A program made the translations under genes and the position numbers. Of a stretch of 44,857 nucleotides of DNA, positions 1-44,857 are shown piece by piece. Position 1 is the stretch's first letter; each line of letters begins with the position of its first letter. Origin of the DNA: Betaproteobacteria bacterium (GTDB lineage: Bacteria; Pseudomonadota; Gammaproteobacteria; Burkholderiales; SG8-41); contig CANHZX010000003.1 in the NCBI GenBank assembly GCA_947465215.1, positions 1 to 44,857 of the forward strand, written 5' to 3'. The notes below the pieces were generated by a model, which was given only the letters and a program-made list of their open reading frames with translations, was not told the origin of the DNA and did no database searches.

Positions 1-37
1 AATACTTATATTGATGCGCGGCGGTTTGACGTCGGGC

Positions 38-1204
38 TCAGTAGGATTTGGGTAGTCCCAGCACCCGCTCGGCAATATGGCAGAGGATCAGTTGTGAACT
101 GACCGGTGCGATGCGTGGAATCATCGCTTCGCGGAAGTAACGCTCAACATGGAATTCTTTGGCATAGCCCATGCCGCCATGCGTCAGCACCGCGGTTTCG
201 CAGGCTTTGAATCCCGCTTCACCGGCAAAGTATTTCGCCGCATTGGCTTCTGCGCCGCAGGATTGTCCGGCGTCATACAGAGCTGCGGCGCGATAGGTCA
301 GCAGTGAGGCGGCCTCAAGTTCGATCCAGCGCTGTGCCAGCGGATGCTGGATCGACTGATTCTGTCCGATCGGCCGGTCAAACACGATGCGTTCCCCGGC
401 GTAGCGGGCGGCGCTTTGGAGCGCGACGCGTCCCAGGCCGACGGCTTCCGCCGCGACCAGGATGCGTTCGGGATTTAGCCCGTCGAGGATATAGCGGAAT
501 CCTTTGCCTTCTTCTCCGATGCGATCTGCGGCGGGTATTCTCATGCCGTCGATGAACACCTGGTTGGAATCAACGGCCTTGCGCCCCATTTTTTCGATGG
601 CACGTGCTTCAAAAGTCTTGCGGTCAATATCGGCATAAAACAGGGAGAGACCGTCGACCGGATTTCTTGTTTCTTCAATGGGCGTGGTCCGTGCCAGCAA
701 CAGAATCTTGTTGGCGACCTGGGCGGTTGAGATCCACACTTTCTGTCCAGAAATGACATAGTCATTGCCGTCGCGCACCGCTTTGGTGGTCAGCCTGGTG
801 GTGTTGAGTCCGGAGCCAGGTTCGGTGACACCGAAACAGGCTTTGTCCTTGCCTGCGATCAACGGCGGCAGCCAGCGCGCTTTTTGAGCGTCGGAGGCAT
901 AAACCACGACCGGATGCAGGCCAAAGATGTTCATGTGCACGGCGGATGCGCCGGAAAATCCGGCGCCGGAAGCGGCGATGGTTTCCATCATCAATGCTGC
1001 TTCGGTGATGCCGAGGCCGCTGCCGCCATGGGCTTCGGGCATCGCGATGCCCAGCCAGCCATCAGCAGCGATGGCGGCATGAAACTCGTGGGGGAATCCG
1101 CCGTCGCGGTCGTGATGGAGCCAGTAGTCGCCGCCAAAGCGGGCGCAGATGCGAGCAACGGCATCTCGTATCGCACGCTGCTCTTCGGAGAATTCGAAAT
1201 TCAT
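38..1204 (-). CDS. acyl-CoA dehydrogenase family protein
   Basis: 388-aa ORF; N-terminal MNFEFSEEQRAIRDAVARICARF, CFGVTEPGSGLNTTRLTTKA and THGGMGYAKEFHVERYFREA are typical acyl-CoA dehydrogenase segments. Confidence 0.93.
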   Translation of the reverse strand: MNFEFSEEQRAIRDAVARICARFGGDYWLHHDRDGGFPHEFHAAIAADGWLGIAMPEAHGGSGLGITEAALMMETIAASGAGFSGASAVHMNIFGLHPVVVYASDAQKARWLPPLIAGKDKACFGVTEPGSGLNTTRLTTKAVRDGNDYVISGQKVWISTAQVANKILLLARTTPIEETRNPVDGLSLFYADIDRKTFEARAIEKMGRKAVDSNQVFIDGMRIPAADRIGEEGKGFRYILDGLNPERILVAAEAVGLGRVALQSAARYAGERIVFDRPIGQNQSIQHPLAQRWIELEAASLLTYRAAALYDAGQSCGAEANAAKYFAGEAGFKACETAVLTHGGMGYAKEFHVERYFREAMIPRIAPVSSQLILCHIAERVLGLPKSY

Positions 1205-1279
1205 GGAGAGAACGGATCTGACCGGATTGCCAGAACAGGCGGCACGCCGGGTTTCGATGAACCCGGCGTTACCGGTCTT

Positions 1280-1975
1280 TTAGCTGCGCATCTTAGGCGG
1301 AATGACGCAGCCTTTTTCGCGCAGGGTTTCGTCAACCCAGCTGCGATCCAGTTTTCCCTTGCCGCGGATGGTTTTGAGCATCGCGGCTTCTTTTTTGGCC
1401 TGGATCTGGGCCAGTTCAATGGTTTCGTTAGCCAAGGCCTGGGGCAGGGCAAGAAGTCCGTCGTCGTCACCGATGATGATGTCGCCGGGGTTGATCACGG
1501 CATCGCCGATGACTACAGGGACATTGATTTCGCCGGGGCCGTTTTTGTAGGGGCCACGGTGGGTGACGCCGCGTGCATAGACTGGAAAGGGCGATATCGC
1601 CAGCGCATCGGCGTCGCGGATGGCGCCGTCGATGACCATCCCGGCGGCGCCGCGGCGTTCGGCGATGGCCGACATGATTTCTCCGATGATGGCCTGAGTG
1701 CAAATGCCGCCGGCATCAACGACGATGACATCGCCGGGCCTGGCGATGTCGATGGCTTTGTGCACCATCAGGTTGTCGCCGGGGCTGACTTTCACGGTCA
1801 GGGCTGTGCCGACCATGCGGCCGCCGCTATGGCAGGGCCACAGATCCGGGCCGATGGCATGTAGCCGGTTCATGTTGTCGCTGAGGTGCGCCGTGGCAAT
1901 CTTGCGCAGAGTAGCGATGGTTTTGGCCGAGGGTTGCGGGGCAAAGGGAAGGATGCGAAAGCCGATGGGCGCCAT
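1280..1975 (-). CDS. RraA family protein (4-hydroxy-4-methyl-2-oxoglutarate aldolase-like)
   Basis: 231 aa; GDVIVVDAGG, GMVIDGAIRDADAL and PGDIIIGDDDGLLALP match the RraA/HMG aldolase fold. Confidence 0.88.
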   Translation of the reverse strand: MAPIGFRILPFAPQPSAKTIATLRKIATAHLSDNMNRLHAIGPDLWPCHSGGRMVGTALTVKVSPGDNLMVHKAIDIARPGDVIVVDAGGICTQAIIGEIMSAIAERRGAAGMVIDGAIRDADALAISPFPVYARGVTHRGPYKNGPGEINVPVVIGDAVINPGDIIIGDDDGLLALPQALANETIELAQIQAKKEAAMLKTIRGKGKLDRSWVDETLREKGCVIPPKMRS

Positions 1976-2135
1976 GATCAGGTCACTGGGTGAATTAAGG
2001 AGGCGCTATCGTAGCATTGGCGCCGGGTATTGCAGGAGCGCGTGCTAAAATCGGCAGGCATATCTAGGGACATGATTGACAAGACTCCGCCAGACAGGCG
2101 GGGCGCAGTAAACATCCGAAACGGCATAAATCAGC

Positions 2136-2891
2136 GTGCGCATTCTGCTCAGTAACGACGACGGTTATTTTGCACCGGGCCTCGCCGCCTTGGAGCGGGC
2201 GCTCTCGCCGCTGGGCCAGGTGACCGTCGTGGCGCCGGAGCGCGACCGCAGCGGCGCGAGCAACTCCCTGACCCTGGACCGGCCGCTGTCGGTGCGTCAG
2301 GCACCCAGCGGCTTCTACTATGTGAACGGCACACCAACGGACTGCGTGCATCTGGCCGTAACTGGTCTGCTGCCGGAACTGCCGGATGTCGTGGTATCCG
2401 GCGTCAATGCCGGCGCGAACATGGGGGATGACACGATTTACTCCGGTACGGTTGCTGCTGCGACCGAGGGCTTTCTGCTGGGTATTCCGTCTATTGCCGT
2501 TTCCCTGGTGTCTGGAGATCATGAACATTTCGAGACGGCGGCGCGTGTTGCCGCCGAGCTGGTGCTGCGTTTCAGCCAGCATCGCATCGATCAACCGATG
2601 CTGCTGAATGTCAATGTGCCAGATGTGGCCTATGATGCATTGCGCGGCAGCAAGGTTACCCGTCTGGGCAAGCGTCACAAGGCCGAGCCTGTCGTCAAGG
2701 CGACGAATCCGCGTGGGGATACGGTGTACTGGGTCGGTGCTGCCGGCCGCGCGCAGGACGCCGGTGAAGGTACTGATTTCCACGCGACAGCAGCGCAGAT
2801 GGTTTCGATCACCCCGCTGCAGATGGATCTGACCCGATTTGGCCAGATGGAAGTCGTCGGCAACTGGCTGCAACGCCCGGTCTCGGCATGA
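2136..2891 (+). CDS. surE: 5'/3'-nucleotidase SurE (GTG start)
   Basis: [19 protein letters not shown] ... [15 protein letters not shown] ... [26 protein letters not shown] are SurE signatures. Confidence 0.97.
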
Positions 2892-3550
2892 ACGCAGCAC
2901 ACTCAGGCATCGGCATGACCTCCCAGCGCACGCGCATGCGCATGGTGGAGCGTTTGCGCAAAGAAGGCATTACCGACGAAGTGATTCTGGCGGCTATGGG
3001 TGAAGTGCCTCGGCATATTTTTGTCGATGAGGCGCTGGCGAGCAGGGCCTATGAAGATATGGCTCTGCCACTGGGTTTTGGACAGACGATTTCCAGCCCC
3101 TACACCGTGGCGCGCATGCTGGAGCTTCTGCGTAGCGGCGGCGGTGCGCTCGACAAGGTGCTCGAGATCGGCACCGGTTGCGGCTACCAGGCCGCGGTGC
3201 TGTCGCGGCTGGCTCGCGAAGTGTATTCACTGGAGCGTCTCGCACCACTGCTGACCAAGGCGCGCCGGCATCTGCGCGATGCCCGGGCGCACAACGTACG
3301 CGTGCGCACAGCCGACGGACAACTGGGCTGGCCTGAGAATTCGCCTTTCGACGGTATTGTGGTGGCGGCGGCGGCAACCCATGTGCCGCAGGCCTTGCTC
3401 GATCAACTGGCGGTGGGTGGTAAAATCATCATTCCTTTGACCCACCAGGGCAAACAGTCTTTGCATGTCATCGAACGCACAGCGCAGAGCTATGTCGACC
3501 GCAAAGTCGAAGATGCTCTTTTTGTCCCCTTGCTGCCCGGCCTCGGCTGA
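2888..3550 (+). CDS. pcm: protein-L-isoaspartate O-methyltransferase
   Basis: [31 protein letters not shown]-binding motif; overlaps the surE stop by 4 nt, the canonical surE-pcm arrangement. Confidence 0.97.
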
Positions 3551-3602
3551 ACGCGCAGTGACTCCGATTGTCGCCGCTGTCGGCGTGCGGTGGGCAGTTT
3601 CA

Positions 3603-4502
3603 ATGGCGATGGTGGCCGCGGTTTCGTTGCTGGCCGGCTGTGCTACGCCCCGGCCGGCGCCGGTCGTTGACCGCCTGCCCCAAAGCAGTGCGAGCAAACC
3701 GCAACCCAAACCGGCACCCGTTGTACGTGCAGTGCAACCGGTCGATCAGCCGCGTCCCGAGAGTTATACCGTGAAAGCGGGCGATACCCTCTACGCCATC
3801 GCGCTGGAATTTGGTCTTGATTACCGTGAACTCGCCGGGTGGAACAATATTGACCCTTCGCGCATCCGCGTCGGTCAGCAATTACGGTTGTCGCCGCCGA
3901 AAGGCGCCGTGGCGACGCCATTGCGTACGCCGGGCGGCGCGGTGGAGTCGCAGCCGCTGGAAGGTTCAGGAAAAGCTACAGCCGGCGGCGCCCGCACTGA
4001 GCCGCGCGGCGTACGTGTGCCGTATTCGGATCAGGCCTACACGCAGATGTCCGGCGTCAAGCCCGAACCTGCGGCTGCCGTCAAACCCGAACCGCAGCCG
4101 CAGCCTGAGAGCAAACCTGCCGTAGCAGTCAGTGACGATGTGGAGTGGATCTGGCCGGTCAGTGGCAAGGTGGTCACACCGTTCAATGAAACTTCCAGCA
4201 AGGGCATCGGCATCGCCGGCAAGGCGGGGCAGCCGGTGGTGGCTGCAGGACCGGGGCGCGTCATTTTCAGCGGTACCGGTATTCGCGGTCTCGGCAAGCT
4301 GATCGTGATCAAACACAATGAGAAATTCCTCAGCGTGTATGCGCACAACCGCGAGCTGCTGGTGAAGGAAGGTCAGACGGTGACGCGCGGTCAGCGCATT
4401 GCGGAGATGGGCGATACCGACACCGACCAAGTCAAACTGCATTTCGAGATCCGCCGTCTCGGCAAGCCGATCGATCCAGCAACCCTGCTACCACCCACAT
4501 AA
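3603..4502 (+). CDS. nlpD: NlpD-like LysM/LytM (M23) domain lipoprotein
   Basis: Lipobox-like SLLAGC, LysM (SYTVKAGDTLYAIALEFGLDYRELAGWNNI) and C-terminal LytM domain ending LHFEIRRLGKPIDPATLLP. The LytM domain looks catalytically degenerate (SSKGIGIAG), as in E. coli NlpD. Start chosen at ATG 3603; GTG 3558 is also possible. Confidence 0.85.
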   Translation: MAMVAAVSLLAGCATPRPAPVVDRLPQSSASKPQPKPAPVVRAVQPVDQPRPESYTVKAGDTLYAIALEFGLDYRELAGWNNIDPSRIRVGQQLRLSPPKGAVATPLRTPGGAVESQPLEGSGKATAGGARTEPRGVRVPYSDQAYTQMSGVKPEPAAAVKPEPQPQPESKPAVAVSDDVEWIWPVSGKVVTPFNETSSKGIGIAGKAGQPVVAAGPGRVIFSGTGIRGLGKLIVIKHNEKFLSVYAHNRELLVKEGQTVTRGQRIAEMGDTDTDQVKLHFEIRRLGKPIDPATLLPPT

Positions 4503-4508
4503 CTATTC

Positions 4509-4530
4509 AAGTATTTGTTTTTATTGATTA
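4509..4530 (+). repeat. dispersed AT-rich motif, copy A
   Basis: AAGTATTTGTTTTTATTGATTA, 21/22 identical to copy B at 15597-15618. Confidence 0.7.
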
Positions 4531-4532
4531 TT

Positions 4533-6503
4533 TTATACCGCGAAGCGACTGACGCTGCGTTCCAACTCACGCGCATCCTGCTCTGACGCCCCGGTGCCGT
4601 AACGTAGTGTCACGTAACGCTGCGTGATGGTTTCAATTGCCGGTGCTGCTTCCGGTTTCCACTGCGATGCACGTCGCGCATAAACCAGCGGCCCCTCTGA
4701 CGGATGGCGGGGCAGACCGCCACGCGCCAGCTTGCGGCAGAAACGATCGTAGGCGGCCCTGACGATATCGTTACGGGCGCCGCGCAGGTCACGGAAAGCG
4801 AACAGCGCACCGGTCAGCACAGCCAATCCGGCAAATACAAACAGCAGGACCGCGAGTTTCTGCCAGGTGGCATCGCTGAAGCCGAGGTTAGCGAGGAACT
4901 GTCGTTGACGTTCGGGGTTGTATCCCAGTACCCACTGGTTCCAAGTGTAGGTTACCGAATCCCATGTAAGGCGCATGCGCTGCAGCAACTCAAAATCGCC
5001 GCGCACAAACATCGGCAGCTCATCGCTGCGCGGCAGTGCTGAAGCGATGCCGCGTTCCACACGCGCCGGTGATACTGCGGCCGTCGGGTCGACGCGGATC
5101 CAGCCTGTTCCTGCAATCCAGACTTCAGTCCAGGCGTGGGCATCGGCCTGACGGATCAGGATGTAGTCGCTGACGGGATTGACCTGGCCGCCCTGGTAAC
5201 CGGTGACTACCCTTGCCGGTATGCCCGCAGCGCGCATCAGTACCGTGAAGGCGGATGCATAGTGTTCGCAGAAGCCACGCCGGGTATCAAACAGGAACTC
5301 ATCGACAGCATGTTCGCCGAGCAGCGGCGGCGACAGCGTATAGACGAAGTTTTCATTGCGGAAGTCATTGAGCACGGCATCGATCAGTTGCCGGTTGTCG
5401 CGGTATTTCTGCCTCAGCTGCTGTGCATGTTTCAGAGCGCGCGGATTGAAGCCTTGCGGCAACTGCAGGGCCCTGTTCAGCACGTTTTCGCTGTCGTCGG
5501 CGCCATAAGTTGCCTGCAGCTGTGAAGTCATGTTGTAACGCATGCGGCTGCGCACCGGTGTTGTGCTCAGCAGCTGCATGTCGCGGGTGGCCACGGCACG
5601 CGGCGGCCGCTGCATCGGCATTTCCAGCGCAAAAAGCCAGCGCTTGTTGTGCGGTTCCACGGTCACGGTATATTCGACGACCGGTTCGCCCGCAGGCAGA
5701 TCAGTGGCGTTAAACACGAATCGCGGTGCTGTCCATGTTCTGCCGTCGTAATCCCACAGTACCGGTCCGCGCCAGTACAGGGCCGAAGCTTCGGGGATGC
5801 GGCCGCGGAATTCGGCGCGGAAGGCTACGGCGTCCGACAGGATCAGACTGTTGAGGCTGCCGGGACTCATGTTGTCGGACAGGCCGCTCAAGCCGGCATG
5901 CGAATCCTGCGGGAGTCCCCACAACGGGCCTTGGATGCGCGGAAAGAGCAGGAACAACACCAGCATCAGCGGCAGGGCCTGAACCAGCAGCAGCGCCGCT
6001 CGGCGCGCCGGCTGACGCCATCCCGGCCATGTGCCGGTGAACTGCATGCCGATCAGTACCACGATCAGCAGCCAGGCGCAGCCGAGCATATACAGAGCAG
6101 TGGTGATGGTCTGTGAAAACAGGAAGTTGGTGACGAGCAGGAAAAAACCGAGAAAACCGAGCAGGATGCCATCGCGCAGGGTTCTGGTTTCAAGCAGTTT
6201 GAGCGCCAACATGACCACGAGCAGGGCGACGCCGGCATCTCGTCCGAGCAGTGTGCGGTATTCGATCAGGATGCCGCCGGCGGCGGCAAAAGCCACCAGG
6301 CCCAGCAGCCATTTGCCTGGGGAAGTCAGGTTGCGGTGGGCCAGATATAGCCGCCAGAACACAACGACAGAGATCAGTGCACCCAGCCAAAGGGGCAGTC
6401 GCAGCAGATGCGCCGCCGAAGCCAGCATGAACCCTGCAGCAAGACCGTAGGCCTCGCGCGCAACGATGGGGCGCTCATTAAGCGTGATCGGTCGCTGTGC
6501 CAT
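4533..6503 (-). CDS. DUF3488 / transglutaminase-like (TgpA-type) membrane protein
   Basis: 656 aa with several N-terminal TM segments, then RRGFCEHYASAFTVLMRAAGIPARVVTGYQGG and DAHAWTEVWIAGTGWIRVDPT (Cys-His-Asp transglutaminase core). Confidence 0.93.
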   Translation of the reverse strand: MAQRPITLNERPIVAREAYGLAAGFMLASAAHLLRLPLWLGALISVVVFWRLYLAHRNLTSPGKWLLGLVAFAAAGGILIEYRTLLGRDAGVALLVVMLALKLLETRTLRDGILLGFLGFFLLVTNFLFSQTITTALYMLGCAWLLIVVLIGMQFTGTWPGWRQPARRAALLLVQALPLMLVLFLLFPRIQGPLWGLPQDSHAGLSGLSDNMSPGSLNSLILSDAVAFRAEFRGRIPEASALYWRGPVLWDYDGRTWTAPRFVFNATDLPAGEPVVEYTVTVEPHNKRWLFALEMPMQRPPRAVATRDMQLLSTTPVRSRMRYNMTSQLQATYGADDSENVLNRALQLPQGFNPRALKHAQQLRQKYRDNRQLIDAVLNDFRNENFVYTLSPPLLGEHAVDEFLFDTRRGFCEHYASAFTVLMRAAGIPARVVTGYQGGQVNPVSDYILIRQADAHAWTEVWIAGTGWIRVDPTAAVSPARVERGIASALPRSDELPMFVRGDFELLQRMRLTWDSVTYTWNQWVLGYNPERQRQFLANLGFSDATWQKLAVLLFVFAGLAVLTGALFAFRDLRGARNDIVRAAYDRFCRKLARGGLPRHPSEGPLVYARRASQWKPEAAPAIETITQRYVTLRYGTGASEQDARELERSVSRFAV

Positions 6504-7446
6504 GGAGTGCCAGTGCGCGCAGACATTCGGCGCGATGCGAAGGGCCGCCAGCCAGAGGCAGCGTGGCGCTGGGTAGACGCAATCCGTAAGTCATGCCACA
6601 GGCGTCCGCTTCAAGAACCCAGCGGGTCAGATGGGAAAGACGCTGTTCAATAGTCATTTGTAAAGGCAAGGTATCCCAGGACAGCCAAAGTTCGGCATCC
6701 GCACGACCAGCAAACTGTTTGGTCAGCAGAGTGTCATCGCGGGCAACGGCTTTCCAAGCGATGTGGCGGGGCGAATCACCGGGGCGATAGCTGCGCAATC
6801 CGGAGAATTCGTCCTGCCCTTGGCCGGCCAGACCGCCTTCTCCTTCTCCGGCGATCAGTGCCGGCAGTGGCAGGCCGGGGTTTGCCGGTGCGGGGTAAAC
6901 CAGGCAGGACACATCGGGTTCGGCGTAGGACCAGGCCCGGAAAAGTCCGACCGGGAATCGGGTAAACAAGGTCATCCGCCCCGGCCGTAACCAGCCGCGT
7001 TGCAAGGCCGGAACCGGCACTTGTGCGACAACTGTGCTGTCGGCCGGCACATCGATGTAATCCGCGGTGACTTTGTTGCCGGTCACGCCGATGCTGTAGC
7101 GGTCGGCGCGGGTGGTGTTCTGGATATTCAATTGAAATTGCGCGGGTTCGCCAACAAACACCGGTTGCACCCGACCTGCGGTAATCCGCAGATGTGCCAG
7201 ATTGCGGAAGGTGTGCAGCATGGTTTGGATGCCGGCAGCACCCAGCAAAAAGGCAAGGATGAAGCCCAGCGACAGGTCATAGTTGACCGAGCCGGTAAGC
7301 ATCAGCAGGATGACGCCCGCAAACAGCAGCCCCTGTCGCGTCGGCAGGATGAACACCCGTCGTTGAACCAGTACGATGGTTCCGCGTTCAGGGCCACGCC
7401 ACTGAAACAGCCAGCGGGATGCGCTGTTTTTGAGCGGTTGATACAT
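6478..7446 (-). CDS. DUF58 domain-containing protein
   Basis: EFSGLRSYRPGDSPRHIAWKAVAR is the DUF58 signature; located between MoxR and TgpA-like genes. Confidence 0.93.
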   Translation of the reverse strand: MYQPLKNSASRWLFQWRGPERGTIVLVQRRVFILPTRQGLLFAGVILLMLTGSVNYDLSLGFILAFLLGAAGIQTMLHTFRNLAHLRITAGRVQPVFVGEPAQFQLNIQNTTRADRYSIGVTGNKVTADYIDVPADSTVVAQVPVPALQRGWLRPGRMTLFTRFPVGLFRAWSYAEPDVSCLVYPAPANPGLPLPALIAGEGEGGLAGQGQDEFSGLRSYRPGDSPRHIAWKAVARDDTLLTKQFAGRADAELWLSWDTLPLQMTIEQRLSHLTRWVLEADACGMTYGLRLPSATLPLAGGPSHRAECLRALALHGTATDHA

Positions 7447-7478
7447 GAGACGGCGCGCCGGAGTTTAGCGAATCGCGA

Positions 7479-8399
7479 TCAGGGAATTGCAACCTGCTGC
7501 AGCAGCTGTTCCGCCAGTTGTGCACCCGAAGCGTTGCTGCTGTTGCTGCCCGCAGCGGCCAGCCGATGAGCGACAACTGCAGGCATCACTGCCTGCAGGT
7601 CTTCAGGCAAGACCATCTTCCTTCCGTCCATATAGGCCCAGGCACGGGCGCCTTGCAGTAGTGCCAGACCTGCGCGCGGTGAAAGTCCGTGGGCAAACTC
7701 GGGAGACTGGCGGGTGTGATTGAGAAGGGCCTGCAGGTAATCCAGCAGGGCGGGGGAGGCATGTACTTCCTGCACTTCGCGTTGCATCTGCGCGAGGTCA
7801 TCGGGACCGATATGCGGCTTCAAGCCGGCGAGCAGTGCGCGACGGTCACTGCCATTTAGCAGCGCACGTTCTGCCTGCGCATCGGGATAACCGAGCTCCA
7901 GGCGCATCAGAAAGCGATCGAGCTGAGATTCGGGTAGAGGAAAGGTGCCGATCTGATGCGAGGGATTCTGCGTGGCAATGACAAAAAACGGTTGCGGCAG
8001 GGGGCGGGTCTCGCCTTCGGTGGTCACCTGATTTTCTTCCATGGCTTCCAGCAGTGCGCTCTGGGCGCGCGGCGTCGCGCGGTTGACTTCATCCGCGAGC
8101 ACAACATTGGTGAACACCGGTCCGGGATGGAATTCGAACCGACCGCTGTCGCGGTTGTAGACCGACACACCGAGGATGTCGGCGGGCAGCAGGTCGCTGG
8201 TGAACTGGATGCGCTGGAATTTCAGGCCGAGACAGGTGGCAATGGCGTGCGCGAGAGTTGTTTTGCCGACGCCAGGGACGTCTTCAATCAGCAAGTGGCC
8301 GCGTGCCAGCAGGCAGGCGACGGCCAGACGTATCTGCCGGTTTTTCCCGAGGATGATGCTGTTAATTTGATCCGTAATGGCGTTTATTGATGTGTGCAT
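7479..8399 (-). CDS. MoxR family AAA ATPase
   Basis: GHLLIEDVPGVGKTTLAHAIA Walker A; LADEVNRATPRAQSALLEAMEENQVT Walker B. Start assigned to MHTSINAITDQ; the ORF extends to 8432. Confidence 0.95.
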   Translation of the reverse strand: MHTSINAITDQINSIILGKNRQIRLAVACLLARGHLLIEDVPGVGKTTLAHAIATCLGLKFQRIQFTSDLLPADILGVSVYNRDSGRFEFHPGPVFTNVVLADEVNRATPRAQSALLEAMEENQVTTEGETRPLPQPFFVIATQNPSHQIGTFPLPESQLDRFLMRLELGYPDAQAERALLNGSDRRALLAGLKPHIGPDDLAQMQREVQEVHASPALLDYLQALLNHTRQSPEFAHGLSPRAGLALLQGARAWAYMDGRKMVLPEDLQAVMPAVVAHRLAAAGSNSSNASGAQLAEQLLQQVAIP

Positions 8400-8506
8400 G
8401 AGTTTGTTCACTTTATTGATGATGCGAGTCATGCGATAAACGTTGTATCAAGGGATGAGGCCTGACACTGCTAACGCCTTGCAATACAATTTTATTCAAG
8501 GTTTTT

Positions 8507-8878
8507 TTAGGCAAGGATCAAGGCAGCCAGAACGTTTCGACCTTCCCCAACAAGAATATTGAAAGTCCTGCAGGCTGCCGGCGTATTCATGATTTCGAGG
8601 CCGACACCGGCTTCGATCAAAGGCCGCAGCTGTTCCGGTCGGGGAAAAATCTGCGAATTTCCGGTGCCGATGATGACGATGTCCGGCGATCCTGCCAGCA
8701 GCATGCCGGCGGCAACCGCACCTAAGTCGGGAACAGCAGTAACAGCCCAGGGCAGCGGCGGGGCGTCGGGGGTGACAATGAGGGGGTGTTCGTAACGGGT
8801 GCCGTTGACGGACAGGTAACCAAGCCCGTATCCGGTCAGTGTGTAGCCGTTCCTGGGGTTCGCCAGATGCAGTTTCAT
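8507..8878 (-). CDS. Mth938-like / DUF498 domain protein
   Basis: 123 aa; [57 protein letters not shown] is typical of this family. Confidence 0.85.
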
Positions 8879-9046
8879 GGCCTAATCTTTGCCGGGAGTG
8901 GCCCGCTTCGTTACAATTATACGTTTTCCGCCCTGAATTCGTATTCCCGCTCGTCATTCCGCCGTGTCCGGAAGACAGCCGGAACAGCCAGGCGGCAGTT
9001 GAAAACGTTTTTTTCGCCACCCATTGCATCGCACCGAGACCGGCTC

Positions 9047-10231
9047 ATGGAAGAGTTTTCGCGCATCAAACGCCTGCCCCCTTACGTTTTTAACGTGACC
9101 GGGGAGCTGAAGCTGGCAGCCCGCCGGCGGGGTGAAGACATTATCGATTTCAGCATGGGCAACCCCGACCAGCCGACGCCGCGCCATATCGTCGACAAGC
9201 TGATCGAGTCGGTGCAGCGCACCGATACCCATGGTTATTCGGTATCAAAGGGCATTACCCGGCTGCGCAAGGCGATCTGCAACTGGTACAAAACCCGTTA
9301 CGACGTTGATCTCGATCCAGAATCCGAAGCCATTGTTACCATCGGCTCGAAAGAGGGCATTGCGCACTTGGCGCTGGCGACTTTGGACCGCGGCGACATC
9401 GTGCTGGTTCCGAATCCGAGTTATCCGATCCACATTTACGGGCCGGTCATTGCCGGTGCTGACATCCGCCATGTACCGATGCATGCCGGCGTGGATTTTT
9501 TCGCGGAGCTGGAGCAGTCGATCCGCGATAGCTATCCCAAGCCCAAGATGCTGATCGTCAATTTCCCGAGCAATCCGACGACGCAGTGCGTGGATCTGGC
9601 ATTTTTCGAGCGCCTGATCGCGATCGCCAAGGAACATGACATTTATGTTGTGCACGATCTGGCTTACGCCGACATCGTGTTCGACGGCTACAAGGCACCG
9701 TCCATCCTGCAGGTGCCGGGTGCGCGGGACGTTGCCGTTGAGTTTTTTACGATGTCGAAGAGCTACAACATGGCGGGCTGGCGCGTCGGTTTCATGGTCG
9801 GCAACCGTGATCTGGTCACTGCGCTGGCGCGGATGAAGAGCTATCACGATTACGGCACGTTCACGCCAATCCAGGTGGCTTCGATCATCGCGCTTGAAGG
9901 GCCGCAGGATTGCGTTGAGAACGTACGTCAGATCTATCAGGGGCGCCGTGATGTGCTGTGGTCCGGCATGAATGCGATGGGTTGGGAGGTCGACAAACCG
10001 CAGGCCACTATGTATATCTGGGCACCGATTCCGGAGCCGTACAAGGCGATGGGTTCGCTGGAGTTTTCGAAAAAACTGCTGCTCGACGGCAAGGTGGCTG
10101 TTGCACCGGGCACCGGCTTCGGCCATTACGGTGATGGCCATGTGCGTTTCGCGCTGATCGAGAACGAAGCGCGGACCCGTCAGGCAATCCGCACCATCAA
10201 GGAAATGTTCCGCAAGGACGGGCTGCTGTAA
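9047..10231 (+). CDS. alaC: AlaC-like alanine transaminase (PLP-dependent class I/II aminotransferase)
   Basis: [41 protein letters not shown] ... [17 protein letters not shown]; start moved downstream of the 8786 ORF start to the family-consistent Met. Confidence 0.9.
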
Positions 10232-10265
10232 GCAGCCGCAAGAACCAGGAAAGAAACGCAAAACA

Positions 10266-11576
10266 ATGAAACCGATCAATGTAGGCCTGCTCGGTATCGG
10301 TACCGTCGGCAGCGGCACGTTCAAGGTGCTTCAGCGCAACAGCGAGGAAATTTCGCGCCGGGCCGGATGTGCGATCCGCATGACAGTTGTTGCGGACAAG
10401 GATACAGCCCGCGCCAAATCCATCGTCGGCGACACGGCGCGCGTCACGGCCGATGCCAATGAGGTAGTGAGCAGCCCGGATGTCGATATCGTTGTCGAGC
10501 TGATTGGCGGCTACGGCATTGCCAAGGAACTGATCCTCAAGGCCATCGCCAACGGCAAACACGTCGTGACAGCGAACAAGGCTTTGCTCGCACTTCATGG
10601 CAACGAGATTTTTTCGGCGGCGCGGGCTAAGGGCGTGATGGTGGCTTTTGAGGCGGCTGTCGGCGGCGGCATTCCGATCATCAAATCGCTGCGCGAAGGT
10701 CTGACGGCCAACCGCATTGAATGGATCGCCGGCATCATCAATGGCACCAGCAATTTCATCCTGTCGGAAATGCGTTCCAAGGGCGCAGCTTTTGCCGATG
10801 TGCTGAAGGAAGCGCAGCGCATGGGCTATGCCGAGGCGGATCCGACTTTCGACATCGAGGGCGTGGACGCGGCACACAAGCTGTCGATCATGGCTGCCAT
10901 CGGTTTCGGCATTCCGGTTCAGTTTGAAAAAGCCCATGTTGAGGGAATTTCAAAACTGACGCAGGAAGACATCCGTTACGCCGAGGAACTCGGTTACCGC
11001 ATCAAGCTGCTGGGCATTGCCAAGCGCAAAGCATCGGGCTTCGAACTGCGGGTGCATCCGACGCTGATTCCTTCGCACCAACTCATCGCCAATGTCGAAG
11101 GTGTCATGAACGCCATCCTGGTCAAAGGCGATGCGGTGGGGCAGACCATGTATTACGGCGCCGGTGCCGGTTCTGAGCCGACGGCTTCTGCCGTGGTGGC
11201 GGATCTGGTGGACGTGGCGCGCATGCTGACAGCTGATCCTGAAAACCGTGTGCCGCATCTGGCCTTTCAGCACGACCAGCTGTCGGCGGTGCCGATCCTG
11301 CCGATGGGGGAGGTCGAAACCTCTTATTACCTGCGGCTGCGTGTAGCCGACAAGGCTGGCGTGCTGGCGGACATCACCCGCATCCTGGCTGACCAGTCGA
11401 TTTCGATCGAGGCGCTGGTGCAGAAAGAGCCCCGTGCAGGCGAACAGCAGGTCGATATCATCATGCTGACCCATCTGACGCAGGAAAAGAAAATCGATGT
11501 CGCGATCCAGCGCATTGAGGCCCTGCCGGTGGTGTCCGGCAAGATCACCCGTATCCGCATGGAAGCGCTGCAATGA
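10266..11576 (+). CDS. hom: homoserine dehydrogenase
   Basis: INVGLLGIGTVGSGTFKVL, VVTANKALLALHG, GIINGTSNFIL and a C-terminal ACT-like region; directly upstream of thrC. Confidence 0.97.
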   Translation: MKPINVGLLGIGTVGSGTFKVLQRNSEEISRRAGCAIRMTVVADKDTARAKSIVGDTARVTADANEVVSSPDVDIVVELIGGYGIAKELILKAIANGKHVVTANKALLALHGNEIFSAARAKGVMVAFEAAVGGGIPIIKSLREGLTANRIEWIAGIINGTSNFILSEMRSKGAAFADVLKEAQRMGYAEADPTFDIEGVDAAHKLSIMAAIGFGIPVQFEKAHVEGISKLTQEDIRYAEELGYRIKLLGIAKRKASGFELRVHPTLIPSHQLIANVEGVMNAILVKGDAVGQTMYYGAGAGSEPTASAVVADLVDVARMLTADPENRVPHLAFQHDQLSAVPILPMGEVETSYYLRLRVADKAGVLADITRILADQSISIEALVQKEPRAGEQQVDIIMLTHLTQEKKIDVAIQRIEALPVVSGKITRIRMEALQ

Positions 11577-13024
11577 GCGTTCCTGCTTCACGACTGGCAA
11601 CGGCCTCGCCGGCGCGTTACGTCAGCACGCGCGGCCGCATGCCGGTGGCGCGTTTCTGTGACGTGCTACTCGGTGGTTTGGCGCCCGACGGCGGTTTGGT
11701 CGTGCCGCAGGCCTATCCGCGACTGACTGCTGAAGAACTGGCGGTGATGCGCAAGCTGTCGTATCCGGATCTGGCTTTTGCCGTGATCAGCCGTTTTGTC
11801 GACGATATTCCCGAAGCTGATCTGCGCTCGCTGGTGCACCGCGCCTACCGCAGCGAAGTTTTCGGATCGCCGGATATTACACCGCTGAAAACGCTGGAGC
11901 CCGGCCTGCATCTGCTGCAGTTGTCCAATGGACCGACGCTGGCCTTCAAGGACGTCGCCATGCAGTTGCTCGGCGAAATGTTCGAATACGTGCTGCAGCG
12001 GGAAGGGCGTACGCTGAACATCCTTGGTGCGACTTCCGGCGATACCGGTTCTGCGGCGGAATATGCGATGCGCGGCCGCAAGGGCATCCGCGTGTTCATG
12101 CTGTCGCCGCACGGCAAGATGAGCCCGTTCCAGCGTGCGCAAATGTATTCGCTGCAGGACGCGAACATTTTCAACATCGCCATCCGCGGCGTGTTCGATG
12201 ACTGCCAGGACATCGTCAAGGCGGTCAGCGGTGATGCCGCGTTCAAGAATGCGCACCGCATCGGCGCGGTCAATTCGATCAACTGGGCACGGGTAATTGC
12301 CCAGGTGGTGTATTACTTCAAGGGTTATTTTGCCGCGACCCGCGGCAACGATGAGCAGGTTTCGTTTTCCGTGCCATCCGGCAATTTCGGCAACATCTTC
12401 GCCGGCCATATCGCGCGCATGATGGGCCTGCCGATTCGCAATCTGATTCTCGCGTCGAACGAGAACGATGTTCTCGACGAGTTTTTCCGTAGTGGCCGTT
12501 ACCGCGTGCGTTCGAGTCGCGAGACGCTGCAGACCTCCAGTCCGTCGATGGACATTTCCAAGGCTTCGAACTTCGAGCGCTTTGTTTTTGATCTGGTCGG
12601 ACGCGATCCGGCGATGGTCGCCCGGTTGTGGCGAGAAGTGGAAGACGCCGGCGGATTTAATCTCGGTGAAGCGCCATGCTGGCGTAATGTCGAGCAGTAT
12701 GGCGTTGTCTCCGGTCGCAGTTCGCATGCGGCTCGTCTTTCGGCCATTCGCAAGATCAGCAGCCAGTACGGCGTGATCATCGATCCGCATACCGCCGACG
12801 GTATCAATGTCGGATTGCAGCATCGCGAATCCGGCGTGCCGCTGATCTGCATGGAAACGGCCTTGCCGGCCAAATTCGCTGAAACCATCCGCGAAGCTCT
12901 GGGGCGTGATCCGGAAGTGCCGGCCGGTTATGAAGGGCTGGAGAGCCGTCTGCAGCGCGTCGCCATCATGGATCCCGACGTCGAGGCGGTGAAGACCTAC
13001 ATCGCTGGTCGCACCGGCTCATAA
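11573..13024 (+). CDS. thrC: threonine synthase
   Basis: YVSTRGRMPVARFCDVLLGGLAPDGGLVVP, NGPTLAFKDVAMQLLGEMFEY, ATSGDTGSAAEYAMRG; ATGA overlap with hom. Confidence 0.97.
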   Translation: MSVPASRLATASPARYVSTRGRMPVARFCDVLLGGLAPDGGLVVPQAYPRLTAEELAVMRKLSYPDLAFAVISRFVDDIPEADLRSLVHRAYRSEVFGSPDITPLKTLEPGLHLLQLSNGPTLAFKDVAMQLLGEMFEYVLQREGRTLNILGATSGDTGSAAEYAMRGRKGIRVFMLSPHGKMSPFQRAQMYSLQDANIFNIAIRGVFDDCQDIVKAVSGDAAFKNAHRIGAVNSINWARVIAQVVYYFKGYFAATRGNDEQVSFSVPSGNFGNIFAGHIARMMGLPIRNLILASNENDVLDEFFRSGRYRVRSSRETLQTSSPSMDISKASNFERFVFDLVGRDPAMVARLWREVEDAGGFNLGEAPCWRNVEQYGVVSGRSSHAARLSAIRKISSQYGVIIDPHTADGINVGLQHRESGVPLICMETALPAKFAETIREALGRDPEVPAGYEGLESRLQRVAIMDPDVEAVKTYIAGRTGS

Positions 13025-13025
13025 A

Positions 13026-13047
13026 AAGTATTTAAAAACAAATACTT
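13026..13047 (-). repeat. dispersed AT-rich motif, copy D (palindromic variant)
   Basis: Minus strand AAGTATTTGTTTTTAAATACTT; first 15 nt identical to copy A; AAGTATTT/AAATACTT inverted repeat. Confidence 0.6.
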
Positions 13048-13065
13048 AAAATGTCCTGATAAAAA

Positions 13066-13902
13066 TCAGGGCGTTGCGGCAAACCGCATCGACAGATCGA
13101 CCGCACGGATATCCTTGGTCAGGGCACCGATTGATATCCGGTCAACGCCAGTTTCAGCGATCGCGCGTACGTTCTCCAGCGTGATGCCGCCAGAAGCTTC
13201 AAGTTTCGCCCGTCCTGCGGTCCATTGAACCGCTTCGCGCATCTGATCCAGTGACATGTTGTCGAGCAGCACCATCTTTACGCCGGCGCCAACGGCCTCG
13301 CGCAACTGCTCCAGCGTTTCCACTTCAATCTGTATCCACTGCGCTTTGGAGACAAGTTTTGCCGCTGCGGCCAGCGCAGGCTGGATGCCGCCGGCTGCGG
13401 CGATATGGTTTTCCTTGATCAGGATGGCATCCCACAGTCCCATGCGGTGGTTCATGCCACCGCCTACGGGCACCGCATGTTTCTGCGCCAAGCGCAGGCC
13501 GGGCAGCGTCTTGCGGGTGTCGAGAATCGCCGCGCGAGTGCCGGCAACAGCGTCAACATAGCTTTTAGTTATGGTGGCAACTGCGGACAGCAGCTGCAGG
13601 AAATTCAATGCGCTACGTTCTGCCGTCAACAGCGCACGCGAGGAACCAGAAAGCTCGCAAAGACGTGTGTCGGGGGAAATCCGGTCGCCGTCTTTCAAAT
13701 GCCAATTAACACGTGCAGCAGGATCAAGGCGGCGGACGCAAGCGTCAAACCACTGTGTGCCGCAAAGCACTGCCTGCTGGCGGCAGACGACATGTGCTTG
13801 AGTCTGGCGGTCTGGTGTGAGTTGCGCAGTCAGGTCGCCGCTACCGACGTCTTCGGAGAGGGCGGCGCTGATATTGCGTTCAATTTCAGTTTGGAGATCC
13901 AT
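13066..13902 (-). CDS. nadC: nicotinate-nucleotide diphosphorylase (carboxylating)
   Basis: LDTRKTLPGLRLAQKHAVPVGGGMNHRMGLWDAILIKENHI and VETLEQLREAVGAGVKMVLLDNM; start assigned to MDLQTEIERN. Confidence 0.96.
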   Translation of the reverse strand: MDLQTEIERNISAALSEDVGSGDLTAQLTPDRQTQAHVVCRQQAVLCGTQWFDACVRRLDPAARVNWHLKDGDRISPDTRLCELSGSSRALLTAERSALNFLQLLSAVATITKSYVDAVAGTRAAILDTRKTLPGLRLAQKHAVPVGGGMNHRMGLWDAILIKENHIAAAGGIQPALAAAAKLVSKAQWIQIEVETLEQLREAVGAGVKMVLLDNMSLDQMREAVQWTAGRAKLEASGGITLENVRAIAETGVDRISIGALTKDIRAVDLSMRFAATP

Positions 13903-14046
13903 GCTGGGGCTGTCGGTGGCGGTCGGGCCGCGCTTTATGTTTGGATGGCAGTCCGGTGATGCCGGGTTTGTTGTTGCAGCGATGCATTTGGCCGGCACGA
14001 CAAACTGCTATAGTTCACCGACAATTTTAACCGACTGTCCGGGAGA

Positions 14047-15579
14047 GTGCGTATGAACGACGTGGTCAGCGTAGTGTCTTACGGCTTGGGAACAGTACTC
14101 GGTTTTCTGCTGATTGGCGGACTGATCTTTCTGATCATTCACGACGTCACCCAGAAAAAACACACCGTCCTGCGAAATTTTCCGGTAGTCGGCAGGTTGC
14201 GTTTCTTTTTCGAAGACCTCGGCGAATATTTCCGCCAGTATTTCTTTGCCAACGACCGCGAGGAAATGCCGTTCAATCGCGCGACCCGCGGCTGGGTCTA
14301 TAAAAGCGCAAAAAACGAAGGCGGCATCATCGGATTTGGTTCGACCAATGACCTGAGCCTGCCGGGCTCGATCATTTTCGTTAATCATCCCTATCCGGTA
14401 CTGGAAGAAGATAAGTTGCCGACCCCTTCGATACTGATCGGCGACGGGTATTGCGATCAGCCCTTCGAAGCCAAATCCATTGTCAATATCAGCGGAATGA
14501 GCTTCGGCGCGATATCGCAGCCTGCTGTTGAGGCGCTGTCACGTGGTGCGGCCAAGGCCGGCTGCTGGATGGATACCGGCGAGGGCGGCCTGTCTCCTTA
14601 CCACCAGACGGGCGGTTGCGATGTGATCATGCAGATCGGTACCGCCAAATACGGCATTCGTGAAGTCGACGGCAGTTTCTCGGCAAAAAAAGCCAAGGAG
14701 CTGGCGAAGCATGTCAAAGCTTTCGAGATCAAACTATCGCAGGGTGCGAAACCCGGCAAGGGTGGTGTGTTGCCTGGAGAAAAGGTCACCGAAGAAATCG
14801 CGCGCATACGCGGTATACCGGCTGGGATGGATTCGATCAGCCCGAACCGCCATTACGATATTGCCAACGTTGAGGATCTGCTCGACAAGATCGCCTACAT
14901 CCGCAATCTGACCGGCCGGCCGGTTGGCGTAAAAACTGCTGTTGGCGGCTGGGCTTTCATGAATGATCTGTGCGACGGCATTCTGCGCCGCGGCCCGGAA
15001 TTCGCGCCCGACTTCATTGCCATTGACGGTGGTGAGGGTGGCAGCGGTGCGGCACCGCAGACGCTGATGGATCACATGTCACTGCCGATTGCTGAAGCGC
15101 TGCCGCGTGTGGTGGATGCGCTAATCCAGTCGGATCTGCGCGGCCGGGTGAGGGTAATTGCGGCGGGGAAACTGGTGACTTCAGCGAAGGCGGCATGGGC
15201 CTTGTGCATGGGCGCGGATTTCATCAATTCCGCACGCGGCTTCATGTTTGCACTGGGCTGCATCCAGGCGCTGCGCTGTCACCAGAATACCTGTCCGACC
15301 GGTGTGACTACGCACAACAAACGCCTACAACGCGGTCTGGTCGTCGAAGAAAAATTTTTGCGTGTTGCCAACTACTGCAACAGCATGAACAAGGAAATCG
15401 ACATGATTGCCCATGCCTGCGGCTGCCGGCATGCCCGCGAACTCAAGCGCGAGCATGTGCGCATCGTGCAGACCGCGAACCAGAGCATTGCCTTGAACAT
15501 GCTCTATCCCTATCCGGAGGTTGGGTACCGGCGCAGCGGGCCTGTTGACCGTCAGGCGCCCGGTTCGGTTGCGTTGTAG
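14047..15579 (+). CDS. FMN-binding glutamate synthase family protein with N-terminal TM segment
   Basis: NISGMSFGAISQPAVEALSRGAAKAGCWMDTGEGGLSPYH and IDGGEGGSGAAPQTLMDH; CHQNTCPTGVTT cysteine motif; hydrophobic N terminus. Confidence 0.92.
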   Translation: MRMNDVVSVVSYGLGTVLGFLLIGGLIFLIIHDVTQKKHTVLRNFPVVGRLRFFFEDLGEYFRQYFFANDREEMPFNRATRGWVYKSAKNEGGIIGFGSTNDLSLPGSIIFVNHPYPVLEEDKLPTPSILIGDGYCDQPFEAKSIVNISGMSFGAISQPAVEALSRGAAKAGCWMDTGEGGLSPYHQTGGCDVIMQIGTAKYGIREVDGSFSAKKAKELAKHVKAFEIKLSQGAKPGKGGVLPGEKVTEEIARIRGIPAGMDSISPNRHYDIANVEDLLDKIAYIRNLTGRPVGVKTAVGGWAFMNDLCDGILRRGPEFAPDFIAIDGGEGGSGAAPQTLMDHMSLPIAEALPRVVDALIQSDLRGRVRVIAAGKLVTSAKAAWALCMGADFINSARGFMFALGCIQALRCHQNTCPTGVTTHNKRLQRGLVVEEKFLRVANYCNSMNKEIDMIAHACGCRHARELKREHVRIVQTANQSIALNMLYPYPEVGYRRSGPVDRQAPGSVAL

Positions 15580-15596
15580 CTGGCGGAATTAAATAT

Positions 15597-15618
15597 AAGT
15601 AATTGTTTTTATTGATTA
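15597..15618 (+). repeat. dispersed AT-rich motif, copy B
   Basis: AAGTAATTGTTTTTATTGATTA. Confidence 0.7.
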
Positions 15619-15651
15619 ATTATTTGTATTTTGCAGTAACCCTGCATGTAG

Positions 15652-15681
15652 CATTGAAATCCGCCGGCGGGCGCCCCATCT
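15652..15681 (+). promoter_or_regulatory. predicted heat-shock (sigma-32) promoter of clpB
   Basis: TTGAAA (15654-15659), 14-nt spacer, CCCCATCT (15674-15681), 33 nt upstream of the clpB ATG; close to the CTTGAAA-N11-16-CCCCATNT consensus. Confidence 0.8.
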
Positions 15682-15714
15682 GTTGTGTATCGCAACTTTT
15701 AGCACGGGGCAGCC

Positions 15715-18315
15715 ATGCGCTTCGACAAATTCACCACCAAGTTCCAGCAGGCCTTCGCTGACGCACAAAGCGCGGCGGTTGGCGGCGACCATGCCTATAT
15801 TGAACCCCAGCACCTGTTGCTGGCGCTGATCAATCAGGACGATGGCGGCACAGCGTCGCTGCTGCAGCGTGCCGGCGTCAATGTTGCCGGGCTGCGTGGC
15901 GCGCTGAAGAGCGCACTGGAACGTCTGCCCAAGGTCGAAGGCACCGGCGGGGAAGTTACGATCTCGCGTGATCTGGGCAATCTGCTCAATCTCACCGACA
16001 AGGAAGCGCAGAAGCGCGGGGATCAGTATGTCGCCTCCGAACTGTTTCTGCTGGCGCTGACCCAGGACAAGGGTGAGACCGGTCGTCTGCTCAAGCAGTT
16101 CGGCGGTGACCGTTCGCCTATCGAAAAAGCGGTGGAAGGACTGCGCGGTGGCGAAACCGTCGGCAGCGCAGATGCAGAAGGCAGTCGCGAAGCACTGAAA
16201 AAATACACCATGGATCTGACCGAGCGAGCGCGCGCGGGCAAGCTCGATCCGGTGATCGGCCGCGATGATGAAATCCGCCGCGTGATCCAGATCCTGCAGC
16301 GCCGTACCAAGAACAATCCGGTGCTGATCGGCGAACCCGGCGTCGGCAAGACCGCCATTGTCGAAGGCCTGGCCCAGCGCATCATCAACGGCGAAGTGCC
16401 GGAGACGCTGAAGAACAAACGGGTGCTGTCTCTGGACATGGCGGCACTGCTCGCCGGCGCCAAATACCGGGGTGAGTTTGAAGAGCGTCTGAAATCAGTT
16501 CTCAAGGAAATCTCCCAGGATGCCGGCCAGACCATCGTCTTCATCGACGAGTTGCACACCATGGTCGGTGCGGGCAAAGCCGAAGGCGCAATGGATGCGG
16601 GCAATATGCTGAAGCCGGCGCTGGCGCGTGGAGAGTTGCACTGCGTCGGCGCGACAACGCTCGACGAATACCGCAAATACATCGAAAAGGATGCAGCTCT
16701 GGAGCGCCGTTTCCAGAAGGTGCTGGTCGACGAACCGTCAGTAGAGTCTACGATCGCCATCCTGCGCGGCCTGCAGGAAAAATATGAATTGCATCACGGC
16801 GTGGAGATCACCGATCCGGCGATTGTGGCGGCCGCAGAACTGTCGCATCGCTATATCACCGATCGTTTCCTGCCGGACAAGGCCATCGACCTGATCGACG
16901 AAGCGGCATCACGCATCAAGATGGAAATCGACTCCAAACCGGAATCGATGGACAAACTCGATCGTCGTCTGATCCAGCTCAAGATCGAGCGTGAAGCGAT
17001 CAAGAAGGAAAAGGACGAAGCTTCCAAGAAGCGTCTGGCGCTGCTGGAAGACGAGATCAAATCGCTTTCGCGTGAATATGCCGACCTCGAAGAAATTTGG
17101 AAGGCTGAGAAGGCGCAGGTGCAGGGCAGTGCGCATATCAAGGAGGAAATCGACCGCATCCGCGTCGAGATCGTCAAATTGCAGCGCGCCGGTAAGCTCG
17201 ATAAGGTTGCTGAACTGCAATACGGTAAATTACCGCAGCTCGAGGCCCAGCTGAAGCATGCTGAGACGGCAAACGCTGCTCCAACCAAACACCGTTTGCT
17301 GCGCACTCATGTCGGCACTGAAGAAATTGCTGAGGTGGTGTCGCGGGCAACCGGTATCCCGGTTTCGAAAATGATGCAGGGCGAACGCGAAAAGCTGCTG
17401 AAAATGGAAGAGCGGCTGCATGGGCGTGTGGTTGGCCAAGACGAAGCCGTGCGCTTGGTATCCGATGCGATCCGCCGTTCACGAGCAGGTCTGGGCGACC
17501 CAAAGCGGCCATACGGCTCTTTCCTGTTCCTCGGGCCGACGGGTGTCGGCAAGACGGAGCTGTGCAAGGCCTTGGCCGAGTTCATGTTCGATTCCGAGGA
17601 TCACCTGATCCGCATCGACATGTCGGAATTCATGGAAAAACACTCGGTTGCACGCCTGATCGGCGCGCCGCCCGGATACGTTGGCTACGAAGAGGGCGGT
17701 TACCTGACGGAGGCCGTGCGTCGCAAGCCGTACTCGGTGATTCTGCTCGATGAGGTCGAGAAGGCGCATCCGGATGTATTCAATGTACTGCTGCAGGTGC
17801 TCGATGACGGTCGCATGACCGACGGGCAGGGCCGCACCGTTGATTTCAAGAACACCGTGATTGTGATGACGTCCAACCTCGGCTCCCAGATGATCCAGGC
17901 GATGCAAGGGGACGACTATCAGGTCATCAAGCTGGCAGTGCTGGGAGAGGTGAAGACGCAGTTCCGTCCGGAATTCATCAACCGTATCGATGAGATTGTG
18001 GTGTTCCATGCACTCGACGAGAAAAACATCAAGTCGATTGCACGCATCCAGTTGGCCTATCTGGAAAAACGTCTGGCTCAGATGGAAATAAAGCTGGAGG
18101 TTAGTGATGCAGCGCTGGGTGAAATCGCTGCGGCCGGATTCGATCCGATCTACGGCGCACGGCCACTGAAACGAGCGATCCAGTCGCAACTGGAAAACCC
18201 GCTGGCGAAGCAGATCCTGGAGGGGCGCTTCGGTCCGAAGGATGGCATCCGCGTTGATGCCAAAAAAGGTGTGATGACCTTCGAAAAGTTGCAGGCTGCA
18301 ACTGTGGCCGCTTGA
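15715..18315 (+). CDS. clpB: ATP-dependent chaperone ClpB
   Basis: 866 aa; two Walker A motifs ([35 protein letters not shown]), ClpN repeats and middle coiled coil. Confidence 0.98.
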
Positions 18316-18394
18316 GCAGTTTCGCAGCACTTTGCGTTAACTGCTTGTTTTTGGCCGATGGCATAAAGCATGCCACGCTTTGACAAAAAAACAT

Positions 18395-18423
18395 TTGCCA
18401 ATGCATGGTTGCAGGCGTAAAAA
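18395..18423 (+). promoter_or_regulatory. predicted sigma-70-like promoter
   Basis: TTGCCA (18395-18400), 17-nt spacer, TAAAAA (18418-18423), in the clpB-downstream gap with no good CDS. Confidence 0.45.
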
Positions 18424-18429
18424 TGTTTC

Positions 18430-18644
18430 CAGAGTTACGCAGCACTGGAGTGCCGGTACCGATTCTCCAGCGTGCGAAATTCCGGGCGATCGTCCGGATA
18501 TCGCCTGTCAGGTTGCAGGTGCAAACTGCAACTGGCGCAGCTCCCGAATGGTGTGATGCCATTCACCCAAGGACGTCGCTCTGGCGGCGCCGCGCCGGGT
18601 AACCGGTCGCACCCAAGCCCCGCTTCGGCGGGGCTTTTCATTTT
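18430..18644 (+). ncRNA. candidate structured small RNA (family unknown)
   Basis: About 210 nt between a promoter-like sequence and an intrinsic terminator; contains consecutive hairpins GTTGCAG-gtgcaaa-CTGCAAC, GAATGG-tgtgatg-CCATTC, GGCGAT-cgtccggat-ATCGCC and CTGGAG...CTCCAG; no convincing ORF. Confidence 0.45.
18615..18644 (+). terminator. intrinsic terminator
   Basis: AAGCCCCGC-TTCG-GCGGGGCTT followed by TTCATTTT; 9-bp stem with UUCG loop. Confidence 0.85.
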
Positions 18645-18908
18645 GACCCCTGTTTCTGGAAACCCCACGCGTCGTCAAAGATTTGCCTTCGCTAAGCTGC
18701 TGATTTGGCGTGTATATAAGAGCGAAACCTATCATTTTGGTAGATTTGGATTTCGCCTGGGCATCAATGATTATGTATTTGTTTTTCAAATAATTATGGA
18801 TGCTGACGTGTCCGCAAACAGGGGATGTGCGATGACCGATTACGGCGTTGCGCTTGCGCAGCCATGTTTTCTGCATGACTGCCGCTTCTCTGGCGGCATT
18901 CGCTGATC

Positions 18909-20258
18909 ATGGCCAATGATGAAGAAACACTGTTGCACTGGCTCTCTATAGAGAATGCCAACGACGGTATTTATGTCGTGGATCTGCAAGGCAAGGTGTT
19001 GCATGTCAATCGCGCGTTCTGTGCGATGCTGGGTTATACCCGTGATGAAATGGAGCGCAGCAATGTGCGGGACTGGGATGCGTCTTTTGATCCTGTGCAG
19101 TTGCACAATGAGCTGACCGACCTAACCGATCAGCGCAAGGTGATTCATGCTGCCTACCGCCGCAAGGACGGTTCATTGCAGGATGTCGAAGTGGCCGTTG
19201 CGGTTTCCTACGTGGGTGGCAATGCGGTGGTGCACTGTGCATGCCGTGATGTTTCCGATCATCATCGTGCCAGAGCTGAACTCGCTGAATCCGAGCGGCG
19301 GTTCTCTTCGCTGATGCAGCATTCCAGTGCCGGTGTTTACATCATTCAGGACGGAGCGCTGGTATACGTCAATCCGCGGCTGGCCAGCATGTTCGGTTAT
19401 GCAAAGGAGTCCGACGTTATGGGCCATAAAGTTGAGGACTTCGTAGCACAATCCTGGCGTCAGCAGGTCGTGGAGAACATGAACCGGCGGCTTTCCGGAG
19501 ATTGCCATCGCACACGCTTGGAGTTTGTTGCCATCCGCCGCGACGGCTCCGAATTCGAGGTTTCGGTGGACGGCGCGGTATCGTCTTATCAGGGACGACC
19601 GGCACTGGTCGGGCTGATTGAAGATCAGTCAGACCGTCAGAAAGCCGCTGATGTACTGAAGGCCTATGTATCGAAGCTTGAACTGGCGGTTCTCGGTACG
19701 GTGCAAGTAGCGTCATCCATGGTCGAGATGCGTGATCCCTATACAGCAGGTCATGAGCGCCGCGTCGGCGAGATTGCAGCGGCCATCGGTCGCAAGATGC
19801 ACCTCGAAAGTCATTGCATCGACGGCCTGCGCATCATCGGCCAGGTGCATGACATCGGAAAAATCGGCATACCTGCCGAAATTCTTTCCAAGCCCGGCCG
19901 GCTCTCTCGCAGCGAAATGGATCTGATCCGCGAGCATTCGCAGAAGGGGTATGAAATTCTGAAATCCGTCGAGTACCCCTGGCCGATCGCTGATGCCGTG
20001 CTTCAGCACCATGAACGCATGGACGGTACCGGCTACCCTCAGGGATTGTCAGGCGATCAGATCGGTATCGAGGCCCGAATCATGGCGGTTGCAGATACGA
20101 TCGAGGCGATGTCGGCGCACCGGCCGTATCGCGCCGGCCTCGGCCTGGATGCGGCATTGAACGAAATCGAACGCGGCAACGGCATTCAATACGACACCGT
20201 AACGGCGGAAGCCTGTCTGACGCTGTTCCGCGAAGACCGCTACGAACTGCCGGCCTGA
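18909..20258 (+). CDS. PAS-PAS-HD-GYP domain protein (putative c-di-GMP phosphodiesterase)
   Basis: Two PAS-like segments, then GQVHDIGKIGIPAEIL ... LQHHERMDGTGYPQGLSGDQIGIEARIMAVADTIEAM with intact HD and HD-GYP signatures. Confidence 0.94.
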   Translation: MANDEETLLHWLSIENANDGIYVVDLQGKVLHVNRAFCAMLGYTRDEMERSNVRDWDASFDPVQLHNELTDLTDQRKVIHAAYRRKDGSLQDVEVAVAVSYVGGNAVVHCACRDVSDHHRARAELAESERRFSSLMQHSSAGVYIIQDGALVYVNPRLASMFGYAKESDVMGHKVEDFVAQSWRQQVVENMNRRLSGDCHRTRLEFVAIRRDGSEFEVSVDGAVSSYQGRPALVGLIEDQSDRQKAADVLKAYVSKLELAVLGTVQVASSMVEMRDPYTAGHERRVGEIAAAIGRKMHLESHCIDGLRIIGQVHDIGKIGIPAEILSKPGRLSRSEMDLIREHSQKGYEILKSVEYPWPIADAVLQHHERMDGTGYPQGLSGDQIGIEARIMAVADTIEAMSAHRPYRAGLGLDAALNEIERGNGIQYDTVTAEACLTLFREDRYELPA

Positions 20259-21356
20259 TCAAAGTTCCAGCGGCCGGCCGTATCCCGTCAGTTCCAGATA
20301 GCCGCTGCCGATGCGTTTCCCTTTACTGAAAGCCCGCACGGCACCTTCCCAGTAAACAGCGCCGGTCGTCTGCCGGGTGTCGTTCTCCTGGTCATCCATC
20401 AGTGCTTGTAATTCGATTTCCAGGGAACCGATGTTGACGCGGAAGGCCACCGGGTATCGCGTCCCCGTGCGCGGCGATTGCCACAGGCGCAGTGCGGTGA
20501 AACGGATGGCGTCGGCGGTATAAACACGGATGTTGCCGGAGGCCTCGCGCAGCTTGGCAGCCGCCCACAGTGGCTGCTGCGTATTTACCTGACGCATTTG
20601 AAATACCATTAGCGCACCGCCATCATCCAGATTGATGCCGATCCAGTCCCAGCCTGCTGCGGTTTCGGGCAGATAGGCCGAAGACCATTCATGATCCAGC
20701 CAGGCTTTGCCGCTGACTTCGCGAAATACGCCGCTTGTACGCAGAGCTCCGCTGACCTGCAGATGCGGAACGCTGTAGTAATGGCTGGCTGCATCAGCTC
20801 CCGGACCTTTTCGGCTGTAGCCATTGGCACCTTGCAGCAGCAAGGGTTGTGTTGTGTTCATCTGGAGATTGAGCGCCAGTTCCGGCGTTTCGATACGCGA
20901 CTCATAACCGCTGCCGCGCCGGTTCAGTTGCCAGTTGTCGAGCCATACCTTCGTATCGTTTTCGCTTGCGCCGGCCAATCCGAATACGGCACGCGCCGCT
21001 TTCTGGCTATGAATCAGCCTGCTCTGTGCCGGATCGGCGATTGCGGCGTGGGCAATGATGATCTGCTCCGGATTAAAAGCGCTGGGGTTGCCGGCGGGTA
21101 ACTGCGGTCGGGCGCGGAAAAACGTGATCTGGAAGCCGAGTTCGCGCGCATCCTGATCCTGCAGCCAGCCGGTGATGTACCACCACTCGATGCGGAATGC
21201 GGGGTGACTGCCGTGATCCCGGGGAAAATGCAGCAGGTGTCCGGGCTCGGCCTTGGCGGACCTGTTTTGTGTAGCGTTCGCAGAAGCAAGGCCGCCGCTG
21301 CTGCAGTAGGCGGCCATGACGGCCAGCAGCAGGCGTCTTCTTGAGGGACGGTGCAT
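20259..21356 (-). CDS. lipocalin-like / carotenoid 1,2-hydratase-like protein (AttH-like)
   Basis: HLLHFPRDHGSHPAFRIEWWYITGWLQD, KAWLDHEWSS, GWDWIGINLDDGGALMVFQMR are AttH/CrtC-like. Start assigned to MHRPSRRR (ATGA overlap with the upstream permease). Confidence 0.9.
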   Translation of the reverse strand: MHRPSRRRLLLAVMAAYCSSGGLASANATQNRSAKAEPGHLLHFPRDHGSHPAFRIEWWYITGWLQDQDARELGFQITFFRARPQLPAGNPSAFNPEQIIIAHAAIADPAQSRLIHSQKAARAVFGLAGASENDTKVWLDNWQLNRRGSGYESRIETPELALNLQMNTTQPLLLQGANGYSRKGPGADAASHYYSVPHLQVSGALRTSGVFREVSGKAWLDHEWSSAYLPETAAGWDWIGINLDDGGALMVFQMRQVNTQQPLWAAAKLREASGNIRVYTADAIRFTALRLWQSPRTGTRYPVAFRVNIGSLEIELQALMDDQENDTRQTTGAVYWEGAVRAFSKGKRIGSGYLELTGYGRPLEL

Positions 21357-23866
21357 CACCAGTCCTCGCGCACGGCAGCGACCGTATCGCTGCGCATCAC
21401 GCTGCGCGCACTGACGACTGCGGTAGCAGATGCACAGGCTGCGGTAATGGTGAACAGCACCAGCAGCTGCAGCCAGGGCATGTGCAGTTCCATGCTCCAA
21501 TGAAATGACTGGCGGTTGATGACATGGATCAGCACGATGCCGATGACAGTGCCGACCGCAAGACCGCTCAGTGCGCCCACGCTGGCAGTCAGGGCACCTT
21601 CACCGGCAAGCATTGCGGAAATTTGACCCCGCGTCATGCCGAGATGACGCAGTACGCCAAACTCACGCCGTCGCGCCAGTGCCTGCACGCTGAAAGCCAC
21701 GCTGACGCCAAACAGCCCGACGATCAACGCCGCCAGTTCCAGGGCCCAGGTGATGGCAAAGGTGCGGTCGAAAATGCCAAGGGAAATTTTACGGATGGTG
21801 CTGGCGCTGACGATTTCAATGGCGGCATTGGCTGGCAGGGCCGCGCGCAAAGCCTGCTCAGCAGCGGCTGCTGTCGTATCAGGTGACAGCCGGATGGCGG
21901 CATCGTTGGCGGAATGATCGCGTGTCCAGCTACGGTAAAGATCGCGGCTGACGATTGCAGCGCCGTTCTGCCTCGAATAATCGCGCCAGATGCCGGCAAC
22001 GGTGAATGTGCGAGCAGTTCCGCCAACGGGAAGGGTGACGGTCTGTCCGGTTTTCCAGTCCATGAGGGCGGCGGCGATTTCACTGATCCATAACGCCGGC
22101 GGCGAGTCAGGCAGCAGTGTTGCCGGCGGACTGATCAGGGGGAGTGTGCGGGACACGTCCTCTCCCGGCAGATCGCGAGCGATCAGCGTCAGCGCAGGCT
22201 GATCGGCATGGATCAGCAGGCTCTGGAAGCGCGTAAATGCAACTGATGCCACTCCAGCAGTGGCTGCAATGTGTTGTTGCTCAGCCGGTGAAAGCACCGC
22301 GGTTTCTCCCGCGACGGCAGCCCTCAGATACAAATCCGCCGGCAGAACCTGATCCAGCCAGCTGTCCAGTGACTGACGGAATGAAAGCACCATGATCAGC
22401 ATTGCGACCACCAGGCTGAAGCTGACCAGGATGGCGGCCACGCTGATGGCGACATGTCGTGGCGTTGCTTTCAGCTGGGCCAGCCCCAGTTCAAGCGCCG
22501 GAACTGACGTCAGCTTTGCCGGGGACAGCAGAATGCCGGTCAGTGCCGGCATTAAAAGCACTGCGCCGATCAGCAGCAGCGCGATCGCGCCATAGCCTGC
22601 CAGAGGCAGGCCGCCAAGCGGCGGAAGCAGGGACAGCAGTGCGCCGGTAAGCATGGTGGCCAGACCGGCCGCAATCCACTTCGGACGATGCAGCGTGTCA
22701 TCGTCATCGTGGGCATGCAGTTCGCTGGCGGGTTGGCGTCGCGCCGCATCCCAAGCAGGAACTGTGGCACCGATGATGGCGAAAGCCATACCCAGTCCGA
22801 GAAAGGCGAGCAGCGTCAACGGCTCGACAATCAGCTCGGCATTGAGGTTGCGGAAATAGTCGGCGCCCAGATCGGCGCCGGCCAAGGCCATGGCCTGCAC
22901 GGCCAGAAGATAGCCGCCGCCGAGGCCGATCAATCCGCCGATCAATCCGAGCAGCGCGCCTTCTGCTACCAGCCAGCCCAGCACGGTGCCACGCGTAACG
23001 CCGAGTGCGCGCAGCAATGCGATCTGCGTGCGCCGGCGCAGCAGCGCCAGAACCTGCGAGGAGAACACCATGAACGTGCCGGTGAACAGGGCGATCAACG
23101 CCAGCATGTCGAGGTTGAGGCGGTAGGCGCGGGTGATTGCGAGACCGCGCTCGCTGTCGGTCTGCGGCGTGACAGCATGAACACCCGGTGGCAATTGCGT
23201 TTGCAATTGCCTGCGGAAGGTCTCGGCATCAATGCCTGAAGCGAGCCGCAGATCGATACGGCTGATGAGGCCGGTACGTTCGAATCGCCATTGCATGCCT
23301 GCAATGTCCATCAGCCCGAGGTGCTGGCGATAGCTGGCGTCGGGAATAATCTCGACGACGCGCAAAGGTAAAGGCTTCATGCCGACCTTGAAGGTGACCG
23401 TGCTGCCGACGGCTGCATCCAGTGCTCGGGCTGCACTCGTGGACAGGCGTATGGCATCCGTATCAAACAGCGCGTTGCGTGCGCCATTGTCTGCGCCGGC
23501 CAGTTGCGGTTGCAGTGCATAGGCCCTGAGGGCATCGATGCCGATGATTTTCAGCGTATCGCGGCGGCCGTGGAGTGCGGCCTCCATTTCAAGAACGGGG
23601 CTGGCTGCGACCACACCGGCCATTTTTGCGATCGTCGGATAGAGCTGTTCATCAAAGCCGGTGCGGCCACCCTGCACAACAAGATCGGCTTCGCCGGCCA
23701 ACTGGCGTGCAGCGCGGCCGAACTCTCCGGCAGCACTGGCATTAATCAGGTGAACGGCAAGACCGAGCGCCACGCCGATGGCAATGGCGACGACTGCCAG
23801 CAGCGAGCGTCCCGGCGCAGCGCGCAGGGGGCCGCTGACCAGAGCATGCCAGACGGCGGCGTTCAT
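21356..23866 (-). CDS. ABC transporter permease, FtsX/MacB-like, 836 aa with two FtsX blocks
   Basis: Large MacB-like periplasmic regions and repeated FtsX-type TM blocks (RTQIALLRALGVTRGTVLGWLVAEGALLGLIGG; RREFGVLRHLGMTRGQISAMLAGEGALTASVGA). Confidence 0.92.
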   Translation of the reverse strand: MNAAVWHALVSGPLRAAPGRSLLAVVAIAIGVALGLAVHLINASAAGEFGRAARQLAGEADLVVQGGRTGFDEQLYPTIAKMAGVVAASPVLEMEAALHGRRDTLKIIGIDALRAYALQPQLAGADNGARNALFDTDAIRLSTSAARALDAAVGSTVTFKVGMKPLPLRVVEIIPDASYRQHLGLMDIAGMQWRFERTGLISRIDLRLASGIDAETFRRQLQTQLPPGVHAVTPQTDSERGLAITRAYRLNLDMLALIALFTGTFMVFSSQVLALLRRRTQIALLRALGVTRGTVLGWLVAEGALLGLIGGLIGLGGGYLLAVQAMALAGADLGADYFRNLNAELIVEPLTLLAFLGLGMAFAIIGATVPAWDAARRQPASELHAHDDDDTLHRPKWIAAGLATMLTGALLSLLPPLGGLPLAGYGAIALLLIGAVLLMPALTGILLSPAKLTSVPALELGLAQLKATPRHVAISVAAILVSFSLVVAMLIMVLSFRQSLDSWLDQVLPADLYLRAAVAGETAVLSPAEQQHIAATAGVASVAFTRFQSLLIHADQPALTLIARDLPGEDVSRTLPLISPPATLLPDSPPALWISEIAAALMDWKTGQTVTLPVGGTARTFTVAGIWRDYSRQNGAAIVSRDLYRSWTRDHSANDAAIRLSPDTTAAAAEQALRAALPANAAIEIVSASTIRKISLGIFDRTFAITWALELAALIVGLFGVSVAFSVQALARRREFGVLRHLGMTRGQISAMLAGEGALTASVGALSGLAVGTVIGIVLIHVINRQSFHWSMELHMPWLQLLVLFTITAACASATAVVSARSVMRSDTVAAVREDW

Positions 23867-24549
23867 GCCGCGTGCAATGCGCCGTGATGCAGCCGGTAGA
23901 TGCGGTCGGCGGTTGCTGCTGCGGCACTGGAGTGGGTAACGAGAATGCCGATGCTGCGCTGTGCCTTAACGCGTTCTCGCAGCAAGCGCAGCACGACATC
24001 GGCGCTGTCAGCATCGAGATTTCCGGTGGGCTCATCCGCCAGCACCAGCTTGGGTTCGTGGGCCAGCGCTCTGGCCACGGCTACCCTCTGCGATTCACCG
24101 CCGGATAGGGTGCCGGGGAAACGGTGAATGGCTTCGGTGAGTCCAACGGCCGACAGTTCTGCATAGGCTTTACTCTGGGCCTCGCGATGGGTGACGCCAT
24201 TGAGTTTCAGAGTCAGTGCTGCGTTATCGAGAACCGTGAGGTAAGGCAGCAGCAGGAAGGCCTGGAAAACAAAGCCGATGTCACGTCGGCGCATGCGTGT
24301 CCGGGTGTTGTCATCCAGACCGGTAATTTCACGGTTGTGCAGTTTGACGCTACCGCTGTCGGGCAGGTCCAGTCCGGCGATGAGGTTCAACAGTGTCGAT
24401 TTACCGCAGCCGGAATCACCAACGATCGCTATATAGTCGCCCGGTGACAGCTCGAGATTGATGTCCTGAAGAATGGAGCGTGGCGCGGGGCCGGGATAGG
24501 TTTTGTGGAGATGGGACAGGCTCAGCATGGCAGACGCATTATGGGGCAC
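23863..24549 (-). CDS. ABC transporter ATP-binding protein (LolD/MacB type)
   Basis: GDSGCGKSTLLNLIAGLD, LSGGESQRVAVARALAHEPKLVLADEPTGNLD. Confidence 0.95.
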   Translation of the reverse strand: MPHNASAMLSLSHLHKTYPGPAPRSILQDINLELSPGDYIAIVGDSGCGKSTLLNLIAGLDLPDSGSVKLHNREITGLDDNTRTRMRRRDIGFVFQAFLLLPYLTVLDNAALTLKLNGVTHREAQSKAYAELSAVGLTEAIHRFPGTLSGGESQRVAVARALAHEPKLVLADEPTGNLDADSADVVLRLLRERVKAQRSIGILVTHSSAAAATADRIYRLHHGALHAA

Positions 24550-24690
24550 GGCGTCGTCCGATCCGTGCGGGCCCGAAGGCTTGTCATGGACGCCGCTTTA
24601 ATCGTTTGAAACCAATTGATACCATCCGGACTCTCAACACGCAGTGGTATGATTGCTCGAGTTTTTGAAATAGACCGCAACAAAGGATAA

Positions 24691-24712
24691 ATTTCAATGA
24701 AAACAAATGCTT
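24691..24712 (-). repeat. dispersed AT-rich motif, copy J
   Basis: Minus strand AAGCATTTGTTTTCATTGAAAT, 17/22 to copy A; spans the start codon of the Bug gene. Confidence 0.5.
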
Positions 24713-25677
24713 ATAATATTCCGAGAACAGTGCTTGGGATTTTTGTGGCAGCTCTCTCGTTGCCGCTGGCTGCTCAGTCCTACCCGTCGAAGCCAATCCG
24801 CATGATCATCCCGTTTTCCGCTGGCGGTGCCGCTGATGTGCCGGGCCGGATTGTGACGCAGCGGCTTACCGAATCGCTGAAACAGCAGGTACTGGTGGAT
24901 AACCGGCCAGGCGCCGGATCGACCATCGGCGCGGATGCGGCTGCCAAAGCGGCACCCGACGGCTACACGGTATTCATGATCAGCAATACGCATTTCGTCA
25001 GCGCAGCCCTTTACAAAAAACTCGGCTATGACTCGCTGAATGATTTCACCCCGGTGACACAGATCACCAGTGCACCCAATGTGATGGTTGTACATCCCTC
25101 ACTTCCGGCAAAATCGGTGAAAGAACTGATCGCGCTGGCCAAAGCCAAGCCGGGCCAGATTGACTACGCGTCTTCGGGTAACGGCAGCACGCAGCATCTG
25201 TCCGGCGCTTTGTTTGCCAATATGGCCGGCATCAAGATCACGCATATTCCCTACCGCGGCAGCGGTCCGGTGACGGCCGATCTTCTTGGCGGTCAGGTGC
25301 AACTGGCATTTCCCGGCATTGCTGGCATGCTGCCTCATATCAAGACCGGCAAACTGCGTCCGCTGGGTGTGACCGGTAGCAAACGCTCTCCCGAGCTGCC
25401 GGATGTACCGACCATCGCTGAAGCCGGGGTCAAGGGTTATGAAATGGTGGCTTGGTTCGGCGTGTCAGGTCCCAAGGGGTTGCCGCGCGACATCCAGATG
25501 AAGCTCCATGGCGAATTGCTCAAAGTGCTGAAGACGCCGGAAATGAGCAAGAGCCTGCAGGCCGCCGGTCAGGAACCGGCCTGGCAGGATACGCCGGAGA
25601 AATTCTTCGACTTCCTCAAGGTTGAGGCCGACAAGTGGGCCAAGATCGTCAAGGCCAGCGGCGCCGAGATCAACTGA
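24697..25677 (+). CDS. Bug family tripartite tricarboxylate transporter substrate-binding protein
   Basis: Signal peptide; YPSKPIRMIIPFSAGGAADVPGRIVTQRL, VDNRPGAGSTIGADAAAKAAPDGYT are Bug/TctC signatures. Confidence 0.95.
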   Translation: MKTNAYNIPRTVLGIFVAALSLPLAAQSYPSKPIRMIIPFSAGGAADVPGRIVTQRLTESLKQQVLVDNRPGAGSTIGADAAAKAAPDGYTVFMISNTHFVSAALYKKLGYDSLNDFTPVTQITSAPNVMVVHPSLPAKSVKELIALAKAKPGQIDYASSGNGSTQHLSGALFANMAGIKITHIPYRGSGPVTADLLGGQVQLAFPGIAGMLPHIKTGKLRPLGVTGSKRSPELPDVPTIAEAGVKGYEMVAWFGVSGPKGLPRDIQMKLHGELLKVLKTPEMSKSLQAAGQEPAWQDTPEKFFDFLKVEADKWAKIVKASGAEIN

Positions 25678-25697
25678 TCGCGTTGCCGTTGGATTAA

Positions 25698-25728
25698 AAA
25701 AAACGCCGCCTCTCGGGCGGCGTTTTTT
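25698..25728. terminator. bidirectional intrinsic terminator between convergent genes
   Basis: AAAAAACGCCGCC-tctcg-GGCGGCGTTTTTT, perfect 13-bp inverted repeat with A/T tracts on both sides. Confidence 0.95.
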
Positions 25729-25741
25729 ATGGGGCTTCGGG

Positions 25742-26623
25742 TCAGGCGGCGCTGCGCTGCGGCCACATGGCCGCAAGACCGTCTGCATCGGTTGCCGAAA
25801 TCGTCGTGCGCATCATGTTGCGTGGCTGGTCGTCCGGCCAGGGCCGTCCACGATGCATGGTGGCGCGGTTATCCCACATCACTACGTCACCCGGGCGCCA
25901 GCGGTGCTGGAAAATGCGTTCAGGCCGCGTCGCCATGGCCGCCAGTTCATCAATCAGTTTCAGTGCATCTTCATGTGTCATGCCGTCGATGCCGCAGGTG
26001 TGCGACGCGATATACAAGGCGTCCCGGCCGTTGACCGGATTGCGCCAGCGGATACGCCAGGATACCGGCGGCATCGTCGAACGTTCGCGTTCCGAGGCGA
26101 GATGCTCAGCGATTTTTCCGCGGGAATGGGCATAGTCATGGCTGGCGAACGCGTTGTCGAGTTTTGCACGCAGACTGTCATCGAGACTGTCCCATGCCTG
26201 GCGCATGGACACGAATTCGGTTTCACCGCCGGTGGTGGCCACCACGCGTGCAGACAGTACGGAGGCCAGTGCAGGCGGTATCTTGAAGCAGCTGTCGGTA
26301 TGCCAAAGCTGGTTGGCACGGGCGCGCAGGGCTTCCTTGTGATCCGGCGGCACCAGCGTGCCGTCGGGTTCGATATTGGTCAGGATGCTGAACGGCGTAC
26401 CTTCGCCGCGAGAAGCCGCTTTGGCGGTTTCCAGCGGACCGAAGCGGCGTGAGAAGGCAACCTGCAATTCATCAGTGATCGGCTGGTTGCGGAATACCAG
26501 CACAGAGTGTTCTTCGAATGCCGCACGCACAGCGGCATAAACACCATTGTCGGCAGCGACTTCGGCCATGCCGGCGCCACGAATTTCTGCGGCGAATCCC
26601 GGCCCCAGAGGTATCACGTCCAT
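25742..26623 (-). CDS. TauD/TfdA family 2-oxoglutarate-dependent dioxygenase
   Basis: LWHTDSCFKIPPALASVLSA (HxD) and GDVVMWDNRATMHRGRPW (distal His); start assigned to MDVIPLGPGF. Confidence 0.93.
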   Translation of the reverse strand: MDVIPLGPGFAAEIRGAGMAEVAADNGVYAAVRAAFEEHSVLVFRNQPITDELQVAFSRRFGPLETAKAASRGEGTPFSILTNIEPDGTLVPPDHKEALRARANQLWHTDSCFKIPPALASVLSARVVATTGGETEFVSMRQAWDSLDDSLRAKLDNAFASHDYAHSRGKIAEHLASERERSTMPPVSWRIRWRNPVNGRDALYIASHTCGIDGMTHEDALKLIDELAAMATRPERIFQHRWRPGDVVMWDNRATMHRGRPWPDDQPRNMMRTTISATDADGLAAMWPQRSAA

Positions 26624-26655
26624 TGGTCTGCTCCTCAACTGACGCTGGTTGCGTC

Positions 26656-27099
26656 TTATGTCTTGAATTCTACGCTTTGCAGCGTGGGGAAATTCGCGGG
26701 GGTCACGATATGGAACGGCAGGCGATAACGCGCCTTGGCGAGCTTGAGTAGTGCGCGATCCTTGGTGAGCAGGCACCAGGCATTGGCACCAGCGGCAAGC
26801 GCGAGAAATTTCTGATCATCGGGGTCGCGGCACTGCGGCAGGGCTCCGACTGACGGTGTGCTGACAAGTCGGGCGATCCTGCGAAAGCGCTGGATGCAGG
26901 CGGCCTGTGCTGCAGCGTCCAGCGTCCATTTCTGTAGCGGGTAATCCAGAACGCGAACCAGTTCGGCATCGCAGTCCGCATCAATGATGATTTCGGCTTT
27001 GCCGTCATTCACCAGCGACTGCACCGGCGCCAGTCCGGCATCATTGAACACCAGCCAGTCGAGCCAGACGTTGGTATCCAGCACCAGCTGTAGCGGCAT
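26656..27099 (-). CDS. PIN domain protein (putative toxin component family)
   Basis: LVLDTNVWLDWLVF, CDAELVRVLDYP, CRDPDDQKFLALAAGANAWCLLTKDRALL retain the acidic PIN residues. Confidence 0.9.
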   Translation of the reverse strand: MPLQLVLDTNVWLDWLVFNDAGLAPVQSLVNDGKAEIIIDADCDAELVRVLDYPLQKWTLDAAAQAACIQRFRRIARLVSTPSVGALPQCRDPDDQKFLALAAGANAWCLLTKDRALLKLAKARYRLPFHIVTPANFPTLQSVEFKT

Positions 27100-27103
27100 G
27101 GAA

Positions 27104-27571
27104 TCAGGCGGGTTTTGCGACAGGGTGGGGGTGCTGCTTCAGCGATTTCCAGGTTGAAGTGGCATAAGCAATCATTTCGCCATTTTCATCGACCAGCTCG
27201 GAGCGCAGGAAGGAAATGCTGCCGCCATGGCGGATGAACCGTGCCGTGCAGGTCAGCCGTCCGGAACGAGCGGCTTTCAGATATTGCACTTTCATTTCGA
27301 TGGTGGCACCAGGGCCGCTGGTTTGGCGCAACAGGTGTCCCATGGAGATGTCGAGCACGAAGGCCGAAATGCCTCCGTGCAGGCCGCCTTGCGGATTGAA
27401 CATGAAGTCCTTCAGGTCGAAGGTAATCACGCATTCATCGGCGGTATAGGCCAGTTCGAGTCCGAACAGCCGGGCCAGAAAAAATTTACCGAAATCCTGT
27501 TCGTAGGTGGCAAGTGCATTTTCAAACGCGGCGCGGGCAGCGTTTTCGTCGATATGTGTTTTTCGGGTCAT
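27104..27571 (-). CDS. PaaI-like hotdog-fold thioesterase
   Basis: DFMFNPQGGLHGGISAFVLDISMGHLL is a hotdog thioesterase motif; start assigned to MTRKTHIDEN (upstream alternatives exist). Confidence 0.88.
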   Translation of the reverse strand: MTRKTHIDENAARAAFENALATYEQDFGKFFLARLFGLELAYTADECVITFDLKDFMFNPQGGLHGGISAFVLDISMGHLLRQTSGPGATIEMKVQYLKAARSGRLTCTARFIRHGGSISFLRSELVDENGEMIAYATSTWKSLKQHPHPVAKPA

Positions 27572-27685
27572 GGCCGTCTGCAAAAGGCGCAATCCTAACA
27601 TCGGTCCATGCAGGGCGCGATGCCCTGATCTTGCGATAGACTGCGTAAAAGCGGATTGCAGCTCAACATTGCCGGAGGAGGCAGG

Positions 27686-28681
27686 ATGTACAAATTGAAA
27701 CTGGTGCAACGGGTGTTCTTGCTGCTGGGTTTAATTTGCCCTTTGCTCGCGGCGGGTCAGCAGGGCGCATGGAAACCGGAGCGCAATGTTGAAATCATTG
27801 TCGGCACGGCTCCGGGTGCGGCACCGGACAAAACGGCACGGCTGATCCAGCGGCTGTGGCAGTCCCAGCGCATTTACGAAGGCCCGGTGACGATCATGAA
27901 CAAGCCGGGTGGGGGTAATGTCATTGCATGGACCTATCTGAATCAACAGGCCGGCAACGCGCATTACCAGATGATCGGCAATCTTAATGTGCTGATCAGC
28001 CGTTCCCTGGGGTTGAGCCCCTACGCGCACACCGATTACACCTGGATTGCCACGCTGTTTGATGAATATTTTGCATTATCGGTACGTGCCGATTCGAATA
28101 TGGCGACAGGGCGGGATCTGATAGCCCGTCTGCAGAAGGATCCGACGTCTGCGGTCATCGGCGTGTCGACGTCCATCGGCGGCGCCAATCATCTGTCGGC
28201 GGCGCTGATGTTGCAGCGGGCAGGCATTGATCCGCGTCGCGTACGTTTTGTCGCGTTCAAAGGCAGCGGTGAATCGGTGACGGCGCTTCTCGGTGGTCAC
28301 GTTGAAGCGATTTCAACAGCGGTGTCGACCACAGTGCCTTATATCCGCAACGGTCAGTTGCGGACTATCGCCGTGTCATCGCCCAAACGCCTGGGCGGCG
28401 TGCTGGCGACGGTGCCGACCTGGAGCGAGCAGGGGATCCGCGGCACGATGACCAACTTCCGCGCAGTCATGGCGCCGAAAGGAACCGATGCTGCCGCTGT
28501 CAAATTCTGGGAAAGCCGTTACGCGCAGCTGGCGGCACAGGAAGAATGGAAAAAAGACCTCGAAGAAAATCTGTGGGCGTGGAATTTTCTCGATGCCGCA
28601 AAGACGGTTGCGGCAGTGAATGAATATGCGAGCGATGTTGAGGGCTTGGTCAGCACCTTGGGCTTGCGCAAGGCACAGTAG
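27686..28681 (+). CDS. divergent Bug/TctC-like tripartite tricarboxylate transporter substrate-binding protein
   Basis: VEIIVGTAPGAAPDKTARLIQRLWQ, MNKPGGGNVIAWTYLNQ, SIGGANHLSAALMLQRAG; signal peptide; start at MYKLKLVQRV. Confidence 0.88.
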   Translation: MYKLKLVQRVFLLLGLICPLLAAGQQGAWKPERNVEIIVGTAPGAAPDKTARLIQRLWQSQRIYEGPVTIMNKPGGGNVIAWTYLNQQAGNAHYQMIGNLNVLISRSLGLSPYAHTDYTWIATLFDEYFALSVRADSNMATGRDLIARLQKDPTSAVIGVSTSIGGANHLSAALMLQRAGIDPRRVRFVAFKGSGESVTALLGGHVEAISTAVSTTVPYIRNGQLRTIAVSSPKRLGGVLATVPTWSEQGIRGTMTNFRAVMAPKGTDAAAVKFWESRYAQLAAQEEWKKDLEENLWAWNFLDAAKTVAAVNEYASDVEGLVSTLGLRKAQ

Positions 28682-28722
28682 GGTGGAGCAGAAAATTACT
28701 GTAAATATTTGATTTAAATAAA

Positions 28723-29181
28723 TTAATTATCAGGCTTTGGCTGGCGGGCAATCCAGCGGTCCAGTTGCGCAGCAAAACTCTGGCGGTCGCTGTTGCTCAA
28801 GGACGGCGGACCGCCGGTCTCGACACCGCTGCTGCGCAGTGTATCCATGAAGTTGCGCATGTCGAGCAGGCCCTGAACATTGTCCTTGGTGTAGAGCTCG
28901 CCGCGGGGATTCAGTGCGCTGGCGCCTTTGGCGACGGCGGCAGCCGCAAGAGGGATATCTGCAGTAATCACCAGATCCCCGGCAACTGCCATTTCAACGA
29001 TGTGGTTGTCGGCGACATCAAAACCGCTGGGCACCTGAATCATGCGGATCCATGGTGATCGAGGTACTTGCAGGCCACGGTTCGCCACCAGCGTCAGCTG
29101 AATCGATGTGCGCTGTGCCGCCCGGAAAAGAATGTCCTTGATGACGCTTGGGCAGGCGTCGGCATCCACCCATATCGTCAT
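28723..29181 (-). CDS. YaiI/YqxD family (DUF188) protein
   Basis: [24 protein letters not shown] ... [30 protein letters not shown]. Confidence 0.95.
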
Positions 29182-29196
29182 CAGGAAAAGTTGCGC

Positions 29197-30783
29197 TCAG
29201 TGTGCGGGGAAGCGGAATACCGATTTGTCCTGCTCGCCGAGCTGCGCCATCAGTCCGGTTTCCCAGGCCAGATACTGCTTCATGGCTTCGCGATTGCCGG
29301 CGTGACGGTCGTGTACGAAGAACAGGTAATCGATGCATTCGCGATCAGCCGGGATGTCCGCGGAGGACGCTGCTGAATGTCCGGCCTTGGTCCAGGCCGC
29401 AACGCCGCCGTCCAGCAGACGAACGTCCTTGATGCCTGCTTCGTTCAGTTCGCTCGCCGCCAGCCGAGCAACATCGGACTCTGCGGCGACGAGAACGACC
29501 GGTAGTTTCGCTTCTTTGGCGTCTTTTAGTATTCGCGAGCGGATGGTCCAGCGGCTGCCGGGCACATGCGCCTTGCGGTAAGCCATGCTCGGGCCGACAT
29601 CAAAAACCGTGCAGGCTTTGTGCTCGAGCAGTTTTTTCAATTCATCGGCAGTGATAGCCGGGAGAGAAGGCAGAGAAGGCGTTGCAGGCTTGATGCCTTC
29701 AAATCCGGACTGGGTACCGCCATCCAGCACGCAGGCATCGCAGCCCAGTTGCAGCAGCCAGCTGGCTACCACCGGCGCGCGCACCATGTCGCCGCCGTCG
29801 ATCAGCACGATACGGGCATTGCGCACACCCACCCACTGGTCGGTCGCCTGAATCAGCTGGCCACCGGGAGTGTGCTGTGCACCGGTGATGCTGCCTTTGG
29901 CGAATTCCTCCGGGGTTCGTACGTCACAGAGATAGGTTGTGCGTCCCGGTTCCTTGAGCCATGCAGCCACTTCAGATGCGCCGGCAATACGTACATTGAA
30001 TCGCTTCATCAGCGCGCGTGCGGCTTCCTGCTGTGCGGGTAGCTGGGCGGCGTCGATGGTTTCCGGGTACTGGCGCGCCGATCCGTATTCCAGTTGCAGA
30101 TCGGACAGATACCAGCCTTGCGTGCCGTTCTCCAGAGCGTAGACGGGATTCTGCACGCCGAAATTGATCAGGGTCTGCGCACCAAGGATGGAGCGCGTGC
30201 GGCCTGCACAATTAACGATGATTTTGGTTTTGGAATTTTTCACCATGCTGGCGACACGGTACGGCAGTTCCGCGTTCGGGCAGCAGGTGCTGCCGGGGAT
30301 GGTCATCTTGTGATGTTCGTGCACCGGCCTGCCGTCAAACAGCACGAAGTCTTCTCCGGATTCACGCAGGTTCACCAGATCTTTTGCGGTGATGCGCGGC
30401 GTGTTGTAGGCATGTTCGACCATCTCACCGAAGAGCTTGCTGGGCACGTTGACACCTTTGAACAGCACATAACCTGCGGCTTTCCAGCCCTCGGTGCCGC
30501 CTTCAAGGACGGCGAGATCGGTGTAGCCGAGAGCTGCAAGGCGGGCGGCCGCACGCTTTGCGATGCCGGAGCGACCGTCGTCGCAAAATACGATACGAAC
30601 GTCCTTGCGCGGTACCAGTGTCACGATACCCAGCTCCAGCCTGCTGTACGGCAGCGGGGTCGCGAACAGCAGATGATCCTCACCGAATTCGCCGTCTTCG
30701 CGCACATCCAGCAGCGCGATTTCAGCGCCGTCGTGCAAGGCCGCCTGCAGTGCGGCGGGTGTAATCATCTTGGAGTTGGCCAT
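29197..30783 (-). CDS. rhodanese-like protein with four rhodanese domains
   Basis: Four repeats: IVFCDDGRSGIAKRAAARLAALG; IIVNCAGRTRSILGAQTLINFG; IVLIDGGDMVRAPVVASWLLQLG; PVVLVAAESDVARLAASELNEAG. Confidence 0.92.
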   Translation of the reverse strand: MANSKMITPAALQAALHDGAEIALLDVREDGEFGEDHLLFATPLPYSRLELGIVTLVPRKDVRIVFCDDGRSGIAKRAAARLAALGYTDLAVLEGGTEGWKAAGYVLFKGVNVPSKLFGEMVEHAYNTPRITAKDLVNLRESGEDFVLFDGRPVHEHHKMTIPGSTCCPNAELPYRVASMVKNSKTKIIVNCAGRTRSILGAQTLINFGVQNPVYALENGTQGWYLSDLQLEYGSARQYPETIDAAQLPAQQEAARALMKRFNVRIAGASEVAAWLKEPGRTTYLCDVRTPEEFAKGSITGAQHTPGGQLIQATDQWVGVRNARIVLIDGGDMVRAPVVASWLLQLGCDACVLDGGTQSGFEGIKPATPSLPSLPAITADELKKLLEHKACTVFDVGPSMAYRKAHVPGSRWTIRSRILKDAKEAKLPVVLVAAESDVARLAASELNEAGIKDVRLLDGGVAAWTKAGHSAASSADIPADRECIDYLFFVHDRHAGNREAMKQYLAWETGLMAQLGEQDKSVFRFPAH

Positions 30784-30894
30784 AAAGGCTCCGTGAGCGG
30801 AAAAGAGCGCTGATTATAGCTGCGCGCAAGTGTCGCGAAGATGCAGTGGCTGCGATGGCCGGCGCCGGGAAGTGGCGCCGGATCCCTTCCGGGT

Positions 30895-32322
30895 TTACTT
30901 CTTGTCTCGGGAGACAAATCCGCCGAGCAGGGCAGCCTGGGGACGGTTTACCCGGGAGCGCTGAGGCGGAGATGATGTGGTTGTCGCGCTCGTGGTGCCC
31001 GATGCAGGCTCGTAAGGCTTGCTGAAGTCAAATCCATCTGCGGCCACTTGCGGGCGGGGTTTGGTTGCCGGAATAGCAGCGGCCGTTGCCGGCGCTGTTG
31101 AGCGGCGGGGTTCTTTTTCGCGATCCTCGCGGCGTGGTCGGCTTTCACGACTACGCTCATATTCACGTTCGGCCTCAAGATCAGCAGCGCCTTCCTCGAC
31201 GGATTGGCGCGGAATGGCGCGCTTGAGCAGCTTTTCAATGTCAGCGAGAAGACGCATTTCATCTGGACAGACCAGTGAAATGGCTTCGCCCGGCATTCCG
31301 GCTCGACCGGTGCGGCCGATGCGGTGCACATAATCTTCAGGCGTGTAAGGCAGTTCGTAGTTGATAACGAACGGCAGTTCTTCAATGTCGATGCCGCGTG
31401 CCGCGATGTCAGTAGCTACCAGCACGGTGGAGCGGCCTTCCTTGAAATCGGTGAGTGCCTGTTCGCGTTCGGCCTGAGTGCGGTCGCTGTGGATTGCGGT
31501 GGCATTGATGCCATCTCGCATTAGGTCACGCGCCAGCTTGTTGCAGTCGCGTTTCATGCGCAGGAACACCAGCACCTGCTTCATTTCCCGGCTGCGGATC
31601 AGGTTGGCCAGTACAGCGTGTTTACGCGATGCCGGCGTTTCGAAAACCTGATGCTTGACCAGATCCGCAGGTGCGTTGCGACGTGCGACCTCGATCAGCG
31701 TCGGACTGCGCAGCATCTGGTTGGCGAGTTTCTTGATCTCTTCGGAAAACGTGGCCGAAAACAGCAGGCTTTGGCGCTGGGTTGGCAGCAGCGCCAGAAT
31801 GCGCCTGATGTCGGGCAGGAATCCCATGTCGAGCATGCGGTCGGCTTCATCCATGACCACGATTTCGACCTGGCCAAGCGACACGCTTTTCTGCTGGACG
31901 TGATCAAGCAGGCGGCCCGGCGTGGCGACAAGGATATCCACGCCTTCCCGCAGGATCTTGGTCTGCGGCGGCATGTCGACGCCACCATAAACCACGGTTG
32001 AGCGCAGCTTGAGGAATTTACCGTAGGCCTTGACGCTGTCGCTGACCTGCGCGGCGAGTTCACGCGTTGGCGTGAGTACCAGGGCACGCACCGGATGGCG
32101 TGCCGGTGATGGGCTGCTGTTCGCGTAAGGAGCGAGCAACTGCAGCATCGGCAGCGTAAATCCAGCGGTCTTGCCGGTTCCGGTCTGGGCGCAGCCCATG
32201 ATGTCACGGCGCTCCAGAACAGCCGGTATGGCTTTGGCTTGGATGGGTGTGGGTTCGCTGTAGCCTTCGTCGGCGACGGCTCGCTGCAGCTCGGGTATCA
32301 GGTTCAGATCGGCAAACGACAT
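30895..32322 (-). CDS. DEAD/DEAH box RNA helicase (RhlE-like)
   Basis: [55 protein letters not shown]; basic low-complexity C terminus. Confidence 0.96.
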
Positions 32323-32612
32323 GGGGCTAACTGGAGTGGCGCAGAGGTAACGCGGACGTCACACTCGCGTAGCACGGCGCAGAGGCGCGGCGCAGAAGAG
32401 AGGGATCGGCAGTGATGCCGGATTCATTGAATGGCTTTGGGGGTAAATCACGCCGCATTAGTATAGCCTGACCGCGGCCCCACGGCCAGCTACAAGGGTA
32501 AATTGTTCCAAATATTCAAAAATCTGGTAAATTGAAATCGTAATTGCAGCGCTGACGAATTTTTGACTTATCTTTGACCCTAATCTCGCTTTTTGGATGA
32601 AAACTGCCCTCA

Positions 32613-33230
32613 ATGGATGGCGATCTTCCGATTCTGAGTGAGCCGGCAACAGTTAACCTGTTTCCGCTGATCCTGACGTTGGATACCCACGGTATCCCGC
32701 ACCGCTGGATTACCTGGCAGCATGCCTGCTACTACTATTCTAAGAATCAGGTGGCCTGGAGCCTCGGTGAGCGCGCTTTTACCGTTCATGGCGGCCTGAA
32801 CCGAATCACCGGGGAACGATCCACGATCAGCGGTTCCAGCATCATCGCCATCAAGGGCAAGGCGATGGCGATGAAGTCGTTCAACCAGGTACCGCCGCTG
32901 AACAACCGCGAGCTGTTTCACCGTGACCGTCAGATCTGCGCCTACTGCGCGACCAGTTTCTCCGGTGTGAAACTGACCCGCGATCACATCGTGCCGTTTT
33001 CCAAAGGCGGCCGTGATACCTGGATGAATGTGGTCACGGCCTGCCGATCCTGCAATGAGCGCAAGAGCGATCGCACGCCCGAGGGCGCCGGCATGGAGCT
33101 GGTGTATTTGCCCTATGTGCCGAACCGCGCGGAGTATCTCATCCTGACCAACCGGCGCATCCTCGCCGACCAGATGGAATTTCTTGCTCAGCATGTGCCG
33201 GCCCAAAGCCGGCTGCATCAGCCGAGGTAA
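32613..33230 (+). CDS. HNH endonuclease domain protein
   Basis: CAYCATSFSGVKLTRDHIVPFSKGGRDTWMNVVTACRSCNERKSDRTP: CxxC...DHIVP...CxxCN HNH motif. Confidence 0.93.
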   Translation: MDGDLPILSEPATVNLFPLILTLDTHGIPHRWITWQHACYYYSKNQVAWSLGERAFTVHGGLNRITGERSTISGSSIIAIKGKAMAMKSFNQVPPLNNRELFHRDRQICAYCATSFSGVKLTRDHIVPFSKGGRDTWMNVVTACRSCNERKSDRTPEGAGMELVYLPYVPNRAEYLILTNRRILADQMEFLAQHVPAQSRLHQPR

Positions 33231-33239
33231 GTTATCCGG

Positions 33240-33791
33240 CTATTTCCGGTTTATTTCCAGCATGGCGGCACGGATTTCTTCCGCGGTCGGGGGCTTGCGT
33301 TCCCTGAAGATCAGCCAAAGAAATGCGCCGTTCACCAGAATGAACGAGATTTCCAGGTAGAGCAGGGTTTCCACGATCACATGCGCGGGCTTTTGCGCGA
33401 AGATAAAAAAGAAACCCTCGAAAGTGGGGATCGTGGCTTTGGTCAGCGCAAATACGGATTCCATTGGCGGAAACAGCAGCATCAACACCAGATTCACGCC
33501 GGTGAACAGCAGTGAAGCATTCTGCAGTCCCAGTCCGCGTTTTTTACTATCGGGTTTGTCAGCCAGCAGCAGCCAGGCAATGGCCAGATTAACCAGCACG
33601 ACAACAATTTCGAGAGCCAGAAGCGGGCCGTTGATTTCGCTCAGCGGCGGTTTGGACAGGATGAAGTAGAACCCGGCGAATACCGGGATGCTGGAAGAGG
33701 CCACCGAATACTGGTCGATGGGCGGAAAGAGGGTGATCAGCAGCAGGTTGGCGACTGCGATGGCGAGCGCAATGCTTTGGGTGCGATTCAT
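33240..33791 (-). CDS. hypothetical integral membrane protein with internal tandem duplication
   Basis: 183 aa; two halves share LFPP-x-x-x...IPxFxGFxFI...LxxLEI...LVN...WL architecture; start assigned to MNRTQSIALA. Confidence 0.8.
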   Translation of the reverse strand: MNRTQSIALAIAVANLLLITLFPPIDQYSVASSSIPVFAGFYFILSKPPLSEINGPLLALEIVVVLVNLAIAWLLLADKPDSKKRGLGLQNASLLFTGVNLVLMLLFPPMESVFALTKATIPTFEGFFFIFAQKPAHVIVETLLYLEISFILVNGAFLWLIFRERKPPTAEEIRAAMLEINRK

Positions 33792-33987
33792 ACCCGCTCG
33801 ATTCCTGTTCTGTTTTGAAGTGTAAGTATAGCCGAATGGTTTCTTCGTTCCTTTGTATCGCAGCCGCAATTCTCGATCTTGTAAAAGATGGTGTGTCCTG
33901 ACACTGCAACAATACCGGCCGCGTCAGCCGATTTTGGTATCATGCTCGGCTTGATTGAGTTAATACTTTGATTTTATTAAAATTTTA

Positions 33988-34815
33988 ATGCGTTTTGATC
34001 TGCACAGTCATTCGACCTGCTCCGACGGATTATTGAGCCCCGCCGAGTTGGTAGAGCGCGCCGTTCAGCGCGGCGTGAATGTTCTTGCACTGACTGACCA
34101 TGATGAAATCAAGGGGCTCGCTGACGCACGTGTAGCGGCAGAGCACTGGGGTCTGCGACTCATCGATGGCGTGGAGATTTCGGTGCTGTGGGAAGAGGTA
34201 ACCCTGCATATCGTCGGATTGAATATCGATACCGGTCACGCCCCGCTGGTGGAAGGACTGGCATCCATACGCAACGGGCGGGAGCAGCGCGCCCGGCGCA
34301 TGGCTGAAAGTCTGGCCGCTGCAGGTATTGACGGTTCGCTGGAAGGCGCACGGCGTTACGCCAAAAATCCCGAATTGGTGAGCCGTTCGCATTTTGCGCG
34401 TTACCTCGTTGAAGCCGGTCATGCGCGGGATACCAATGCGGTGTTCCGCCATTTCCTGACTCCTGGCAAGCCCGGTTATGTGCCGCATCAGTGGGCCACG
34501 CTGGCCGATGCCCTGCAATGGATCAACGGCGGCGGCGGAACGGCCGTGCTGGCGCATCCGGGCCGTTATGATCTTGGCGAGGCCAAGTGCGAGCGTCTGC
34601 TCGGAGAATTCATTTCGCTGGGCGGCACCGCGGTTGAAGTGGTGACCGGTTCGCATGCGCCTTCAGAGTTTGTGACCTGGGCGCGGCATGCGAAAAATTT
34701 CAAATTGCTGGCGTCTGCGGGTTCGGATTTTCACGGCCCGGGAGAGGGCTATCGCGATATCGGCAATGTGCCGGCCTTGCCTTCCGGCTGCGATCCAGTT
34801 TGGGAACGTTTCTGA
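33988..34815 (+). CDS. PHP domain phosphoesterase (RNase AM / 3',5'-nucleoside bisphosphate phosphatase-like)
   Basis: MRFDLHSHSTCSDG, LTDHDEIKGL, VEISV, LAHPGRY, SAGSDFHGP. Confidence 0.94.
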   Translation: MRFDLHSHSTCSDGLLSPAELVERAVQRGVNVLALTDHDEIKGLADARVAAEHWGLRLIDGVEISVLWEEVTLHIVGLNIDTGHAPLVEGLASIRNGREQRARRMAESLAAAGIDGSLEGARRYAKNPELVSRSHFARYLVEAGHARDTNAVFRHFLTPGKPGYVPHQWATLADALQWINGGGGTAVLAHPGRYDLGEAKCERLLGEFISLGGTAVEVVTGSHAPSEFVTWARHAKNFKLLASAGSDFHGPGEGYRDIGNVPALPSGCDPVWERF

Positions 34816-34842
34816 GCGCATTTTTTAGCGCATCACCTCCGC

Positions 34843-35466
34843 ATGTCGCAGTTCTTTTCCATCCATCCCGAGAATCCGCAGCTTCGGCTGATCAAGCAGG
34901 CTGCGGAGATCATTCGCGCCGGCGGCATCGTCGTCTACCCGACGGATTCCTGCTATGCCCTTGGCTGTCATATCGGCGACAAGGCGGCGATGGAGCGCAT
35001 CCGGCGGATCCGCGGCATTGATGACCGCCACCATCTGACGCTGGTTTGCCGCGATCTCTCGGAACTCGCCTCTTATGCAAGGGTTGATAACCAGCAGTTT
35101 CGTTTGCTGAAGGCTGCTACACCGGGCAGCTATGTGTTCATTCTTGAGGCGACAAGGGAGTTGCCGAAGCGGCTGCAGCATCCGAAGCGGCGAACCATCG
35201 GACTGCGTATCCCCGATCATCCCGTGGTGAATTCGCTGCTTGCTGAGCTTGGCGAACCGATTTTGTCTTCAACCTTGTTGCTACCTGACGATGAACTGCC
35301 ATTGACTGATGCTCACGAAATCCGCGAACGGCTGGAGCATATGGTCGATTTGATACTGGACGGCGGTTCCTGTGGCATTGAGCCCAGCACGGTAGTTGAT
35401 CTGACCGGGCCAACGCCGGTGGTGACCCGAGAAGGCAAGGGCAGTCTGACTCCGTTTGGCCTTTGA
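34843..35466 (+). CDS. L-threonylcarbamoyladenylate synthase family protein (Sua5/YciO/YrdC)
   Basis: GGIVVYPTDSCYALGCHIGDKAAMERIRRIRGIDDRHHLTLVC, TIGLRIPDHPV, GSCGIEPSTVVDLTG. Confidence 0.94.
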   Translation: MSQFFSIHPENPQLRLIKQAAEIIRAGGIVVYPTDSCYALGCHIGDKAAMERIRRIRGIDDRHHLTLVCRDLSELASYARVDNQQFRLLKAATPGSYVFILEATRELPKRLQHPKRRTIGLRIPDHPVVNSLLAELGEPILSSTLLLPDDELPLTDAHEIRERLEHMVDLILDGGSCGIEPSTVVDLTGPTPVVTREGKGSLTPFGL

Positions 35467-35553
35467 TCGCGTTCAGCATCAGCTCGCAGACGGGCTGCGT
35501 TAAAATCAGTCATCATGCGTATTAGTCTTGAGCGCAAATAACAGCCATATCTT

Positions 35554-35567
35554 ATTGTTTTTATTGA
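35554..35567 (+). repeat. dispersed AT-rich motif, partial copy C
   Basis: ATTGTTTTTATTGA, 14-nt exact match to copy B. Confidence 0.5.
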
Positions 35568-35624
35568 ATTTTATGAATCGCGACTCCATGCGTGATTCGA
35601 CTCTTACCCCGGAACCCTTCCTCA

Positions 35625-36830
35625 ATGTTTGATAACCGTGTTCTCTCCGGCATGCGACCGACCGGCGCATTGCATTTTGGCCATTACCACGGCGTGCTGA
35701 AAAACTGGGTCAAGCTGCAGCACGAGCACCAATGTTTGTTTTTCGTCGCCGACTGGCATGCGCTGACAACGCATTACGATGATCCAGCCACCATCGAGAA
35801 TCACGCCTGGGACATGGTAGTGGACTGGCTGGCTGCCGGCGTTGATCCGGCCCAGGCCACGCTGTTCATCCAGTCCAAGGTTCCGGAACACGCCGAACTG
35901 CATCTGCTGCTGTCGATGATCACGCCGCTGTCCTGGCTGGAACGCGTCCCGACCTACAAGGATCAGCAGGAAAAACTCTCAGAGAAGGATCTCGCGACTT
36001 ACGGTTTTCTAGGCTATCCACTGCTGCAAAGTGCCGACATCCTGATTTACCGCGCCAATCTGGTTCCGGTTGGCGAGGATCAGGTGCCGCATGTCGAAAT
36101 CACCCGCGAAATCGCGCGGCGCTTTAACCATGTCTTCGGTCGTGAACCGGGTTTTGAGGAAAAGGCCGAGATCGCGATCAAGAAGCTGGGAGCCAAGCGC
36201 GGCAAGCTGTATCGCAAGCTGCGCACGGATTATCTTGAAAAGGGTGATGGCGAAGCGCTGGCTTCAGCCCGGGCACTGCTGGAAGAAACGCAGAACCTGC
36301 CGCTGGGCGACCGCGAACGCCTGTTCGGATATATCGAAGGTGGCGGCAAGGTCATTCTGACCGAGCCCAAGGCGCTGCTGACCGAAGCCTCGAAAATGCC
36401 CGGTCTCGACGGGCAGAAAATGTCCAAGTCCTACAACAACACCATCGGGCTTCGCGAGACGCCGGAGAACGTTGCCAAAAAAGTCAAAACCATGCCGACT
36501 GATCCGGCGCGCATCAAACGCACCGATCCAGGCGATCCCGCAAAATGCCCGGTCTGGCAGTTGCACCAGATTTACTCCGGTGACGACACCAAAAAATGGG
36601 TGCAGGAGGGCTGTCGCAGCGCCGGTATCGGTTGCATCGAGTGCAAACAACCCGTTATTGACGCGATCGTTGCCGAGCAGAAACCAATGCGTGAGCGCGC
36701 GGAGCGTTATCTGGATGATCCGACACTGGTTCGCAACATCATTGCGGATGGCTGCGAAAAAGCGCGCAAAATGGCACAGGAAACCCTGCGCGATGTTCGC
36801 GAGGTCATGGGGCTGGATTACTCGCTGTAA
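35625..36830 (+). CDS. trpS: tryptophan--tRNA ligase
   Basis: VLSGMRPTGALHFGHYHGVLKNW (HIGH-like), GLDGQKMSKSYNN (KMSKS); start assigned to MFDNRVLSG. Confidence 0.96.
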   Translation: MFDNRVLSGMRPTGALHFGHYHGVLKNWVKLQHEHQCLFFVADWHALTTHYDDPATIENHAWDMVVDWLAAGVDPAQATLFIQSKVPEHAELHLLLSMITPLSWLERVPTYKDQQEKLSEKDLATYGFLGYPLLQSADILIYRANLVPVGEDQVPHVEITREIARRFNHVFGREPGFEEKAEIAIKKLGAKRGKLYRKLRTDYLEKGDGEALASARALLEETQNLPLGDRERLFGYIEGGGKVILTEPKALLTEASKMPGLDGQKMSKSYNNTIGLRETPENVAKKVKTMPTDPARIKRTDPGDPAKCPVWQLHQIYSGDDTKKWVQEGCRSAGIGCIECKQPVIDAIVAEQKPMRERAERYLDDPTLVRNIIADGCEKARKMAQETLRDVREVMGLDYSL

Positions 36831-36836
36831 GTCGGG

Positions 36837-36857
36837 TGCGCCCGCTCAGCGGGCGCA
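36837..36857. terminator. GC-rich inverted repeat, possible terminator between convergent trpS and lexA
   Basis: TGCGCCCGC-TCA-GCGGGCGCA perfect 9-bp stem; no U-tract. Confidence 0.5.
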
Positions 36858-36859
36858 GT

Positions 36860-37486
36860 TCAGGACCACTTGCCGTTGCGGATGACGCCGACGGCGATCC
36901 CTTCGATTTCCAACGGATCCCGTTTGAGGTCAATGACGATCGGTTCGAAATCGGGATTCTCTGGGAGGAGTTCCACGACGTTGCGGTTGCGCTGAATGCG
37001 TTTGACGGTCACTTCGTCATGCAGCCTGGCCACCACGATCTGGCCGGAACGGAACTCTGACGTGCGGTGCACGGCCAGCAAATCGCCTTCGAGAATGCCA
37101 ACATCGCGCATGCTCATGCCGCGAACCCGCAGCAGATAATCCGCCGGTGGGTCAAACAGCGCCGGATCGACGCGGCATTGCTGCTCAACATTTTCTTCAG
37201 CCAGCATGGGGCTGCCGGCAGCGACGCGACCGATGACGGGCAGGGTGGAAGGTGCTTCCTGCTGGGTCAGCCGGATGCCGCGCGAAGCGCCTGAGGTCAT
37301 TTCGATAGCACCTTTGCGTTCCAGTGCACGCAAATGGGTTTCTGCAGCATTCGGGGAACTGAAGCCCATGGCGGTGCAGATCTCGGCGCGGGTCGGCGGA
37401 AAACCGGATTCCTCGACGTGGGTTTCAATCATCCGCAGGATTTCGACCTGGCGGGCGGTTAGCGGCTTGTGGTTGTCATCGCTCAT
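36860..37486 (-). CDS. lexA: SOS transcriptional repressor LexA
   Basis: [63 protein letters not shown] cleavage region; [20 protein letters not shown] Ser, [13 protein letters not shown] Lys. Confidence 0.98.
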
Positions 37487-37488
37487 GA

Positions 37489-37504
37489 CTGTAATTATAT
37501 ACAG
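37489..37504. promoter_or_regulatory. SOS (LexA) box at the lexA promoter
   Basis: CTGTAATTATATACAG fits CTG-N10-CAG; on the minus strand it overlaps a TATAAT -10 just upstream of the lexA ATG. Confidence 0.92.
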
Positions 37505-37628
37505 TCTTTGAGGCGCTGCAAGTCGGTATTGCAGTGTTGGTGCGGGGCAAGCGCTTGTTGTTTTATTAAATTGTTGATTTTTAATATTATTTCGTATTGC
37601 CTAGGCAAGTAGTCATCACGTAACTACA

Positions 37629-37657
37629 TTGATTGAAAGGCAAAATTTTGTTATAGT
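37629..37657 (+). promoter_or_regulatory. predicted sigma-70 promoter of the rimP-nusA-infB operon
   Basis: TTGATT (37629-37634), 17-nt spacer, TATAGT (37652-37657). Confidence 0.6.
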
Positions 37658-37692
37658 TCAAAGTTCTGTAAAACAGTTGGGTGTCACACAGG

Positions 37693-37718
37693 TATGGGCG
37701 GATCGCCCATTTTTTGTT
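37693..37718 (+). terminator. leader terminator/attenuator-like hairpin upstream of rimP
   Basis: ATGGGCG-GAT-CGCCCAT followed by TTTTTGTTTG, ending 17-26 nt before the rimP ATG. Confidence 0.85.
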
Positions 37719-37735
37719 TGTGGCGCCGTTTTGGC

Positions 37736-38164
37736 ATGGATTTGCAAGGTTTACTCGAGAACACGCTGGCAGGACTGGGCTACGAACTGGTGGATCTGGA
37801 ACGATCCCCCAAAGGCGCCCTATTACGTATTTTTATCGACAAACCCGGTGGCATCATGGTTGAAGACTGCGCTTTGGTCAGCAATCACCTGAGCCGCGTG
37901 TTTACGGTAGAAAACGTGGCCTACGACCGCCTGGAAGTGTCATCTCCGGGTCTGGACCGGCCGCTGCGCAAGGCGGAGGATTTTGTGCGTTTCTCCGGTC
38001 AGAAGGCGAAGCTGAAGTTGCGCGTGGCGCTGGAAGGCCAGCGTAATTTTGTCGGCGTGATACTCGGGTGCGAAGCAGGCAAGGTAGGTATCGAGGTTGA
38101 CGGACGTGTGTTGTCGGTCGACTTGGGCAATCTGGATAAAGCGCGGCTGATGCCGGCGTTTTAA
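37736..38164 (+). CDS. rimP: ribosome maturation factor RimP
   Basis: [57 protein letters not shown]; first base of nusA operon. Confidence 0.96.
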
Positions 38165-38178
38165 GCGGGAGACGGATC

Positions 38179-39663
38179 ATGGGTCGTGAAATTCTGTTGT
38201 TGGTTGATGCGCTGGCGCGCGAAAAGAACGTCGACAAGGAAATTGTGTTCGGCGCGCTCGAACTCGCTCTTGCTTCTGCAGCCAAAAAGAAGTTCACCGA
38301 GGACGTCGAAGTTCGCGCCTCGGTGGATCGTGCGACCGGCGAATTCTCCTTCTTCCGCCGCTGGGAAGTGGTGAAGAACGAGGAAATCGAAGTGCCTTCG
38401 CGTCAGTACAAACTGCACGAAGCGCAGGAAGAAGACCCCGAAGCCCAGGTCGGCGAATTCATCGAAGAACCGCTGGAAGGCATGGAAGTCGGCCGTATCG
38501 GCGCCCAGACCGCTAAGCAGGTCATCGTGCAAAAGATCCGCGACGCCGAGCGCGAGCAGATCCTTAATGACTTCCTGGCCCGCAAGGAACACCTGGTCAC
38601 CGGTGTCATCAAGCGCATGGAGCGCGGGAATGCCATCGTCGAATCCGGTCGCCTTGAAGCCATGCTGCCTCGCGACCAGATGATCCCGAAAGAGAATCTG
38701 CGTCTCGGCGACCGCGTGCGTGCTTATGTCTGGAAAGTCGATCGCATGGCTCGCGGCCCGCACCTGATGCTGTCGCGCACCGCGCCCGAATTCATCGCCA
38801 AGCTGTTCGAACTCGAAGTTCCCGAGATCGAGGAAGGCCTGCTCGAGATCAAGGGTGCCGCCCGTGATCCGGGTTCGCGCGCCAAAATCGCCGTGCATTC
38901 CAAGGATGCGCGCATCGATCCGATCGGAACCTGCGTCGGCATGCGCGGCTCTCGCGTGCAGGCCGTAACTGCCGAGTTGGCCCAGGAACGTGTCGACATC
39001 GTGCTGTGGAATACGGACCCCGCGCAGTTTGTCATTAATGCACTGGCGCCCGCTGAAGTCAGCAGCATCGTTGTTGACGAAGAAAAACACAGCATGGACA
39101 TCGTCGTTGACGAGGAAAATCTCGCCCAGGCGATCGGCCGCAACGGCCAAAACGTGCGACTGGCTGCGGAGCTGACCGGCTGGGAACTCAACCTGATGAC
39201 CGAAACCGACGCGCAGAAGAAGAGCGAGGAAGAAACCTCGAAGACGCGCGCCGAGTTCATGGAAAAACTGGACGTCGATGAAGAGGTTGCGGACATCCTC
39301 GTTCAGGAAGGTTTTGCCACGCTTGAGGAAGTGGCCTATGTGCCGTTGACTGAAATGCTGGAAATCGAATCGTTCGATGAGGCAACTGTCAACGAACTGC
39401 GCAGCCGCGCGCGTAATGCGCTGCTGACCCAAGCCATTGCCAGCGAAGAAAAAGTCGAGCACGACATCGAGGACCTGATGAAGGTCGAAGGCATGGATCA
39501 CGATACCGCACGCCTGCTGGCATCGAAGGGCATCGCGACCCAGGAAGATCTCGCCGATTTTGCAACTGACGATCTCATCGAGCTGACCGAAATCGAAGCG
39601 GAGCGCGCCAAAGCCCTGATCATGGCCGCCCGTGCGCCGTGGTTCGCCGAAACCAACGCCTGA
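38179..39663 (+). CDS. nusA: transcription termination/antitermination protein NusA
   Basis: 494 aa; S1/KH regions and C-terminal acidic repeats; [37 protein letters not shown]. Confidence 0.98.
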
Positions 39664-39690
39664 TATCGCAGAAAAGAAAAGTAACCGGCT

Positions 39691-42246
39691 ATGGCCCAGA
39701 TCAAAGTCAAAGAATTTGCCAAGGAACTTGGCGTACAGCCTGAACTGCTCCTCGAGCAGTTGCAGGCCGCCGGCGTGAAAAAAGCGCTGACCGAAGATGC
39801 AGGCCTTACCGAAATGGACAAGACCCAGCTGCTCGATCACCTGCGTGAAGCGCATGGCGGCAAGGAAGCCAAGCAGAAAATCACGCTGACCCGCCGTCAG
39901 ACCACCGAAATTAAGAAGGCGGATGCGACGACCGGTAAGGCGCGCACGATTCAGGTTGAGGTGCGCAAGAAGCGCGTGTTGATCAAGCGTGATACGCCCG
40001 AACCGGAAAAGGTCGAGGAAGCACCGAAGCCTATTATCGATGCAGCTGAACTGGCGATTCGCGAAGAAGAAGCCCGCAAGCAGGCTGAACTGGCTGCCCG
40101 TCAGGCTGAAGACGTCGCCAAAAAACGCAAAAAAGAGGCGGATGCCGAAGTGGCCGCCAAGGCCGCTGGTGCTGTTGCTGCGGAACCGCCTGCTGCAGCA
40201 GCGGCAGCGACAGCGGCAGCAGCTGCAGTAGTTGATCCGTCAATCGTTGTTGAAGGAACGATTCATAAACCCGCGGCGCCCACAGGCGACGCTGGGGATA
40301 AGGCCAAAAAAGGCGCCAAGAAACCGGCAAAGCAGGTGGTCTGGCAGGATCCGACGGCCCGCAAGCGCACGATCAAGACTCGTGGCGATGCGACCGGCGG
40401 GCTGGGCTGGCGCGACCGCAAGGTTCACCGCACGTCGCACAAGCAGGATGGCGATCAGCAGCACGGCTTCACTGCGCCGACCGAACCTCTGGTGAAAGAT
40501 GTTCTGATCCCTGAAACGATCACCGTTGCCGATCTGGCGCACAAGATGTCGGTCAAGGCAGCTGAAGTCATCAAGACCCTGATGAAGCTGGGCACGATGG
40601 CTACGATCAACCAGGTTCTGGATCAGGACACGGCGATCATCCTCGTCGAGGAAATGGGACACGTCGGTAAGCGTGCCAAGCTCGATGAGCCGGACGCCTA
40701 CCTTGAGGAATCCAGCGCAAAGGTTGAAGTCATAGCCGAGCCGCGTGCTCCGGTAGTGACGGTCATGGGGCACGTCGACCATGGCAAAACCTCGCTACTC
40801 GATTACATCCGCCGCACCAAAGTGGCGAGCGGGGAAGCTGGCGGCATTACCCAGCATATCGGCGCTTATCACGTCGAAACGCCGCGCGGCATGATCACGT
40901 TCCTCGACACCCCCGGCCACGAAGCTTTTACGGCAATGCGTGCCCGCGGTGCAAAAGTCACCGATCTGGTGATTCTGGTGGTGGCTGCCGATGACGGCGT
41001 GATGCCGCAGACGGCTGAAGCGATTCACCATGCCAAGGCAGCCAAAGTGCCGCTGATCGTGGCGCTGAACAAAATCGACAAGCCGGAAGCCAATTCCGAG
41101 CGCGTCAAGCAGGATCTGGCCGCGCAGGAAGTCGTGCCTGAAGAGTGGGGCGGCGACACCATGTTCGTCGAGGTTTCCGCACGCACCGGGCAGGGCATCG
41201 ACAGCCTGCTCGAGCGCATTCTGCTGCAGGCCGAAGTTCTGGAATTGCGTGCACCGAAAGATGCACCCGCTAAAGGCATCGTTGTTGAGTCGCGGCTCGA
41301 TAAGGGACGCGGTCCGGTGGCGACGATTCTGGTTCAATCCGGCACGCTGAAGCGCGGCGATATCGTTCTTGCCGGCGCCGTGTTCGGTCGTGTTCGCGCC
41401 ATGCTCAACGAAGCAGGCGATGCCATTGATTCCGCAGGCCCCTCGATACCTGTTGAAATTCTCGGTCTGTCCGATGTGCCGGCCGCCGGTGCTGAAGTGA
41501 TGGTGCTGGGTGACGAACGCAAAGCGCGCGAAATCGCGCTGTTCCGTCAGGGCAAATACCGCGATGTGAAGCTGGCCAAGCAGCAGGCTGCAAAACTCGA
41601 GAACATGTTCGAGCAGATGGGCGAAGGCGAAGTCAAAACGCTGTCGCTGATCATCAAGGCCGACGTGCAGGGCTCTTACGAGGGCCTGACCCACGCGCTG
41701 GGCAAGCTGTCGACGGCAGAGGTTAAAGTCAACATCGTGCATGCGGCCATCGGCGGCATTACCGAGTCCGATATCAATCTGGCGCTGGCCTCCAAAGCCG
41801 TTGTTATCGGCTTTAATGCCCGCGCCGATGCGGCTGCACGCAAGCTCGCAGAGAGCAGTGGCGTCGACATCCGTTACTACAACATCATTTACGACGCAGT
41901 CGATGAGATCAAAGCCGCGCTAACAGGCATGCTGTCGCCGGAACGCAAGGAAAGCACGTTGGGTCTGGTGGAAATCCGCCAGGTCTTCCGCATCTCCAAG
42001 GTTGGTGCCGTTGCCGGTTGTTATGTGCTTGAGGGCCTTATCCGCCGCAGTTCGAAGCTTCGTCTGTTGCGCGACAACGTCGTCATCCACGAAGGCGAGC
42101 TGGATTCGCTGAAGCGTTTCAAGGACGACGTGCGCGAGGTCAAGGCCGGCTTTGAATGCGGCCTGTCGCTGAAGAACTACAATGACATCAAGGAAGGCGA
42201 CCAGCTGGAGATATACGAAGTTGTTGAAGTGGCGAGGTCTCTGTAA
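39691..42246 (+). CDS. infB: translation initiation factor IF-2
   Basis: [58 protein letters not shown]; Ala-rich N-terminal linker. Confidence 0.98.
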
Positions 42247-42308
42247 CCGTCGCGTTTTGCGGGTGCGCCTTCCGGCGTGCCCGGCTGGTTTTCCGGAGCA
42301 GTTGCCGC

Positions 42309-42683
42309 ATGCCTAAAGATTATCCCCGCGGTCGGCGGATTGCCGACCAGATCCAGCGTGAACTCTCCGAGATCATTCGCATGGAGCTCAAGGATCCGCG
42401 CGTCGGCCTGATTACGATCACTGATGTCGAGGTGACGCAGGATAATGAACACGCGAAAGTGTTTTTTACCGCGTTGGGGGAGCCGGTTCAGCAGGAAGCC
42501 GCTGAACGCGCGCTGAACCACGCTTCGGGTTTTCTGCGCAGTTCGCTGGCCAAGGTGATGAAGCTGCGGACGGTGCCGCAGCTGCGCTTCAATTACGATG
42601 TTTCCGTCGAACGCGGCGTGCGTCTGTCAAATCTCATCGACGAAGCCGTGGCCAGCAAGCCAGGCAATAAATCCCCGCAGTGA
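42309..42683 (+). CDS. rbfA: 30S ribosome-binding factor RbfA
   Basis: RRIADQIQRELSEIIRMELKDPRVGLITITDVEVTQD. Confidence 0.97.
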   Translation: MPKDYPRGRRIADQIQRELSEIIRMELKDPRVGLITITDVEVTQDNEHAKVFFTALGEPVQQEAAERALNHASGFLRSSLAKVMKLRTVPQLRFNYDVSVERGVRLSNLIDEAVASKPGNKSPQ

Positions 42684-43630
42684 ACAAGCCTCGCGCCGTG
42701 CGCAGAGACGTCAACGGCGTTCTGCTGCTGGACAAGCCCTTGGGCCTGACTTCGCAGCAGGCGGTATCGAAGGTGAAATGGCTGTTTTCGGCGCGAAAAG
42801 CAGGCCACACCGGTACCCTTGATCCGATGGCCAGCGGTTTGCTCCCGATCGGCCTGGGTGAGGCAACCAAATTTTCCCAGTTTCTGCTCGATGCCGAAAA
42901 AGGCTATCGGGCCTCGTTGCGTCTGGGTGCGACAACCAATACCGGTGACTCCGAAGGCGAAATTCTCGAGCGGCGACCTGTAACGGTGACGGCTGAAGAT
43001 ATCGCCAGAGTTTTGCCGAGTTTTTTCGGCGCCCAGACCCAGATTCCGCCGATGCATTCCGCACTCAAGGTTGCTGGCAAGCCCTTGTATAGCTACGCAC
43101 GGGAAGGTGTCACTATTGAGCGTCAGGCCAGATCCATTGTCATCGAAGATATACAAGTAATTGATTTTAATGAAAATATATTGGACATCCGGGTGCGATG
43201 CAGCAAGGGCACCTATATCCGGGTCCTGGCGGAAGATATTGGCGCCGCACTGGGTTGCGGTGCCCATTTGGCGGCGTTGAGCCGGGAAAGCGCCGGGGGA
43301 TTTACGCTTTCCGAAGCGGTGTCCTTCGACACTCTGGAAACACTCTCCCTGGAGGATCGCATGGCTGCGCTGCTGCCGATTGATGCCTTTGCGACCAGCC
43401 TCGACCGCATGGTGCTGGATCCGGCGCAGGCGCGCCGGATTGTTACCGGGCTAACGGTGCCTCTGCCGGAGGTTCAGGACGGGTTATACCGGGTATATGC
43501 CGCCCTGGAGGGGTTTCTGGGCGTCGGGGAAGTGGAGGAGGGGCTATTGAAGGCTCGCCGTCTGACCACCCAGTTGCAGGGAAAGGAACAAATGGAAAAC
43601 TGCTTGAGTAATCCGGCAGTTACGGGGTAA
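42680..43630 (+). CDS. truB: tRNA pseudouridine(55) synthase TruB
   Basis: GVLLLDKPLGLTSQQAVSKVKWLFSARKAGHTGTLDPMASGLLPIGLGEATKF; 4-nt overlap with rbfA. Confidence 0.98.
   Translation: MNKPRAVRRDVNGVLLLDKPLGLTSQQAVSKVKWLFSARKAGHTGTLDPMASGLLPIGLGEATKFSQFLLDAEKGYRASLRLGATTNTGDSEGEILERRPVTVTAEDIARVLPSFFGAQTQIPPMHSALKVAGKPLYSYAREGVTIERQARSIVIEDIQVIDFNENILDIRVRCSKGTYIRVLAEDIGAALGCGAHLAALSRESAGGFTLSEAVSFDTLETLSLEDRMAALLPIDAFATSLDRMVLDPAQARRIVTGLTVPLPEVQDGLYRVYAALEGFLGVGEVEEGLLKARRLTTQLQGKEQMENCLSNPAVTG
43155..43176 (+). repeat. dispersed AT-rich motif, copy I inside truB
   Basis: AAGTAATTGATTTTAATGAAAA, 18/22 to copy B, all differences A<->T. Confidence 0.5.
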
Positions 43631-43661
43631 AATTGCGTGATTTTTCGTCGGAGACAGAATA

Positions 43662-43931
43662 ATGGCTGTTAGCACCGCCCAAAAGGCGCAAGTATTGCAG
43701 GATTTCCAGCGTATGAAAGGCGACACTGGGTCGCCCGAAGTGCAGGTCGCATTGCTGACCGCGCGCATCACGGACCTTACCGAGCATTTCAAGGCCCACT
43801 CCAAAGATCACCACTCCCGTCGCGGCCTGCTGCGCATGGTGAGCACGCGCCGCAAACTGCTGGATTATCTGAAAAGAACCAAAGTTGAGCAGTACAAGAC
43901 GCTGATCGAGCGTCTGGGCCTGCGCAAGTAA
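43662..43931 (+). CDS. rpsO: 30S ribosomal protein S15
   Basis: 89 aa; [52 protein letters not shown]. Confidence 0.99.
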
Positions 43932-44043
43932 TCTGCAGCGCATGCAAGTACGGTTCGCCCGTTTTTTTGACCGGTCCGCTGGGCGGTCCGGTCGGCTGCC
44001 GACGCTGGAGGGCGTCGGTTTCTAGTCTGCATTGATCCTCCCG

Positions 44044-44067
44044 AAGACCGCGTGTGCGGTCTTTTTT
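44044..44067 (+). terminator. intrinsic terminator between rpsO and pnp
   Basis: AAGACCGC-GTGT-GCGGTCTT followed by TTTTG. Confidence 0.85.
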
Positions 44068-44091
44068 GTTTTTGAGAAAAGGAAAAACATT

Positions 44092-44857
44092 TTGAACCCG
44101 GTAAAGAAAACATTGATGTGGGGCCGCCACCAGCTGACGCTGGAAACCGGCGAAATCGCGCGCCAGGCTTCTGGCGCAGTCATGGTGACGATGGAAGATA
44201 CGGTGGTCCTGGTGACCGTCGTTGGTGCCCGTAATGCCAAACCGGGACAGGATTTCTTCCCGCTGACCGTCGACTATCAGGAACGTACTTACGCTGCAGG
44301 CAAGATCCCCGGTGGTTTCTTCCGCCGCGAAGGCCGTCCGTCAGAAAAGGAAATCCTGACGTCGCGCCTGATCGACCGTCCGATTCGCCCGCTGTTCCCC
44401 GAGGGTTACAACAGCGAAGTGCAGATCGTCGCCACGGTGATGTCGTCCAACAATGAAATCGACTCCGATATTCCCGCAATGGTCGGCGCGTCTGCCGCAC
44501 TGGCGCTGTCCGGCATGCCCTTCGGCGGCCCGATCGGCGCGGCCCGCGTGGGTTACGCCAATGGCCAGTACATCCTCAACCCGACTCAGACCGAGCTGAA
44601 AACTTCACAGCTCGACCTGGTTGTTGCCGGCACGCAGCAGGCCGTGCTGATGGTCGAATCCGAAGCGCAACAACTGCCCGAAGACGTAATGCTCGGCGCC
44701 GTGGTATTCGGCCATGACCAGATGCAGACTGTGATCAACGCGATCAATGAAATGGTCGACGAGATCGGTGTTCCGGAATGGAACTGGACCGCACCTCAGA
44801 AGGACGAAGCGCAGATCGCGCGTATCGCCCAGGCTGCGGAAGCCAATCTGCGCGAGG
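44092..44857 (+). CDS. pnp: polyribonucleotide nucleotidyltransferase, truncated by window end
   Basis: TTG start with AGGAAAA upstream; reads (M)[86 protein letters not shown]. Open through the end of the window; absent from the ORF track. Confidence 0.95.

Follow-up and report, generated by a model that had tools for sequence, protein, structure and literature searches.

Organization of the region downstream of clpB

The window, that is, the whole stretch of 44,857 nucleotides analysed, carries clpB (15715 to 18315, + strand), encoding a protein of 866 amino acids, and downstream of it on the same strand a gene for a PAS/HD-domain (HD-GYP-like) protein (18909 to 20258). Positions 18427 to 18643 (+ strand), the stretch covered by the covariance model, almost certainly constitute the gene for a stand-alone noncoding structured RNA of about 213 nt, with a predicted transcript from approximately 18430 to 18641. 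Its upstream neighbour clpB is conserved among relatives and the PAS/HD-domain gene is not.

A sigma-70-type promoter is predicted at 18395 to 18423 on the + strand (-35 TTGCCA, 18395 to 18400; 17-nt spacer; -10 TAAAAA, 18418 to 18423). Transcription would start at approximately 18430, a position placed 7 nt after the -10 hexamer. The RNA ends in the intrinsic terminator P8 (18615 to 18641, + strand), which consists of the hairpin AAGCCCCGC-UUCG-GCGGGGCUU (18615 to 18636) and the tail UUCAUUU. Sequence scans pick up both the terminator and the promoter-like hexamer pair. An earlier note, made from the sequence alone, had pointed to the same promoter and, as AAGCCCCGC-TTCG-GCGGGGCTT, to the same terminator hairpin; both are present in the sequence, and the promoter is also kept in homologs.

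Distribution among relatives

DNA searches located the stretch, from promoter through terminator, in most genomes of the genus at 76 to 92% identity; the intergenic DNA flanking it aligns poorly among these genomes. Covariance models R1, R2 and R3 were built from alignments A2, A4 and A9, respectively. With R2 the RNA was detected in 26 of the 74 genomes of the window's family, in four genera (at least 69 bits); in a second family, likewise of the order Burkholderiales, 24 of 98 genomes carried it (at least 48 bits). A wide score gap separates true homologs from false matches. Matches to R3 at E ≤ 1e-7 were confined to the two families among 399 sampled genomes of the order, and among 219 sampled genomes of the class the window's own was the only one at this threshold. 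Conservation in relatives, which the earlier note had proposed as a check, thus holds in two families of Burkholderiales.

The carriers are uncultured Burkholderiales or betaproteobacterial metagenome-assembled genomes. The RNA is patchy in the window's family and, as it is missing from many relatives, it is not essential to the lineage. There is no sign of a mobile carrier, since plasmid, phage and viral collections gave no match. Model matches of about 40 bits or less in other families (L070 to L079, L085 and L086) were left uncounted because those inspected proved to be ends of genes, or unrelated sequence with a terminator hairpin. Pattern matches in Azospirillum, an alphaproteobacterium, and Chitinivibrionales are attributed to chance (22.6 bits or less, or no model match).

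In both families, most homologs carry promoter hexamers immediately 5' of the RNA at a fixed distance (-35 TTGACN or TTGCNN, spacer 16 to 17 nt, -10 beginning with TA). The -10 hexamer has the form TARAAA/C in the window's family and is TANNTT-like in the second. Every homolog is closed by the same GC-rich terminator hairpin and U-rich tail.

A conserved and covarying fold

The predicted fold has an energy of -102.3 kcal/mol versus a mean of -84.7 kcal/mol for shuffled sequences (z = -3.67; none of 200 shuffles was as good), which is more than chance would give; the evidence from comparison of homologs is stronger by far. Eight helices or hairpins make up the RNA, all on the + strand: P1 encloses P2, P3 and P4 in a multibranch domain, which is followed by P5, P6, P7 and the terminator. 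P1 (18432 to 18543; pairs 18432-33/18542-43 and 18436-40/18535-39) shows two-sided changes at all seven pairs somewhere in alignment A5; its pair 18437-18538 is A-C in the window. P2 (18442 to 18473) shows compensatory changes at 11 of 11 pairs in A5 and includes CTGGAG/CTCCAG around CGGTACCG at approximately 18444 to 18468. In the window's family, 18 of 25 sequences retain its palindromic GGUACC loop, which genus g25 and the second family have lost. As DNA, the loop reads GGTACC (approximately 18455 to 18460); its palindrome is perfect in most members of the window's family, and loop-loop dimers could form through it.

P3 (18474 to 18504) is the most conserved module, reading CGARAU-YCCGGGC-RAYC-GUCCGGR-UA-UCG, with a 3x2 internal loop (18478-80/18499-500). 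It is followed by P4 (18511 to 18533; GTTGCAG/CTGCAAC, 18512-18518/18526-18532) and P5 (18546 to 18564; GAAUGG...CCAUUC), the latter with two-sided changes at 7 of 7 pairs in A9. P6 (18571 to 18591) has a conserved CUCU (GACGUCGCUCU-GGCGGCGCC; UGCCGCUCUNCGGCGGCA in other homologs), and P7 (18592 to 18609) contains CCGG-GUAA-CCGG at approximately 18595 to 18606. P7 varies, as does the loop of P4. At least 90% of A5 shares the following unpaired positions: A18489 (P3 loop), U18499 and A18500 (P3 internal loop), C18581 and U18582 (P6 loop) and the U residues of the tail. Of the hairpins listed in the earlier note, GTTGCAG/CTGCAAC, GAATGG/CCATTC, CTGGAG/CTCCAG and CCGG-gtaa-CCGG were all located in the sequence. 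The letters of a further one, GGCGAT/ATCGCC, are also there, but their proposed pairing is not that of the conserved fold, in which these bases belong to P3.

Covariation, a second check proposed in that note, is strong. In A5 (29 sequences) 93.2% of cells are paired, with two-sided changes at 45 of 69 pairs; in A9, the widest alignment (27 sequences from both families), the values are 92.4% and, with pairing kept, 48 of 69. For both alignments none of 500 shuffles scored as high as the real one. When partners were slid by one to three columns, pairing fell to 37 to 45% in A5 (37 to 46% over A5 and A9 together). Alignments derived from a covariance model lean towards the model's structure, and since A5 and A9 were fitted in this way the independent MAFFT alignments (A2, A7 and A8) carry particular weight. 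For A2, made from 14 full copies, the RNAalifold consensus has 69 pairs, 18 of them with two-sided changes, and the whole fold is visible. A8, a separate alignment of the second family, recovers P3 plus later hairpins, the P3 helix and the same 3x2 internal loop being found de novo. From A7 the fold emerges in part, as P2, the inner helix of P3, P4, P6 and P7.

The RNA is the founding member of a family absent from Rfam release 15, and belongs to a kind already known, the stand-alone structured bacterial noncoding RNAs. By sequence it has its own promoter and terminator and no conserved open reading frame, and its secondary structure covaries across diverged homologs, partly de novo in A8. The earlier proposal that this is an sRNA in its own right, unannotated and equipped with promoter and terminator, is thus supported by the lack of an Rfam match, by conservation and covariation, and by the conserved promoter. 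A well-supported RNA family is thereby added to lineages that have no cultured, studied member, and the covariation is strong enough to make the fold reliable, so that mutants guided by the structure, as well as pull-downs, can be planned immediately.

Possible mode of action

On the strength of the comparative evidence, the best overall explanation, and a probable one, is an independently transcribed, trans-acting structured RNA, most likely recognised by a protein via P3. RNA polymerase with a housekeeping sigma factor would start near 18430 and stop at the intrinsic terminator (18636 to 18641); transcription itself is deduced from these signals. The transcript would fold into the P1-closed multibranch domain, followed by P5 to P7 and the terminator, and would act in trans, a mode that follows from the independence of the RNA from its neighbours (see below). 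A protein would then recognise the nearly invariant P3 hairpin with its 3x2 internal loop, and the other helices would serve as a scaffold.

The protein-binding mode, taken by itself, is proposed tentatively. It is suggested because the P3 helix and the identity of its internal loop are kept across both families and the exposed loops are not. Furthermore, outside the P3 loops and the P6 loop hardly any unpaired base is shared between the families, a pattern that speaks for a protein target rather than a base-pairing seed. It is a more doubtful proposition that the RNA represents a new class of trans-acting, protein-binding RNA, comparable to 6S or SRP RNA and inherited beside clpB in two families, which would adjust the activity of a cellular protein by binding it through the invariant internal loop of P3.

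The main rival is a base-pairing regulatory sRNA dependent on Hfq or ProQ, whose exposed loops (GGUACC in P2, CUCU in P6) would pair with mRNAs. An own promoter, a short transcript and an intrinsic terminator are typical of base-pairing sRNAs, and the RNA fits this type; moreover, GGUACC is widespread in the window's family and C18581/U18582 of the P6 loop are conserved. However, the fold is long and compact, the GGUACC loop does not extend to genus g25 or the second family, and a search of the homolog alignment for a conserved unpaired seed found no family-wide stretch as long as 6 nt. A base-pairing role is therefore possible, but rather unlikely.

Relationship to clpB

Within the genus the RNA begins 107 to 180 nt past the end of the clpB match. 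clpB is nearby for most copies in the window's family and at 11 loci of the second family, many of which also have an AlgH-like (DUF179) gene near; the remaining second-family copies have unrelated neighbours. At one second-family locus near clpB (L060, genome G337), the RNA is flanked on the opposite strand by two AlgH-like (DUF179) reading frames.

This adjacency, together with a terminator that could end clpB transcripts too, would be accounted for if the hairpins were a 3'-UTR element of clpB, reached by read-through and serving termination or mRNA stability. Such a role is improbable, as the RNA has its own conserved promoter and clpB of many relatives ends without it. In genome G017 of the genus, clpB is present and the RNA absent, and elsewhere in the window's family other genes, with no RNA, often come after clpB; with filters off, no diverged copies were found after clpB in family members without a match. 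In five further genomes of the genus the RNA is absent and ClpB has no close match either, probably because their assemblies do not include the region. Copies also occur away from clpB (L059, L168, L170 to L177 and L180, and in G084, where clpB is found elsewhere and has no RNA beside it). Two copies are present in G174 (L059 and L083) and a tandem pair in G803 (L176:1501-1663 and 1747-1941). The gene after the RNA varies among relatives, and is convergent in L005 and L008. Relocated and duplicated copies and convergent neighbours argue that the RNA is not a 3'-UTR element of clpB and not a leader either. It forms a unit of its own, ancestrally near clpB, with a history of gain, loss, relocation and duplication.

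A functional connection with ClpB is conjectural, and nothing relevant to an RNA beside clpB was found in the literature searched. Persistence beside clpB in two families, along with copies that moved or were duplicated, means that a link to protein quality control can be tested; the arrangement may be mere conserved gene order.

Comparison with known RNAs

No part of the window matches Rfam at the gathering score, in agreement with the view that the RNA is not of a catalogued family. Searches with the window and 14 homologs, run at the gathering threshold and also at relaxed ones, gave only sub-threshold, terminator-like matches. The best relaxed match of the window is rsmX, at 25 of the 56 bits required, and is largely driven by the terminator.

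This match raises the question of a CsrA/RsmA sponge of the CsrB/RsmX type. Like the CsrB, RsmX and RsmY sponges (RF02144, RF00195), the RNA has several hairpins and a terminator, and AAGGA is found in 21 of 50 sequences. However, its scores are below gathering (25 of 56 bits and 24.5 of 57 bits), and its GGA motifs are few and do not lie in repeated loops. Instead of many ANGGA motifs in loops, the window has three GGA, with one AAGGA in a linker; homologs have one to eight GGA in total, seldom with more than one AAGGA, and do not present them in repeated hairpin loops. A sponge is accordingly very unlikely, even with AAGGA in the P4 apical loop of many second-family members. This CsrA-like or Shine-Dalgarno-like motif occurs there in L160, L162, L163, L165 to L167, L169 and L179.

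The RNA resembles 6S RNA (RF00013) in being a stand-alone structured RNA of the abundant type, about 200 nt long, with its own promoter and, by its presumed mode, acting in trans by protein binding. It is not 6S: RF00013 has no match in the window, and the conserved fold is a branched junction, unlike the one long hairpin with an open central bulge of 6S. The genome carries a separate 6S on another contig, C202 (70.9 bits).

Anti-hemB (Burkholderia RNA 7, RF02837) is also an RNA of Burkholderiales, and a single homolog (L060) fits its layout of two hairpins plus terminator at 30.4 bits. The gathering score is however 49.5, the aligned letters scarcely agree and the match does not reach beyond the 3' third of the RNA.

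A cis-acting leader (riboswitch or attenuator) of the downstream gene would be consistent with the compact junction and terminator, and in the window the next gene does lie downstream on the same strand. As a general role it is refuted by the convergent neighbours, no same-strand downstream gene being conserved, and it merits hardly any credence.

A small protein gene or dual-function RNA read from GTG at 18472 or ATG near 18557 is just as improbable: long chance frames exist in this GC-rich stretch and many relatives have a short frame after GGAG-N7-ATG, but the latter spans only 4 amino acids in L008, indels of 1 to 2 nt break every frame, and variability is flat with respect to codon phase. 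No conserved reading frame was found on either strand, as expected from the earlier reading of the gap as lacking a credible coding sequence.

Variant loci

A few loci depart from the common pattern. After clpB in G071, an 84-nt version (L057:1501-1584) has the 5' end, the GGTACC hairpin and the terminator, with the middle missing, and looks like an internally deleted remnant. Unrelated sequence replaces the 5' half of the RNA in L015/L040 (G009, contig C63, 1 to 430), possibly through a contig misjoin. Two loci, L095 (CAMCYP010000022.1) and L100 (CAMDLH010000293.1), come from metagenome-assembled genome records labelled Bordetella parapertussis; the RNA and its context group them with uncultured Burkholderiales, and the label is probably wrong.
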